Assembly (NCBI GenBank): GCA_004298675.1 | Contig: SCRI01000058.1 | Span: forward strand, 62,001-126,000 | Length of the DNA stretch: 64,000 bases | Reading direction: 5' to 3' | From: a bacterium | Lineage (GTDB): Bacteria; Vulcanimicrobiota; Vulcanimicrobiia; Vulcanimicrobiales; SCRA01 | Shown here: in pieces, positions 1-64,000 of the stretch | Layout: the number at the start of each line of letters is the position of its first letter | How positions within the stretch are numbered: position 1 is the stretch's first letter | Made by a program: the position numbers and the translations under genes | Notes under the pieces: generated by a model | What the model was told of the DNA's origin: nothing | The model's input: only the letters and a program-made list of their open reading frames with translations | Database searches by the model: none

Positions 1-630
1 ATCCAACGTCAGCAGGACGTCGTGCGCAGCATCGTGCAGAAGCTCAAGAACGACAAGTTCAATGATCTCACGCACATCGTCGCCCTCATCGGCGTGGCGC
101 GGCGCAACGTCGAGACCAACCTCACATTCGACGAGATGCGCAGTCTGGCGTTCGCGTTCCGCGACGTCAATCTCGCGGGCGTGAAGACCGCGCAGATTCC
201 ATACGTCGACTCGGTGATCGAGTCCGATGGTGAGGACGCGTTGGAGGTGGATCGACCGGGCCTGGAGCGCATCGTGGCCAAGGATCTGACGGGCCCGCTA
301 GCGCCACCGCCTACTCCCAACCCCGCGCTGGCCGCGAGCGTGGTGCCCAGCAGCGTGCACGTTGATGTCGAGAACGGCAGCGGTCTGGCGGGGCTGGCCA
401 AGAGCATCGCCGACCAGCTCCAGAAGAAGGGTTTCGTCATCGACGCGATCGGCAACGCGGATCGCACCGATTACGCCAACACCACGGTCGAATCCGACCC
501 GCCGAATCAGGCTGCGGCGGAGGCGGTGCGCAAGGCGCTGGCCCTCAAGAGCGCGACGCTCGCGCAGTCGGCGCAAGCCTCGCAGGTCGTGAGGGTCGTC
601 GTCGGCCAAGACGCGCTGCCGGCACGGTAG
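1..630 (+). CDS. LytR-CpsA-Psr (LCP) family protein, C-terminal part
   Basis: The reading frame is open from the first base, so the gene starts before the window and only about 209 C-terminal residues are seen. LCP proteins are membrane-anchored enzymes that transfer undecaprenyl-linked glycopolymers to the cell wall outside the cytoplasm. The RQQ motif near residue 3 and the following helix match the end of the LCP catalytic domain. A Pro-rich linker (about residues 98-108) leads to a LytR_C-type domain beginning VHVDVENGSGLAGLA. The catalytic core and membrane anchor lie outside the window. A polysaccharide deacetylase follows 13 bases downstream, which fits an envelope role. The family call is firm. 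The exact polymer cannot be told. Confidence 0.82.
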   Translation: MQRQQDVVRSIVQKLKNDKFNDLTHIVALIGVARRNVETNLTFDEMRSLAFAFRDVNLAGVKTAQIPYVDSVIESDGEDALEVDRPGLERIVAKDLTGPLAPPPTPNPALAASVVPSSVHVDVENGSGLAGLAKSIADQLQKKGFVIDAIGNADRTDYANTTVESDPPNQAAAEAVRKALALKSATLAQSAQASQVVRVVVGQDALPAR

Positions 631-643
631 GAACGCGCTTGGG

Positions 644-1471
644 ATGAGCCTGCGTGGACGCCGGCTGCTGATCGCCGCCGTGGTCTTGGTTGCCGCGGCC
701 TTGGCGGCGGGACGTCTGCTCAAGCACGCGCGTGCGCAGTTGGTGCCCGCGTACGTCGCCGTGGGCGATGATGCGCGTGCGCTGCTGCAGCCGTCGCTCG
801 GGCGTCAGGTTGCGGTGCTCCTCGGCGATCTGCGTCCGCATCCCGTACGCCCGCACCTGATCGCGCTGACGTTCGACGACGGGCCCTACCCCGTGGAGTC
901 ACCGCTGCTGCTGGAGCAGCTGCGCGCGCTGCACGTGCCGGCGACTTTTCTGCTGATCGGCCGCGACGTACAGCAGTTTCCCGGCCTCGCGCGTGCGATC
1001 CCCGCCGGCGGCAACGAAGTGGAGAATCACACCTTTAGTCACCCCGATCTCGATCGCATGACGGCGGCGGAGGTGGAACGGGAGCTGCACGAGGGCGCCG
1101 GCGCGCTGGAGAGCGCCGGCCTGCACGACCGCGCGCTTCGCACGCGCATGCGCCCACCCCACGGGCGCTACACGCTGGCCACGATCCAGGCGGCGCAGCG
1201 CGCGGGCTTTGCTGTGGTGCTGTGGACCGACGATCCCGGTGACTGGCGCACGCTGACGCCGCAGGCGATCGTCACGCACGCTGTCGCGCATGCCACGGCT
1301 CCGGAGATTCTGCTGCTGCATAGCGGCAAGCTCGCCACCATTGAGGGGCTACCGTCGATCGTCGGTCGCTTCCGTGCAGCGGGATATCGTTTCGTTACCG
1401 TTGGGGAGTTGCTGCAGGCAGTGCCGGAGGGCGAGCTCAACGACCCCCAGCGCCACGTTTTGGGAGGCTAG
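644..1471 (+). CDS. Polysaccharide deacetylase (NodB homology), membrane-anchored
   Basis: This 275-residue protein has an N-terminal membrane segment (about residues 7-22), so it probably acts outside the cytoplasm. It then has a carbohydrate esterase 4 domain. Visible motifs are TFDDGP (catalytic base and metal Asp), ENHTFSHPDL (metal His pair), RPPHGRY (motif 3) and a DPGDW segment. The last motif, usually LLHD or LHD, reads LLLHSG here, so the catalytic His is kept but the usual Asp is Ser. Enzymes of this family remove N- or O-acetyl groups from peptidoglycan, chitin-like or capsular sugars. The ATG follows an AGGAA by about 10 bases. The upstream LCP gene suggests joint work on wall glycopolymers. 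Confidence 0.88.
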   Translation: MSLRGRRLLIAAVVLVAAALAAGRLLKHARAQLVPAYVAVGDDARALLQPSLGRQVAVLLGDLRPHPVRPHLIALTFDDGPYPVESPLLLEQLRALHVPATFLLIGRDVQQFPGLARAIPAGGNEVENHTFSHPDLDRMTAAEVERELHEGAGALESAGLHDRALRTRMRPPHGRYTLATIQAAQRAGFAVVLWTDDPGDWRTLTPQAIVTHAVAHATAPEILLLHSGKLATIEGLPSIVGRFRAAGYRFVTVGELLQAVPEGELNDPQRHVLGG

Positions 1472-1541
1472 CGCAGCCGCGTGCGGAAGTGTTGGCGCCC
1501 GTGCGCAGCGGGGTCCACGCCACGTGAGGGAACTATCATCG

Positions 1542-2078
1542 ATGCAAGTGATCGTCAAGGGCAAGAACGTCAAGGTCACACCGGCGATGCGCGCGTACGC
1601 CGAACAAAAGATTGGGCACTTGGCGCATTATTTCGACCGCGTGCTCGATGCCTCGGTTTCGATGAGCATCGAGCGTAACTGGCAGATCGTGGATGCGAGC
1701 ATCGCCGTCCCCGGCGAGACGTTCAGCGCCGCCGATCGCACCCAGGATATGTACGCGTCGGTGGACGCGGTTGTCGACAAATTGACGGCGCAGATCACGA
1801 AGTTCAAGGAACGCCGGACCAAGCGAGGACACGAGAGCATCCGCGAGGGCGCCGCGCCGGTCTCGGAGGAGGAGGAGCCGCAGGCTCCGCAGGTCGGGCG
1901 CATCACGCGCCGCAAGCGCTTCGGCGTGCGGCCGATGGCCCCAGAGGACGCGGCCGAGGAGATGAAGGACCTCGGTCATGATTTCTTCATTTTCGTCAAC
2001 GCGCAGAGCGAGCAGTTCTCCGTGCTCTACCGCCGGCGCGACGGCAGTTTGGGGCTGATCGAACCCTACCTGGAATAG
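1542..2078 (+). CDS. hpf: Ribosome hibernation promoting factor, long form
   Basis: The 178-residue protein binds the 30S subunit and, in the long form, drives 100S ribosome dimers in resting cells. The N-terminal HPF/YfiA domain ([20 protein letters not shown], then a K/R-rich helix near residues 80-95) is followed by an acidic linker (SEEEEPQ). The C-terminal dimerisation domain runs from about residue 120, with the signatures [10 protein letters not shown] and [18 protein letters not shown]. The frame is open further upstream, but homology starts exactly at the ATG at 1542, which has a GTGAGGG element about 12 bases before it. The pairing of hpf directly upstream of secA is common in several Gram-positive and related phyla. 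Confidence 0.95.
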
Positions 2079-2127
2079 CGGCGGTCCGGCGGGGCATGCT
2101 ATGGGGGGCGCCGAACAGGCACAGGTC

Positions 2128-4783
<2,656 letters not shown>

Positions 4784-4785
<2 letters not shown>

Positions 4786-4822
4786 AAAACGGAACGGCGC
4801 GCTCCGTTGGTGGAGCGCGCCG
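4784..4822 (-). terminator. Rho-independent terminator for the minus-strand solute-binding gene
   Basis: A perfect 11-bp stem (4795-4805 with 4812-4822, arms CGGCGCGCTCC and GGAGCGCGCCG) has a 6-base loop. On the minus strand it is followed, after TTCCG, by a run of six T (plus-strand A run 4784-4789). It lies between the convergent ends of secA and the ABC solute-binding gene. On the plus strand no T run follows, so it mainly serves the minus-strand gene. Confidence 0.75.
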
Positions 4823-4848
4823 TACGCGTAGACTGCGCCGGGATCAGT

Positions 4849-6120
4849 CTATGACGGCCATTTCAGGTCGCAGACCTTCGTCGCGTCCGTCTCGGAGAGC
4901 GCGGTTCCCTTGGCCTCCTGGCGATCGATGATGTGGAAGACGTCGTGGGGATCGCCCGGCGTTCCGTTCGCGTTGAGTTTGCCGAACCAGACCGGCCATT
5001 GCAGCGCGTGGTCGACCTTGCGGTACTCTCCGCCGCCCTCCCAGAGACCGCTGAAGTGCGACCCGGCCAGCGCGCGCGCCATCTTCACGGGATCGGTCGA
5101 CTTGGTCTCTGCGATGGACCAGATGAGCCGATCCATCGCGGTGTAGCCGAAGCAGCTGCGCGGCGTGGGCGGTTCGTTGTAGAGTTTCTTGTACTCGCTC
5201 ACGAAGCGCTCGGCCATGGCGTTGTTCTTACCCAGCACGCTGTCGCCTTTGTAGTACCACTCGGTGCCGTAGTAGCCGACGCGGACCGAGGGCGGAACGG
5301 CCCAAATGGCTTCCAACTCGGCGTAGGGACCGGCGACGGGGAACGACTTGAGAATGCCGTACGAGCCGGCTTGTTTCATCAAGTTGACCCAGTCCTCGCC
5401 GGCGACCAGCACGAGCAGGCAATCGGGTTTGGCCGCCGCTACCTTCGTGAGGTAGGGGCTGAAGTCGCTGGTACCCAGCGGCGTGAGATCGTTCGCAACG
5501 ATCGTGCCGCCGACGCGCTTGGAGACGTCCGCGTAACCCTCAGCCAACGAGTGTCCGAAGGCGTAGTCGGGCGTGATCAGATACCATTTCTTACCGAACA
5601 GTTTCGCGATCGAGAAGCCGGTCGCGTGCGTGAGCTGCCAGGTGGTGTGGCACGTCTGGAAGGTGTTCCAGTGGCAATTCTTGCCGGTGATGAGGTCGGT
5701 GTGACCCCCGGAATCGATGAAGAAGACGCCCATCGAGTTGGCGGCGTTGCTGGTGGCAAGCGCCGCTGCGCTGTTGAGCGTGCCCATGAGTGCGGCGACT
5801 TTGTCTTGGTTGACGAGCTTACGCGCCTTCTCGACGCTTACGCCGGGGTTGTTCTGGTTGTCCTCGAGCACGACTTCGACTTTACGTCCCAGCACGCCAC
5901 CCTTCTGGTTCCACCATTCCACGGCCATTGCCGCGCCGCGCTTCTCGTTCTGCGCGACGGCGGCATAGACGCCTGTCAACTCCTCGATCTGACCGATCTT
6001 GAGGACGTCAGCGGCTTCGCCGATCTTGGGGATGAAGGCAGGGAATCCCGCGGTGATCGCCGCTGCGCCCAGACCGGCGCCCTTCACGAACGATGCGCGG
6101 GAAATGGGATGACTCGGCAT
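4849..6120 (-). CDS. ABC transporter substrate-binding protein, branched-chain amino acid/amide type
   Basis: The 423-residue protein is a periplasmic-binding-protein type I fold (Peripla_BP_6) like LivJ, UrtA or AmiC. Its leader contains ISRASFVKGAG before a hydrophobic stretch, which resembles a Tat signal but has only one Arg of the pair. The mature part starts near LKIGQIEELTGVYAAVAQ, with further family signatures GRKVEVVLEDNQNNPG and YAFGHSLAEGYADVSK. A very good ribosome site AAGGAGA lies about 8 bases before the ATG. No permease or ATPase genes are next to it, so it is an orphan receptor. The ligand cannot be told: amino acid, amide, urea and aromatic compounds are all known for this family. 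Confidence 0.88.
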   Translation of the reverse strand: MPSHPISRASFVKGAGLGAAAITAGFPAFIPKIGEAADVLKIGQIEELTGVYAAVAQNEKRGAAMAVEWWNQKGGVLGRKVEVVLEDNQNNPGVSVEKARKLVNQDKVAALMGTLNSAAALATSNAANSMGVFFIDSGGHTDLITGKNCHWNTFQTCHTTWQLTHATGFSIAKLFGKKWYLITPDYAFGHSLAEGYADVSKRVGGTIVANDLTPLGTSDFSPYLTKVAAAKPDCLLVLVAGEDWVNLMKQAGSYGILKSFPVAGPYAELEAIWAVPPSVRVGYYGTEWYYKGDSVLGKNNAMAERFVSEYKKLYNEPPTPRSCFGYTAMDRLIWSIAETKSTDPVKMARALAGSHFSGLWEGGGEYRKVDHALQWPVWFGKLNANGTPGDPHDVFHIIDRQEAKGTALSETDATKVCDLKWPS

Positions 6121-6265
6121 ACTCTGTCTCCTTGCCGCATCGAACGCGGCCGAACGAATGAGTACAGGTAGTAGGCTCTTGGTACTGCCGGCGGCGATAC
6201 TTCGAAACGCGCGCGGGTGATTTCCCCCTAGACCAAGCGGCGCGCCGGAGATTTCGCAGCGTGAA

Positions 6266-7249
6266 TCATACGCCGGCGCGTCCGCAGAGTTCGCGAAACT
6301 TGCAACGAGCGCAGATCGGTCCAGGCTCGATCATCGGAAAGCGCTCGATGTCATCGGCACGGTTCGCGCGCGGATCGGTCAAGCGCGCACCGAGATCGCG
6401 CAGAAACTCCACGATCATCCCGTGCACGAGGGCAGCCTTCTCCGCCAGAGCGTCGATCGCGACGGCTTGATGCTCGTCCGGTGCCAAGAAGTGTACGAAG
6501 TGCCCTTTCATCTCCTCGAGCGGCGTCCCAAGCTTGCGATGAATGAACAGTGCGTAGGCACCGATCTGCAGATCGCCGGGCGCAGAGAGCCGGCCGGTCT
6601 TCCAATCGAGGATATGAACGAAGCCGTCGTTCCCTTTCACCACGACGTCCGGCGAGCCGTAGATCGTCGTGCCGTCAGCCAGCGTGGTGCGCTGAGCATC
6701 CCACGTTTCGCTGGGCGACATGATCGCCGTATGCGCCACGGGATCCACCCAGAGCAGATCGTGCGCCGCATGCGCGAAGGGAATGCGTGCATACGGGCTT
6801 TGCCGCAAGCCCTCCAGATTGGACTCGAGCTTTACGCGCGCCTGCACCACACGCTCCTCGACGTCCGCGCTGCCGTAGTAGCGTTCCGCGAGCTGCCCCG
6901 CGCCGCTGCGCGCGTCGTCGACGCCGTCACCGATCCTACGCCGCGCCAGTCGCACGCAGCGCTCGAACATTTCACGCGCCTGCGTCGCGATGCGCTCGAA
7001 GGGCACGCCGCGCTCGCCCGGGCGGCGCAGATGAATCGCCACGGCCAGCGGCTCGTGGATCGAGGAACCCACGAGCCGGTCGAGATCGCTAAGTGCTTTG
7101 AGGAAGCCGGCCTTGCGTTGCGTGGCGCTCGCGTCCTCGCTCCACCAGCCCCAACTCCCGTAGTACGTCCAGTAGTACGCGCGCTTGCAGCGCCGATAGA
7201 CGCTGTCGCGGGACCACGACCACGCGATCTCGTTCTTGAGCTCGCGCAC
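6266..7249 (-). CDS. PD-(D/E)XK nuclease family protein with AddB/Cas4-type iron-sulfur cysteines
   Basis: The 327-residue protein belongs to the PDDEXK_1 superfamily (RecB nuclease-domain, AddB, Cas4). The core motifs are GSPDVVVKG (the catalytic Asp of the PD element) and HILDWKTGR (the D-x-K element), then a QIGAYALF helix like motif QxxxY. One cysteine at residue 21 (RRCKRAYYW) plus a C-terminal CARCKFRELC (C-x2-C-x5-C) have the arrangement that holds a [4Fe-4S] cluster in AddB and Cas4. No helicase domain is present. It starts with GTG one base after the selD stop, so it is the last gene of the phn-selD operon. Its DNA-processing role and its link to selenium are unknown. Confidence 0.82.
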   Translation of the reverse strand: MRELKNEIAWSWSRDSVYRRCKRAYYWTYYGSWGWWSEDASATQRKAGFLKALSDLDRLVGSSIHEPLAVAIHLRRPGERGVPFERIATQAREMFERCVRLARRRIGDGVDDARSGAGQLAERYYGSADVEERVVQARVKLESNLEGLRQSPYARIPFAHAAHDLLWVDPVAHTAIMSPSETWDAQRTTLADGTTIYGSPDVVVKGNDGFVHILDWKTGRLSAPGDLQIGAYALFIHRKLGTPLEEMKGHFVHFLAPDEHQAVAIDALAEKAALVHGMIVEFLRDLGARLTDPRANRADDIERFPMIEPGPICARCKFRELCGRAGV

Positions 7250-7250
7250 G

Positions 7251-8300
7251 TTACGCTAAGACTACGATCTCGCCGCCGCTGCCCTCGCGCGCACGCCCGA
7301 TCGTGCAGACGAGTTGTCCGCGCCGCTCCAGCGCTTGCGCGAGTGCCGCCGCGCCTGCGGGGGGCACGGCGATGAGCAGTCCCCCGGAAGTCTGCGCGTC
7401 CGACAGCGCCAGACGCAGCGCGCCGCCCACGGCTTGGTCGAAGCGTACGAAGGCCGCGTGCTGGCTCGCGTTGTCCTTGGTGCCTCCCGGGACCTCACCG
7501 GCCTCGATCAGTGCCGTGGTGCGCGAGAAGAGCGGTAAGGCGCGTGCGTCGATCTCGAAGGTCACGCCGCTAGCGACAGCCATCTCGTGAGCATGGCCCA
7601 GGAAACCGAAGCCGGTGATGTCGGTGCACGCGTGCGCGCCCGCTTCCAGCGCCGCTTCGGAGGAACGCGCGTTCAGCGCGGCCATGGAGCGTACCGCCTC
7701 CTCCATCACGTCATCGCCGATGACGCCGTGCTTGAGTGCCGTCGAGTAGATGCCCGTTCCCAGCGGCTTGGTAAGGAAGAGCTGGTCGCCCGCCCGTGCC
7801 GTGTCGTTGCGCAGGATGCGCCGCGGATCCACGAAGCCCGTGACCGCCATGCCGAACTTCGGTTCGTCGTCCTTCACGGTGTGCCCGCCGATGATGCTGA
7901 CGCCCGCTTCGCGGCAGGCGTCGGCGCCGCCGCGCAGGATCTCGGCAAAGACGTCGTCCGGCAGCGTCCCCACCGGAAACGCCGCGATGTTCAGCGCCGT
8001 GACCGGCCGGCCGCCCATGGCGTACACGTCCGAGAGCGCGTTGGCGGCGGCGATGCGGCCATACGTGAACGGATCGTCGACGATGGGCGTGAAGAAGTCG
8101 ACGGTCTGCACCAGTGCCAACTCTTCCGAGATGCGGTAGATGCCGGCGTCGTCGAACGTGGCGGTTCCCACCAGCACGTTGGGGTCGGTAATGGGCGGCA
8201 AGTCGCGCAGCACGTGCGCGAGGTCGGCGGAGCCGACTTTGCTCGCTCACCCCGCGCAGGAGCTGTAGGCGGTCAGACGGATGGATTTCGCGATGGTCAT
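7251..8300 (-). CDS. selD: Selenide, water dikinase (selenophosphate synthetase) containing selenocysteine
   Basis: SelD makes selenophosphate from selenide and ATP, the selenium donor for Sec-tRNA and 2-selenouridine. The frame from ATG 8300 reads SIRLTAYSSCAG, then UGA (8249-8247), then ASKVGSADLAHVL, and runs without break into the full enzyme. The UGA is codon 18, aligned with catalytic Cys17 of the E. coli enzyme. The usual second Cys is Ser and the conserved Lys is kept. Length is 349 residues, normal for the family. Further signatures are VDFFTPIVDDPFTYGRIAA, NALSDVYAMGG, IIGGHTVKDDEP and DAQTSGGLL. The ATG overlaps the phnE stop as ATGA, so translation is coupled. Starting at 8213 would give an enzyme without its catalytic residue. 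Confidence 0.95.
8218..8246 (-). promoter_or_regulatory. Candidate bacterial SECIS hairpin of selD
   Basis: Directly after the in-frame UGA the mRNA can fold. A 5-bp lower stem (GCGAG with CUCGC) is followed by a 4-base CAAA bulge, a 6-bp upper stem (GUCGGC with GCCGAC) and a UCC apex. Bacterial SECIS elements sit in this place inside the coding sequence and bind SelB. The loop lacks the preferred G unless the closing C-G pair opens, so SelB binding is inferred. Confidence 0.7.
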
Positions 8301-9691
8301 GTTGTTTCGTTGTTCCAGCCCAGCCGTCGACGGACCCGCTCTCCGGCCACGTCGGCCAGGACCACCAGCAGCCAGGTGGCCACGACGTATGCCGTCATCG
8401 ACTGGTAGTGCATGTGCTGCTGTGCGTTGTAGAGAGCTTCACCGATTCCGCCCGCGCCGATCATCCCGACGACCGTGGCGGCCCGCACGTTCCACTCCAA
8501 CCGGAACATGGTGTGGACGGCCAGCGGGCCGATCGCCAGCGGCACGATGCCGAAGGCGACGATCGCCAAACGCTTCGCGCCGGTAGCCTCCAGCGCCCGG
8601 ACGGGCGCGGCCGCCACGTTCTCGAACGCTTCGGCGAAGAGCTTGCCGAGCACGCCTGCGGAGTGGATGCCCAACGCCAGTGCCCCCGCCAGCGGTCCGA
8701 TCCCCGCCGTCACCACGAAGATCAGTCCCCACACGATTTCGGGAACGGCACGCGAGATGTCGAGCACGCGGCGCACTGCGGCAACGACGACCGCGTGAAC
8801 GACGTTGCGTGCGGCGCAGAGTGCCAGTGGAATCGCCAACAACAGCGCCAGTATCGTGCCTCCGACCGCAATCTCCAACGTCTGCCACAGCAGTACGGGC
8901 AGTGCCGCCAGCGCCCGGGCGTCCAGCAGTGGCGGAAACATCGCGGCGAACGTCACCAAGGCGTGGCGGAGCACGAAGACCTGCGGCGGGTTGAGCAGCA
9001 TCGTGGCCAGTCCGGCCGGAAAGAGCACGAGCGCGAGCCGGGGATTCTTGCGCATGAACCAGCCGAGCGTGTCGACGAACGTCACGAGCAGTGCGAGGAT
9101 CACGATCAGCGTGGTGGCACGCGGGTAATCCAGACCGCTGACGGCGCCGACGAGCTCGGTGCCGATGCCGCCGGCTCCGACGGCGCCGACGATCACCGAG
9201 GCGCGCATCGCGCACTCGAAGGCGTAGGAGCCGAAGGTCAGCAAGTCGGCCAGCGTCAGCGGGATCAGGCCGAAGATCGCGACTGCCAGGCGCGGTGCGC
9301 CGGTGGAACGCAGCGACTCCAGCGGAGCCTGCGGAGCCGCCAAGAAGAGCTCAGCGAAGACTTTGCCGACCATCGCCGTGTAGAAGACGGCGAGCGCCGT
9401 GATCCCCGCGGCCGGCCCCAGCCCCACGATGACCACGGCTAAGATCGCCAGCGTGAGATCCGGAATCGCGCGCAACGCCGAGAGCACGCCCACCACGCTT
9501 TGCCAGCCCGGGGCACGCGTGCCGACGTAGGCGGCCAGCGGGATGCCTAGGCAGAGCGCGACCAGCATCCCTGCAGAGGCCATGCCGATCGTCTGCAGCA
9601 CGGGGAGCCAGACATAGCGCAGGTACGAAGGCGAGAGATCCGGAGGGAAGAACGCCAGGAAGGTATGCCAGGCCAGCGTGAGCGCGTGCAT
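8297..9691 (-). CDS. phnE: PhnE-like ABC transporter permease, tandem fusion of two permease domains
   Basis: The 464-residue membrane protein contains two copies of the PhnE permease fold. Each copy has its own EAA loop: SLRSTGAPRLAVAIFGLIPL (about residues 130-150) and ALEATGAKRLAIVAFGIVPL (about residues 380-400). Each also has a VGAVGAGGIG or VGMIGAGGIG signature. The usual gene codes for one such domain of about 260 residues acting as a homodimer, so this fusion supplies both halves of the channel. It begins one base after the phnC stop and ends in an ATGA overlap with selD. Family members move phosphonate, phosphite or related oxyanions. The coupling to selD raises selenium oxyanions as a possible substrate (inference). 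Confidence 0.9.
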   Translation of the reverse strand: MHALTLAWHTFLAFFPPDLSPSYLRYVWLPVLQTIGMASAGMLVALCLGIPLAAYVGTRAPGWQSVVGVLSALRAIPDLTLAILAVVIVGLGPAAGITALAVFYTAMVGKVFAELFLAAPQAPLESLRSTGAPRLAVAIFGLIPLTLADLLTFGSYAFECAMRASVIVGAVGAGGIGTELVGAVSGLDYPRATTLIVILALLVTFVDTLGWFMRKNPRLALVLFPAGLATMLLNPPQVFVLRHALVTFAAMFPPLLDARALAALPVLLWQTLEIAVGGTILALLLAIPLALCAARNVVHAVVVAAVRRVLDISRAVPEIVWGLIFVVTAGIGPLAGALALGIHSAGVLGKLFAEAFENVAAAPVRALEATGAKRLAIVAFGIVPLAIGPLAVHTMFRLEWNVRAATVVGMIGAGGIGEALYNAQQHMHYQSMTAYVVATWLLVVLADVAGERVRRRLGWNNETT

Positions 9692-9692
9692 G

Positions 9693-10430
9693 CTACGAGG
9701 CGAAGACCAGCTGCTCCGGCGCTACCTGCGCCACCGGCCGATCGAAGACGACGCGCCCGTGGCGCAGCCCAACCACGCGGTCGAAGTAGCGTACCGCGAG
9801 ATCGGGTTGGTGTAGCGAACAGAGCAGAGCCAAACCACGCTCCCGCGCCAAACCGCAGAGCAGCGCGAGGATCTGCTCGCTGCGCACGGGATCCAGCGAG
9901 GCGACAGGTTCGTCGGCCAGCAGCACGGAGGGGCGCTGCACCAGGGCGCGTGCGATGGCTACGCGCTGGCGTTGTCCGCCGGAGAGATCGGAGGTGCGGC
10001 TGCGCAGTTTCTCCGGGATGCCGACGCGCTCGAGCGCGCTGCGGGCCTCGCCTAGCTCGGCTTTGCTCGGGCTCACCAGAAAACGTAACGCATGCAGTGA
10101 GCTCCAGCGCCCCAGGGCTCCCGCCATCACGTTTTGGTAGACGGTGAGGCGGTCAACGAGGTCGTGCATCTGGGCGATGACGGCGATGCGCCGTCGCAGT
10201 GCACGCAGCTGCGCTCCGCGGGCCCGGCCGACCTGCTCTCCCTCGAGCGCAACGTAACCGCTTTGGACGGTCACGCTGCCATTGACGGCGCGGAAGAGCG
10301 TGGTCTTGCCGCCGCCGCTGGGTCCCACCACCGCCACCCGCTCGCCGCCTTCCACGCGCAGGCAGACGCTCTCTAGCGCCGGTGCGGTCTGGGTGGGGTA
10401 GCGGACGGTGAGGTCGACGATGGAGAGCAC
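9693..10430 (-). CDS. phnC: PhnC-like ABC transporter ATP-binding protein
   Basis: This 245-residue ATPase powers the PhnDE transporter at the inner face of the membrane. Visible are Walker A GPSGGGKTT near residue 37, a Q-loop (IAQMHDL), the ABC signature LSGGQRQRVAIARAL, Walker B VLLADEP and the H-loop SLHQPD. The VDRLTVYQNVMAGALGR segment is typical for PhnC. The GTG start at 10430 lies 4 bases after the phnD stop. It shares an operon with the binding protein, permease, selD and a nuclease. Confidence 0.93.
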   Translation of the reverse strand: MLSIVDLTVRYPTQTAPALESVCLRVEGGERVAVVGPSGGGKTTLFRAVNGSVTVQSGYVALEGEQVGRARGAQLRALRRRIAVIAQMHDLVDRLTVYQNVMAGALGRWSSLHALRFLVSPSKAELGEARSALERVGIPEKLRSRTSDLSGGQRQRVAIARALVQRPSVLLADEPVASLDPVRSEQILALLCGLARERGLALLCSLHQPDLAVRYFDRVVGLRHGRVVFDRPVAQVAPEQLVFAS

Positions 10431-10434
10431 GACG

Positions 10435-11301
10435 CTACATCATGCCCAGCGCGCGGGCCACGCCGCGCAGCGTATCGTATTCGGCGTCGTCCGCGTGCAC
10501 GAAGTGCTTGCCGCGCAAGATGTCGAGTACGGCCCCGTCGCGCGGCTCGCGCAACCCCAGGAAGGCATCGGCGAAAGCCTGGCGCTCCGGGGAGCCGAGG
10601 TCCTTGCGCGCCACCCAGACGTAGTCGACGAACGGCGGCGTGGTATAGAAGACGCGTACCTTGCTCCCGTCGATCTGTTTGTTCTCGACGAGCGCATGGA
10701 AGACGCTCTCGTCTAGGGCGCCCGCGTCGACGATACCGGCCTCGACGGCCTTGGCCGTGGCGGGGTGGTTTCCGGTGAAGCGGTAGCGCAGAGCGTGGTC
10801 GGGATCGATGCCGTTCTTCTGCATGTAGTAGTACGGCATCAAATGGCCGCTGGTCGAGTTGGTGTCACCGAACGCGAAGCTCTTGCCGCGCAGGTCCGCC
10901 AGGCTGTGGATATCCGAACCGCTCTGGGTGATGAAGAGCGAGTGGAAGCGTTGGTCGCTTGAGCGCTGAACGAGCGGGATCACCCCGTAGCGCGCGTGCG
11001 CCTGAACGTACGTAAGCCCGCCCAGGTAGGCGAAGTCGAGCGACGCGTTGCCCAGGGCTTCGACGGTGGCGTTGTAGTTGGTGGGAATGACCAAGTCGAC
11101 GTCGTGTCCGGTCTTGCCGGCCAAGTAGTCGCGCAACGGGCGCTTCTCGTCGACGGAGACCTGCGTGGCCCCGGCGTCAGGGATCATCCCGACGCGCAGC
11201 GGTGCGGCCGCCGCCACGGCGGCCGGCGCCAACATGCCCGCGGCGAAGAGGACGCCCGAACCTTTCAGGAAGCGCGTGCGGCTGATGGGCGAGAAGTGCA
11301 T
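10435..11301 (-). CDS. phnD: PhnD-like phosphate/phosphonate (oxyanion) binding protein
   Basis: The 288-residue extracytoplasmic binding protein catches the substrate for the PhnCE transporter. The leader PISRTRFLKGSG before a hydrophobic run resembles a Tat signal with a split Arg pair. The mature domain begins LRVGMIPDAGATQ, with the family elements VSVDEKRPLRDYL, LDFAYLGGLTYVQA, DLRGKSFAFGDTNSTSGHL and AGALDESVF. The frame is open further upstream, but the ATG at 11301 has AGGAGGG about 13 bases before it and starts the signal peptide, so it is chosen. It is the first gene of the operon and divergent from prfB. PhnD relatives bind phosphonates, phosphite or hypophosphite. The true ligand is not known here. 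Confidence 0.9.
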   Translation of the reverse strand: MHFSPISRTRFLKGSGVLFAAGMLAPAAVAAAAPLRVGMIPDAGATQVSVDEKRPLRDYLAGKTGHDVDLVIPTNYNATVEALGNASLDFAYLGGLTYVQAHARYGVIPLVQRSSDQRFHSLFITQSGSDIHSLADLRGKSFAFGDTNSTSGHLMPYYYMQKNGIDPDHALRYRFTGNHPATAKAVEAGIVDAGALDESVFHALVENKQIDGSKVRVFYTTPPFVDYVWVARKDLGSPERQAFADAFLGLREPRDGAVLDILRGKHFVHADDAEYDTLRGVARALGMM

Positions 11302-11425
11302 CGAACGGGACCCTCCTATGCCTAGAACGTAATAAGCCGTTGTCTCTAGCGTATGACGTTCGATAGAGCGCGATGGTTTCACCCCTGCGAGGGCCGTGGC
11401 GGCGGACGGACGAATCGGCGCACTC

Positions 11426-12542
11426 ATGAGCGATGCTACCCGTTCCGAGATCATACGATTGCGCGCGCAGCTGGAGCGGCTGCGGGTGCGTCTTTGACTA
11501 CGCCAAGCATCGCGATCGCCTGAAGGAGCTGGAACGCGCTTCGCAGACGTCTGATTTCTGGGAGGATGCCGCCGCGGCGCAGGCTGTGATGAAGCGGATC
11601 GCCGATCTGCGCGCCGAGACCGAGCCGCTAGAGCGCGTGGCACGCACCCTCGACGAGGCCTGGGAGCTGCTCGAGCTCATGGGTGACGAGGCCGGGGCCG
11701 ATGAGGAAGCCGGGCGCGATACCGCCGCCGCCGCTGCCGAATTGGACGGGCTGGAGATGGCGGCCAACTTCGACCGCGAGTTCGATCATCACGGCGCGAT
11801 CGTCTCGATCAACTCGGGCGCCGGCGGAACCGACGCCGCGGATTGGGCGCAGATGCTGCTGCGGATGTACGTCCGCTGGGCCGAGCACCACGGCTTCGAG
11901 GTGCGCTACAGCGACGAAACGCCCGGCGACGAGGCCGGCATCAAGAGCGCCACGTTCTTCGTGCGCGGCCGCAACGCGTACGGCATGCTGGAGAGCGAGC
12001 GCGGCGTCCACCGCCTGGTACGGATCTCCCCGTTCGACGCCGCGCACCGGCGCCATACGGCCTTTGCCAGCGTGGACGTCGTGCCGGAGTTGGAGGCCGG
12101 CGAGGGGCAACTGGAGATCAAGCCGGACGAGATCCGCATCGAGACGTTCAAGAGCGGCGGCGCGGGCGGCCAGTACGTCAATAAGACCGAGTCGGCCATC
12201 CGCATCATTCACCTCGCCACCGGCATCATCGTCTCTTCGCAGCAGGAGCGCTCGCAGATGCAGAATCGTGACGTCGCGATGTCGATTCTGCGGGCGAAGC
12301 TGCTGCAGCGCGAGTTGGACGAGCGCGACCGTAAGTTGGCCGAGCTGCGGGGCGAGAAGCTCTCGACCGAATGGGGCAGCCAGATCCGTTCCTACGTCCT
12401 CAATCCGTACCAGCTGGTCAAGGATCATCGCACCGGCGTCGAGACCGGGAACGTCACGGCTGTGCTCGACGGTGAGATCGATCTCTTCATCTGGCCGTAC
12501 CTGCAGCAGCGCGGGCGTTTTGCCGGCAGCGCGGTGACGTGA
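11426..12542 (+). CDS. prfB: Peptide chain release factor 2, with programmed +1 frameshift
   Basis: RF2 ends translation at UGA and UAA. The gene needs a +1 shift. Codons 11426-11494 (23 codons, MSDATRSEIIRL...) end at CTT followed by TGA at 11495-11497. Reading resumes at GAC 11496, giving DYAKHRDRLKE and a 371-residue protein. The GGQ motif (SGGAGGQYVNKTES) that triggers peptidyl-tRNA hydrolysis and the SPF tripeptide (VRISPFDAAHRRH) that selects UGA are both present, so this is RF2 and not RF1. Low RF2 lets ribosomes pause at UGA and shift, giving autoregulation. The glycosyltransferase gene overlaps its stop by four bases (GTGA). Confidence 0.96.
11484..11498 (+). promoter_or_regulatory. 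prfB +1 frameshift site (CTT TGA C)
   Basis: The slippery CTT, the UGA stop and the following C match the conserved prfB recoding site. The upstream GGGTG at 11484-11488 can serve as the internal Shine-Dalgarno-like stimulator, although it is weaker than the E. coli AGGGGG element. Correct shifting is supported by RF2 homology continuing directly in the +1 frame. Confidence 0.9.
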
Positions 12543-13435
12543 GCGCCGCGCCCGAGCTCTGCGTCGTCGTGGTGACGTGGAACGACGCCGCGCGCGCCGC
12601 CGCCGCGATCGACTCCTTCTTCGATTTGCCGGAGGTGCGTAACCGCCCCGAACGTTATGCGCTGATCGTCTCGGACAACGGCTCGCGCGACGGCACCGCG
12701 CAGAGTCTGCGCACTCGCTATGGTGATCGGATCGCCGTGCTGGAGAACGGCGCCAACCTCGGATTCGGCGCGGGCTGCAATCGCGCGTTCGCACGCGTCG
12801 ACGCACCCTACTATTTCCTGCTCAACCCCGACGCGCTCTTGCGGCCGGGAGCGCTCGACTCGATGCTGGATTTCTTCGCGCGGCACCCGGAAGCGGGGAT
12901 CGCAGGCTCGCGCGTGCTCAATCTCGACGGTACGGTGCAGGAGTCGTGCGGCGAGTTCGACACGTGGCTGGGAGCGTTCTTGCGCTCGAGCGCCTGGGGC
13001 GAGCTGCCGCCGCTGCGCCGTTACGCCAACGGCCACGCGCTGCGCGCGTGGAACTACGGCGACGAACGCCGCGTGGATATCGTGATCGGCGCGGCGCTGG
13101 CACTGCGGCGCAGCACGATCCGGCACTTGGAAGGATTCGACGAGCGCTTCTTTCTCTACCAGGAAGAGGTGGATCTCTGCAAGCGCGCAGCGGGAGCCGG
13201 CCTCCAGACGTGGTTCGTGCCCTCCAGCGTCGTGCAGCACGAAGGCATGGGATCGGCGATCTCGCGCGCAGCGGTGGAGCGCCACAAACGCGCCGGGCGG
13301 CGCCGCTATTGGATCAAACATCACGGGCGGCTCTGGTATTATGCGTTGTGTACGGCGCTGGTGGCGCGCTACGCGCTCTACGCGGCGCCGCTGGCTGGGG
13401 GTGCGTTGCTGCTGCGGCACGCGCTGGGGCGGTGA
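12539..13435 (+). CDS. Family 2 glycosyltransferase, WbbL/rhamnosyltransferase-like
   Basis: The 298-residue GT-A enzyme has the N-terminal VVVVTWN strand, SDNGSRDGTAQ, NLGFGAGCNRAF and the LLNPDALL segment, where the DxD-like metal site lies. It also has FDERFFLYQEEVDLCKRA, typical of WbbL-like transferases. A C-terminal hydrophobic segment (about residues 265-290) may bind the membrane. Such enzymes add sugars, often dTDP-rhamnose, to lipid-linked cell-surface glycans. rmlA and rmlB lie elsewhere in the window. It starts with GTG in the prfB stop (GTGA overlap), so it is co-transcribed with prfB without an obvious shared function. The acceptor is unknown. Confidence 0.87.
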   Translation: MSAAPELCVVVVTWNDAARAAAAIDSFFDLPEVRNRPERYALIVSDNGSRDGTAQSLRTRYGDRIAVLENGANLGFGAGCNRAFARVDAPYYFLLNPDALLRPGALDSMLDFFARHPEAGIAGSRVLNLDGTVQESCGEFDTWLGAFLRSSAWGELPPLRRYANGHALRAWNYGDERRVDIVIGAALALRRSTIRHLEGFDERFFLYQEEVDLCKRAAGAGLQTWFVPSSVVQHEGMGSAISRAAVERHKRAGRRRYWIKHHGRLWYYALCTALVARYALYAAPLAGGALLLRHALGR

Positions 13436-13773
13436 TGGCGCTACGCTCGGAGTGCGTGACCACCACGCGTGAGGCAGTGGGTTTCCGCGTCGTGCGGCGC
13501 TGCGGCCTCGCGTCGGGTCAAGCCATGCAGGCGCGCAACTATTTGCGTGACGCGCTGCATGCGATCGGCACGTTTCTGGGCCTGATGCCCTACGACTTCG
13601 TTACGGATGCAGAGCGTGCGCGGGCCGACTCCATCGCACAGCTTCTGGAGCGCGCGGAGCGGCTGGGAGCCAACGGCGTGATCGATCTGCGCTTCCAAGC
13701 CGTGGACGAAGGCGGCGCAACGCGGCTGACGGCGATTGGGGAGGCGGTCGTTTTGGATCGCGAGCCGCGGTGA
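13435..13773 (+). CDS. YbjQ/UPF0145 family protein (heavy-metal-binding domain family)
   Basis: The 112-residue protein matches the YbjQ (DUF74) fold. It has the N-terminal strand VTTTREAVGFRVV, then GLASGQAMQARNYLRD and a long insert in place of the usual Gly-rich loop. ADSIAQLLERAERLGANGVIDLRF is the characteristic helix-strand segment. The family forms pentamers and its biochemical role is not settled. The ATG overlaps the preceding stop by one base (TGATG), and the next gene overlaps its own stop, so it sits inside the prfB operon chain. The ORF is open further upstream, but that part only mirrors the glycosyltransferase. Confidence 0.75.
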   Translation: MALRSECVTTTREAVGFRVVRRCGLASGQAMQARNYLRDALHAIGTFLGLMPYDFVTDAERARADSIAQLLERAERLGANGVIDLRFQAVDEGGATRLTAIGEAVVLDREPR

Positions 13774-14456
13774 GCGAGCCGACGTTACAGGAGCGTGCCG
13801 CGCGCGAGCGCGCGCTGGCGCAGCTTGCGCGCACGGTGGAAGCCTGCCGCAAGTGCGAGATCGGCTACACGCGCACTCGGAGCGTCTTCGGTGAGGGCGA
13901 TCCCTGCGCGCGCCTGATGTGCGTGGGCGAGGGCCCCGGTGAGACAGAGGACGCGACGGGGCGGCCGTTCGTGGGGCGGGCCGGCGAGCTGCTGACGAAG
14001 ATGCTGGCGGCCATCGGGCTCGAACGCGACGAGGTCTACATTTGCAACACCATCAAGTGCCGCGCCAGCTACCGCGACGGCAACAAGGTGCGCAATCGCG
14101 CGCCCACGCCGCAGGAGCTGGCGAACTGCCGTCCCTACCTCGACGAGCAGATCGCCATCATCCGTCCGCAAGTGATCTTGGCGCTGGGAGCCCCGGCTGC
14201 GAAGTCGTTCTTGGGGCAGGCGTTCCAGATCACGCGCATGCGTGGGCGCTGGTTCGAGGGGCCGCACGGCAGCGCGCTGATGGCTACCTTCCATCCCGCC
14301 TACGTGCTGCGCCAAGGCGGCACCGCGCTCACCGAAACCAAACGCTTGGTGTGGGGCGATCTGAAAGCCGTGCGGGCACGCCTGGATGAGTTGGCGGCGG
14401 TAGCGGAGGCGGCTGCCGGATCCGCCGCCGAGCCGGAGCAGCGTAGCCTCTTTTAG
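13770..14456 (+). CDS. Uracil-DNA glycosylase, family 4 (iron-sulfur)
   Basis: The 228-residue enzyme removes uracil from DNA in base-excision repair. Family 4 signatures are present: GEGPGETEDATGRPFVGRAG (motif 1) and HPAYVLR (motif 2). Four cysteines hold the [4Fe-4S] cluster: two in ACRKCEIGYTR (residues 26 and 29), one in NTIKCRASY and one in ELANCRPYL. After an Ala/Glu-rich linker the protein ends in QRSLF, which resembles a sliding-clamp-binding peptide. The GTG start overlaps the preceding stop by four bases. This type is common in thermophiles and in many deep bacterial phyla. Confidence 0.93.
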   Translation: MSEPTLQERAARERALAQLARTVEACRKCEIGYTRTRSVFGEGDPCARLMCVGEGPGETEDATGRPFVGRAGELLTKMLAAIGLERDEVYICNTIKCRASYRDGNKVRNRAPTPQELANCRPYLDEQIAIIRPQVILALGAPAAKSFLGQAFQITRMRGRWFEGPHGSALMATFHPAYVLRQGGTALTETKRLVWGDLKAVRARLDELAAVAEAAAGSAAEPEQRSLF

Positions 14457-14516
14457 GGCCTCGACGCGCGGGGGCGCTGGACGGCGTGGGCCAATTCGAC
14501 TACCATACGAAGCGTT

Positions 14517-15605
14517 ATGCAACGTGATGCCATGCAGATCTGGTGGGACGACCGCGCGCGGGCGCTCGGCCTGCGCGACGGCCAGGCGCTGGCCGATGAG
14601 CTCGGCCTCAAGCGCTATCGTGTCGGGCAGCTCTACCACGCCGCCGTCAAGGAGCTAGCCGGCGAGATCGACGCGATCACGGTGCTGCCGCAGACGCTGC
14701 GCGACGAGCTCCATGCGCGTGCCTTCCCATTCGACACGGTTGCGCCAAACGTCGTCCAGCGCTCGAGCGACGCTCAGACTACCAAGGGACTCTTCGCCCT
14801 GCGCGACGGGCAAGAGATCGAGGCCGTGCTCATGGAGCACCACGGCGACCGCAACACCGTCTGCGTCTCCAGCCAAGCAGGCTGCGCCTTCGCCTGTGCC
14901 TTCTGCGCGACGGGGCAGGCCGGTTTCTCGCGCCATTTGAGCTCCAGTGAGATCTTCGATCAGGCGCGCTACTTCGCGCGCACCTTGGCGGCGCAGGGAC
15001 GCAAGGTTACGAATGTCGTCTTCATGGGCATGGGCGAACCGTTTCACAACTACGACGCCGTGCTGGGTGCCGTGGCGCTGCTCAACGACCCGAAGGGTTT
15101 CGGCTTAGGGCACCGTCACATCACCATCTCGACGGTAGGCGTGGTGCCGATGATCGACCGCTTCGCCGGCGAGGGGCTGCAAGTCAATCTCGCGATCTCG
15201 CTGCACGCGCCCACCGACGAGCAGCGCGGCGCCATCATGCCGGTGAACAAGCGTTGGGCGATCGGCGAGCTGATGGGTGCGTGCGCGCGTTACGTCGAGC
15301 AGACGGGGCGCAAGATCTTCTTCGAGTACTTGATGCTGGCCGGCGTCAACGACCGGGTGGAGGATGCGCGCGAGTTGGCGCGGCTCATGGCAGGGCGTCT
15401 CTATCACGTCAACTTGATCCCCTACAACTCCACGCCCGATGCGGAGTTCCAAGGCTCCGAGGGTGCCATCGTCGATGCATTTCAACGCGTGCTCACCGCG
15501 GCCGGTGTGCCCTCGACGATCCGCCATCCCATGGGGCGCGATATCGCCGCCGCCTGCGGGCAGCTGCGTGCCCAGACGCAGCCGCGCGCCGGCGCGTCCG
15601 TATAA
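14517..15605 (+). CDS. rlmN: 23S rRNA (adenine2503-C2)-methyltransferase RlmN
   Basis: This 362-residue radical-SAM enzyme methylates A2503 of 23S rRNA and A37 of some tRNAs. The CAFACAFC motif (C-x3-C-x2-C) binds the iron-sulfur cluster. Other signatures are VCVSSQAGC, NVVFMGMGEPFHNYDAV, ISTVGVVP, NLAISLHAP and FFEYLMLAGVND. The C-terminal methyl-carrying Cys is in DIAAACGQL. The first ATG (14517) is used here. A second in-frame ATG at 14532 is possible. It stands between the DNA-repair gene and glyS, a general housekeeping neighbourhood. Confidence 0.95.
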   Translation: MQRDAMQIWWDDRARALGLRDGQALADELGLKRYRVGQLYHAAVKELAGEIDAITVLPQTLRDELHARAFPFDTVAPNVVQRSSDAQTTKGLFALRDGQEIEAVLMEHHGDRNTVCVSSQAGCAFACAFCATGQAGFSRHLSSSEIFDQARYFARTLAAQGRKVTNVVFMGMGEPFHNYDAVLGAVALLNDPKGFGLGHRHITISTVGVVPMIDRFAGEGLQVNLAISLHAPTDEQRGAIMPVNKRWAIGELMGACARYVEQTGRKIFFEYLMLAGVNDRVEDARELARLMAGRLYHVNLIPYNSTPDAEFQGSEGAIVDAFQRVLTAAGVPSTIRHPMGRDIAAACGQLRAQTQPRAGASV

Positions 15606-15663
15606 GCGGTTCGAGCGCGGCGCGACAGGGGGAAAGCCGCCAGGGGGCGCAACTTCCGGGCTT

Positions 15664-17007
15664 ATGGCTACGCAGACCGGACGGTATCAGCCCTCCCTGG
15701 ATGAGATCAGCGCGCTTGCCAAGCGGCGCGGCTTCGTCTTTCAATCGTCGGAGATCTACGGCGGCGCGGGAGGCGTCTGGGATTACGGGCCGCTCGGCAC
15801 GGAGCTCAAGCGCAACGTCAAGCAGGCCTGGTGGCATGAGGTGGTGGAGAGCCGCGACGACGTGGTGCCGTTCGACGCGGCGATCATCATGCATCCGCGG
15901 ACGTGGATAGCCTCCGGCCACGCCGCGACCTTCCACGACAAGATGGTGGACTGCAGAGTCTGCAAGCACCGCTTCCGCGCCGACCATCTGCCTTCGTTAG
16001 AGAAGTGTCCCGATTGCGGCAGCAAAGGCTCGCTCACCGAGCCGCGCGACTTCAACTTGATGCTCAAGACCTACTTGGGCCCGGCGGAGGATAGCGCGAG
16101 CCAGGTCTGGCTGCGCCCGGAGACGGCGCAAGGCATCTTCGTGAACTTCAAAAACGTCGCGCAGGCAGCGCGCCGTAAACCGCCGTTCGGAATTGCGCAG
16201 GTTGGTAAGTCTTTTCGGAACGAGATCACGCCGGGAAACTTCACCTTCCGGACGCGCGAGTTCGAGCAGGCGGAGCTGGAGTTTTTCATCCCGCCGGACG
16301 GCACCGACGAGCAGTGGTACCACCGTTGGGTCGAGTTGCGCATGTCCTGGTACCGCCGTTATCTGCTGGACGAGCGCGTGCGCTTCCGCGAGTTGGCTCA
16401 AGAAGAGTTGGCCCACTACGCCAAAGGGCTCACCGACGTGGAGTACCGCTTCCCTTGGGGCTGGGGGGAGTTGGAGTCGATCGCCAACCGCGGCACGTAC
16501 GACCTGAACGCGCATATCAAGGAGTCCGGCAAGGACCTCTCGTTCTTCGACGAGGCCAACAAGGCCAAATACGTGCCCATCGTCGTGGAGGCTTCCGCCG
16601 GCGTCGACCGGACGGCGCTGGCGCTCTTGATCGACGCCTACGACAAGCAGCGCTACGTGGATCAGACCGGGAAGGAGGCCGAACGCGTCGTGCTGCGCTT
16701 CCACCCCCAGATCGCCCCGTGTAAAGCAGCGGTCTTCGCGCTGGCGCGCAACAAGCCGGAGCTGGTGGAACGTGCACGCGGCCTCGAGCGCGACCTGCGC
16801 CGCGTGCTGCGCACGCAGTACGACGAGGGGAACATCGGCCAGCTCTACCGCCGCCAGGACGAGATCGGGACGCCCTGGTGTCTCACCGTCGACTATCAGA
16901 CCCTCGACGACGGGACCGTGACGCTGCGCGACCGCGACAGCATGGAGCAGACGCGCATCCCGGCGGACCAGGTCAAGGCGCTGCTCCTCGAGCGCCTCGC
17001 GGGCTAG
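15664..17007 (+). CDS. glyS: Glycyl-tRNA synthetase, alpha2 (eukaryote/Gram-positive) type
   Basis: The 447-residue class II synthetase charges tRNA-Gly as a homodimer. It belongs to the single-chain type and not to the alpha2beta2 type with separate glyQ and glyS. Visible parts are SLAKRRGFVFQSSEIYGG-like motif 1, a four-Cys zinc insertion (CRVCKHRF with CPDCGSKG, about residues 97-120), motif 2 (GKSFRNEITP...FRTREFEQAELEFF), motif 3 with a GVDRTALALL segment, and the anticodon-binding domain from about residue 340. The frame is open upstream within rlmN, but homology starts at ATG 15664. No T-box is seen in the 58-base spacer. Confidence 0.95.
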   Translation: MATQTGRYQPSLDEISALAKRRGFVFQSSEIYGGAGGVWDYGPLGTELKRNVKQAWWHEVVESRDDVVPFDAAIIMHPRTWIASGHAATFHDKMVDCRVCKHRFRADHLPSLEKCPDCGSKGSLTEPRDFNLMLKTYLGPAEDSASQVWLRPETAQGIFVNFKNVAQAARRKPPFGIAQVGKSFRNEITPGNFTFRTREFEQAELEFFIPPDGTDEQWYHRWVELRMSWYRRYLLDERVRFRELAQEELAHYAKGLTDVEYRFPWGWGELESIANRGTYDLNAHIKESGKDLSFFDEANKAKYVPIVVEASAGVDRTALALLIDAYDKQRYVDQTGKEAERVVLRFHPQIAPCKAAVFALARNKPELVERARGLERDLRRVLRTQYDEGNIGQLYRRQDEIGTPWCLTVDYQTLDDGTVTLRDRDSMEQTRIPADQVKALLLERLAG

Positions 17008-17016
17008 CGCCGCTGG

Positions 17017-17083
17017 GGCTGTTGGTCTGGCCATCCACGGGAAGAATGTTATAAGGAAACTTTGCTTCCTGGACCGAACAGCC
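17017..17083 (+). other. Structured leader upstream of ppdK
   Basis: The spacer between glyS and ppdK holds a long-range inverted repeat (17017-17027 with 17072-17083, one bulged base). It encloses a small AGGAA/TTCCT hairpin (17054-17070). It could be an RNA leader, a weak terminator of glyS or an operator. A T run is missing, which argues against a simple terminator. Confidence 0.4.
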
Positions 17084-17119
17084 AGAAATCTCGTTCAAGA
17101 TTAGAGGAGATCGGTAGAG

Positions 17120-19846
17120 ATGGCAAAGGTGATTGCGCCCGCGGCGGCGGTCAGCGGCAAGGTGCCGGGCGCAACGTGGATCTATCGCTTCGAGCAGGGC
17201 TCCGCGTCGATGCGGGACCTGCTCGGCGGCAAGGGCGCGGGGCTGGCGGAGATGACGCGCGCGGGCCTGCCCGTCCCCGATGGCTTCACGATTACCACCG
17301 AGGCCTGCCTTGCGTTCTACCGCAATGCGCGCGCCCTGCCGCCCGGCCTCGCGGAGGACGTGCGCGCGCATATGACCATCCTCGAGCGCAACACGGGTAA
17401 GAGCTTTGGCGGGCGTGAGAACCCGCTCTTGGTCTCCGTGCGCTCGGGGGCACGGGTCTCGATGCCGGGCATGATGGACACGATCCTCAACCTGGGCTTG
17501 AACGACCAGACCGTCGAAGGGCTGGCGGCGCTTACCGGCAACGCGCGCTTCGCTTGGGATGCCTACCGCCGCTTCGTGCAGATGTTCGGGAAAGTGGTGC
17601 TGGCACTCGACGGCGAGCACTTCGAGCACGTCATCGCCGAGCGCAAGCGCGCCGAGGGTGTCAAGAGCGATCCCGAACTGAGCGCCGAGGGCTGGCGAGC
17701 GGTGGTGGCGGCGTTCAAGGACATCATCGCGCGCGAGAGCGGAGCGGCGTTTCCACAAGACGTCTACGCGCAGTTGTTTCGCGCCATCGAGGCCGTCTTC
17801 GATTCTTGGAACTCCAAGCGCGCGATCGACTACCGCCGCTTCAACAAGTTTCCCGACGATTGGGGCACAGCCGTCAACGTCGTCTCGATGGTCTTCGGCA
17901 ACATGGGCGACGATAGCGGTACGGGCGTGGCCTTCACCCGCAACCCGTCCACCGGCGAGCGCGCGCTCTTCGGCGAGTATCTGACCAACGCCCAAGGTGA
18001 GGACGTGGTCGCGGGTATTCGTACGCCCATGGCAATCGCCGAGTTGGAGCAGCGCCAACCGGGCGTCTACGGACAGTTCATCGAGATCGCCGGGAAGCTC
18101 GAGCGCCACTACCGCGACATGCAGGATATGGAGTTCACGGTGGAGCGCGGTAAGCTCTACATGCTCCAGACGCGCAGCGGGAAGCGCGCGGCGGAGGCCG
18201 CGGTGAAGATCGCGCTGGACATGGTGGACGAGGGTTTGATCTCACGTCAGGAAGCGCTGCGCCGCGTCGGCGCCGAGAGCCTCAACCAACTCTTCCACGC
18301 GCGCATCGATCCGCGCGAACACTTCGAGGTCGCAGCCACCGGCCTCAACGCATCGCCGGGCGCCGCCACCGGCGCGATCGTGCTCGATGCCGATACCGCG
18401 GTGGCCTGGGCCGCCGCCGGGCGCGCCGTGGTTCTGGTGCGTGAGGAGACTGCGCCTGACGACGTCCACGGCATGATCTCCGCGCAGGGTGTGCTGACCG
18501 CCAAAGGCGGCGCCACCTCGCATGCCGCCGTGGTTGCGCGTGGTATGGGCAAGCCCTGCGTGGCCGGTTGCGAGGAGCTCTCCATCGACGCGCGAGCGCG
18601 TACGGTCACGATCGGCGGCAAGACGCTGCGCGAAGGCGATCCCATCACCATCGACGGCACGAGCGGGCGTGTGATCCTGCGCGGGCTGACGCTGATTCCG
18701 CCGCCCTCGGAGCTGCCGGCCTGGCTGGCGCGCTTCCTGGGCTGGGCCGACGAGGCGCGCCGCCTGGAGGTGTGGGCGAATGCCGATACGCCGGAAGACG
18801 CTCGCCGCGCGCGCGAGTTGGGAGCGCAGGGCATCGGGTTGTGCCGCACCGAGCACATGTTCTTCGGTGAGGACCGGCTGCCGATCGTGCGCGAGATGAT
18901 CCTCTCGGATACCCCGGAGGCGCGCGCGCAGGCGTTGGAACGTCTGCTACCGTTCCAACGAGACGACTTTTCCGGGATTCTCGAGGCGATGGCGGGCTGC
19001 ACGGTGACGATCCGTCTGCTCGACCCGCCGCTGCACGAGTTTCTCCCGCCCTACGAAGATTTGCTGGTGGAGACCACGGAGTTACGCCTGCGGTACGGCG
19101 AGAACGATGCGCGCTTCCTGGAGAAGCAGCGCATCCTCGAGCGCGTGCGCCAGCTGCACGAGCAGAATCCGATGCTGGGCTTCCGCGTCTGCCGCTTGGG
19201 TATCGTCTACCCGGAGATCTACGCGATGCAGGTGCGGGCGATCGTGCAGGCGGCAGTGGGCTTGCGCCGCCGCGGCGTCGACGCGCGCCCCGCCATCATG
19301 ATTCCAGGCGTGGGCAATCTGCGCGAGATGGAGTTCACGGCGGAGCACGCCCGCGCCACCGTTGCGAAGACGTTCGAGGAACTGGGCGCCGAAGCGTTCG
19401 AGATTCAAGTGGGGACGATGATCGAGTTGCCGCGCGCCTGTATGGTGGCCGATCAGTTGGCGGGCGTGGCCGAGTTCTTCTCGTTCGGTACGAACGATCT
19501 GACGCAGACGACGCTGGGCTACTCGCGCGACGACGCCGAGGCCAGCTTCATCCCGCGCTATCTGGAGCTGAAGATCCTCGCGGAGGATCCGTTCCAGGTG
19601 CTGGATCGCGAGGGGGTAGGGGCGCTGATGCGCATCGGCGCCGAGCGTGGCCGTGCCGCTCGCGCCAAGCTCAAGATCGGCATCTGCGGCGAGCACGGCG
19701 GGGAGCCGTCGAGCGTGGCATTCTGCGATACGCTCGGTTTAGACTACGTGTCGTGCTCGCCGTACCGTGTGCCGATCGCCCGTCTCGCAGCCGCGCAAGC
19801 CGCATTGGAGCGCGCCGGCAAACGCGAGGGAGCCGATCAGGACTAG
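17120..19846 (+). CDS. ppdK: Pyruvate, phosphate dikinase
   Basis: The 908-residue cytosolic enzyme interconverts pyruvate + ATP + Pi with PEP + AMP + PPi. The N-terminal ATP-grasp domain (LGGKGAGLAEMTRAGLPVPD, SVRSGARVSMPGMMDTILNL) is followed by the phospho-histidine domain GGATSHAAVVARGMG. His468 is catalytic there, and Thr466 corresponds to the residue regulated in plants. The C-terminal PEP/pyruvate barrel has GLCRTEHMFF, TMIELPRACMVAD and GICGEHGGEPSSVAFC, with catalytic Cys856. The ATG at 17120 follows GAGGAGA by about 11 bases. With the malic enzyme near 60 kb it can connect C4 acids, pyruvate and PEP for gluconeogenesis or PPi-based glycolysis. Confidence 0.97.
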   Translation: MAKVIAPAAAVSGKVPGATWIYRFEQGSASMRDLLGGKGAGLAEMTRAGLPVPDGFTITTEACLAFYRNARALPPGLAEDVRAHMTILERNTGKSFGGRENPLLVSVRSGARVSMPGMMDTILNLGLNDQTVEGLAALTGNARFAWDAYRRFVQMFGKVVLALDGEHFEHVIAERKRAEGVKSDPELSAEGWRAVVAAFKDIIARESGAAFPQDVYAQLFRAIEAVFDSWNSKRAIDYRRFNKFPDDWGTAVNVVSMVFGNMGDDSGTGVAFTRNPSTGERALFGEYLTNAQGEDVVAGIRTPMAIAELEQRQPGVYGQFIEIAGKLERHYRDMQDMEFTVERGKLYMLQTRSGKRAAEAAVKIALDMVDEGLISRQEALRRVGAESLNQLFHARIDPREHFEVAATGLNASPGAATGAIVLDADTAVAWAAAGRAVVLVREETAPDDVHGMISAQGVLTAKGGATSHAAVVARGMGKPCVAGCEELSIDARARTVTIGGKTLREGDPITIDGTSGRVILRGLTLIPPPSELPAWLARFLGWADEARRLEVWANADTPEDARRARELGAQGIGLCRTEHMFFGEDRLPIVREMILSDTPEARAQALERLLPFQRDDFSGILEAMAGCTVTIRLLDPPLHEFLPPYEDLLVETTELRLRYGENDARFLEKQRILERVRQLHEQNPMLGFRVCRLGIVYPEIYAMQVRAIVQAAVGLRRRGVDARPAIMIPGVGNLREMEFTAEHARATVAKTFEELGAEAFEIQVGTMIELPRACMVADQLAGVAEFFSFGTNDLTQTTLGYSRDDAEASFIPRYLELKILAEDPFQVLDREGVGALMRIGAERGRAARAKLKIGICGEHGGEPSSVAFCDTLGLDYVSCSPYRVPIARLAAAQAALERAGKREGADQD

Positions 19847-19853
19847 CGGGCCG

Positions 19854-20057
19854 TTACGGAGTCGGCGACGGACAGGGTTCGGGTGTGGCCCCCGCTTGTT
19901 GCGACTGAGAGGAGGCTGTCGCGCAGGGACTGGGCGTTGCGCCGGGCATCACTTGCGCCACCTGCAGGCGGTGGCTCTGCGCGTAGGACGTCGCCCCTAC
20001 CGCACCCAGCGAGAGCGCGACGAAGGCGGCGATGGAGCTGGCTCGTAATCTGCTCAT
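19854..20057 (-). CDS. Small secreted Pro/Thr/Ser-rich protein
   Basis: The 67-residue protein has a clear signal peptide (MSRLRASSIAAFVALSLGAV, with AxA-like cleavage near ATSYAQS). A short mature part is rich in Pro, Thr, Ser and Gln and ends TPEPCPSPTP, with two Cys. An AAGGGA element lies about 13 bases before the ATG. No family is recognised. The Pro/Thr/Ser tail resembles that of the secreted protein at 27120-27803, so both may be export-targeted surface or periplasmic proteins. It is convergent with ppdK, with stop codons 7 bases apart. The 146 bases between it and the HD-domain gene show no other gene. Confidence 0.55.
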   Translation of the reverse strand: MSRLRASSIAAFVALSLGAVGATSYAQSHRLQVAQVMPGATPSPCATASSQSQQAGATPEPCPSPTP

Positions 20058-20203
20058 GGTGTGGCCATTCCCTTGCTCTGGAGCGTGTTGGTGAACATTG
20101 CACGTTCATACCGCCTCAGGCCGGTTACGCCACGCCGCCGCTTTGAGACCTTAGGCTTAGCGCGGTAAGGGCTTTTGGGCCCCCTGCATAAGCGCTCGAA
20201 CGC

Positions 20204-21418
20204 TCAGAATGGCAGCGGCAAGGCGCTCCAACCCGCTTGACGGCGTGCGCGCACCTCGGCGCAGAGCTGCCGGGCGCCGCGCACGCGGTCGCCGCCGCGA
20301 CGCACGAAGAGCTTGCGCCAGTAGGCCTTGCCGGCAAGGCCGCGGATGAGATCGGAGGCCTCCGTGGCTTCGACGGTCGCTCCCATGAGATGCACGTAGA
20401 GCGCGGGGCCGCGGCGCATGCGCTCTTCCTGCGCATCGCCCCAGACGTCGTCGCCATAGTGGTCCCGCAACACGCGCTCGCAGGCTTCGTAGAGCGTGAG
20501 GTCGCGTTCGCCGTTGAACTCTGCGGCCAGCGCGAACGGTGCGATGCGATCGCGCAACGCCCGCGCCGCCGCGGTTTGCGAAGGCCGCAACTGCTCCATG
20601 ACGCGGAAGTCGTCCCAGGCTAGGAACTCGCCGATCGCGTCGAGCTCGTGCGGATCGCTCCACAGTTCGCGCAGCGCATCGCCCAGTACGCGCTCGAACG
20701 CGCGAGTGGTGTGGTGGAAGTAAACCGTGGCGAACATCATGTAGCGGGCGAGCACGAATTGCTCGAGTGCCACCAAACCGCGTCCGTCGATGCCTAAGCG
20801 CGGCTGACCGCCGATACGCAGCACGCGCAGCGAGGCCACCAGTTGCGCCGCGTCGTAACGCCCGCCGCTCACGCCCGTGAAGTAGGCGTCGCGCTGGAGA
20901 TAGTCCATGCGGTCGCAGTCGAGGTTCGGTCCGCTCACGAGCTCCTTGAGCACTGGGAAGGAAGACGGCGGACCGCTGACGATCAGCGCCAGCACCTCGC
21001 GCGGGTCCACGCCCGCGCGTGCCATCCCTTCGCGCAGCCGTGGAAGTTCGAGCATCTCCTCCGTGCGTGTCTCGTGCCGCCGCCCCAGCACGGCCTCGGA
21101 GGCGTGAGAGAACGGCCCGTGCCCCAGGTCGTGCAGCAGCAGCGCCACCCGCAGGAGGCGCCGCTGCGCCTCGTAGTCCTGTTCGGATGCAAAGTAGTCC
21201 GGCGAGTGCTCGCGCAAGGCTTCGATGGCGCGCGTCCCCATCGCCAGCGCCCCCAGCGCGTGCGTGAAGCGCGAATGTTCCGCCGAGGGAAAGGCTAGAT
21301 AGGCAAGGCCGAGCTGGCGCAAGCGCCGCAGGCGCTGAAACGGCGCGCTATCCATGAGCGCCGTCTCCGCCTCGCTTAACTCGATGAACCCATGGATGGG
21401 GTCAAAGATCCGCTTCAC
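20204..21418 (-). CDS. HD-domain phosphohydrolase, dGTPase-like
   Basis: The 404-residue protein belongs to the HD superfamily group COG1078 (YdhJ/EF1143-like), which includes dNTP triphosphohydrolases. Metal ligands are visible as the His in SAEHSRFTHALG and the HD pair in LLLHDLGHGPFSHASE, with a later Asp in NLDCDRMDYLQRDAYFTG. The start is GTG 21418, reading (M)KRIFDPIHGFIEL, with GAGGAG about 6 bases upstream. The longer frame upstream runs through the repeat-rich spacer and is not conserved-looking. Members hydrolyse dNTPs or act in nucleotide-pool control. The exact substrate is unknown. It is divergent from dnaG across a structured 344-base region. Confidence 0.85.
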   Translation of the reverse strand: MKRIFDPIHGFIELSEAETALMDSAPFQRLRRLRQLGLAYLAFPSAEHSRFTHALGALAMGTRAIEALREHSPDYFASEQDYEAQRRLLRVALLLHDLGHGPFSHASEAVLGRRHETRTEEMLELPRLREGMARAGVDPREVLALIVSGPPSSFPVLKELVSGPNLDCDRMDYLQRDAYFTGVSGGRYDAAQLVASLRVLRIGGQPRLGIDGRGLVALEQFVLARYMMFATVYFHHTTRAFERVLGDALRELWSDPHELDAIGEFLAWDDFRVMEQLRPSQTAAARALRDRIAPFALAAEFNGERDLTLYEACERVLRDHYGDDVWGDAQEERMRRGPALYVHLMGATVEATEASDLIRGLAGKAYWRKLFVRRGGDRVRGARQLCAEVRARRQAGWSALPLPF

Positions 21419-21442
21419 GCCTTGCTCCTCGCCTTGCTCCTC

Positions 21443-21575
21443 GGCGGGCACGTACCGCACGCGGGGACGCCCGTCGCGGCACATCCGTGTGCCGCTCCTG
21501 CTGCCCTCGCGCTTCGCTCCACCATCCTGGTTTCGCTCGCGCCTCGGAGCCCCCGCTTTGCGGTACGTGCCCGCC
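21443..21575. repeat. 16-bp inverted repeat enclosing a hairpin
   Basis: The arms 21443-21458 and 21560-21575 are exact reverse complements (outer arm GGCGGGCACGTACCGC), 101 bases apart. A second perfect 8-bp hairpin lies inside at 21476-21495. The layout resembles a small non-coding RNA or a miniature palindromic element. No copy elsewhere in the window was noticed. Confidence 0.6.
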
Positions 21576-21663
21576 TCCTCGCGGCTGTGAGCAGCGGGGC
21601 CGCGCAGGAGGCGCGGCGACGGGCGCCCCCGGCAGGGGCGTGTACCGCCCCGGTGCGAAAATA

Positions 21664-21677
21664 CGAACATGCGTTCG
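21664..21677. promoter_or_regulatory. LexA-like (SOS) box upstream of dnaG
   Basis: The sequence CGAACATGCGTTCG fits the Gram-positive LexA/DinR pattern CGAAC-N4-GTTYG. A TACGAT hexamer, possible -10, lies just downstream (21680-21685). The E. coli dnaG operon also carries LexA control. The LexA site of this lineage is unknown, so this is a candidate only. Confidence 0.4.
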
Positions 21678-21762
21678 CGTACGATGTCCACCGCGCGCCC
21701 ACAGGAAACGCAAGATACTCACAGGGTCGTCCACAGCGGCGCCTGCGAACGTAAGCAGTTCC

Positions 21763-23541
21763 GTGGCGATCGCTGATTCGGTCCTCTCCGAGATTCAAGC
21801 GCGCCTCCCGCTGGTGGAGGTCGTGGGCTCGTACGTGCAGTTGCGCAAGCGGGGGAAGGATTACGTCGGCCTCTGCCCCTTCCATAGCGAGCGCACGCCT
21901 AGCTTCAGCGTGGCCCCGGAGAAGGGTTTCTTCAAGTGCTTCGGCTGCGGCCAGGGCGGCGGACTCTTCAAGTTCATCGAGCTAATCGAGAACGTGAGCT
22001 TCCCCGACGCGATACGCTTGCTGGCCAAGCGCGCCGGCGTGGAGGTCGAGGAGGAGACCCCGGCGATGGCGCGCCGGCGCTCCGAGCGCGAAGCGATCTA
22101 CGAGGCCAATGCCGCCGCCGTCGCTTACTTCCAGGAGCAGTTGCGCAAGGGGGCCGACGATGGGGCGGGGCGGCGCTACTGCGCGAAGCGCGGGCTCTCC
22201 GATGCCACGCTGGAGGCGTTCAAGATCGGCTACGCCCCCGACCGTTGGGATGGGCTGACCGGTTATCTGCGCGATCTCGACATCGATCTCAGCATCGCGG
22301 CGCGCGCGGGCTTGGTGAAGCCGGGGCAGCGCGGCTATTACGACTTCTATCGCGGGCGTCTGATGATTCCCACCTATGCCGCCACCGGCGAAACGATCGC
22401 CTTCGGTGGACGCGCCCTGGGGGATCAGGAGCCCAAATATCTCAACACCGCGGGGACACCGGTCTACACCAAGGGGCGCCACCTCTTCGCGCTCAACCTC
22501 GCGCGCCGTGCCATCGCTAAAGCGGGGTTCGCGATCCTCGTCGAGGGCTATCTCGACTGCATTGCCCTGCACGAAGCCGGATTCACTCATGCCGTGGCTT
22601 CGCTCGGCACGTCCTTCACCGCGGAACAGGCGGGCGAGCTGCACCGCTACGCACAACGCGCCTACCTGTGCTTCGACGGCGACGGCGCGGGAGCCGGCGC
22701 CACGGTCAAGAGTGTTGACGTCTTGCGCGAGACCGGCGTCCAGGCACAGATCGTGCTGCTGCCCGCGGGGGAGGACCCCGACTCGTTCGTGCGCGGGCAA
22801 GGTGCCCCAGCCTTCGCGGCGCTGCTGGAGGCAGCGGTGCCTTGGGAGAGCTACAAGATCGAGCGCGCGTACCAGCGCATCCGCGCAGGCTCGGCGAGCC
22901 GGGCCGAGGTGCTGCGGGCTGTGACGCGCGAGATCGCGGAAATCGACGAGTTGGAGCGTGACTACTGGCTCGTGCAGCTCTGCGGGCGGCTGGGTGTGGA
23001 TCCGCAAGAAGTTCGAGCCAGCCGCTTCCTCGCACAGGCCTGGCAGCGGAGCGAACGCTCTGTCTCCGCGTTCACGCGCTACGCGCCCCCGCTGCCCGCG
23101 AAGAACCCGCGCGAACGCGAATTTCTCGCCGCCCTCCTGGCGCAGCCGGCGCTCCTTGAAACCGCAGCGGGCGCGGTGCGGTTGGAGGCAATCGAGGACC
23201 CGGTTTACCGCCGCCTCTACGGCGCGCTGCTCGAACAGCGCGGCAAACTCGAGGCCGGCGGAGAGCCCTTTACCCTGTTTGCCGGTGACGACGAGACTTC
23301 CGGAGCGCTAGCGGACGTGCTCTCGTCCACGGCCGCAACGGTGGGCCAGGCGCTGGCGTTCGAGGCGCTGGAGGAGCAGATTCACCGCTTCGCCCAGGAC
23401 CTAGCCGCACGTGCCGATCGCACCCGCCTGAGCGAGCTGGAACGCGAGATCGAGCGGCGCTACGTCCAGGGTGAGGAGGTGCCCGCCGGCTTGCGCGAGC
23501 AGAGTCAGGCAATTCGCCGCCGTTTGCAGGGGAAACGGTAG
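21763..23541 (+). CDS. dnaG: DNA primase DnaG
   Basis: DnaG makes RNA primers for replication and works with the DnaB helicase. The 592-residue protein has the CHC2 zinc domain (CPFHSERTPSFSV...KCFGCGQGG, about residues 39-66). The catalytic core includes a TOPRIM fold (ILVEGYLDCIALHEAG and YLCFDGDGAG). A C-terminal helicase-interaction region from about residue 430 ends in a basic tail. The start is taken at GTG 21763 because homology begins at VLSEIQARLPLVEVVGSYV. There is no good Shine-Dalgarno sequence before it, but the TGCGAAC motif found before other genes is present. rpoD follows after 156 bases, as in the classic dnaG-rpoD arrangement. Confidence 0.96.
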   Translation: MAIADSVLSEIQARLPLVEVVGSYVQLRKRGKDYVGLCPFHSERTPSFSVAPEKGFFKCFGCGQGGGLFKFIELIENVSFPDAIRLLAKRAGVEVEEETPAMARRRSEREAIYEANAAAVAYFQEQLRKGADDGAGRRYCAKRGLSDATLEAFKIGYAPDRWDGLTGYLRDLDIDLSIAARAGLVKPGQRGYYDFYRGRLMIPTYAATGETIAFGGRALGDQEPKYLNTAGTPVYTKGRHLFALNLARRAIAKAGFAILVEGYLDCIALHEAGFTHAVASLGTSFTAEQAGELHRYAQRAYLCFDGDGAGAGATVKSVDVLRETGVQAQIVLLPAGEDPDSFVRGQGAPAFAALLEAAVPWESYKIERAYQRIRAGSASRAEVLRAVTREIAEIDELERDYWLVQLCGRLGVDPQEVRASRFLAQAWQRSERSVSAFTRYAPPLPAKNPREREFLAALLAQPALLETAAGAVRLEAIEDPVYRRLYGALLEQRGKLEAGGEPFTLFAGDDETSGALADVLSSTAATVGQALAFEALEEQIHRFAQDLAARADRTRLSELEREIERRYVQGEEVPAGLREQSQAIRRRLQGKR

Positions 23542-23697
23542 GGTCCCAACGTATTGAGGTTGGCTCTTCGCATCCGTCGTCACGGACGGACGCAGGGAGA
23601 GCAGTCCCGAAGAGTGTCGGCAACGCTCGCACCGCCGCAGGTGTCTCATGGTGAGATACGGCGGCCGTCCGGTCATTCATCGAGGAAGGAGGGAGTC

Positions 23698-24888
<1,191 letters not shown>

Positions 24889-24889
24889 G

Positions 24890-25309
24890 GTGAGGGCCGG
24901 CACGAAGTGGTGGAGCGCCGTCGCGGTCTTCGCGGCGGCGTTTCTCTTGCTCTCGCTCCAGGAGGGCGTCTACGAGTTCTCCGTCAGTCTGATGCCGGGG
25001 CGCTGGCATGTCTTCCCGCGCAAGGTCATGGCGACGATCGCCTTCGCGCTCATCGCCTATTGCGTGGAGCGCGCCGCCGAGAGCTCCGGCCGGCGGCGCG
25101 ATTGGCTGCTGCCCGTGCTCGCCGGTACCGTCTTCTCCGGCATCGTGGAAGTCGCGCAGCACTACTACGAGTACTTCATCGGCACGCCGCTCGAGCCGCT
25201 GCGCTCCAGTGTGATCGACGTCGCCACCGGCACGATCGGTGGTGCGATCGCCGTGTGGGCGTTGGCGCGCGGTTGGGCGGGCGCGAGGCGCGTTAGCCGG
25301 CGGCGCTGA
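24890..25309 (+). CDS. VanZ-like family membrane protein
   Basis: The 139-residue protein has about four membrane segments and the VanZ-type pattern with charged and polar residues between them (YEFSVSLMPGRWHVFPRK, then FSGIVEVAQHYYEYFIGTP and DVATGTIGGAIAVW). VanZ proteins are linked to low-level teicoplanin resistance and to envelope changes, but the molecular role is not known for most members. The GTG start lies one base after the rpoD stop, so it is likely transcribed with rpoD. Its 3' end overlaps the convergent rmlA gene by 17 bases. Confidence 0.78.
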   Translation: MRAGTKWWSAVAVFAAAFLLLSLQEGVYEFSVSLMPGRWHVFPRKVMATIAFALIAYCVERAAESSGRRRDWLLPVLAGTVFSGIVEVAQHYYEYFIGTPLEPLRSSVIDVATGTIGGAIAVWALARGWAGARRVSRRR

Positions 25310-26042
25310 CCGCCGCCTCCGACCAACCCGCGCGCTCGGCCACGAGCCGATTGGCGAGGTGCAGGCTCTCGAAGGTGCCGGCGTCGGTCCACCAGTCTTG
25401 CAGCACGTCCGAGTAGAGATCGCCGGCGTCGATGTAGGCATTGTTGACGTCGGTGATCTCTAGTTCGCCGCGGTGGCTCGGCTTGAGCGTGCGGCAATAG
25501 TCGAAGACGCGCGCATCGTACATGTAGATGCCGGTGACGGCGTAGGAGCTCTTGGGCTGTTTGGGTTTCTCCTCGATGCGCACGATGCGCTGACCGTCGA
25601 GTTCGGGCACGCCGAAACGCTGGGGATCGCTGACTTCCTTGAGCAGCAGGCGCGCGCCGGAGGCCTGACGTTGGAAGGCCTGCACGTACGGCGAGAGGTC
25701 GTCGGCGAAGACGTTGTCGCCGAGGATGACGATGATGCGTCCGCCGTCGGCGAAGTGCTCGGCGAGCTTGAGCGCGTCCGCGATGCCGCCCTCACCCTCT
25801 TGATAGGTGTAATGAAGATCCCTGAGGCCGAAGTCGCGGCCGTTACCCAGCAGGCGCAGAAAATCGCCGGCGCTGTTGCCGCCGGTGACGATCATGATGT
25901 CTTCGATGCCCGCGTTCACCAGCGTCTGCAGGGGATAGTAGATCATCGGCCGATCGTAGATCGGCAGCAGATGTTTGTTGGTGATCTTCGTCAGCGGCCG
26001 CAGCCGGCTGCCCAGACCGCCCGCCAGAATCACACCCTTCAT
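25293..26042 (-). CDS. rmlA: Glucose-1-phosphate thymidylyltransferase (short form)
   Basis: This enzyme makes dTDP-glucose from glucose-1-phosphate and dTTP, the first step towards dTDP-rhamnose. The 249-residue protein has the nucleotidyltransferase signature GVILAGGLGSRLRPLT, then NKHLLPIYDRPMIYYPL, ILGDNVFADDL, RIEEKPKQPKS and GIYMYDARVFDY. It is shorter than the usual 290-residue RmlA and lacks the C-terminal helices of the allosteric site, as in a known short subgroup. The ATG at 26042 has AAGGTGGAG directly upstream. It lies 13 bases after rmlB in the same operon. rmlC and rmlD are not in the window. Confidence 0.9.
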   Translation of the reverse strand: MKGVILAGGLGSRLRPLTKITNKHLLPIYDRPMIYYPLQTLVNAGIEDIMIVTGGNSAGDFLRLLGNGRDFGLRDLHYTYQEGEGGIADALKLAEHFADGGRIIVILGDNVFADDLSPYVQAFQRQASGARLLLKEVSDPQRFGVPELDGQRIVRIEEKPKQPKSSYAVTGIYMYDARVFDYCRTLKPSHRGELEITDVNNAYIDAGDLYSDVLQDWWTDAGTFESLHLANRLVAERAGWSEAAVSAAG

Positions 26043-26055
26043 ACTCCACCTTGCT

Positions 26056-27072
26056 TCATTTTGCACCGCGCAGGCTTGCATATTGCGCGCGGTAGTAGTC
26101 GGCGAAGGCTCCGGAGCGGATCGGGCGCCACCAGCTCTCGTGCTCCTGGTACCAGGTCACCGTTTGCGCCAGCCCCTCCTCGAAGTCCACGCGCGGACTC
26201 CAGCCCAAGGTGCGCAACTTGGCGGAGTCGAGCGCGTAGCGGCGGTCGTGGCCCGGCCGGTCCTCGACGTGGCGAACGTAGCGTTGCGGGTCCTTGCCGA
26301 GTTGGGTCAGGAGGCGCTGCGTGATCTCGATATTGGTGCGGGCGTTGCCTCCGCCCACGTTGTAGGCATGACCCGGCGTGCCGTGCAGCAACACGTGCTC
26401 GATGCCGCGGCAGTGGTCGTCGACGTGCAGCCAATCGCGCACCTGGAGGCCGTCGCCGTACACGGGCACCTGCTGATCCTCCAGCAGATTGGTCACGAAG
26501 AGCGGGATGAGCTTCTCGGGGTACTGGTACGGGCCGTAGGTGTTCGAGCCGCGCGAGATCAGGACGGGGGTGCCGTAGGTCACGTGGTACGCCAGGACCT
26601 GGAGGTCGGCACCCGCTTTGCTTGCCGCATACGGGCTGCGCGGTGCCAGCGGGTAGCCCTCGTGTGACGAGCCATCGGCCACGTGGCCGTAGACTTCGTC
26701 GGTCGAGACTTGGAGAAAGCGCGTCACGCCATGACGGCGCACCGCCTCCAGCAGCACGTGCGTCCCCAGGATGTCCGTGCGCAGGAACGCTTCGGGATCG
26801 GTGATGCTGCGGTCGACGTGCGTCTCGGCAGCGAAGTTGACCACGGCGTCAACGCCTGGGCCGATGGCCGTCTCGACCGCCGCTTCGTCGCAGACGTCGC
26901 CGCGCCGGAAGCGGTAGCGGGGGTCGTCCTCAATGCTGCTCAGGTTGGCCGGATTTCCGGCGTAGGTGAGTTTGTCGAAGTTGACGATCGACCAGTCCGG
27001 GTGCGTGCGCAGCATGAGGCGCACGAAATTGGAGCCGATGAATCCACAGCCACCGGTGACGAGGAGTTTCAC
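26056..27072 (-). CDS. rmlB: dTDP-glucose 4,6-dehydratase
   Basis: The 338-residue short-chain dehydrogenase-type enzyme converts dTDP-glucose to dTDP-4-keto-6-deoxyglucose using tightly bound NAD. Signatures are the nucleotide motif TGGCGFIGSNFV, NFAAETHVDRSI, the active-site STDEVYG, the YAASK catalytic pair (SPYAASKAGADLQV), SRGSNTYGPYQYPEKLIP and a substrate-binding DWLHVDDHC. It starts with GTG 27072 and is followed by rmlA. The product feeds rhamnose or other deoxysugars for surface glycans, in line with the WbbL-like transferase at 12.5 kb. Confidence 0.94.
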   Translation of the reverse strand: MKLLVTGGCGFIGSNFVRLMLRTHPDWSIVNFDKLTYAGNPANLSSIEDDPRYRFRRGDVCDEAAVETAIGPGVDAVVNFAAETHVDRSITDPEAFLRTDILGTHVLLEAVRRHGVTRFLQVSTDEVYGHVADGSSHEGYPLAPRSPYAASKAGADLQVLAYHVTYGTPVLISRGSNTYGPYQYPEKLIPLFVTNLLEDQQVPVYGDGLQVRDWLHVDDHCRGIEHVLLHGTPGHAYNVGGGNARTNIEITQRLLTQLGKDPQRYVRHVEDRPGHDRRYALDSAKLRTLGWSPRVDFEEGLAQTVTWYQEHESWWRPIRSGAFADYYRAQYASLRGAK

Positions 27073-27119
27073 GGCGTGGCGCTTCTCTAGAGGCGCCGGC
27101 TCATCCCTTGCGCGCGGCG

Positions 27120-27803
27120 TTAGCTCTGAGGCGTTGGGCTTGGTGCCGGCGACGGACTAGGCTTAGGCGTAGCTTTGATGAGCGGTTGGGGGGTGAAGAG
27201 CGGGATCGGCGTCACCGCGGTATATGGAACCGACGTGTCGAGCCGCACGGGTGCAAGCAGCGCGACTTGCGGAGCGCCCGCCACGAGGCGCACCGTCCCC
27301 ATCGTCAGGGCGTGAACGGTCGAGCCCGGCTTGAGATCGAGATCGCTGCCTTTGCGGAATTGGCGGTAGAGAAAGTGATAGGGCACCAGGATATCCTTGA
27401 CCTCGTCGGTGACTGCGGAGGTGCTCTCCTTGCCACGCGTGACGTGGATGCTCCAGGTGCTGCTGAGTGGGCGTAATGGCAACTCGGCGCCCCCCGCGAG
27501 CGGGAGCGCCGAGAAGCGCACGCCTAGATAGCCATCGTGGTCGGGGGCGGTGGCGTGGCTCGCGAAGGTTACGGTGCCCGTGAGCGGCGTGCCGGCGGGC
27601 GCGATCTTGGTGTCACCAAGCATCAACGCCGAGACGAGATGGGCACGGAAGGTCTCGCCGACCTTTGCCGAGGCCGTATTGACCTCATCGTCGAGCGCCA
27701 GCACCAGCGAGCTATTGACGGGCAGGACCTCTTTCGGCGTCGCCCACGCCGCACCGGAAGAGGCAAGCACGCAGATCAGCAGTGCGACGGTGGCCCGTCT
27801 CAT
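27120..27803 (-). CDS. Secreted protein of unknown function with Pro/Ser-rich tail
   Basis: The 227-residue protein has a signal peptide (MRRATVALLICVLASSGAAWA, AxA cleavage). It is followed by a beta-rich domain with segments GETFRAHLVSALMLGDTKIAPAG and SALPLAGGAELPLRPLSS. The pattern of a value set against an alternative ('APAGTPLTGTVTFAS') resembles small beta-barrel surface domains, but no family is recognised with certainty. The tail KATPKPSPSPAPSPTPQS is disordered. It is 47 bases upstream of rmlB on the same strand. A role at the cell surface or in the periplasm is likely. Confidence 0.7.
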   Translation of the reverse strand: MRRATVALLICVLASSGAAWATPKEVLPVNSSLVLALDDEVNTASAKVGETFRAHLVSALMLGDTKIAPAGTPLTGTVTFASHATAPDHDGYLGVRFSALPLAGGAELPLRPLSSTWSIHVTRGKESTSAVTDEVKDILVPYHFLYRQFRKGSDLDLKPGSTVHALTMGTVRLVAGAPQVALLAPVRLDTSVPYTAVTPIPLFTPQPLIKATPKPSPSPAPSPTPQS

Positions 27804-27829
27804 TATCCGCGTTGCTTTCGGGTGGCTAC

Positions 27830-28138
27830 CTAGCTCGCCTTGGCCGCGGCCTTCTTGCCTTCTTCGATCAATTTCTTGACCTTCTGGCCGCCCTTCTGTC
27901 CGATCGTCTCGTAGAAGCTTGGGCCGTAGCGGTCGCGGGTGGCTTCGCCGCCCTTCTTGCCGCCCTTCTTGCCGATGCGCTCGTAGAACTCGTGACCGTG
28001 AGCCGCCTTCGTGGCCTGCCCGCCCTTGCGCCCGATCGACTCGTAGAATTCGGGTCCATACTTGCGCTTGACGGTCTCTCCGCCTTTTTGGCCTGCTTCA
28101 CGTACGGTCATACCACCGCCGTTTTTCTTGGTCGTCAT
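27830..28138 (-). CDS. KGG-repeat general stress protein (GsiB/Con-10-like)
   Basis: The 102-residue hydrophilic protein consists of about four copies of a 20-residue KGG unit, for example YGPEFYESIGRKGGQAT and HGHEFYERIGKKGGKKGG. It then has a Lys/Ala-rich tail. Such proteins (PF10685) resemble plant LEA group 1 proteins and rise on desiccation, osmotic or general stress in Bacillus and other soil bacteria, probably by protecting macromolecules. A GGAGGA lies about 13 bases before the ATG. A variant in the second-to-third repeat doubles the KGG. The 250 bases upstream (28139-28388) show no gene. Confidence 0.9.
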   Translation of the reverse strand: MTTKKNGGGMTVREAGQKGGETVKRKYGPEFYESIGRKGGQATKAAHGHEFYERIGKKGGKKGGEATRDRYGPSFYETIGQKGGQKVKKLIEEGKKAAAKAS

Positions 28139-28388
28139 GATGTACCGGGTTATCCTCCATACTCGTCCGCGCGGGACGACGCATCTCCCGGGGAACGCGC
28201 TCGCGACGCATTCCTACTACAATGTAACGCACGGTGGGCTCCCTAAGTTTCGTGGGGAGAGGCGGCGTGCGCGTTCGTGGGTCGATGGCCCTCTGCGTGC
28301 TCCTTCTAGGGGCGGCCTCGCCCCCTACCATCCCCTTACCCGCCTACGGGGGCCTCAAAGACGTCCGGCGACCGAAATTTCGAACTGG

Positions 28389-29279
28389 CTAGCGGCTGAA
28401 AAGGGAGCCCAGGACGAAGAGGACGTTCTCCTTGCGCTCGCCTAGGCGGCGGTAGAAGTAGCCGGACCAATGGGTCCCAAACGGGACGTAGACCCGTACC
28501 CGGTAGCCCTCGGCTACGAGTTGACGCTGGGTCTGCGGCCGGATGCCGTAGAGGAGCTGGAACTCGAAGCGGTCCTTGGCGATGCCGCACTCGGTGGTCA
28601 TGCGCTTGATGGCTTCGATGAGCGAGAGGTCGTGGGTGGCCACGGCGGGGTAATTGCCGCGCGTCAAGAGCGCGCGCGCCAATTTCAGATAATTGCGCCG
28701 GATCTCGGCCATGTCTTTATAGGCGATCGAGGGAGGCTCTTTGTAGGCGCCCTTGACGATGCGTACGCGCGCGCCCCGGGCGATGGCGTCCTCGACGTCG
28801 CCCGCGCTGCGATGCAGGTACGCCTGCAGCACGACACCAACGTTGTCCTGCTGCGCGTGGACGCGCTCGAAGACGCGCAGTGTGGCGTCGACGACGCCGC
28901 TGCCCTCCATGTCGATGCGTACGAACGGGTCGCGGTTGCAGGCGGCGCGTTGCGCGACCGCCAGCAGGTGCTCGGCGGCGAGGTTCTCGTCGATCGAGAG
29001 GCCCAAGGCCGTGAGCTTCACCGAGACGTTGGCGTCCACGCCGGCACGATCGATGGTCTCGACCGTTCTCAATGTCTGCGCCGCCGACGCTTTTGCCTCC
29101 GCGCTCTCGAAGACGTCTTCCCCCAGAAAATCGAGCGTCGCGCTGAGTCCGTCGGCGTTGAGGCGTTTGACCGCCTCGATCGCCGCGTCAACGGTCTCGC
29201 CGGCGACGAAGCGTTTGGCCAAGAAAAAGAACCGCTCTTGAAAGCTCGGGCTTGCAATCGCCCGTTCGAGTAGCGCCAT
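28389..29279 (-). CDS. Proline dehydrogenase
   Basis: The 296-residue FAD enzyme oxidises proline to pyrroline-5-carboxylate, the first step of proline degradation, usually at the membrane. It is a single-domain type (not PutA). Visible are ASPSFQERFFFLAKRFVAGET, VNVSVKLTALGLSID, FVRIDMEGS, VGVVLQAYLHRS, RIVKGAYKEPPSIAY and YRVRVYVPFGTHWSGYFYRRLGER, the last with the substrate-binding Tyr and Arg pair. ATG 29279 is chosen with GTGAGG just upstream. A GTG at 29288 would add three residues. The partner P5C dehydrogenase is not in the window. It follows a GGDEF regulator on the same strand. Confidence 0.9.
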   Translation of the reverse strand: MALLERAIASPSFQERFFFLAKRFVAGETVDAAIEAVKRLNADGLSATLDFLGEDVFESAEAKASAAQTLRTVETIDRAGVDANVSVKLTALGLSIDENLAAEHLLAVAQRAACNRDPFVRIDMEGSGVVDATLRVFERVHAQQDNVGVVLQAYLHRSAGDVEDAIARGARVRIVKGAYKEPPSIAYKDMAEIRRNYLKLARALLTRGNYPAVATHDLSLIEAIKRMTTECGIAKDRFEFQLLYGIRPQTQRQLVAEGYRVRVYVPFGTHWSGYFYRRLGERKENVLFVLGSLFSR

Positions 29280-29294
29280 GGGCCTCACGTTACC

Positions 29295-30191
29295 TTACGC
29301 CGACTCCTCGCTCCTCCAGGTGCCGCGCCCGGCCTCTTTCGCGCGGTAGAGCGCACGATCGGCGTGCTCGCGCAGCAGCGTGCTGTCAGCCTTGCCCACG
29401 CGCCGGTGCGTAGCGATGCCCACCGAGATCGAGGGGATGGTACCCTTGGCGACTTCATTGAAAAGGCGTTGCGCAAAACGCTCGGCAGCAGTCCGATCGC
29501 AGCCTAGCAGGACCAGAGCGAACTCGTCTCCACCGATGCGGGCGACGGTATCGGTGCCCCGGACCGCCGTCAGCAGCACGCGCGAGAGACGCTGCAGCGC
29601 GCGATCACCTTCGGCATGGCCGAGCGAATCGTTGAGATCTTTGAAGCGATCGAGATCGATGTACAGGAGGCTGAGTGGACGGAGCGTGCGCGCGGAGAAG
29701 GCCACCGCCGCCTCCAGCGCGTCCTCGAAGGCGCGCCGGTTGGCGGCGCCGGTGAGCGCATCGGTGTAGGCGGCCTGCGCCAACTCCACGTGTTCCTCGC
29801 GCAGCTCCGACTCCAACGCTTTGGCGCGCAGCGCCGCCGCCACGCGCGCGCGCAGCTCGGCCGGATAGAACGGCTTGGCAATGTAGTCGGCGGCGCCGAG
29901 ATCGAGCCCCAGCACGCGTTCGCTGACGGCGCCCCGTGCCGTTACCAGTACCACGGGCACGTGGCGGGTCGTGGGTTCGGCGCGCAGCGCCGCCAGCAAC
30001 TCGGTTCCGGACATACCCGGCAGCATGACGTCGGTGACGATGACGTCGGGCGGATTGCGGCGCATCGCACCGAGCGCTTCCTCGGCGCTGCGGTAGGCGT
30101 GTACGCGGCTGGGTAGGGCCTCGAGCGTGAGCCGCTCCAACTGGAGCATCTCATCCTCGTCGTCGATGATGACGATCGTCGGCGCGTTCAT
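29295..30191 (-). CDS. Response regulator with GGDEF domain (diguanylate cyclase)
   Basis: The 298-residue protein has an N-terminal receiver domain (IVIIDDEDEM, phospho-acceptor Asp in VIVTDVMLPG, VTARG, and Lys in IAKPF) and a C-terminal GGDEF domain from about residue 135. The catalytic motif RIGGDEFALV is intact. An RGTD inhibitory I-site stands five residues before it, so it should make c-di-GMP with product inhibition. Its ATG overlaps the stop of the upstream sensor kinase (ATGA), so the kinase is the likely phosphodonor. c-di-GMP generally controls biofilm, motility and surface polymers. Confidence 0.93.
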   Translation of the reverse strand: MNAPTIVIIDDEDEMLQLERLTLEALPSRVHAYRSAEEALGAMRRNPPDVIVTDVMLPGMSGTELLAALRAEPTTRHVPVVLVTARGAVSERVLGLDLGAADYIAKPFYPAELRARVAAALRAKALESELREEHVELAQAAYTDALTGAANRRAFEDALEAAVAFSARTLRPLSLLYIDLDRFKDLNDSLGHAEGDRALQRLSRVLLTAVRGTDTVARIGGDEFALVLLGCDRTAAERFAQRLFNEVAKGTIPSISVGIATHRRVGKADSTLLREHADRALYRAKEAGRGTWRSEESA

Positions 30192-32113
30192 GCGCTGCGC
30201 TCGGCGCGGATGCCCAGCTCGGCCCGGCGCAGCGAGATGGCGAAGGTCGCGCCGAAGCCCGGCACCGAGCGCACCGTGAGCGTCCCACCCATGCGCTCGA
30301 TGAGTTCCCGCGAGATGTAGAGGCCCAAGCCGACTCCCCGACGTTTCTTCGACGTAGCGTTGGCTTGATAGAACTTCTCGAAGATGTGCACCTGCTCGGC
30401 GGGGGCGATTCCCGGACCGTCGTCGCTGACGGCGATCTCGACGCGTTCGCCGGCGGCCCGGGCGCGTACCAGCACGCGCCCGCCCGGGGTGTACTTGTAG
30501 GCGTTGGTCACGAGGTTTACCAGTACTTGCTCCAGGCGATCGCGGTCGGCCAACACGCCCAGCGTGGGGGGAACCTCCAGCACCAGGTGGTGCGTGGGCG
30601 ACTCCGATTCGAGCAGGCCTAGCCCGCGCACGGCCGCCCCCAGCGGAATCGGCTCGACCAGCAGCGCCAGGCGTCCGCTCTCCAGCAGCGCCGACTGCAT
30701 CAAGTCGTCGATCATGCGGGTGAGGCGATTGGCGGCGCGATCGATCAAGCGCAGGATCTCGCGCACCGCCGGGTCGAGATCGGTGCGCTCCTGGAGCAGC
30801 ACGGCGAAGCCTTTGACGGCGGTGAGCGGCGTACGCAGATCGTGCGAGACGGCGGCGATGAACTCCGATTTCAGCGCTTCAACGGCCTCCTGCTCGGTGA
30901 GGTCGCGCAAGAGCGTTAGCGATCGCTTCCCCTCACCCACCGGGCGGACGTGCACCTCCACTGGATGCCGCGCTCGGCCCACGAGCGCGCGCCCCTCATG
31001 CAGACCCTCTAAGCCCAACGCCTCCGTCAAGCCGGCGCCGGTGAGCGCGCCGGCCACCTCGCCGGCGAGCGCGCCCGCAGCCTCGTTGGCGACGACGATG
31101 TTGCCGTGCTCGTCGGAGAGCACGATGCCGATCGGCACGTCCGCGAAGATCTGCTCCAGCAGCCTGCGCTCCTCGCCCAGGCTGCATAGGAGCGCAGAGG
31201 CTCCGATCGAGAGGTCTGCGGTGTCGGCGAGCAGCGCAAGCGAGGTCAGGTCGTCGTCCGAGAGCATCGGCAAACGCACTTCAAGCGTGGCCGAGGCGGC
31301 GCGCAGTGGATAGCGGATGACCGTGGCTGCCCCCTCCACCCGCGGCCATTCCAGAGCTGCGCCCTCGAGCGCGGCGGCGGGGCTCGCGGCGCTGATGTGA
31401 GCGCAGCCGGCGAGGCCGAAATACGAATCCACCGCCTGCTCCGCAAGCCGCTGAACCACTGCCGTCTCGCGCATCCCAAAGGTGCCCAAGGTCAGCTCGT
31501 GAGCCAACGTCAGTGCGCGATCGCGCGAGCGAATCGTTGCGCTGACGGCCGTGAGCGCCGTCACCAGCTCGCGTAACCCGATGACGGCGGCTGCAGCGAT
31601 GCCCGCGAGCACCGGCCAGACGATCGACAACGCGAGCGGGTTGCCGCGAGCCGGGTCCAGGCTAATCAGCAGTGCTGCGGCCAGCAGGGTCAGCAGCAGC
31701 GCGGCCCGTTTGAGGGCAGCGCGTGCACCGCTGCCCGTTAGCCCGAGTGCGGTCCCGAGAGTCCGTTGACCCCAGCGCATGACGAGGGGTGTGACGGCCA
31801 GAGCCGCGAGCAGGGCGCCGCTGCCCGGCGCGGCTGGGAAGACGGTCGCACCCGCTGCAGCCAGCGCCGCGGCGTAGCCGGCTCGTGCGAGGTTGCGCCA
31901 AGCCGGGGGTGCGTTCAACAGATTGGCGGCAACGAAAGCCAGCGCTAGGATAGCCACGAGCGCCCCCACGACCACGAGCAGAAGGCGCGCCGGTCCGGCC
32001 GGGGCCGCTAGGGACTCCGGACCGATCCAGAGCATCACGCTACCCGCCGCGAGGCCGACGGCGGCCGCGGCGTAGTCGTCGATGCGGACTGTGGGCCCGA
32101 TCACTACGCGCAC
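30188..32113 (-). CDS. Membrane sensor histidine kinase
   Basis: The protein of about 641 residues begins with six to eight hydrophobic membrane segments (to about residue 185). It then has a GAF-like region, a PAS-like segment (LEQIFADVPIGIVLSDEHGNIVVANEAA), a HisKA domain with phospho-His in AAVSHDLRTPLTAVKG, and the ATPase domain with NLVTNAYKYTPG, DDGPGIA, FEKFYQ and GVGLGLYISRELIERMGG. The frame runs up to 32215, but that part covers the divergent lrp promoter, so GTG 32113 (or 32104) is preferred. It is coupled by ATGA overlap to the GGDEF regulator. The signal is unknown. Confidence 0.88.
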   Translation of the reverse strand: MRVVIGPTVRIDDYAAAAVGLAAGSVMLWIGPESLAAPAGPARLLLVVVGALVAILALAFVAANLLNAPPAWRNLARAGYAAALAAAGATVFPAAPGSGALLAALAVTPLVMRWGQRTLGTALGLTGSGARAALKRAALLLTLLAAALLISLDPARGNPLALSIVWPVLAGIAAAAVIGLRELVTALTAVSATIRSRDRALTLAHELTLGTFGMRETAVVQRLAEQAVDSYFGLAGCAHISAASPAAALEGAALEWPRVEGAATVIRYPLRAASATLEVRLPMLSDDDLTSLALLADTADLSIGASALLCSLGEERRLLEQIFADVPIGIVLSDEHGNIVVANEAAGALAGEVAGALTGAGLTEALGLEGLHEGRALVGRARHPVEVHVRPVGEGKRSLTLLRDLTEQEAVEALKSEFIAAVSHDLRTPLTAVKGFAVLLQERTDLDPAVREILRLIDRAANRLTRMIDDLMQSALLESGRLALLVEPIPLGAAVRGLGLLESESPTHHLVLEVPPTLGVLADRDRLEQVLVNLVTNAYKYTPGGRVLVRARAAGERVEIAVSDDGPGIAPAEQVHIFEKFYQANATSKKRRGVGLGLYISRELIERMGGTLTVRSVPGFGATFAISLRRAELGIRAERSA

Positions 32114-32188
32114 GCCCCGGTTATCGGACGTACCTGATGCCTGCTTGAGGATTCGCCTGTCCGGCGTCGATCTATTCGGAAATTTCGC

Positions 32189-32228
32189 TATTATCCAAAC
32201 GAACCGACGCCACAATAGGATAATATCC
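32189..32228. promoter_or_regulatory. AT-rich operator/promoter of the lrp-kam operon
   Basis: In GC-rich surroundings this short stretch is strikingly AT-rich. It contains an inverted repeat TATTATCC (32189-32196) with GGATAATA (32218-32225) and the odd palindrome GGATA-A-TATCC (32218-32228). TTCGGAAAT/CCGAAAAT half-sites flank it. It lies just upstream of the Lrp gene and between it and a divergent kinase gene, as expected for autoregulation by Lrp/AsnC proteins. Confidence 0.5.
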
Positions 32229-32251
32229 GAAAATATCGAAGCGGCGCGGCC

Positions 32252-32755
32252 ATGGGCGACTTAGACCGGACCGACCTGGCTCTGCTGGAGGCGCTCCAGC
32301 GCAATGCGCGCTCCACCTACGCCGAGCTGGGCGACGCGATCGGCTTGCGTCCGCCGGCCGTGCACGACCGCATCCGCAAACTCGAGGAGCGCGGCGTTTT
32401 GGTTCAATACGGCGCGCGGCTCGACCTCGAAAAAGTGGGATTGGCCGTAAACGCCTTCATCGGCGTGATCACCACCCCCGATTGCGACTACGACGCCTTC
32501 GTCGCGCTCATCTCCGCGCTGCCCGAGGTGCTTGAGGTGCATAGTGTGGCGGGCGAAGACTCCTACCTGCTCAAGGTCGCGACGCGCAACACGCGCCATC
32601 TCGACTCGCTGCTCTCGCGGCTCAAGAGCGTCCCGGGCGCGGCGCGGACCAAGACTACCGTCATCCTTTCCACGGCCTACGAGCGTCCCGCAGTTCCGCT
32701 GCAGAGTCTCTCGGAGCCCGAGGAGCAGCCGTATTGGAAGAAGGCCACGGCGTGA
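32252..32755 (+). CDS. Lrp/AsnC family transcriptional regulator
   Basis: The 167-residue protein has an N-terminal winged helix (LDRTDLALLEALQRNARSTYAEL, then LRPPAVHDRIRKLEERG) and a C-terminal RAM/ACT-like ligand domain (LPEVLEVHSVAGEDSYLLKV). The family forms octamers and senses amino acids. It is the first gene of the lysine cluster. The stop of lrp overlaps the GTG of kdd (GTGA), so it is almost certainly the local, lysine-responsive regulator (inference). Its own AT-rich upstream region carries inverted repeats. The C-terminus ends in an unusual PEEQPYWKK tail. Confidence 0.93.
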   Translation: MGDLDRTDLALLEALQRNARSTYAELGDAIGLRPPAVHDRIRKLEERGVLVQYGARLDLEKVGLAVNAFIGVITTPDCDYDAFVALISALPEVLEVHSVAGEDSYLLKVATRNTRHLDSLLSRLKSVPGAARTKTTVILSTAYERPAVPLQSLSEPEEQPYWKKATA

Positions 32756-33801
32756 AGCTCTGCCCTTACGGCTCGCACCGGGTGCTCGAGCCGCTGGGCG
32801 CTCTTCCGCAGAATGCCTGGCGCGTCGACAACACTCCGCACGCCCTGGCCAACGAGATCCTGGTGGACGTCGAGGCGCTCGCTATCGATTCCGCGTCCTT
32901 CCGGCAAATGTGCGAAGCGTGCGGCGGCGATCCCGCCGCCATCGCCGAGACGATCCTCCGGACGGTGCGCGAACGCGGCAAGCAGCACAATCCCGTGACG
33001 GGGAGCGGCGGTATGCTGGTCGGGTGCGTCGCTGAGATCGGCGCGCAACTGCGCAAGGACGACGGCTTGCGCGTGGGCGATCGGATTGCGACGCTGGTCT
33101 CGCTCTCGCTGACGCCGCTCTTCATCGAGCGCATCCTTGCCGTGGAGTGTGCCGCCGAGCGCGTTCGCATCCAAGGCCAGGCCGTGCTGTTCGAGAGCGG
33201 CCTCTACGCCCGCCTCCCCGAGCGTCTACCGCTGGAGGTGGCGCTGGCCGTCCTCGACGTGGCGGGGGCGCCCGCGCAGACGTGGCGCATCTGTCGTGCC
33301 GGAGACCGTGTTCTCGTGCTTGGTGCCGGCGGTAAGAGCGGCATGCTCTGCGCCGCTCGCGCCAGAGAGGCAGTGGGAATGCAGGGTAGCGTCTTCGGTG
33401 TCGAGCGCGCGGCCAGTGAGTCGACGGAGCTGTTGCTGCGCGAGGGCTATCTCGACGCGTTGATTGAAGCCGACGCACGCGACGCGCTCGCCGTTGCCCG
33501 CGCTTTCGCGGAGATAGCCGGCGCTCCAGCCGACGTCGTCATCAACTGCGTCAACACCGCGGGCACCGAGCTTGCGGCGATCCTGCCGTGCCGGGAACGC
33601 GGAACGGTCTACTTCTTCAACATGGCCACCTCATTCGCGGCGGCGGCGTTGGGTGCCGAGGGTGTCGGCAAAGACGTCGATCTGCTGATCGGCAACGGTT
33701 ACGCAGTTGGGCACGCACAGACCGCGCTCGAGACCGTGCTTGAGCGTCCGGCCTTGCTTGCCTATTTTCAGCGGCGCTTCGCCGCGGCTCAGCCAGTTTA
33801 G
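32752..33801 (+). CDS. kdd: L-erythro-3,5-diaminohexanoate dehydrogenase
   Basis: Kdd oxidises 3,5-diaminohexanoate to 5-amino-3-oxohexanoate with NAD in lysine fermentation. The 349-residue protein shares the strong family signatures YGSHRVLEPLGALPQNAW, NEILVDVEALAIDSASF, RERGKQHNPVTGSGGMLVG, VGDRIATLVSLSLTPL and VLDVAGAPAQTWR. The Rossmann motif is VLVLGAGGKSGMLCAARA, and the end reads ALGAEGVGKDVDLLIGNGY. It starts at GTG 32752 inside the lrp stop. Its direct neighbours kamA and kce act before and after it in the same pathway. Confidence 0.95.
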   Translation: MKLCPYGSHRVLEPLGALPQNAWRVDNTPHALANEILVDVEALAIDSASFRQMCEACGGDPAAIAETILRTVRERGKQHNPVTGSGGMLVGCVAEIGAQLRKDDGLRVGDRIATLVSLSLTPLFIERILAVECAAERVRIQGQAVLFESGLYARLPERLPLEVALAVLDVAGAPAQTWRICRAGDRVLVLGAGGKSGMLCAARAREAVGMQGSVFGVERAASESTELLLREGYLDALIEADARDALAVARAFAEIAGAPADVVINCVNTAGTELAAILPCRERGTVYFFNMATSFAAAALGAEGVGKDVDLLIGNGYAVGHAQTALETVLERPALLAYFQRRFAAAQPV

Positions 33802-33810
33802 AGGAAGATC

Positions 33811-35196
33811 ATGGCAGCCATCCAGTTCACGCGCGAGCGCGCCACTACCGTCAGCAAGGGGATCAAGCCACCCGCGCCGCCCGCTGCGTTCGAGCACACT
33901 CAACTGCGCCAAGGCGAATTCTGGCGCGTCATACCGAAGTATCGTGACGTCAACGAGGCGACCTTCCTCGATCACGTCTGGCAATACCGCAACTCGGTCA
34001 AGACCACCGAGGAGTTGGTGGAGACGGTGCAAGAGCTGGCGCCGCCGGAGTTCGTACAGGATCTACGCGACGGCTTCCACCGCGCCCCCATGAACGTGCG
34101 CGTTCCACCCTACACGCTTTCGCTGATCGACTGGAACGATCCATACGACGACCCCATTCGCACGCAGTTCATTCCGCTCGCGTCACGCATGCTGCCGGAC
34201 CATCCCAAGCTCTCGCTGGATTCCCTGCACGAGCGCGAGGACGCCCCGGTCGTAGGTCTCACGCATCGCTACGAGGACAAGGCGCTCTTTCTGCCGACTA
34301 ACGTCTGCCCGGTGTATTGCCGCTTCTGCACGCGCTCGTACGCCATCGGCGGCGATACCGAGACCGTGGAGAAGGCCGAGCTCGCCACCGATCCCAAGCG
34401 CTGGCAGGCTGCGTTCGACTACGTCGCTTCGCGTCCGGAGCTCGAGGACATCGTGATCTCCGGAGGAGACGCGTACCAAGTTCCCGCCAAGAGCATCGAG
34501 CGCATCGGCAACGCGTTGCTGGACATCCCGCACATCCGGCGTCTGCGCTTCGCGACCAAGGGGCTCGCCGTGATCCCCAGCAAAGTGCTCACCGATCACG
34601 CCTGGGTCGACGCTTTGACGCGTGTGGTTGAGCGCGGACGCACGCTGGGCAAGGACGTCTGCGTCCACACCCATATCAACAGCCCGAACGAGATCACCTG
34701 GATCACAGAGCAGGCGATGCGCGTGCTATTCGAGCGCGGCATCTACGTGCGCAATCAGTCGGTGTTGATCCGCGGCGTGAACGATACGCCCGAGACGATG
34801 CGGCTGCTGGTCAGGCGGCTCGGCTACGTCAACATTCACCCGTACTACGTCTATATGCACGACATGGTCATGGGAGTGGAGGATCTGCGCACCACGGTCG
34901 ACACCGCACTGGTCATCGAGAAGTTCGTACGCGGCGCGACGGCGGGCTTCAACACGCCCACGTTCGTCTGTGACGCCCCCGGCGGCGGCGGCAAGCGCGA
35001 CGTGCACAGCTTCGAGCACTACGACCGGGAGAACGGAATCGCCGTCTACACCGCCCCCAGCGTCAAGCCCGGGCAATGGTTCCTCTACTTCGATCCCATC
35101 GACCGGCTCGTACCGGAGGCGCAGGCGCGTTGGAAGGATGCCAACGAGCGGGAGCGGATGGTTGCGGCGGCGCTCAAGGCCGCGGGCGCCTCATAG
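33811..35196 (+). CDS. kamA: L-lysine 2,3-aminomutase (KamA family radical SAM)
   Basis: The enzyme moves the alpha-amino group of lysine to carbon 3 using SAM, a [4Fe-4S] cluster and PLP. In the 461-residue protein the cluster cysteines are C166, C170 and C173 (CPVYCRFC). The PLP region, GGDA turn (ISGGDAYQVP) and HTHINSPNEI are present. Both acidic residues that bind the lysine side-chain amine are kept (YMHDMVMG and TPTFVCDAPGGGG), which fits lysine and not glutamate 2,3-aminomutase. The N-terminal part is longer than in clostridial enzymes. GAGGAAG precedes the ATG by a few bases. It lies 9 bases behind kdd. Confidence 0.93.
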   Translation: MAAIQFTRERATTVSKGIKPPAPPAAFEHTQLRQGEFWRVIPKYRDVNEATFLDHVWQYRNSVKTTEELVETVQELAPPEFVQDLRDGFHRAPMNVRVPPYTLSLIDWNDPYDDPIRTQFIPLASRMLPDHPKLSLDSLHEREDAPVVGLTHRYEDKALFLPTNVCPVYCRFCTRSYAIGGDTETVEKAELATDPKRWQAAFDYVASRPELEDIVISGGDAYQVPAKSIERIGNALLDIPHIRRLRFATKGLAVIPSKVLTDHAWVDALTRVVERGRTLGKDVCVHTHINSPNEITWITEQAMRVLFERGIYVRNQSVLIRGVNDTPETMRLLVRRLGYVNIHPYYVYMHDMVMGVEDLRTTVDTALVIEKFVRGATAGFNTPTFVCDAPGGGGKRDVHSFEHYDRENGIAVYTAPSVKPGQWFLYFDPIDRLVPEAQARWKDANERERMVAAALKAAGAS

Positions 35197-35233
35197 GCCC
35201 GAGATCTTTACATGAGTTTTACAATTCGCTCGG

Positions 35234-35259
35234 AGGCCGCCCTGGGGGTGAAGCGGCCT
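35234..35259 (+). terminator. Hairpin after kamA, possible terminator or attenuator
   Basis: A 7-bp stem AGGCCGC (35234-35240) pairs with GCGGCCT (35253-35259), with a 12-base loop. Only TTTGC follows, so it is a weak candidate terminator. It could partly separate kamA from the receiver gene downstream. Confidence 0.35.
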
Positions 35260-35281
35260 TTGCTCCGAATGTACCCTGTCC

Positions 35282-35647
35282 ATGCCTCGCATCGTGATTG
35301 CGGACGACGATCCGGACATCTTGACGCTGATTCGGGCGACGCTCAAGGCTTTCAAGGCGGACGTCATCGCGTGTACCGATGCGGAGGAGGCGTTGATCGA
35401 GATCGACCATGCGCCGCCGGATCTCATCATCTCCGACTTCATGCTTCCCGGCATCTCCGGCATCGAGTTCGTGAAAAAAGTACGCGAGCATCGGAGCACC
35501 GCCGCGACGCCCATTCTCATGGTTACCGGCCATACGAACTATGCCATGGAGGGGCGCGCTATCGCGGCGGGCGCCAATCGCTTCCTCTACAAACCGTTTT
35601 CTCCGTCGCAACTGCGCGTGGCGGTGCGCCAGCTTCTCACGGCCTGA
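35282..35647 (+). CDS. Single-domain response regulator (CheY-like receiver)
   Basis: The 121-residue protein is a stand-alone receiver domain. The acidic pair is in IVIADDDPDI, the phospho-acceptor Asp in LIISDFMLPG, the conserved Thr in LMVTGHTNYAMEG and Lys in FLYKPFSPSQ. No output domain is attached, so it must act through partner proteins. It stands inside the lysine cluster between kamA and the kamB-like gene, flanked by larger spacers (85 and 157 bases), and may have its own promoter. Whether it belongs to lysine metabolism or was inserted there is unclear. Confidence 0.92.
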   Translation: MPRIVIADDDPDILTLIRATLKAFKADVIACTDAEEALIEIDHAPPDLIISDFMLPGISGIEFVKKVREHRSTAATPILMVTGHTNYAMEGRAIAAGANRFLYKPFSPSQLRVAVRQLLTA

Positions 35648-35680
35648 GCCATGCCGGGATGGAGACTCCCCCAGCCTCCA

Positions 35681-35694
35681 CCCCATGCATGGGG
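35681..35694. repeat. 14-bp perfect palindrome in the spacer before kamB
   Basis: CCCCATGCATGGGG is perfectly self-complementary and lies 34 bases behind the receiver gene stop. It may be a small stem or a protein-binding site. Nothing shows which. Confidence 0.45.
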
Positions 35695-35771
35695 CGAGTA
35701 CGTCACCACTCAGACCTGAGCCGGCAATCGGCCCGCTGCAGCCTGAGCCTTCCACGGTGTCGCCCTCGACG

Positions 35772-35785
35772 TTATTCTAGGATAA
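35772..35785. promoter_or_regulatory. Lrp-like site upstream of kamB
   Basis: An AT-rich imperfect palindrome TTATTCTAGGATAA lies 19 bases before the kamB GTG. It shares GGATAA with the operator of the Lrp gene at 32218. It could hold an internal promoter or a second Lrp operator for kamB-kamC-kce. Confidence 0.35.
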
Positions 35786-35804
35786 CCCAGTTAAGCGAGC
35801 ATCC

Positions 35805-36725
35805 GTGAAAGTACCTAACTTTCCCGGACGCCGTGACGTGGCAGCGGATCTACTCGTGCGCGCTCGTGGCAGCGCGTCGTGCTCCATTGCAGTCGTTGGT
35901 CCGGGCAAAGATGTTGGGAAGACCGTCACGGCGCTTGCGCTGGTGCGTGCGGCGCGGCGCGCGGGATACGCGACCGCGATGACGTCGATGGGACGCGACG
36001 GCGAGCATCAGGATGTGGCGACCACGCTTGCGAAGCCGCGCATCGTGCTGCCGGCCGGCACGTTGATCGCAACGGCCACCGCACTGTTGCCGCGCTCTCC
36101 CGCGGTCGAGATCGTGGAGCTCTGCGAGCATCTCACGGCGCTGGGGCCAGTGGCGATCGCGCGAGTACGCACCGAATGCGCCGTCGAGTTGGCGGGTCCG
36201 AGCACGGGCGCGGCCATGCGCGACGTCATCGAGCGTTTGAAGCATGACGCGCAGGTCGTGGTGATGGATGGTGCCGTCGATCGTATGGCGGCGACCGCAG
36301 GCGGCGACGATGCGCTCGTGGTCGCGACGGGGGCGGCGCTGGCGCCGACGCTCGCCGGTGTGCTGGAGCAGACGCGCGCGCTGGTGGCTCGCCTGACGAT
36401 TCCGCAGGGGGTGCCGGCGGGGGCCATCGTCGTCGGGGGCGCGCTGACGTCCGCGCGGGCTTGCGAGCTGCTCGCGCGCGACGATCTCGAGCGCGGCGTC
36501 GTCGTGCGGGATCCGCACTCGCTCCAGCTTCCAGCCGCGTTGCTGACGGCCATACAGCGGCGCGGGCCGGTGAGCTGCCGGCGCCCTCTGAACGTCGTAG
36601 CGGCAACGGTATCGGCGCAGGGGCCCAGGCACGCTCTCGATCCCGTGGCCCTCGCTCGCGCCGTGGCGGACAGCACCGGGCTGCCGGTATACGACATCTA
36701 TCGCAATGCGGTGGTGGGCGGGTGA
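35805..36725 (+). CDS. kamB: KamB-like P-loop protein of the lysine aminomutase cluster
   Basis: The 306-residue protein has an early nucleotide-binding loop (SIAVVGPGKDVGKTVTALALVRAA, Walker A type GxxxxGKT) and an IVELCEHLTALGPVAIARVRTECAVELAGP segment. It is the usual partner of the MutS-like KamC in lysine fermentation clusters. KamB and KamC have been proposed to reactivate or assemble lysine 5,6-aminomutase, but this is not firmly proven. It starts with GTG 35805 and overlaps the kamC start by four bases (GTGA). kamD and kamE, the enzyme it should serve, are not next to it. The assignment rests mainly on this arrangement and the P-loop. Confidence 0.75.
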   Translation: MKVPNFPGRRDVAADLLVRARGSASCSIAVVGPGKDVGKTVTALALVRAARRAGYATAMTSMGRDGEHQDVATTLAKPRIVLPAGTLIATATALLPRSPAVEIVELCEHLTALGPVAIARVRTECAVELAGPSTGAAMRDVIERLKHDAQVVVMDGAVDRMAATAGGDDALVVATGAALAPTLAGVLEQTRALVARLTIPQGVPAGAIVVGGALTSARACELLARDDLERGVVVRDPHSLQLPAALLTAIQRRGPVSCRRPLNVVAATVSAQGPRHALDPVALARAVADSTGLPVYDIYRNAVVGG

Positions 36726-38377
36726 GGAGCCGTTCGGCGCTTACCGACGCGCAAACCGCGGAGGCGCTCGGCGCCGCCTGGCTCGAGCGCGTGCTGGAGC
36801 CCGTCTCGCGGGCTGGGCGCTTGGCTAAAGACGGGCTCCGCCCGTTTGCTCCCGGTCAGGAGAGCGAGGCGCGCGCGGCCGCCGCCGAGGTGTTGCAGAC
36901 CGCGCAGCGCTGCGGAGAGGGGCAGGCGCGCACGCTGCGAGAGATCCTGCGGCGGCTACCCGAGCCCGGCGCGACGCTTGCGCTGGTGGCGGCGGGCGGC
37001 ACCATTGACGACGCGGAGCTCACTGGGCTGCTGCTCTTCCTGGAGGGGCTACGCACGCTGCGCGAGCGTGGACGGGGGCTGCTGCCGGAGCGGCTGCTGC
37101 CCGAGTCCCTCGAAGATCTGTACGCTCACTTGGCGCGCGGGCGCACGCGCGGCGGCGGATTCTACCTCGATGACGCCTTCGATCCCGCCCTGGCGCACGT
37201 CCGCAGCGCTGCCGAACGGGCGCGCCAAGACTACGCGTGCGAGCGCGCCCGCCTGCGCGCGGCCGCCGAGGCGGTGCTGGGCGATGCGGCGCGTGAGGAC
37301 GGGGAGTTCGCGATCATGCGCGACACGTTCGCCGGACCGGCGCCGGCCTGCGTGCACGTGCTGCGTGAAGCCCCCCTCTACCGCATCTTCGAACTCAGCG
37401 ATGACGCGGCGGCCCTGGCGGCTCTCGCAGTGTTAGAGGCGGCACGCGAGCAGGTCGCCACAGCCGAGGAGCGCGTGCGCGAGGCGCTGGCGCTGGAGTT
37501 GTGCGGGCGGGCCGGGGCCTTGTTGGCTCAGGCACGCCGCGCCGGCGAGATCGATCTCCACCTCGGCGCCGCGATCTTCGCCCAGGAGCACCACGCCGTC
37601 GCCGCCGAGATCGTCGCGGACCGGGAGCTGACCATCGTGGAGGGGCGTCTCCTGCCACTAGAACAGCGACTGGCCGAGCAGGGGCGGCGTTACGTGCCGA
37701 TCTCCTTCGAGTTGCGCGGTCAAGCCGTGATCACCGGTCCCAATATGGGCGGGAAATCGGCTGCGCTACGAACGGCGGGCTTTATCCAGCTCTGCGCGCA
37801 GTGGGGGCTGCCCGTGCCGGCTCGTTCGGCACGCTTGGGGCTGGTCTCGTCGATCCGTTGGCTGGGCGGTGCCGCAGGGGACGAGCGCGACGGTTTGCTC
37901 TCGTCGTTTGGCAACGAGATCGTCGCTCTGGCCGGCGCGCTGGACGAAACGGCACCCGCCGCGCGCCTGCTGCTGATCGACGAGTTCGCCCGCAGCACCA
38001 GCCCGCGCGAAGGGAGGGCGCTGGTCGTGGCGTTGCTGCAAGCGCTGCGGGAACGCGGCGAGCTCGCGCTGGCCACCACGCACTTCGCGAACGTGGCCGA
38101 GGCCACGGGCGTCCCTCACTACGCCGTGGCCGGCGTTCGACGTGTTCTCGCCCAACCCGGCCTGGCCAAGCCGGCCTTGGCGGAGGCGCTGCGGATGATT
38201 GGGGAGGCCATGGACTACCGCTTGGTGCCCGCCTCGCTCGCCGGCGCGGCGGGCGAGGATGCCATCGCGCTTGCGCGCCTGCTCGGGCTCGATGGGCGCT
38301 TGATCGCGCACGCCGAACGAGAGCTGCGCGCCGCGCGTTCTCCTGAAGAGGAGAGGAGGGACGCATGGATCCGCTGA
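36722..38377 (+). CDS. kamC: MutS-related protein KamC
   Basis: The 551-residue protein has only the helical clamp and ATPase part of a MutS and no mismatch-recognition domain. The C-terminal ATPase has Walker A ITGPNMGGKSAALRT (about residue 338) and Walker B LLLIDEFARSTSPREGRAL, then ATTHFANV. In lysine-fermenting bacteria this MutS-like protein is KamC, thought to help reactivate lysine 5,6-aminomutase. The GTG start (36722) lies inside the kamB stop. kce starts 13 bases before its own stop, so the three genes are coupled. True DNA mismatch repair is unlikely given the context. Confidence 0.85.
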   Translation: MRSRSALTDAQTAEALGAAWLERVLEPVSRAGRLAKDGLRPFAPGQESEARAAAAEVLQTAQRCGEGQARTLREILRRLPEPGATLALVAAGGTIDDAELTGLLLFLEGLRTLRERGRGLLPERLLPESLEDLYAHLARGRTRGGGFYLDDAFDPALAHVRSAAERARQDYACERARLRAAAEAVLGDAAREDGEFAIMRDTFAGPAPACVHVLREAPLYRIFELSDDAAALAALAVLEAAREQVATAEERVREALALELCGRAGALLAQARRAGEIDLHLGAAIFAQEHHAVAAEIVADRELTIVEGRLLPLEQRLAEQGRRYVPISFELRGQAVITGPNMGGKSAALRTAGFIQLCAQWGLPVPARSARLGLVSSIRWLGGAAGDERDGLLSSFGNEIVALAGALDETAPAARLLLIDEFARSTSPREGRALVVALLQALRERGELALATTHFANVAEATGVPHYAVAGVRRVLAQPGLAKPALAEALRMIGEAMDYRLVPASLAGAAGEDAIALARLLGLDGRLIAHAERELRAARSPEEERRDAWIR

Positions 38378-39189
38378 TCGTCACCGTCGCCCCCACCGGC
38401 GCCGAGGTCGCCCCCGCGCAGACGCCCTATCTGCCCTATACCGCACAGATGCTCGGGGAGACCGCGGCCGCTTGCCGCGCGGCGGGCGCCGCGATGATCC
38501 ACGTACACGGGCGGTGCGATGACGGACGCCCCACGCAGGACGTGGAGACCTATCGTGCCTTCGCCGCTGCGGTGCGCACGCACAGTGATCTCGTCCTGCA
38601 GTTCTCCACCGGCGGTGCCGTCGGCATGACGCCGCAAGAACGCGCCGTCAACCTCGAGTTACGGCCCGAGATGGCGACGCTCACGTGTGGAACGGTGAAC
38701 TTCGGGGACGACGTTTTCGAGAATCCCTTCCCCGTGATGCGCGGCATCCTCGCACGCATGCGCGAGTTCGGCGTCACGCCGGAGCTGGAGATCTTCGACC
38801 TCGGCCATCTGGACAACGCCCGGCGGCTCGAGCGCGCGGGGTTGTTGACGTTTCCGTGCCACGTCGATATCGTGCTGGGCGTTCCCGGCGGCGCCGAAGG
38901 CAGCGTGGAGAACTTGGTCGACATCGTGCGTCGCCTCCCCTCCGGCTCTTCGTGGTCGGTGGCGGGCATCGGGCGGGCGCAGCTGCCGTTAGCTGCAACG
39001 GCGATCGCGATGGGCGGCCACGTGCGGGTGGGCTTGGAGGACAACCTCTACTATGCCAAGGGGCAGCTGGCGCGCAACGAGGAGCTGGTGGCACGCGTGG
39101 TACGCATCGCCGCGGAGCTGCAGCGCCCGGTGGCGACGCCGGATGAGGCGCGCGAACTGCTTGGGCTGCGTCGAACAACCGTGCGATGA
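38365..39189 (+). CDS. kce: 3-keto-5-aminohexanoate cleavage enzyme (BKACE family)
   Basis: Kce cleaves 3-keto-5-aminohexanoate with acetyl-CoA into acetoacetate and 3-aminobutyryl-CoA. The 274-residue TIM-barrel protein has the zinc ligands His46 and His48 (MIHVHGR) and Glu in VRVGLEDNLYY. It also has the family segments MATLTCGTVNFG, GVTPELEIFDLGHL and DIVLGVPGGAEGS. A strong GAGGAGAGGAGGG run stands directly before the ATG within the end of kamC. It is the last pathway enzyme in the cluster; kal and the CoA transferase (atoAD) are not seen. BKACE paralogues have other keto acids, but the neighbours fix this substrate. Confidence 0.93.
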   Translation: MDPLIVTVAPTGAEVAPAQTPYLPYTAQMLGETAAACRAAGAAMIHVHGRCDDGRPTQDVETYRAFAAAVRTHSDLVLQFSTGGAVGMTPQERAVNLELRPEMATLTCGTVNFGDDVFENPFPVMRGILARMREFGVTPELEIFDLGHLDNARRLERAGLLTFPCHVDIVLGVPGGAEGSVENLVDIVRRLPSGSSWSVAGIGRAQLPLAATAIAMGGHVRVGLEDNLYYAKGQLARNEELVARVVRIAAELQRPVATPDEARELLGLRRTTVR

Positions 39190-39318
39190 GGCGTGCGCGC
39201 AGTGCCGGCGTCAAGGGGAAAATCATGACACCGCCGTAACTTGGGTGCGATTTCGAGGGTTCAGGCAGTCGCGGCATTCATCCGCGGCTGCTCTCGGTGC
39301 GTTCGGAGGGCTTCTACG

Positions 39319-40290
39319 CTGTTCAACTACGTGCTGCGACGGTCGGGACAAGCGGTCCCGCTGCTGTTGCTGATCTCGGTCATCATCTTTCTCATTCTGC
39401 ACGAGGCACCCGGCGGACCGCTGACGCCCTACCTTCAGAATCCTCATATCACTCCGGCCGACATCGCGCGTCTGAAGCATAACTTTGGACTAGACCGTCC
39501 GCTCTACGTACAGTATCTGGCGTGGCTCGGGCACGTGGTGCGCGGTGACTTCGGCTATTCGACCTCGAACTCGATGACGGTCGTGGGCGCCATCCTGGGC
39601 CGCTTGCCGGCCACGGTCATCCTGATGGGATGCGCCTTCGTCTTCTCGCTGCTGATCGGCATCCCGGCGGGGCTGCTGGCGGCGATCAAGCCCTACACGA
39701 TCTGGGACTATCTGGTGACGACATTCGCCTTCTTCGGGCAGTCGATGCCGGTCTTCTGGTTCGCGCTCATGCTGCAGTTGGTGTTCTCGGTCCACGGCAT
39801 CACGGGCTTCGGCTACCGTCTGCAGTTGCCGTCGGCCTCGATGTGCTATACGGATGCCTGTCCCATCGACGACCGCGTGGTCCATCTGATCTTACCGACG
39901 GTCGTGCTCTCCCTGGCCTACATCGCCACGTGGAGCCGCTTCACGCGCAGCTCCATGCTCGAAGTCATCAGGACCGACTATATGCGTACCGCGGCCGCCA
40001 AAGGGTTGGCGCCGGCCGTGGTCGTGCTCAAGCACGGGTTGAAGAATGCCGTGATCCCGGTCGTGACGATCATCGCGATCTCGCTGCCGGGTCTGGTGGG
40101 CGGCGCGATCATCACCGAGACGATCTTCGCCTGGCCCGGGATGGGGCGGTTGTTCTTCAACGCGCTCGGTCAGTTCGATTTTCCCCTTCTGATGGGCTAC
40201 TTGATGCTCGTCTCGTTCCTGGTCGTGTTGTTCAACTTGCTCGCCGACGTGGCGTACGCGTGGCTCGATCCTCGCGTCAAATACGATTGA
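39319..40290 (+). CDS. Dipeptide/oligopeptide ABC transporter permease (DppB-like)
   Basis: The protein of about 323 residues is a DppB/OppB permease with about six membrane segments. It starts (M)FNYVLRRSGQAVPLLLLIS, the usual N-terminal pattern, and has the EAA loop TAAAKGLAPAVVVLKHGLKN and a C-terminal DPRVKYD. The best start is CTG 39319 with GGAGGG 8 bases before it. Normal start codons in this frame are only TTG 39241 (upstream, no homology) or GTG 39331 (too far from the Shine-Dalgarno). No binding protein or ATPases are in this locus. It follows kce by 129 bases. Substrate unknown: peptides, nickel or sugars are known for the family. Confidence 0.88.
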   Translation: MFNYVLRRSGQAVPLLLLISVIIFLILHEAPGGPLTPYLQNPHITPADIARLKHNFGLDRPLYVQYLAWLGHVVRGDFGYSTSNSMTVVGAILGRLPATVILMGCAFVFSLLIGIPAGLLAAIKPYTIWDYLVTTFAFFGQSMPVFWFALMLQLVFSVHGITGFGYRLQLPSASMCYTDACPIDDRVVHLILPTVVLSLAYIATWSRFTRSSMLEVIRTDYMRTAAAKGLAPAVVVLKHGLKNAVIPVVTIIAISLPGLVGGAIITETIFAWPGMGRLFFNALGQFDFPLLMGYLMLVSFLVVLFNLLADVAYAWLDPRVKYD

Positions 40291-40310
40291 GCACCGAGGA
40301 GAGACGCGCA

Positions 40311-41243
40311 ATGGCCGCTACCGTACCGCTACAGCAGACCCCAGAGCCGGATGCCCAGCTCCAAGCCGAGTTCGAGCGCGAACGCCACGCTACGTGGAAG
40401 CGCTTCAAGCGCCACAAATTGGCGATCGCCGGCTCGGCCGTCTTGATCTGCATCGTGCTCGTCGCGATCTTCGCGCCGTTCCTCTCGCCCTGGAATCCGA
40501 ACTTCATCGATCAGGCGCACTGGAACGGGTATCCGCTGGCGCCGGGCACCTACGGCCACTTCCTTGGCTCCGACGAGAACGGCCGCGATCTGTTCGCCCG
40601 CCTCATGTTCGGCGCGCGCATCTCGCTGACGGTCGGGATCTTCGCCGTGCTCATCGAGGTGGTCGTGGGGACGTTCCTCGGCGCGCTCGCGGGCTACTAC
40701 GGCAAGTGGGTGGACTACGTCATCATGCGAGCCACCGACGTCTTCCTCTCGATCCCGCTGCTGCCGCTGCTGCTGGTGCTGACGGCCATCGTCGCGGCCT
40801 CCTCGAACAAGGCGGCGCTCTCCTTCGGCGTCATCGTCATCATCATCGGGGGCTTGGGCTGGATGCCGGTCACGCGTCTGGTGCGCGCCTCCTACCTCTC
40901 CTTGCGCGAGAAGGAGTTCGCCGAGGCCGCACGCGCTATCGGGGGCTCCGACGGCCGCATCATGTTCCGCCACCTGCTTCCCAATGCCGTGGCTCCGATC
41001 ATCGTTCAGGCCACGCTCGACGTGGCCAACGTCATCATCCTCGAGTCAGCGCTCTCCTTTCTAGGCTTCGGCATCCAGCCGCCGACGGCGTCATGGGGCA
41101 ACATGCTGGCCAACGCCGAGTACAACATGGCCATCGCGCCGTGGGCGGCCATCTTTCCCGGCTTGGCGATCCTCGTCACCGTGCTTTCCATCAACTATAT
41201 GGGCGACGGGCTACGCGACGCGCTCGATCCGAACATGCGCTAA
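40311..41243 (+). CDS. Dipeptide/oligopeptide ABC transporter permease (DppC-like)
   Basis: The 310-residue partner permease has an N-terminal cytoplasmic stretch, a first membrane segment (LAIAGSAVLICIVLVAIFAP), the periplasmic HFLGSDENGRDLFARLMFGAR motif of DppC and the EAA loop AARAIGGSDGRIMFRHLLPN. A C-terminal end has GLRDALDPNMR. GAGGAGAG lies about 9 bases before the ATG. It forms a heterodimer with the preceding DppB. The ATPases and the binding protein must be encoded elsewhere. The location after the lysine genes hints at import of peptides or lysine-related compounds, which is inference. Confidence 0.92.
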   Translation: MAATVPLQQTPEPDAQLQAEFERERHATWKRFKRHKLAIAGSAVLICIVLVAIFAPFLSPWNPNFIDQAHWNGYPLAPGTYGHFLGSDENGRDLFARLMFGARISLTVGIFAVLIEVVVGTFLGALAGYYGKWVDYVIMRATDVFLSIPLLPLLLVLTAIVAASSNKAALSFGVIVIIIGGLGWMPVTRLVRASYLSLREKEFAEAARAIGGSDGRIMFRHLLPNAVAPIIVQATLDVANVIILESALSFLGFGIQPPTASWGNMLANAEYNMAIAPWAAIFPGLAILVTVLSINYMGDGLRDALDPNMR

Positions 41244-41348
41244 CGTCCCGAGCTCGCGGATCAGGCTGCGAGGGGGATTGACGAGGGGGGCGGCATCGTC
41301 TAAACTCCTTTGGGTCCCGGCCTCCCAGAGGCCCGGGGTTCGGCGCCT

Positions 41349-41435
41349 GCGGAAGTGGCGGAATTGGTAGACGCACCAGCTTGAGGGGCTGGCGGTAGCA
41401 ATATCGTGCTGGTTCGAGTCCAGTCTTCCGCACCA
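41349..41435 (+). tRNA. tRNA-Leu (anticodon GAG)
   Basis: The acceptor arms GCGGAAG and CTTCCGC pair fully. D-arm, anticodon stem CCAGC/GCTGG with loop TTGAGGG (anticodon GAG, read for CUC/CUU), a long variable arm and a TTCGAGTC T-loop follow. The discriminator base is A and CCA is encoded. The long variable arm and A73 mark tRNA-Leu. Minus-strand ORFs here are its shadows. Confidence 0.96.
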
Positions 41436-41442
41436 GAGATCG

Positions 41443-41485
41443 CGAGCGAGGGCATCCAACGGTGCCCTCGCTCGTTTGCGTTGTT
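41443..41485 (+). terminator. Rho-independent terminator after tRNA-Leu
   Basis: A perfect 12-bp stem (41443-41454 with 41463-41474, arm CGAGCGAGGGCA) has an 8-base loop and is followed by TTTGCGTTGTT. It lies 7 bases behind the tRNA and 94 bases before pstS, separating the two transcripts. Confidence 0.8.
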
Positions 41486-41578
41486 AATCTCGTCTTGATG
41501 ATGCTCCCGTAGACTGGCAGTGGAAGACACGGGACGTCAAGGCGTCCGACGCACGATCTTGGAGGTATCATTCCGCAC

Positions 41579-42640
41579 ATGCAGTTCAGCGTTTTCGCTC
41601 GCAGAAAGGCGCTTTCGATCGCTGCCGCGCTGGTGGCGACGGCTTTCGGCGCCTCGGTCGCGTTACCGGCACTCGCCGCGACGCAGTTGACGGGCGCCGG
41701 CTCCTCGTTCGATTATCCGCTCTTCTCGAAGGCCTTCTACGAGTACGGCCAGCATCACAATGACGTCACGGTCAACTACCAGTCGATTGGGAGCGGCGGC
41801 GGCATCCAGCAGTTCACCGCCAAGACGGTCGACTTCGGTGCCAGCGACGTTCCGCTTAATACCGAAGAGTACAAGCGCGCCGAAGCGGCGGGTGGGAAGG
41901 TCTTGCAGATCCCGATCGCGCTGGGCGGCGTTGCGGTGGTCTATAATCTCCCCGGCGTCACGCAGGGATTGCGGCTCTCCGGTCCGGTGATCGCCGACAT
42001 CTACTTGGGCAAGATCGCGAAGTGGGATGACGCCGCGATCGCCAAGCTCAATCCGAAGGTGAAGCTTCCGAGTGAGCCGATCGTCGTGGTGCATCGCTCC
42101 GACGGTTCAGGCACCTCGTACATCTTCACCGATTATCTGTCGAGCGTCTCGCCGGAGTGGAAGAGCAAGGTCGGCGTAGGCAAGAGCGTGCAGTGGCCGG
42201 CGCAGAACAGTGTCGGCGGCAAGGGTAACGAGGGTATTGCGGGCCAGGTGCGGGAAACCGCCGGCGCAATCGGATACGTCGAGCTGGCGTACGCACTGCA
42301 GAACAGCATGACGTATGCGCAGCTTGAAAACTCCGCGCGTGCGTTCGTCTCTCCGACCGTGAACAGCGTGCGCGCCGCCGCCGCCTCCAAGCCGAACGTC
42401 AGCCCGGCCGACTTCTCGATCGTGAACCGTCCGGGAGCTGCATCTTACCCGATCGCCGGGTATTCGTGGGTCATGGTCTTCGCCAAGCCCTCCGATGCCG
42501 CGCGGGGTAAGCAGATCAAGGAGGTGCTCGAGTGGACCGTGACCGCGGGGCAGAGCATCGCGGCATCGCTCGATTACGTTCCGTTGCCGGCCAACGTGCA
42601 GCAGGAGGCGAAGCGGGTCCTCGGCCAAATGCAACTCTAG
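41579..42640 (+). CDS. pstS: Phosphate ABC transporter substrate-binding protein PstS
   Basis: PstS catches phosphate outside the membrane for PstCAB. The 353-residue protein has a signal peptide (to about residue 34, ALPALAATQ). Phosphate-binding elements are TGAGSSFDYPLFSKAF, GSGGGIQQF and DFGASDVPL, then VVVHRSDGSGTSYIF, where Arg, Ser and Asp bind the anion. The mature protein ends with the usual TAGQSIAASLDYVPLP motif. GGAGGT lies 12 bases before the ATG. It opens the pst operon. No phoU is seen behind pstB. Confidence 0.95.
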   Translation: MQFSVFARRKALSIAAALVATAFGASVALPALAATQLTGAGSSFDYPLFSKAFYEYGQHHNDVTVNYQSIGSGGGIQQFTAKTVDFGASDVPLNTEEYKRAEAAGGKVLQIPIALGGVAVVYNLPGVTQGLRLSGPVIADIYLGKIAKWDDAAIAKLNPKVKLPSEPIVVVHRSDGSGTSYIFTDYLSSVSPEWKSKVGVGKSVQWPAQNSVGGKGNEGIAGQVRETAGAIGYVELAYALQNSMTYAQLENSARAFVSPTVNSVRAAAASKPNVSPADFSIVNRPGAASYPIAGYSWVMVFAKPSDAARGKQIKEVLEWTVTAGQSIAASLDYVPLPANVQQEAKRVLGQMQL

Positions 42641-42676
42641 CCGGGCGCTCGTTCAGATTGACGATCCTTCACGCCG

Positions 42677-42705
42677 GGGGGTGCGCGTCCACGTGGCGCG
42701 CCCCC
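42677..42705 (+). other. Hairpin between pstS and pstC (mRNA stabiliser/attenuator)
   Basis: A 10-bp GC-rich stem (42677-42686 with 42696-42705, one G-U pair) has a 9-base loop. No direct T run follows. Hairpins here often raise pstS mRNA over the permease genes by partial termination or 3' protection. Confidence 0.6.
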
Positions 42706-42739
42706 TCGGCGATGGCCTTTTCGGGAGAACACTGCTGAC

Positions 42740-43678
42740 GTGGGAGAACCCGCCTTCCGGCCGCGATACCGCGTCGGCGATCGCCTCTTTGCGTGGGCGC
42801 TCAATCTCTCCACGTGGTTCTATGTCGCTCTGATCGTCGGCCTCTTCACCGTGCTGCTTGCCGGTTCGTGGCTGGCGATCAAATCGTTTGGGCTGCATTT
42901 CCTGGTGGCGTCGTCCTGGGATCCGGTGACGGGGCACTTCGGCGCGCTACCGTTCATCTTCGGAACGATCGTCAGCTCGGTGATCGCCATTGCCATCGCG
43001 GCGGTGGTAGGGATCGCGGCGGCCGCCTACTTGGCGGAGTTCGCACCGCCGCTCATAGCCCGCCCGCTGGCGTTCTTGATCGAGCTCCTAGCAGCGGTCC
43101 CCAGTGTCGTCTACGGCCTCTGGGGACTTTTCGTTTTGGCCCCCGTCATGCGCTCGGCCATCGGCCCGGCCATCCAGTCCAAACTCGGCTGGCTGCCGCT
43201 TTTTAGCGGCCCGATCTACGGCGTTGGCATGCTCACGGCTAGCCTCATTCTCGCGCTGATGATCGTGCCGACCGTGGCGGCGATCTCGCGCGATTTCATC
43301 GAGGGAGTGGCCGTAGACCAGCGCGAGGCGATGCTGGCCTTGGGTGCCACGACCTGGGAGACGGTGCGGCGAGCGGTGCTGCCGGCGGCACGTCCGGGCA
43401 TCTTCGGCGCCTGCGTGCTGGCGTTAGGCCGCGCGCTCGGTGAGACGATCGCCACGACGATGGTGATCGGCAACCGTCCTGCGATCTCGGCCTCGCTCTT
43501 CGCCCCGGGCTATACGCTAGCGAGCGTCATCGCCAACGAGTTCACGGAGGCGACGACGCAGGTCTACATCAGCACGCTCATCGGCTTGGGCTTGCTCCTC
43601 TTCGTGATCAGCATCGTCGTGAACGCGGCGGCGCGCATCCTGATGCACACCGTGCTGCGCAACGTCGAGGAACGCTGA
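42740..43678 (+). CDS. pstC: Phosphate ABC transporter permease PstC
   Basis: The 312-residue membrane protein forms half of the phosphate channel. About six membrane segments are present, with the family elements LAEFAPPLIARPLAFLIELL, LAAVPSVVYGLWGLFVLAP and the EAA region REAMLALGATTWETVRRAVLP, then GRALGETIATTMVIGN. It starts with GTG 42740, 99 bases behind pstS, and its stop overlaps the pstA ATG by one base (TGATG). Confidence 0.94.
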   Translation: MGEPAFRPRYRVGDRLFAWALNLSTWFYVALIVGLFTVLLAGSWLAIKSFGLHFLVASSWDPVTGHFGALPFIFGTIVSSVIAIAIAAVVGIAAAAYLAEFAPPLIARPLAFLIELLAAVPSVVYGLWGLFVLAPVMRSAIGPAIQSKLGWLPLFSGPIYGVGMLTASLILALMIVPTVAAISRDFIEGVAVDQREAMLALGATTWETVRRAVLPAARPGIFGACVLALGRALGETIATTMVIGNRPAISASLFAPGYTLASVIANEFTEATTQVYISTLIGLGLLLFVISIVVNAAARILMHTVLRNVEER

Positions 43679-44538
43679 TGGCCGACGTGATCGCCGTCCG
43701 CCGCACCATGCAGATGCGCCGCGTGCGCAGCGGGGTGAGCGTTTTTCTTACCGCGTTGTGCGCCGGAAGTGCCGCAGCCGCGCTGCTCTTGATCCTGGGC
43801 TACGTCGTGCACGCGGGTATCGCTTCGATCGGCCTGCCGTTTCTCACCCAGGTCCCGCATCCCGTTGGGATTCCTGGCGGCGGCGTCGCCAACGCCATCG
43901 TCGGAACCGGTATCACCGTCGCCATCTCGGTCGTGATGGCAACCCCGCTCGGGGTGCTCACGGGCGTCTACCTCGCGATCTACGGACGCGGCGCGGCGGC
44001 TTCGTCCATACGCTTCCTCTCGGACGTACTGGCTGGTGTGCCCAGCATCGCCATCGGCCTCTTCGCCTACGTGGTACTGGTGGCGCCGTTCAAACATTTC
44101 TCGGCGATTTCGGGTGCCTTCGCCTTTGCCGTGCTGATGCTGCCGGTGATCATTCGAACCACGGAAGAGGCGATCCGCAGCGTGCCGATCGCGATCCGCG
44201 AGGGGGCGCTCGCGCTCGGGCTGCCGATCTACGCGACCACCTTGCGCGTGGTGATCCCCGCCGCGCGCGCCGCTATCATCACGGGCTTGCTGCTGTCGAT
44301 TGCGCGCGTCACCGGTGAGACCGCGCCGCTGCTCTTCACGGCGTTCGGCAGCCAGTTCTGGGAGTTCAATCCCGCCAATCCGATGGCTCAGCTACCATTG
44401 CAGATCTTCAACTATGCCATCTCGCCGTATCCTGAATGGCACCAGCAGGCGTGGGGCGGCGCGCTGATTCTCATCGTGGTGGTACTGTTCCTCAACATCC
44501 TGGCGCGCGCGGCATTGCGAAGCCGAGCGAGCCGTTAG
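43678..44538 (+). CDS. pstA: Phosphate ABC transporter permease PstA
   Basis: The 286-residue membrane protein is the partner of PstC. It has [11 protein letters not shown] near the first permease helix, [18 protein letters not shown], the EAA loop [21 protein letters not shown] and [16 protein letters not shown]. The last membrane segment ends in a basic tail RSRASR. It is coupled to pstC by a one-base overlap and followed by pstB after 14 bases. Confidence 0.94.
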
Positions 44539-44552
44539 AGCGAAGGTTAGAG

Positions 44553-45392
44553 ATGCCGATATCGGCCGACGTATTCACCGCCACGGCGCGTGGCAAACGC
44601 AGCGGCGAGGGGCCCAGCAAGGTGCAGCTTTCGGTGCGTTCGTTAAGCGCGCACTACGGCAAACGCCTGGCGATCCGTAACGTGTCGCTCGACTTCAAGC
44701 CGCGTACCGTCACCGCACTCATCGGACCTTCGGGCTGCGGCAAAACCACGTTGCTGCGCTGCCTCAACCGCATTCACGAAGTGACGCGTGGCGCTTCGGT
44801 CAGCGGCGTGGTGGAGCTCGAGGGACAGGATATCTATGCGCCCGGCGTCGATCCGGTGGCCGTGCGCCGGCGCGTCGGCATGGTCTTCCAGCGTCCCAAT
44901 CCGTTCCCCACGATGTCGATTCTCGATAACGTCGTGGCCGGGCTGAGGCTGGTGGGTGAGTGCCGCTCGCGCGGCGAGAAGCTGGAGGTGGCGGAGCGCA
45001 CGCTGCGTCTGGCGGCCCTCTGGGACGAAGTGAAGGACAAGCTCGACCGCTCAGGCCTCTCGCTGTCGGGGGGGCAGCAGCAGCGGTTATGCATCGCGCG
45101 CGCGCTGGCTACCGAACCGGAGGTCCTGCTGATGGACGAGCCGGCCTCGGCTCTCGACCCCATCTCGACCGCCAAGATCGAAGACTTGATGTCGACCCTG
45201 GCCGAGCGCTATACGATCATCGTCGTCACGCACAACATGCAGCAGGCGGCGCGCGTCTCGCAGGAGACCGCCTTCATGCTCGCCGGCGAGGATGGGGTGG
45301 GCGAGCTGGTCGAGTTCGGGCCCACCACCGAGCTCTTCACGCGCCCCAAAGACCGCCGCACTGAGGACTATATTACCGGGCGGTTTGGTTAG
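44553..45392 (+). CDS. pstB: Phosphate ABC transporter ATP-binding protein PstB
   Basis: The 279-residue ATPase drives PstCA. Walker A is GPSGCGKTT, the Q-loop [13 protein letters not shown] is typical of PstB, and the signature [16 protein letters not shown] and Walker [14 protein letters not shown] follow. The H-loop is VVTHNM and the C-terminal part has [26 protein letters not shown]. The frame is open upstream, but homology starts only near residue 24. The ATG at 44553 gives a polar N-terminal stretch of unknown role. The operon ends 9 bases further in a strong terminator. Confidence 0.95.
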
Positions 45393-45401
45393 CGTGAGTG
45401 G

Positions 45402-45441
45402 GGAGAGTAAAAGGGGGCCTTTCGGCCCCCTTTTACTCTCC
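45402..45441. terminator. Bidirectional terminator behind pstB
   Basis: An 18-bp perfect inverted repeat (45402-45419 with 45424-45441, arm GGAGAGTAAAAGGGGGCC) with a TTTC loop carries A4 and T4 runs in the arms. It can stop the pst operon on the plus strand and the small ORF and any transcript on the minus strand. Confidence 0.9.
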
Positions 45442-45498
45442 GTAGTTGTCGTCGAGCGGCTGCTCGTACAGCGGCCGCATCTCTTCCTCTCGTCCCAT
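45433..45498 (-). CDS. Possible micropeptide gene ending in the pst terminator
   Basis: A 21-residue frame beginning MGREEEMRPLY and rich in Glu and Asp runs from ATG 45498. Its TAA lies in the terminator stem, as for many real small genes. GGAAAGGGAAG stands about 3-12 bases before the ATG. No family is recognised. It may be only chance coding in the 238-base spacer. Confidence 0.3.
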   Translation of the reverse strand: MGREEEMRPLYEQPLDDNYGE

Positions 45499-45630
45499 GC
45501 TTCCCTTTCCGCGAACTCTGCCAACGGATCGCCTGGGACTATCGTAACGGAATCGCCTCGGTTGAGAATATGGACTAATGTGACGGCTGCGGCACACCCG
45601 GCTCTGTCATCCGGCTAACGAAGTGCCTCG

Positions 45631-47196
45631 TCATTTCGCCACCTGGCCCACGTGCTCGCGCAGGAGGTGCTTCTGTACCTTGCCGCTAGCGGTCATCGGC
45701 AGCGCGTCGAGGAAGACGACGCGATCGGGGACCTTGTAATCGGCCAAGCGTGCGCGCACGTGGGCGCGCAGCTCCTCCGAGGCGGCCTCCGCATCCGCCA
45801 CCGCTGCAGCGGGCACGATAGCGGCGACACTGCGCTCGCCGAGCACCCGGTCCTCCACGCCGACGACGGCCGCTTGGCGCACCAGCGGGTGCGCGTAGAG
45901 CAGGCTCTCCACCTCGGCGGGATAGATCTTGTAGCCGCCGCGTACGATCATCTCTTTCTTGCGGCCGACGATGCGCACGTAGCCGCCCGCGTCGATGGTG
46001 GCAAGGTCCCCCGTCTTGAACCAGCCTTCGGCGTCGAGAACCTCCTCCGTCTGCGCGGGCTTGTTCCAGTAGCCCTTCATGATGCCGTAGCCGCGGCACT
46101 CCAGCTCGCCGACCTCGCCCGGGCCGGCCAGCGCGCCGTCCACGTCGCGGCGAATGCGGACCTCTGCGCCGGGCAGAGGACGCCCCACGGTCTGCGAGCG
46201 CGTGACGTCGTCGTCGTCGAACGACGTGGCCGTGAGCGTGGGCGAGGTCTCCGTGAGACCGTAGGCGATGAGCACATTGCAGCCCAGCTCGGTACGGATG
46301 CGCCGCACGACGTCGACAGGGCAGGGGGCTCCGGCGATGTAGCCGGTGCGTAACGGCGAGAGATCCAGCTCGTGCAGCTTGGGGCTGGCCAGCTCCAGCA
46401 CGAACATCGTCGGCACGCCGTGGTGTACGGTAACGCGCTCGCGCGCGCAGAGTTCGAGCGCGGCGTCGGCCTTGAACGTCTCCATCAGGACGACGCGCGC
46501 CCCCAGCTGGGCGGCCGTGAGGATGCTCGGGCAGATGCCGAAGATGTGGTAGAGCGGTACCGCCACCAAAAAGACGTCTTGTGGCGTGCAGGCCAACGAT
46601 TCGGCCGTCTTGCGGGCGGTTACCACGAGGTTGCGGTGCGTGAGCATCGCACCCTTGGGCAGGCCCGTGGTTCCCGAGGTGTAGACGATCGCGAAGACGT
46701 CGTCCGGCGTGGCCGCAGCCGGCGTGAACGCGCCGCCGTTGCCGGTGGTCATGCCAGTCCAGTCCGCCGCTTCGGCGCTTTCCGTGGTATCGGCCGCGAG
46801 CACGCGCAGGCGTAAGGCGGGAAGCTCGGAGCGCAAGGCTTGGACGATAGCGCCGTAGTCGGCGTCGCCAGCCGCCTCCATGTGGAAGAGCGCGGCTGCC
46901 CCGGAGTCGGCGAGGATCGCACGCAGATCGTCGCGCCGCAGCCGCGGGTTGATCGGGACGAGCGCGTAGCCGCCCAAGGCGCAGGCCCAGTAGACAATGC
47001 AGAAAGACGGGCGGTTCGGGAGGATGCAGGCGACGCGCTCGCCCGGCGCCAGCCCCTGGTTACGCAGGTGCGCGGCCAGTGCCGTGGCTCGCTCGTGGAG
47101 TTGGCGCCAGGTGACGCGCTCCGCTCCAGACACGAGCGCCGTGGCCTCCGGCAGCGCCGCGCGGTTGTGCTCTAGGATCTGCGCTAGCGTCTCCAT
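45631..47196 (-). CDS. AMP-dependent acyl-CoA ligase (fatty acid/aromatic acid type)
   Basis: The 521-residue enzyme activates a carboxylic acid with ATP to an adenylate and then to its CoA thioester. Core motifs are YTSGTTGLPKGAMLTHRNL (ATP loop), AVPLYHIFGICPSILTA, AYGLTETSPTLT, GWFKTGDLATID, GRKKEMIVRGGYKIYPAEVE (hinge) and the C-terminal ASGKVQKHLLREHV with catalytic Lys. ATG 47196 has AAGGGGGAA about 8 bases before it. It is divergent from an SDR gene. The acyl substrate is unknown; long-chain fatty acid, medium-chain or aromatic acids are possible. Confidence 0.93.
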   Translation of the reverse strand: METLAQILEHNRAALPEATALVSGAERVTWRQLHERATALAAHLRNQGLAPGERVACILPNRPSFCIVYWACALGGYALVPINPRLRRDDLRAILADSGAAALFHMEAAGDADYGAIVQALRSELPALRLRVLAADTTESAEAADWTGMTTGNGGAFTPAAATPDDVFAIVYTSGTTGLPKGAMLTHRNLVVTARKTAESLACTPQDVFLVAVPLYHIFGICPSILTAAQLGARVVLMETFKADAALELCARERVTVHHGVPTMFVLELASPKLHELDLSPLRTGYIAGAPCPVDVVRRIRTELGCNVLIAYGLTETSPTLTATSFDDDDVTRSQTVGRPLPGAEVRIRRDVDGALAGPGEVGELECRGYGIMKGYWNKPAQTEEVLDAEGWFKTGDLATIDAGGYVRIVGRKKEMIVRGGYKIYPAEVESLLYAHPLVRQAAVVGVEDRVLGERSVAAIVPAAAVADAEAASEELRAHVRARLADYKVPDRVVFLDALPMTASGKVQKHLLREHVGQVAK

Positions 47197-47261
47197 GTGC
47201 GTTCCCCCTTCGCGCAACGTTCGCAGGGACGGTGTGGCGCGCCCTGCGAACCTCAGCGGCC

Positions 47262-48020
47262 ATGAGCCTCCCTCGCATCGCATTGGTGACTGGGGCCGCC
47301 TCCGGCCTCGCGCGCGGCGTGTGCATCGACCTCGCGGCGCACGGCTATCGCGTAGCGATCAACTATCGTTCGAGCGTGGAAGCCGCGCGCGAGACGCTAG
47401 CGCGGGCGCAGGCCGCTCGCGCCGACGATCATGCGCTCTTCCAAGCCGACGTCTCCCAGCCCGATCAGGCCGAGAGCCTAGTGCGCGCCGTCGAAGCGCG
47501 CTACGGTCGCGTCGACGTCTTGGTGAATGCGGCGGGCGACATTGTCGTCAAGCCGTTCGAGAGCACCGTGCTCGAGAACTATCGCGCCATGATCGACGGC
47601 AACCTCACGAGCGCCTTTGCCTGCACGCGCGCGGCGCTCCCCGGCATGATCGCGCGGCGCTTTGGGCGCATCATTTTCTTCGGCATGAACGGTAGCAGTG
47701 TCACGTTGGCAGCCAGGCACATGTCGGTCTACGCCGCGGCCAAGGCGGGCGTCGTTGCGCTCGCAAAATGTATCGCCATCGAAGCCGCGCCGTTCAACGT
47801 CACCTGCAACGTGGTCGAGCCGGGCGACATCCGCGAAGGCAAGAACCTCGACATCGCGGCCGCGGCCCAGTTGGCCAAACCCAAGAATCCAACGCTTCAC
47901 GCCGGCTCGTGGCAGGACATCGCGTATGCCATACGCTGTCTGGTGGGCGACGAGTCCGGCTACCTCACGGCCCAGGTGCTGGCCGTGAGCGGCGGCCTGC
48001 AGGAACCCTACGAAGCGTGA
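47262..48020 (+). CDS. SDR family oxidoreductase
   Basis: The 252-residue classical short-chain dehydrogenase uses NAD(P)H. It has the cofactor motif TGAASGLARGVC, the NAAG strand (VLVNAAGDIVVKP), an Asn in the NLTSAFACT region and the YAAAK catalytic pair (MSVYAAAKAGVVALAK). The C-terminal part with NVVEPGDIREGKN is like 3-oxoacyl-ACP reductases. The Ser of the triad is in FGMNGSSVTL. The ATG is preceded by the TGCGAAC motif instead of a Shine-Dalgarno. Its stop overlaps the GT39 start. Its divergence from the acyl-CoA ligase hints at lipid metabolism (inference). Confidence 0.9.
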   Translation: MSLPRIALVTGAASGLARGVCIDLAAHGYRVAINYRSSVEAARETLARAQAARADDHALFQADVSQPDQAESLVRAVEARYGRVDVLVNAAGDIVVKPFESTVLENYRAMIDGNLTSAFACTRAALPGMIARRFGRIIFFGMNGSSVTLAARHMSVYAAAKAGVVALAKCIAIEAAPFNVTCNVVEPGDIREGKNLDIAAAAQLAKPKNPTLHAGSWQDIAYAIRCLVGDESGYLTAQVLAVSGGLQEPYEA

Positions 48021-49510
48021 GCAGCCGCGCGGCGGCGGCACGCTGGGAGGTGGCGGCTTGGGGCGCTGTCGCGCTCATCTTCGCGGCCCGCGTGGTAGGC
48101 GCGTTCACCATCCCCTTGACGGGCGACGAGGCCTACTACTGGGAGTGGAGCCTGCGCCCCGCCGGCGCCTACTACGATCATCCGGCGGGCGTCGCGATGG
48201 TCATCGCGCTCTTCGATCACGGTCTGCGCAGCGCGGCGCTCGTGCGCGTGGGCTTCTTGGCGTGCGGACTCGGTGCCACGCTGGCTCTGGCCGATTTCTC
48301 GGCGCAGATCGCGCACGACCGGCGCGCCGGCGCCGCCGCGGCGCTGCTGCTCAATCTGGCACCGCTGCTCACCGTCGGTGTGGGCGTCGCCTCACCTGAT
48401 GCACCGTATTTGCTTTTTTGGTGCGCCTCACTCGCGCTCGGTAAGCGCGCCTTCGAGCGCGGCGGCTGGTGGTGGATGCTCTTCGGATTCGCGCTGGCGG
48501 GCGCGGTGGAGAGCAGGCTCTTGGGCTTTGCGTTCGCCGCCGGCGCCGGCGTGGCCGCACTGATGCAGCGGCGCGCGGAGGGCGCGCTCGCGCGCTGGTG
48601 GTGGGCGGCACCCGTGGCCTTCGCGGTGGGGCTGCTCCCGCTGCTGCTGTGGAACGGAACGCACCACTGGCAGACGTTTGCGTTCGCGCTCGTGGGCCGC
48701 CACGTCGACGAAGGCCTCTCGCTTGCGCGGGTACTCGGCTTTCTTGCGCTGGCGGTGCTCGTCTTGGGTCCAGGCTGCGCGTTCGCCGCGGCGTGGGCCG
48801 CCGCGAAGGTACTGCGCGTGCGTACGGCTTGGAGCCGTCTGGCGGCCTGGAGCGCCTTGCCGATGGTAGTGCTGCTGGCTGCCCTAGCGCTGCGCGAGCG
48901 CGTGGAGATCTACTGGCTCTACGGCCCCTTCGCGACGCTGATCGGCGTGGCCGGTGCCCTGGCGGTGAAGGAGCACTGGGGACGCGTGCGCTGGAGTTGG
49001 ACGATCGTGTCCTCCGCACTGCTCTTGACGCCGCTGCTGACGGTGCTGGTCGCGCCTTCGCTGACCGTTGCGGCGGCGCTGCACAGCGTCGGCCGCGATC
49101 TGCGCCACAATGGCCCCTTCGAGATCTTCAGCTATCCCATGCTCGCGCGTGACGTTGCACAGCGCGCCCATAGCAGCGGACTCGTGGTAACGGACGGTTA
49201 CGGCCTCTCCAGCTTGTTGGACTTCTATGGGGGCGTCCCGCCCGTCGTCATCGGTTACGATCGCCAGGGGCGTCAGGCGCGCACGTGGTTCGACCGCGAC
49301 GCCGCGCCACGTGAGATCCTCTTCGTGGATAAGGAGGCGCTCGCCACGCGCAGCGACTTCGTCCGGCAGTTTGCACGCGCCTGCGGCAGGACGCTCGATG
49401 CTGGTACGCTCGTTTACGACTATCGGGGCGCCCCCGCACGTACGTACTATCTCACGCGCTGCCTCGACCCGCGCCCCGGCGCATTGCGCATGCTGCTCTG
49501 GGAGGGCTGA
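48017..49510 (+). CDS. Glycosyltransferase family 39 (ArnT/PMT-like) membrane protein
   Basis: The 497-residue protein has about ten to twelve membrane segments and the GT39/PMT_2 pattern. The first loop has PLTGDEAYYWEWSLRPAGAYYDHP (acidic catalytic site DE and YYDHPP-like motif) and SPDAPYLLFWCASLALGKRA. A soluble C-terminal part has DRDAAPREILFVDKEALATRS. Such enzymes move sugars from polyprenyl phosphate to lipid A, proteins or glycans at the outer face of the membrane. It starts at GTG 48017 inside the SDR stop. Which sugar and acceptor cannot be told. Confidence 0.87.
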   Translation: MSSRAAAARWEVAAWGAVALIFAARVVGAFTIPLTGDEAYYWEWSLRPAGAYYDHPAGVAMVIALFDHGLRSAALVRVGFLACGLGATLALADFSAQIAHDRRAGAAAALLLNLAPLLTVGVGVASPDAPYLLFWCASLALGKRAFERGGWWWMLFGFALAGAVESRLLGFAFAAGAGVAALMQRRAEGALARWWWAAPVAFAVGLLPLLLWNGTHHWQTFAFALVGRHVDEGLSLARVLGFLALAVLVLGPGCAFAAAWAAAKVLRVRTAWSRLAAWSALPMVVLLAALALRERVEIYWLYGPFATLIGVAGALAVKEHWGRVRWSWTIVSSALLLTPLLTVLVAPSLTVAAALHSVGRDLRHNGPFEIFSYPMLARDVAQRAHSSGLVVTDGYGLSSLLDFYGGVPPVVIGYDRQGRQARTWFDRDAAPREILFVDKEALATRSDFVRQFARACGRTLDAGTLVYDYRGAPARTYYLTRCLDPRPGALRMLLWEG

Positions 49511-49558
49511 TCGCGCCATACCCGAGGGAGCGGTGGCGCCGGCTGCGAACGTCAGCGC

Positions 49559-49948
49559 ATGTCACGCTACCTGCACACGTCGATCTTCGTCAACGACATG
49601 GCGGCGACGATCGAGTTCTACACGCAGCGGCTCGGCCTGACGCTGCTGAGCGGTCCCATCCATTATCCCGGGAATGCCGATATGGCATTCGTCGGTGCCG
49701 ATTGGAACGCGTACATCGAGTTGGTCTACGATCTCGAAGAGCATCCGCCGTACGCGCTAGGCAACCGCTACGAGCACTTGGCACTCGAGGTCGACGGCGA
49801 TCTGCGCGCGCTCTGCGAACGTTTGCGCGAAGCAGGCGTGAAGATCCTCAGCGCGCCCAAGAAGTCGCCGGGCGGAACGCGCTGGATCGCGTTCGTCGAA
49901 GATCCCAACGGTATTCCGGTCGAGTTGCTCGAGCCCAAGCCGCGCTGA
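49559..49948 (+). CDS. Glyoxalase/VOC family protein (lactoylglutathione lyase-like)
   Basis: The 129-residue protein has the two beta-alpha-beta-beta-beta modules of the VOC fold. Metal ligands of glyoxalase I are in the expected places: His in RYLHTSIFVND, Glu in AYIELVYD, His in RYEHLALEV and Glu in IPVELLEPK. It may detoxify methylglyoxal or be another VOC enzyme; the thiol cofactor in this lineage is unknown. The start has the TGCGAAC motif 17 bases upstream but no Shine-Dalgarno. The 3' half (49768-49948) lies over the C-terminus of the minus-strand chemoreceptor. Confidence 0.85.
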   Translation: MSRYLHTSIFVNDMAATIEFYTQRLGLTLLSGPIHYPGNADMAFVGADWNAYIELVYDLEEHPPYALGNRYEHLALEVDGDLRALCERLREAGVKILSAPKKSPGGTRWIAFVEDPNGIPVELLEPKPR

Positions 49949-52137
49949 TCGTCACCACCGGTGAAGGCGGCCACCCGCGCCTCCAGCGCGCCGCTCTCGC
50001 GGCTGAGGCGCTCCGTCCAGGAGACGGCCGACGCCGCCGCTTCCTGGGCATCGTGCGCGGCGTTGCGGATGCGTTGGGCGTGACGCTCGATCGCGGAAAA
50101 GACTGCGAGCTGCTCGTGCGTGGCATGGGCCACTTCCTCGGCGACGCCGGTGGCCGTCGTAACGCTCGCGCGCACGTCACGACTGAGCGCCACTGTCTCC
50201 CGCAGGGCGGAGCTGGCGTCGCGTGCCATGGCGTGGATGCCGGTGGTGGCGCGCTCGATCTCGGCCGTGCGCCGGGCCTGCTCGGCGGCGATACGCCCGA
50301 TCTCTCCGGCCCCCGCGAACCCGCGCGCCACGTCCTCCACCAAGCGCTCGATCGCGCCGCCGGCGGCAACCGCGCGCTCGACGGCCTCCTTGGCCGCGCC
50401 CTCTGCCCCCTGGGTCTGACCGGCGATCGATTCCGTCTCGCGATGCGAGCGCTCCACCTGACGGCCGATCTCGTCGGCGGCTGTCTGCGACTGCGCGGTG
50501 AGGCGCTGCAACTCTTCGGCGATCACGAAGAAGCCGCGGCCGTGAACGCCGGCTCGCGCGGCTTCGATCGCCGCGTTGAGCGCCAGCAGTTTGGAGCGAT
50601 CGGCCAAGTCTCGCATCTGCTCCACTTGCGTGTTGATGATGCGCCCCTCGGTTACGGAGAGTCCTCGCAGACGCTCCACGGCGTCCAACAGCAAGCCGCC
50701 CATGTTCCGCATCTCGTTGACCAGCGTGTCCGTGGCGGTGCGGGCGTCCGCCGCCAGCGCCTCCACGCTGCCGGCGCGCGATCCCACGGCCAGCGCGTGC
50801 TGCGCCACGCGCTCCGCGTCGGCGGCCAAGGCGCGCCCGGCCGCGTCGGCGCTTTCCACGGCCGCGGTCAGCGTGGCCAGCGTGGCTTCGTTTCCGTCGA
50901 CCCGTTCCACCAGTTCGTCAAGCCTGCGTAAGCCCGAGCGCGAGGCGTCCTCCAAGTCGACGGCGCGCACGCTGATCTGGCGCGTCGTCACGGCCAGCTC
51001 CGCCAGTCCGGTGGCGATGCCTTCGGCGGCGTCGGCCTGCGCCTCGGTGTGCGTGCGTACGGTGCGGCCGGCTTCGAGATTGAAGCGCACGTTGTCCGCA
51101 ATGGCGCGTGAGGCTGAGCCGATGCCCGCGATCAGCGAGCGCAGCGCCGCAGCCAAGACGTTGAAGCCGGTGGCGAGATCGTTCAACTCTTCTTCGTGCA
51201 AGTCCGCGGCCTCGACCGAACCTTCCAGATGTCCCAGTGCCAGCTCGCGGGCTGCCGCGGCTACGCGGCGCACGGGAGAGGCCATGCGCCGCGCCACCAG
51301 CCACGCGGCGGCGCAGGCCAGAATGAAGACCACGAGCGCGATCGAGAGCATCTCGATGGCCAAAGCGCGGACTGGAGCATAGGCGGCGCGTGCGTCCGTT
51401 GCGGCGACCACGCTCAATCCCACGTCAAGCGGGCCAGGCTGCTGAGCCGCGCGCGCAGTCACCAGCGGCGTCCGCGCCGTAAACTCCGGGCCGCCGGCGT
51501 TGATCTGAGAGAGCAGCGGAGCGCCGTCGCGCACCAGAAAGAGGGCGCTGCGGGGATCGAGGGCGACGTCGTGGATCAAGCGTCCCAGCTCTTCCGTCTG
51601 CAGGCGTCCCACCAGTACTCCGGCGGGCCGGCCGCCGTCGTCCACGATCGGCGCGTAGACCACCAGGGTCGGGCGGGCCTGATCGGGGAAGCGCTGAAAG
51701 CCCGCCAGGCCCGCCTGCGTCGCGTGCTCCGCCGCGCGCAGCCAGGGGGCGGTGGGGTCGACCTGCAGCGACCCGGTGCCCACCAGCAGCCGGCCGGAGG
51801 CATCGAAGATCGTGAGATCGATGTAGCGCGTGTCGCCGAAGGCGAAGTCATAGTTGTAGAGCACCTGCGCGCGTTGCCGCTGGTTGAGCCCGGACTTCTT
51901 CAACTGCAGGAAGACCATCGAGCTGAGTTCGTCGACGCGGGCACGCAGGTAGTCTTCGACGGTGACGAGCGTCTGGACGCTGGTTGCGCCGGTGCGTCCG
52001 GCGATTTGTCGACGCAACGCGTCGCGCGCGGTGACGTATCCGGCAATCGTGGTGATCGCGAGGGCGGTCAGCAGCACCGCGGCTACCGCGACGATGAGCG
52101 ATCGGGCGAGGGTGGGGCGGCGAAGTCGTGCGAGCAT
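49768..52137 (-). CDS. Methyl-accepting chemotaxis protein
   Basis: The 789-residue receptor has one N-terminal membrane helix (about residues 10-30), a double-Cache-like extracytoplasmic domain (to about residue 255) and a second membrane helix (about 260-285). The HAMP segment is VRRVAAAARELALGHLEGSVE. The long cytoplasmic coiled coil has the hairpin tip signature SKLLALNAAIEAARAGVHGRGF. The Cache part could bind small acids or amino acids. The last 60 residues (from GLGSSNSTGIPLGSS) are low-complexity and come from the antisense of the VOC gene, so they are probably a tail gained by read-through. No che genes are nearby. Confidence 0.93.
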   Translation of the reverse strand: MLARLRRPTLARSLIVAVAAVLLTALAITTIAGYVTARDALRRQIAGRTGATSVQTLVTVEDYLRARVDELSSMVFLQLKKSGLNQRQRAQVLYNYDFAFGDTRYIDLTIFDASGRLLVGTGSLQVDPTAPWLRAAEHATQAGLAGFQRFPDQARPTLVVYAPIVDDGGRPAGVLVGRLQTEELGRLIHDVALDPRSALFLVRDGAPLLSQINAGGPEFTARTPLVTARAAQQPGPLDVGLSVVAATDARAAYAPVRALAIEMLSIALVVFILACAAAWLVARRMASPVRRVAAAARELALGHLEGSVEAADLHEEELNDLATGFNVLAAALRSLIAGIGSASRAIADNVRFNLEAGRTVRTHTEAQADAAEGIATGLAELAVTTRQISVRAVDLEDASRSGLRRLDELVERVDGNEATLATLTAAVESADAAGRALAADAERVAQHALAVGSRAGSVEALAADARTATDTLVNEMRNMGGLLLDAVERLRGLSVTEGRIINTQVEQMRDLADRSKLLALNAAIEAARAGVHGRGFFVIAEELQRLTAQSQTAADEIGRQVERSHRETESIAGQTQGAEGAAKEAVERAVAAGGAIERLVEDVARGFAGAGEIGRIAAEQARRTAEIERATTGIHAMARDASSALRETVALSRDVRASVTTATGVAEEVAHATHEQLAVFSAIERHAQRIRNAAHDAQEAAASAVSWTERLSRESGALEARVAAFTGGDDQRGLGSSNSTGIPLGSSTNAIQRVPPGDFLGALRIFTPASRKRSQSARRSPSTSSAKCS

Positions 52138-52235
52138 TACCGCTCTACCCTAGGGTGGCGACCTTAATGCAGGCTTATGAAGAGGTGATGATGCGGCAGG
52201 CGTGATGACTCGCGCCGCGAATCGACGCAGGCGGT

Positions 52236-54791
<2,556 letters not shown>

Positions 54792-54819
54792 GACGCGGCG
54801 CCTCCGCAGACGGAGGCGG

Positions 54820-56349
54820 CTGCGGCGCTACGCCCCCTTTGCGATCCTCTGTCTGATCGCGGCGATCGTGCTGGCGGTGCCGGTTGGCTTCGTGCTACGT
54901 CACGCCGGCGGACCCCATGCCGTCAAAGTCGTGCCGGTGGCGCCGGCGGTAGCGCTCGCGCCGTACGTGCGCCTGGAGCCCCACGGTCCGCGCTGGTCGC
55001 CCGCGGCGCTGGCGCGCGCGCATGCCGCCATCGCGGCACTGGCCAATGCGGACGGCATGCCGGCCAAGAGCGGTATCGTGGTCATGTCGCCGCGCGGACA
55101 GGTGTTGTACGAACGTAACGCTGCGAAGCTCCTGGTCCCGGCGTCGACGATGAAGCTCTTGGTGGGCAGCGCGGCCTTCTTTGGATTGGGAGGCGCCTAC
55201 CGTCTGCACACGCGCCTGCTTGCGGCCGCTCCGCCGGACGCCGCGGGCGTCGTCCATGGCGATGTGGTGTTAGCCGGCTCAGGTGATCCGCTGCTTTCCA
55301 GTGCCGATCTCGAAGCCGCCGTCTCGACCTTGAAGAAGGCGGGCGTGCGCCGGGTGGACGGCGCGCTCGTCGTCGACGCCACCGCGTTCTCCGGTCCCGA
55401 GCAGAATCGCACCTGGCTGCCGAGTGACCTCGAGTACGACTACGCGGCGGGGGCTAGCGCGGTTGCGCTGGACCAAGGCGTGGTACAGATCGACGTCACC
55501 CCCACCTCTCCCGGCGCGCCCGCGAGGATTGCGCTGGAGCCGGCCAATGACGCCGTGCATACCACGGGCACGGCGCTGACGACCGCTGGGACGATGTCGC
55601 TCTCCATCGAGCGGGCCGCGGACGGCCGCGGTTTGGTGTTTTCAGGCGGTATCCCAGCCGGGCCCAGGCAGCGCTTCTGGCGCACGGTCGTCGGCGAGCC
55701 GGCGTTCGTGGGCGACGCGTTTGCGCGGATGCTGCGCGCCGGCGGCATCCAGGTCGGGGGCGTGCGGGTTGCGGCGCACCCGGCGCAAGCGCAGGCGGTG
55801 CTGTGGGACCACCCCTCGCAGAGCATCGAGGCACTGGTGCGCGGGATGTTCTTCGATTCGAATAATCACACCGCCGAGCAGTTGCTGCGGGTGATCGGGC
55901 GAGACGTGCCGGCGGGAGCGAACCTGGAGCCGGGAAGCCTGCTGGCCGGTGCCGCGCGCGAGCGGCGCCTGTTCGCAGACGCCGGCGTGGAGCTGGGGGC
56001 GACCCACGTTGCCGACGGCAGCGGCCTCTCGCCGCAGGATCGCATCACGGCCAGCGCGCTGGCGCGCGTCTTGGCGCTCGATCTCTCCTCGCGCGGCGGT
56101 CCACAATTTCTCGAAGAGCTGCCGCGCGCCGGCATCGAGGGGACGGTACACGTGCGCTCGCTCGACGAGGCATCCGGCCTGGTGCGCGCCAAAGACGGGT
56201 ACGAAGATGGGGCAAGCAGCCTCGCCGGATACGTGCAGACACGCCACCACGGCGTGGTAGCCTTCGCTTTCATTGCCGACGATTGGGACTCGCTCGACCG
56301 CGTCTGGCAGCTGGAGGATGAAATCTTGGACCGCGTGAGCATGTTATGA
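54820..56349 (+). CDS. D-alanyl-D-alanine carboxypeptidase/endopeptidase, PBP4 (DacB) type
   Basis: The protein of about 509 residues matches class C penicillin-binding proteins that trim peptidoglycan. Active-site motifs are SxxK in VPASTMKLLV and SxN in FFDSNNHTAEQL. The third motif, normally KTG, reads KDG (VRAKDGYEDGASSLAG), so activity is uncertain. A signal-anchor segment RRYAPFAILCLIAAIVLAVP runs upstream of the first normal start (GTG 54868), and no ATG, GTG or TTG lies between it and the upstream in-frame stop at 54736. CTG 54820, with GGAGG at 54812, is the best start. It overlaps manA by ATGA. Confidence 0.82.
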   Translation: MRRYAPFAILCLIAAIVLAVPVGFVLRHAGGPHAVKVVPVAPAVALAPYVRLEPHGPRWSPAALARAHAAIAALANADGMPAKSGIVVMSPRGQVLYERNAAKLLVPASTMKLLVGSAAFFGLGGAYRLHTRLLAAAPPDAAGVVHGDVVLAGSGDPLLSSADLEAAVSTLKKAGVRRVDGALVVDATAFSGPEQNRTWLPSDLEYDYAAGASAVALDQGVVQIDVTPTSPGAPARIALEPANDAVHTTGTALTTAGTMSLSIERAADGRGLVFSGGIPAGPRQRFWRTVVGEPAFVGDAFARMLRAGGIQVGGVRVAAHPAQAQAVLWDHPSQSIEALVRGMFFDSNNHTAEQLLRVIGRDVPAGANLEPGSLLAGAARERRLFADAGVELGATHVADGSGLSPQDRITASALARVLALDLSSRGGPQFLEELPRAGIEGTVHVRSLDEASGLVRAKDGYEDGASSLAGYVQTRHHGVVAFAFIADDWDSLDRVWQLEDEILDRVSML

Positions 56350-57419
56350 CGCAACTGGAGCCGCTCTATCCGCTGCTGCTGACGCCACGGCTCGCACCCG
56401 CCATTTGGGGCGGGCACGCGCTGGTGGAGCAGTTCGGCAAAGCCGGCTCCGTGCGCGAGGCGCTGGGCGAGTCATGGGAGTGCTGGGACGAAAACGCCGT
56501 TGCCAACGGTCCGCTGGCGGGGCGCACGCTGGCACAATTGCGTGAGGACTACGGTGCGGCGCTCGTCGGCGCGCTGGACCCCAAGCGCGTCTTTCCGATC
56601 CTCACCAAGATCATCGACGCACGCGACAATCTCTCGGTGCAGGTGCATCCCGACGATGCCTACGCGCGACGCGTCGAGCATCAAGAAAACGGCAAGACGG
56701 AGTGTTGGTACATCCTGGAGGCCGCTGAAGGGGCGGCGCTCTATCTGGGCTGGGAGCGCGCCACCGATCGCGCGGAGTACGAGCGGCGCGTCGCCGACGG
56801 TACCCTGGGGGCGTTACTGCGCCGCGTGCGCGTGCAGGCGGGTGAGGCCTATTACCTGCCCGCGGGAACGCTGCACGCGATCGGCGCCGGCATCGTGCTC
56901 TTCGAGGCCCAGCAAGCCAGCGATCTCACCTATCGCATCTTCGATTGGAACCGCGTGGGGGTCGACGGACGCCCGCGTGCCTTGCATGTGGAGAAAGCCG
57001 CGGACGTGCTGGACTTTGGGGCCGCGCGCTTCGCGCGCATGGTCCCGTTGCCTTACGAGCTCGACGGATTGCAGCGTACCGCGTTGATCGCCGATCCGCG
57101 CTTCTGGGTCGAGCGTGTCGATGCCGGCGCGCAAGAGGGAGAGATCGATCTGGAGGGGATGCCGCTGATCGTGATGGCGCTCGGTGAGCCGGTGCGGATC
57201 GCCTCTGAAGCCGGCGTGGTTAGCCTGGCGCCGTTCCAGAGCGCACTGCTGCCTGCGGTGCTCGGTAGCGTGCGCATGTGCGCCGCCTCCTCGCTGCGGG
57301 CCGCCTTGCTCGCGGCGGCTCCCCCGGCGGAGCGCGAGGCGCTGCGGCGCAGATTCGCGGCCGCGGGCGTCTCCGCCGAGCGCAGCGGTGCGTTCCTGGA
57401 GCAGTTCGCGCTTGAGTGA
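56346..57419 (+). CDS. manA: Mannose-6-phosphate isomerase, type I (cupin)
   Basis: The 357-residue enzyme interconverts mannose-6-phosphate and fructose-6-phosphate. It has the bicupin core of short bacterial type I enzymes: LTPRLAPAIWGGHALVEQFG, the zinc segment LSVQVHPDDAYARR, NGKTECWYILEA and YLPAGTLHAIGAGIVLFEAQQASDLTYR, where His and Glu bind zinc. The ATG overlaps the PBP4-like stop (ATGA). Its product feeds mannose sugars for cell-surface glycans or mannose catabolism. TldD follows 4 bases behind the stop. Confidence 0.93.
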   Translation: MTQLEPLYPLLLTPRLAPAIWGGHALVEQFGKAGSVREALGESWECWDENAVANGPLAGRTLAQLREDYGAALVGALDPKRVFPILTKIIDARDNLSVQVHPDDAYARRVEHQENGKTECWYILEAAEGAALYLGWERATDRAEYERRVADGTLGALLRRVRVQAGEAYYLPAGTLHAIGAGIVLFEAQQASDLTYRIFDWNRVGVDGRPRALHVEKAADVLDFGAARFARMVPLPYELDGLQRTALIADPRFWVERVDAGAQEGEIDLEGMPLIVMALGEPVRIASEAGVVSLAPFQSALLPAVLGSVRMCAASSLRAALLAAAPPAEREALRRRFAAAGVSAERSGAFLEQFALE

Positions 57420-57423
57420 CGCA

Positions 57424-58827
57424 ATGCTCGAAGACCTGCCGCGCCCGCTGATCGAGCGCCTGTTGGCCGTAGCGCTCGAACGCGGCGGCGAGCATGCGGA
57501 GCTCTTTCACGAGCAGCGGCTCACGCACGCGTTGCGGCTGCAAGAGGGTCGCATCCACGAGGCCGGCGTCAACGTGACACGCGGCGTGGGGATTCGCGTG
57601 CGCGTCGGCGACCAGCAGGGTTACGGCTACAGTGACGACCTCTCGGAGGCGTCGCTCGAGCGGGCGGCGCGCGTGGCAGGCAAGATCGCGCGCTCGGGCT
57701 CGGGCGTGCGTGCCGTCTCCGTGAACGAGCGGCCGGTAGCGAGCGTCTACGTCAACGGCGCCTGGGGCGATACCGTCGCGATGGCACGCCGCGTCGAGTT
57801 GCTGACGCGCGCCGACGCCGCGGCGCGCCGCGCCGATCCGCGCATACGCGCGGTCAACGGCAGCTTAGTGGATGAAGTGCAGAACGTGCTGATCGCCACC
57901 AGCGACGGACTGCTCGTGCGCGATCGCCGTCCGTTGGTCTCCTTGACGGTGCAGGTGGTGACCGAACGCAACGGCGAGCGCACGCACGGCTACTACGGCG
58001 ACGGTGGCCGGCGCGGCTTCGAGTTCTACGATCGCGTCACGCCGGAGTCGATCGCGAGCGAGGCAGCGCGTATCGCGCTCGTCAACCTCGAAGCGGTCGA
58101 GGCGCCGGCGGGTGAGATGCCCGTGGTGGTGGGCCCGGGCGGCGGCGGCGTGCTGCTGCATGAAGCGGTCGGCCACGGGTTGGAGGCCGATTTCAATCGT
58201 CAGGGCGTCTCGCTCTACAGCGGGCGTGTCGGCGAGCGTGTGGCGAGCGATCTGGTGACGATCTACGACGACGGCAACTTGACCGGCGAGCGCGGCAGCA
58301 TCGCGATGGATGACGAGGGCACGCCCGGCCAGCACAAGGTGCTGGTCGAGCGCGGCATTCTGCGCGGCTACATGCAGGATGCGCTCAATGCCGAGCTGAT
58401 GCACACGCACTCCACCGGCAGCGGGCGCCGTCAGTCTTTCCGCCATCTGCCGCAGCCGCGCATGACCAATACCTATATGCCCGCAGGGGAGCTCCAGCCC
58501 GACGAGGTGATCCGCGGCGTGCAGCGCGGCTTCTACGCCAAGTCGTTCTCGGGCGGCCAAGTCGAAATCTCGAAGGGTGACTTCGTCTTCATGGTAGGCG
58601 AGGGTTATCTCATCGAAGACGGGCGCCTTACCGCCCCCGTCAAAGGGGCTACGCTGATCGGTAATGGTCCGCAGATCATGACGCGCGTGCGCGCCGTCGG
58701 CTCGGACCTGAAGCTGGCGAGCGGCTCGTATACCTGCGGCAAGGGCGGGCAGCTCGTGCCGGTCGGCGTGGGTCTGCCCACGCTCTTGATCGCGTCGATG
58801 ACGGTGGGAGGGTCCCGTGTCCGCTGA
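57424..58827 (+). CDS. tldD: Metalloprotease TldD
   Basis: The 467-residue TldD is the active subunit of the TldD/TldE metalloprotease, which removes leader peptides of modified peptides and degrades small proteins. The catalytic HExxxH motif is HEAVGHGLEADF, around residue 250. Other signatures are GRIHEAGVNVTRGVGIRV, VGPGGGGVLLHEAVG, GERGSIAMDDEGTPGQ and RMTNTYMPAGE. ATG 57424 is chosen; TTG 57412 is possible. TldE starts 11 bases before its stop. No RiPP precursor or modifying enzyme was noticed nearby. Confidence 0.94.
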   Translation: MLEDLPRPLIERLLAVALERGGEHAELFHEQRLTHALRLQEGRIHEAGVNVTRGVGIRVRVGDQQGYGYSDDLSEASLERAARVAGKIARSGSGVRAVSVNERPVASVYVNGAWGDTVAMARRVELLTRADAAARRADPRIRAVNGSLVDEVQNVLIATSDGLLVRDRRPLVSLTVQVVTERNGERTHGYYGDGGRRGFEFYDRVTPESIASEAARIALVNLEAVEAPAGEMPVVVGPGGGGVLLHEAVGHGLEADFNRQGVSLYSGRVGERVASDLVTIYDDGNLTGERGSIAMDDEGTPGQHKVLVERGILRGYMQDALNAELMHTHSTGSGRRQSFRHLPQPRMTNTYMPAGELQPDEVIRGVQRGFYAKSFSGGQVEISKGDFVFMVGEGYLIEDGRLTAPVKGATLIGNGPQIMTRVRAVGSDLKLASGSYTCGKGGQLVPVGVGLPTLLIASMTVGGSRVR

Positions 58828-60145
58828 GCCGCTGGAGTTGGCGCGTTACGCGGTTGCGCTGGCCGCGAGCGCCGGCGCACGCGAGGCGGAGGCGACCGTC
58901 GTCGTCTCCGATACGTTCGGTATCGAAGCGCGCGCACAGCAGATCGTGACGTTGCAGCAGAGCGTCGGCCGCTCGCTCGTGCTGCGTGCCTTCGTCGATG
59001 GCCGCAAGGCCACGCTGGCAACGACCGAACTCTCCCGCGCGGGGCTGGCGGAGCTGGTGGCGCGCTGCGTCGAGGCGGCGCACAGCGTGGAGCCGGATCC
59101 GTTGGGCGGGCTGCCGCAACCGCAGCCCGTGCAAAACGGCGATCTGCAGATCTTCGACGGCGACGTGCGCGCGCGCAGCGAGGAGGAGAAAATCGCGGCC
59201 GCGCTGACGATGGAGCGAGAGCTGCGCGCATACGATGCGCGCATCGACAACTCCAACGGATCGCGCGTGGCGGACGCGGTGAACGAAGTGGCTCTGGTGA
59301 ACTCGTTGGGGTTTGAGGGCAGCTACCGCTCGAGTTCCGTCAGCTTTTCCGCCAGCCCCGTAGCAAACGACGGCTCGGAGAAGCGTACCGCTCACTTCGG
59401 TGCCAGCCGTCACGGCTACGGCGCCATGCCGGCTGCAAGCGAGATCGCGCGCGTCGCGGCGCGGCGCGCGGTCGAGATGTGCGGTGCGCGCAAACCGCGC
59501 ACGACGACGTTGCCGGTGATCTTCGAGCGCGACGTCGCGGCGGTACTGTTGGGGGATCTCTTCGCTGCCTGTAGCGGCGCCAACGTCGCCATCGAGAACT
59601 CGTTCCTCGCCGGACGGATCGGCGAGCGCATCGGAAGCGAGCAGGTCACCATCGTCGACGACGGGCTCCTGCCGGGTGGCATGGGCTCCTCACCTTTCGA
59701 CGCCGAGGGCGTGCCGACGCGTAGGACGACCGTCTTCGAGCGTGGTGTGCTGCGTAGTTTTCTCTTCGACACCTACCATGCGCGCAAGCTGGGCGCGCAG
59801 AGCACGGGCAACGCCGCCGGGGGCACGGTCGGTCCGAATAACTTCTACCTGCTGCCGGGCACGGGCAGCTTGGAGGAGCTCGTGGCACGCACGCCGCGCG
59901 GCATCGTGGTTTACGACATCATCGGTTTCGCGACCGAACACGTGACCGGAACGTGGTCGCGCGGAGCCGCGGGCTTCATGGTCGAGGATGGGAGGATCGC
60001 CTACCCCGTCGACGGTTTCACGATTGCCGGAAACCTGCGCGACATGCTGGCGGCAATCGACGACGTTGCCGCGGATATCATCTACGAATCTGCCATCGTC
60101 AGCCCGAGCTTTCGCGTGGCGGAGATGACGGTCAGCGGCACGTAA
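58817..60145 (+). CDS. tldE: TldE/PmbA metalloprotease subunit
   Basis: The 442-residue protein is the non-catalytic partner of TldD. It has the PmbA fold with FGIEARAQQIVTLQQSVGRSLVLRAFVDGRKATLATTEL and NSLGFEGSYRSSSVSF. The DGLLPGGMGSSPFDAEGVPTRRT segment is the family hallmark, and GTVGPNNFYLLPG is also typical. The HExxxH motif is absent, as expected. The GTG start overlaps tldD by 11 bases, so both chains are made together. Confidence 0.94.
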   Translation: MSAEPLELARYAVALAASAGAREAEATVVVSDTFGIEARAQQIVTLQQSVGRSLVLRAFVDGRKATLATTELSRAGLAELVARCVEAAHSVEPDPLGGLPQPQPVQNGDLQIFDGDVRARSEEEKIAAALTMERELRAYDARIDNSNGSRVADAVNEVALVNSLGFEGSYRSSSVSFSASPVANDGSEKRTAHFGASRHGYGAMPAASEIARVAARRAVEMCGARKPRTTTLPVIFERDVAAVLLGDLFAACSGANVAIENSFLAGRIGERIGSEQVTIVDDGLLPGGMGSSPFDAEGVPTRRTTVFERGVLRSFLFDTYHARKLGAQSTGNAAGGTVGPNNFYLLPGTGSLEELVARTPRGIVVYDIIGFATEHVTGTWSRGAAGFMVEDGRIAYPVDGFTIAGNLRDMLAAIDDVAADIIYESAIVSPSFRVAEMTVSGT

Positions 60146-60168
60146 CAGATTTCTTTCGCGTGGCCGCC

Positions 60169-61677
60169 ATGCCAACGGTTTCTCCTCCCCGTTCCAGGGA
60201 GGAGGAGTCCGGCTTACGAAAACCAGTTGCCATCGTGGGACAGCAACCAGGGATCGGTTTCTCCATCATCATGCGCGTCGAGATGCCCAACGAACCGGGC
60301 GTCTTCGGTGTGGTCGCGTCGCTGATCGGCGAGGCGGGCGGCGTCGTCGGCGCGGTGGACGTGCGTTCGGTCACGCGTCAGAGTACCGTGCGCGACTTCA
60401 CGGTGCAGGTCGCCTCCCAGCAGGTGGTCGACGCCGTGCGCGCAGCGGTCTCGCGGCACGCGGGCGTGACCGTCGTGAGCGTCTCGGACTCGACGTTCCT
60501 CGCGCACTTGGGCGGTAAGATCCAAGTGGAACCGAAGATCCCGGTGAAGACGCGCCAGGACCTCTCGATCGTCTACACGCCGGGCGTCGCGCGCGTTTCG
60601 TTGGCCATTGCCGAGGACGAGCAGAAGGCATTCCAGCTGACCATCAAGCGCAATACCGTGGCCGTCGTCACCGATGGCACGGCGGTGTTGGGTCTGGGCG
60701 ATATCGGGCCGCTGGGCGCGTTGCCGGTGATGGAGGGCAAGGCGATGCTCTTCAAGCAGTTCGCCGGCATCGACGCCTTTCCGATCTGCCTGGATACCAA
60801 AAACGTCGACGAGATCGTCGAGACCGTGGTGCGCATCGCACCGGTTTTCGGCGGCGTCAATCTGGAAGACATCAGCGCGCCCCGCTGCTTCGAGGTTGAA
60901 CGCCGGCTCATCGAGCGGCTCGACATACCCGTGATGCACGACGATCAGCACGGTACCGCCGTGACGATCCTGGCGGCGCTGATCAATGCGGCCAAGGTCG
61001 TTGGGAAAGCCTTGGGCGATCTGCGCGTGGTCGTGGTGGGCAGCGGTGCCGCCGGTACCGCCGCCATCAAGATGGTGCTGGCGGCAGGCGCGGCTGACGT
61101 CATCGCGGTCGATAAGGCCGGCGCGCTCTGCCGCGGTGCCGACTACGAGAACCCGCATTGGACGTGGCTGGCCGAGCATACCAACAAAGAGAATCGCAAG
61201 GGGACGCTGCACGACGCGTTGCGCGGCGCCGACGTCTTCATCGGCGTCTCCACGCCGGGCATCCTCAAGGTTGAGGACATCAAGGTGATGGCCAAGGATC
61301 CCATCGTCTTCGCCATGGCCAATCCCACTCCGGAGATCATGCCCGACGTCGCGGCCCCCCACGTTGCGGTGATGGGTACCGGACGCTCCGACTTCCCCAA
61401 CCAGATCAACAACCTGCTGGCGTTCCCCGGTATCTTCCGCGGAGCGCTGGACTGTCGTGCCGCACGCATCAACGAAGAGATGAAGCTGGCTGCCGCCCAC
61501 GCCATCGCCGACGTGGTGGGAGACGAGCGTTCCGCGGACTACGTCATTCCCAGCGTCTTCGACCCCCGCGTGGCGGACGCGGTCACCAAAGCCGTGGTGG
61601 CCGCCGCCGTTGAGTCCGGTGTGGCGCGCCGTGCCTTGGCGGTCGCCGAGCAGGAGGAGCAGACCGCGCTCGTCTGA
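60169..61677 (+). CDS. NAD(P)-dependent malic enzyme with N-terminal ACT domain
   Basis: The 502-residue enzyme decarboxylates malate to pyruvate. An N-terminal ACT-like domain (about residues 28-105, MRVEMPNEPGVFGVVASLIGEAGG) may sense an amino acid. The malic core follows with SIVYTPGVARV, LGDIGPLGALPVMEGKAMLF, NLEDISAPRCFEVE and the Rossmann motif VVGSGAAGTAAIK. The C-terminus ends in the usual RRALAVAEQEEQ helix. The start ATG 60169 has no good Shine-Dalgarno. A purine run GGGAGGAGGAG lies inside the first codons, so an internal start near 60237 (GTG) cannot be excluded. With ppdK it can route malate to PEP. Confidence 0.92.
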   Translation: MPTVSPPRSREEESGLRKPVAIVGQQPGIGFSIIMRVEMPNEPGVFGVVASLIGEAGGVVGAVDVRSVTRQSTVRDFTVQVASQQVVDAVRAAVSRHAGVTVVSVSDSTFLAHLGGKIQVEPKIPVKTRQDLSIVYTPGVARVSLAIAEDEQKAFQLTIKRNTVAVVTDGTAVLGLGDIGPLGALPVMEGKAMLFKQFAGIDAFPICLDTKNVDEIVETVVRIAPVFGGVNLEDISAPRCFEVERRLIERLDIPVMHDDQHGTAVTILAALINAAKVVGKALGDLRVVVVGSGAAGTAAIKMVLAAGAADVIAVDKAGALCRGADYENPHWTWLAEHTNKENRKGTLHDALRGADVFIGVSTPGILKVEDIKVMAKDPIVFAMANPTPEIMPDVAAPHVAVMGTGRSDFPNQINNLLAFPGIFRGALDCRAARINEEMKLAAAHAIADVVGDERSADYVIPSVFDPRVADAVTKAVVAAAVESGVARRALAVAEQEEQTALV

Positions 61678-61787
61678 GGCGAGGCCTCCGCCGAACGCAA
61701 GCGATCTGTATCACACACAAGGGATAGGCTGGCTGCTTTACGGAATCTTGAGGAAATCCGTCGCGCCGACCGATAATCAGGAGTGTC

Positions 61788-62489
61788 ATGGCAGCCCGTG
61801 TGTTGATCATCGAGGACGATCCAGATGTCGGCTCACTAGAGGAGACCCTCCTGCGCCAGGCCGAGTATGACACGCGCTGGGTCCTCACGGGGGAGGCTGG
61901 GCTGACGACCGCCTCGGCTTTCCGCCCCGACGTCGTGGTCCTGGATGTGGGGCTTCCCGACCGCAGCGGCTTAGAGGTCTGTGCCAAATTGGCGGAGAGT
62001 CTCGATGCCTTCATCCTCATGGTGAGCGGCCACACCCGCGAGGAGGACAAGCTCAAGGGCCTGGGACTGGGGGCGGACGACTACATCACCAAGCCCTTCT
62101 CGGGCGGTGAGTTCGTCGCGCGCGTGGGCGCCTTTCTCCGGCGCCGCGAGCGCTACCGGGCCCACTCCACGGTGATGTCGCTGGCTTGCGGCGACGCCCT
62201 TCTCGATCGCAATCGCCAGGCGCTCGGGCGCAACGGCGCCATCTCCGTGCTGACGGCGCTCGAGTTCAAGCTGCTCTGGTTCCTCGCGGAGAGCGAGGGG
62301 CGTCTGTTGACGCGCGCGCAGATCCTGGAGCACGTCTGGGACGACGTCTCGGGCGTGCCGACGCGCGTGGTGGACGTGCACGTGGCGGCGCTGCGTAAGA
62401 AGATCGCCGAGGTCGGAGCGGCGCTGCAGATCAACAGCGTGCGGGGCATCGGCTACCGGCTCGACGCCGTCGTAGCCGTCGAGCCCTAA
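61788..62489 (+). CDS. OmpR/PhoB family response regulator
   Basis: The 233-residue protein has a receiver domain (VLIIEDDPDVG, phospho-Asp in VVVLDVGLPDRSG, MVSGHT and Lys in YITKPFSGGE) and a C-terminal winged helix (LTALEFKLLWFLAESEGRLLTRAQILEHVW, then RVVDVHVAALRKKI and GIGYRLD). The ATG has AGGAGTG before it. No histidine kinase lies beside it on the same strand, so it is an orphan. The MocR-type regulator follows 56 bases later on the same strand. Confidence 0.94.
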   Translation: MAARVLIIEDDPDVGSLEETLLRQAEYDTRWVLTGEAGLTTASAFRPDVVVLDVGLPDRSGLEVCAKLAESLDAFILMVSGHTREEDKLKGLGLGADDYITKPFSGGEFVARVGAFLRRRERYRAHSTVMSLACGDALLDRNRQALGRNGAISVLTALEFKLLWFLAESEGRLLTRAQILEHVWDDVSGVPTRVVDVHVAALRKKIAEVGAALQINSVRGIGYRLDAVVAVEP

Positions 62490-62500
62490 ACGGTACCGTT
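62489..62500. promoter_or_regulatory. 12-bp palindrome between the OmpR and MocR genes
   Basis: AACGGTACCGTT is perfectly self-complementary. It lies directly behind the OmpR stop and just before the MocR gene. It may be an operator for one of these regulators. Nothing shows which. Confidence 0.35.
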
Positions 62501-62545
62501 ACGCTCGACCTCACCCTCGATGCTCGCGATCCGCGCCCGCTCTAC

Positions 62546-63961
62546 GTGCAGATTGCGGATGGCGTCGTCGAGGCGATAGAATCGGGACTGCTCGTGCCCG
62601 GCGAGCGCCTGCCGCCGATGCGCCCGTTGGCGGCGCGCTTGAGTTGCGGTCTGGTCACGGTGTCACAAGCCTACGAGCTGCTGGCGGCACAGGGGCGCAT
62701 CACGACGCGCGTGGGCCGCGGCTCCTTTGTAGCGGAGCCTGCCAAGGCGGAGGCCGGAGAGTCGCCGTTCATGACACGCTGGGAGCCGGATCTAGGCCGG
62801 CTCGCCATGCGCGGGGAGCGCATGGAGGGTGTGCTGGAGGAGCTTTCGCGCGCGAGCATCCCGGGCGCGATCTCGCTGGCTACCGGCCACCCCGCCCCCG
62901 AGACGTTTCCCCTCTCCGACTTTGGCCGCGCGCTGGCGCGCACGCTAGCGGAAGATCCGCCCGAAGCGATGCAGTACCGGGCCGCACGCGGCGACGATGA
63001 CCTCTGCGAGATGCTGGCGGCGGGGCTGCGGACGCGCGGCTGCCGCGTGGCCGCCGACGAGATCATCGTCTGCAGCGGCGCGCAGCAAGCCGCCGATCTC
63101 GTGGCAACCGTGCTGCTGGCGCGCGGGCGCGAAGTCGTAGCCAGTGAGTCTCCAGCCTATGCCGGCACCCTGGGGGTCTTCGACGCGCGCGCGGTCAGTT
63201 ACGTTGCCGTCGCCTCCGATCGCGACGGCATCCGCGTCGACGATCTCGACCGCGTGCTCGCGGAGTATCGGCCGCGCCTGCTCTACGTCAACCCGGTGGC
63301 GCAGAATCCCACCGGCGCGATGCTGCTCGAGCGGCGCGCGCGCAGGATCGTCGAGTTGGCCAGGCGTTACGACGTGGTGGTCTTGGAAGACCAGACGGGG
63401 CATGCGCAGGTGTACGAGGGGCGCGCTCCCTCGCCGCTGCTGGCTTACGATACCGACGGGCGCGTGATCGTCATGGAGTCACTCTCCAAGACGGTCTTCC
63501 CCGCTCTACGCATCGGGTACCTCGCCGCCAAAGGACCCTTGCTCGAGCCGCTGGTGCACGCCAAGATGCGCGCGGATTCCTTTACTTCCACCCTCACGCA
63601 GCGCGCCTTGTGGCGCTTCATGGCCGGCCCGGCGTGGGCGCGCCACCTACGCCACTCGCGTCATCTGTACCGCGCCCGCCGCGATGCGCTGGTAGAGGCT
63701 CTGACCGTGGAGCTGCCGTGGGCGCGGATTGCGCCGCCGGCCGCCGGCCTCACGCTCTGGCTGCCCCTGCCGGCGCGCATCTCGACGCGTGCCGCCTTTG
63801 AAGCCGCCGCCCGCGAGGGGGTGCTGGTCATGCCTGCGGAGCCGTACTATCCCACGCGGCAGGGCCCCGCGGCGCTGCGTCTCTCGTTCGGCGACGTGCC
63901 GGAGGAGTCACTACGCGAGGGCGCCGCTCGTCTCGGGCGCGCCCTCGGCCGCTTGATGTGA
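62546..63961 (+). CDS. MocR-like GntR family regulator with aminotransferase domain
   Basis: The protein of at least 471 residues has an N-terminal GntR winged helix (ESGLLVPGERLPPMRPLAARLSCGLVTVSQAYELL) and a fold-type I aminotransferase domain. The PLP elements are SGAQQAADLVA, VNPVAQNPTGAM and ESLSKTVFPALRIGY, with the PLP Lys in the last. Such regulators often control PLP, GABA or amino acid pathways. Homology-like residues (LDLTLDARDPRPLY) run upstream of the GTG at 62546 without a normal start codon, so the start is uncertain. The stop lies 39 bases before the window end. Confidence 0.88.
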   Translation: MQIADGVVEAIESGLLVPGERLPPMRPLAARLSCGLVTVSQAYELLAAQGRITTRVGRGSFVAEPAKAEAGESPFMTRWEPDLGRLAMRGERMEGVLEELSRASIPGAISLATGHPAPETFPLSDFGRALARTLAEDPPEAMQYRAARGDDDLCEMLAAGLRTRGCRVAADEIIVCSGAQQAADLVATVLLARGREVVASESPAYAGTLGVFDARAVSYVAVASDRDGIRVDDLDRVLAEYRPRLLYVNPVAQNPTGAMLLERRARRIVELARRYDVVVLEDQTGHAQVYEGRAPSPLLAYDTDGRVIVMESLSKTVFPALRIGYLAAKGPLLEPLVHAKMRADSFTSTLTQRALWRFMAGPAWARHLRHSRHLYRARRDALVEALTVELPWARIAPPAAGLTLWLPLPARISTRAAFEAAAREGVLVMPAEPYYPTRQGPAALRLSFGDVPEESLREGAARLGRALGRLM

Positions 63962-64000
63962 CCGTGCGAACGCCGGCAAGCGCGGCGTGTGGGGACAAGA

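Follow-up and report, generated by a model that had tools for sequence, protein, structure and literature searches.

The selD gene in the window, the 64,000-nucleotide stretch of contig SCRI01000058.1 analysed here, is almost certainly an ordinary functional selD with selenocysteine (Sec) as its catalytic residue, Sec insertion and enzyme activity being predicted from the sequence. With TGA read as U, the frame gives MTIAKSIRLTAYSSCAG-U-ASKVGSADLAHVLRDLPP... and continues to a TAA at 7251, and the TGA at codon 18 is the only one in frame. The read-through product matches TIGR00476 over profile positions 1-309 of 311, scoring above the cut-off of 125 bits (Table 1), and can be aligned over almost its whole length with E. 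coli SelD (3u0o), which places the U at Cys17. Lys20 and the motifs DD, DFF, N..SD and TD.TGFG are retained; judged against 3u0o and 110 relatives, the protein thus has the residues expected of a SelD: a catalytic Cys or Sec, the conserved Lys, and the Asp residues for metal and ATP. Translation, profile score and alignment together bear out the first-pass annotation, which had proposed a SelD with an in-frame UGA at the catalytic Cys codon.

Table 1. Features of the selD region and of a second selenoprotein gene (positions in the window unless a contig is named).
Feature	Position	Strand	Description and evidence
selD, selenide water dikinase	7251..8300	-	349 aa, Sec at residue 18; TIGR00476 386.5 bits
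In-frame UGA (Sec codon) at the position of E. coli Cys17	8247..8249	-	Translation, alignment
SECIS-like apical hairpin	8203..8221	-	UCGCGCA-CGUGC-UGCGCGA; RNAfold, pair counts
Second small hairpin, between the UGA and the SECIS-like hairpin	8223..8237	-	GUCGGC-UCC-GCCGAC; G-C/C-G compensatory pair in relatives
phnE-like fused double permease	8297..9691	-	464 aa; TIGR01097 362 bits (cut-off 216.7) in two stretches; both halves PhnE-like
phnC-like ABC ATPase	9693..10430	-	TIGR02315 239 bits, just below the cut-off of 266
phnD-like substrate-binding protein	10435..11301	-	Signal sequence; TIGR01098 182.5 bits (cut-off 112); PF12974 228.7 bits
Formate dehydrogenase alpha (FDH alpha), in-frame UGA	Genome contig C87, locus L178, 2292-5126	-	Second selenoprotein

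As had been foreseen, a gene caller that does not decode UGA loses the active site: mechanical ORF calling finds the earliest start past the TGA at GTG 8213, which opens a 320-aa ORF. The existence of this ORF is the one point in favour of taking UGA as a true stop, with a truncated SelD being made or the gene decaying, but such a product would have neither the catalytic residue nor Lys20, and the codons ahead of the UGA are conserved at the protein level in both genus and order. Within the genus, codons 5-17 differ at 0 to 5 synonymous versus 0 to 2 non-synonymous sites and look protein-coding; the remainder of the gene is intact, and its 97 synonymous versus 48 non-synonymous codon differences to the same-genus genome G002 indicate that it is under purifying selection. 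The UGA is, moreover, kept across many genomes, and truncation or decay is very improbable.

Conservation was followed in 61 genomes of the same genus and order, and the codon itself was read in 110 SelD loci; by SelD identity, the named relatives are Candidatus Eremiobacterota MAGs, and on this ground the window is assigned to that phylum. All three same-genus genomes (G001-G003) have TGA at this codon, and many same-order genomes, including most of those with a full selD, carry one in-frame TGA, while some have none. Across the 110 loci the catalytic codon is TGA in 52, TGC in 43 and TGT in 15, and no other codon occurs. That relatives alternatively encode Cys would fit a UGC or UGU that was misread in sequencing or misassembled, and the first-pass annotation had asked whether close relatives with a sense codon would expose a misread; yet the same TGA is found in three other species of the genus, assembled separately, and in many members of the order, including most of those with a full selD. 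It is therefore not due to chance or read error, and the error explanation, refuted by these assemblies, is the least probable of all those considered. Nearly all selDs in a sample of 151 Bacillaceae genomes (the family of Cytobacillus firmus) have UGA as well. Two selDs of different type, one with Cys and one with Sec, lie apart in genome G055 (loci L152 and L153), and G042 has two UGA-type copies.

The active-site motif of the window protein reads GUASK, with Ser as second active-site residue. The first-pass annotation was right about this Ser, but its view of it as a notable difference did not hold, and we dropped Ser at position 20 as a novelty: at the position of E. coli Cys19 the 110 loci have Cys in 56, Ser in 33 and Ala in 21 cases, and since all three are common there, Ser is unremarkable. 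Cys19 is dispensable in E. coli SelD.

Downstream of the UGA, RNAfold predicts a SECIS-like hairpin with a 7-bp stem, a 5-nt loop CGUGC with GU at positions 2-3 and an MFE of about -10.8 kcal/mol, the loop beginning 32 nt past the UGA. It satisfies every constraint given for bacterial SECIS elements, i.e., a loop of 3-9 nt, a stem of 4-16 bp, a G in the first two loop positions, a loop 16-37 nt after the UGA and an MFE of at most -7.5 (PMC13188914). All six core stem pairs are present in 22 of 22 UGA-type selDs of Eremiobacterota versus none of 12 Cys-type genes, and outside this phylum in 19 of 30 UGA-type versus 0 of 46 Cys-type selDs. In an alignment of 20 sequences, 11 have GC and 9 have CG at one pair, with zero mispairs. 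The covariation score is 0.178, compared with 0.084 for shuffled alignments, and none of the 500 shuffles or of the slid controls reaches it; three sequences do not preserve helix 1 of the proposed structure. Because kinship can inflate the shuffle test, the contrast between Sec-type and Cys-type genes is the stronger evidence.

The genome that holds the window, that of an uncultured bacterium, is a draft of 3.03 Mb in 87 contigs, 98.5% complete. It encodes selA (542.9 bits, cut-off 268), selB (302.9 bits with neighbours in frame, cut-off 242) and a tRNA-Sec (selC; 71.7 bits, above the Rfam cut-off) with anticodon TCA (UCA), all three on one contig. The proposal that this organism possesses selA, selB and selC is thereby substantiated, and with both selB and tRNA-Sec present, the absence that had been named as a possible refutation is not observed. 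The search for further selenoproteins covered FDH: its alpha subunit has one in-frame UGA only, flanked as ARI-U-HSSTVPGLGTSFGRG (also given as ARI-U-HSSTVPGLGTSFGRGGATTF), which we take to be the FdnG/FdoG Sec site. Going by these sequences, the organism uses selenocysteine and has two or more selenoproteins. A search of the genome for MnmH found none; SelD thus evidently serves Sec and not selenouridine.

The complete set of selA, selB and tRNA-Sec also argues against decoding of this UGA by another route, such as a general code change or Trp or Cys suppression. We found no point that supports such a route, and UGA serves as a stop too, ending phnE within an ATGA overlap with the selD start (ATG 8300-8298) that is retained in G002 and G003. 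The aligned residue in relatives is, furthermore, Cys, and the hairpin appears only in UGA-type genes, which makes decoding of this kind highly unlikely. The gene for RF2, the UGA release factor (prfB, 11433-12542, plus strand), lies next to phnDCE-selD in divergent orientation in each of the four genomes of the genus, and its frame appears continuous, without the usual programmed frameshift.

Under Sec decoding, the selD mRNA would be read from ATG 8300 with translation coupled to phnE. At the UGA, SelB on the hairpin about 30 nt downstream would bring Sec-tRNA(Sec), and translation would continue to the TAA. The product would convert selenide and ATP to selenophosphate, from which SelA would form the Sec-tRNA(Sec) required for FDH alpha and for SelD itself. 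The upstream phnDCE genes probably take up selenite or selenate, a selenium oxyanion that would feed SelD; gene linkage suggests this step, to which the near certainty of the Sec assignment does not extend.

Sec-type SelD is known in prokaryotes, as the first-pass annotation had stated: it makes up 19% of the prokaryotic SelDs detected in a reference set (PMC4561486) and is described as the “second most expansive” prokaryotic selenoprotein family (PMC13188914). The arrangement is already common in bacteria, and the case in the window is well supported. With other Sec-containing SelDs (SEPHS2-type, TIGR00476) the window protein shares Sec in place of the catalytic Cys17, the downstream hairpin and selA/selB/selC; it shows no essential difference from them, being set apart by its motif GUASK and its lineage, Eremiobacterota, which our literature search did not find discussed together with selenocysteine.

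The more interesting detail is that the operon of selD also encodes a possible selenium importer. The genes phnD, phnC, phnE and selD are co-directional in this order, with spacings of 4 and 1 nt followed by the 4-nt overlap of phnE and selD; the phnD-like gene probably starts at ATG 11301, its listed ORF extending to 11643. The run of prfB, D-C-E-selD, a PD-(D/E)XK nuclease-superfamily gene and Peripla_BP_6 is kept in three same-genus genomes. The PD-(D/E)XK gene (6266-7249, minus strand), which begins 1 nt past selD and is kept in the genus, is possibly co-transcribed with it and has no known selenium link.

The window PhnD falls within the phosphate/phosphite/phosphonate substrate-binding subfamily TIGR01098 (score in Table 1). 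Its best NCBIfam match is TIGR04553, a putative selenate ABC transporter substrate-binding protein, at 229 bits and so below the cut-off of 250, with same-genus relatives at 226-235 bits; against the PhnD equivalog TIGR03431 it reaches 153 bits (cut-off 261). In the Eremiobacterota order, a TIGR04553-type match occurs in 15 of 61 genomes, 13 of them over 200 bits, and in none of the 10 genomes without a true selD, too small a number to tell. Besides its score, the window differs from TIGR04553 systems in its order D-C-E-selD and its fused 464-aa double permease; a member of that family in Sphaerotilus lies in the order mnmH-C-E-D-selD.

An alternative, to which we give somewhat under an even chance, is that the substrate of the transporter is phosphite, phosphate or phosphonate and that its place upstream of selD is coincidental. 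The closest plasmid homologue (57.6%) belongs to a phnD-phnC-phnE-ptxD operon of Burkholderia vietnamiensis, which has a fused permease like the window phnE, and among solved structures a PhnD1-type protein (7s6g) and PtxB (5o2j) come closest. With the PtxABC phosphite and PhnD1 phosphite-phosphate importers the window operon shares the fold family, the STSG oxyanion loop and the gene order D-C-E, but its downstream gene is selD and not the phosphite dehydrogenase gene ptxD. Orthologues in the same order, about 70% identical, are located away from selD, and among their listed neighbours, read by eye, no evident selenium or phosphite genes were seen. Against coincidence stand the coupling to selD conserved in the genus, the best match to TIGR04553, and the neighbourhoods of other PhnDs in Bacillaceae and Sphaerotilus. 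Selenite and phosphite are similar oxyanions, a likeness that makes it chemically easy to change from one substrate to the other.

Of the named selD loci, 80 in number, six from Bacillota have phnD, phnE and phnC beside selD, in two orders unlike that of the window: Paenibacillus shows D-E-C-selD, Bacillaceae and Caryophanaceae show selD-D-E-C. In the Bacillaceae sample, the PhnD clade concerned occurs in 19 of the 151 genomes, in 18 of which phnD lies 103-386 nt from a Sec-type selD; in the nineteenth, phnD and selD are both at contig ends. The clade is present in 19 of 139 selD-positive versus 0 of 12 selD-negative genomes (Fisher p = 0.36), and its co-occurrence with selD is thus no guide to function. 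A third arrangement is the one on the Sphaerotilus plasmid. In a small PhnD tree, computed with rows L085 and L196 left out, the selD-adjacent PhnDs occupy separate places; as the tree warns of long branches, only this coarse separation is used.

Four Bacillaceae and Caryophanaceae loci (L085, L087, L115 and L116) have a Sec-type selD between a family 4 glycosyltransferase gene and phnDEC, followed by a polysaccharide deacetylase gene. The glycosyltransferase matches NF038229 best and SenB weakly (80 bits vs 300), and the cluster is possibly one for a selenosugar or another selenium-containing small molecule. The PhnD-like protein encoded close to the second selD of G055 (L153) was rejected as a further case, being only a 60-bit match that adjoins an acyl-CoA dehydrogenase gene.

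PhnDCE-type importers thus adjoin selD in at least three unrelated lineages and in different gene orders. Such repeated adjacency by unrelated members of the family argues for a selenium substrate and supports, without proving, import of a selenium oxyanion. The fuller proposal is that phnDCE together with selD would form a dedicated high-affinity selenite/selenate importer, the PhnD/PtxB family having supplied selD with such importers on at least three occasions (in Eremiobacterota, Bacillota and Betaproteobacteria); on these gene neighbourhoods, we regard it as evenly balanced. The name that NCBI gives to one branch, TIGR04553, “putative selenate ABC transporter”, already implies the importer idea. 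Our search of the literature on TIGR04553 or selD-phnCDE operons returned one annotation line, and no paper testing or discussing the idea was found.

For annotation, the Sec codon means that a standard gene caller would truncate the window selD and lose its active site. For selenium biology, the operon gives a testable candidate for specific selenium uptake, with a linkage that is repeated in unrelated lineages. According to a 2026 review, a specific high-affinity system for selenium transport is yet to be identified in prokaryotes (PMC13188914); if the proposal is true, the phnDCE importer would be the system that this review calls missing.
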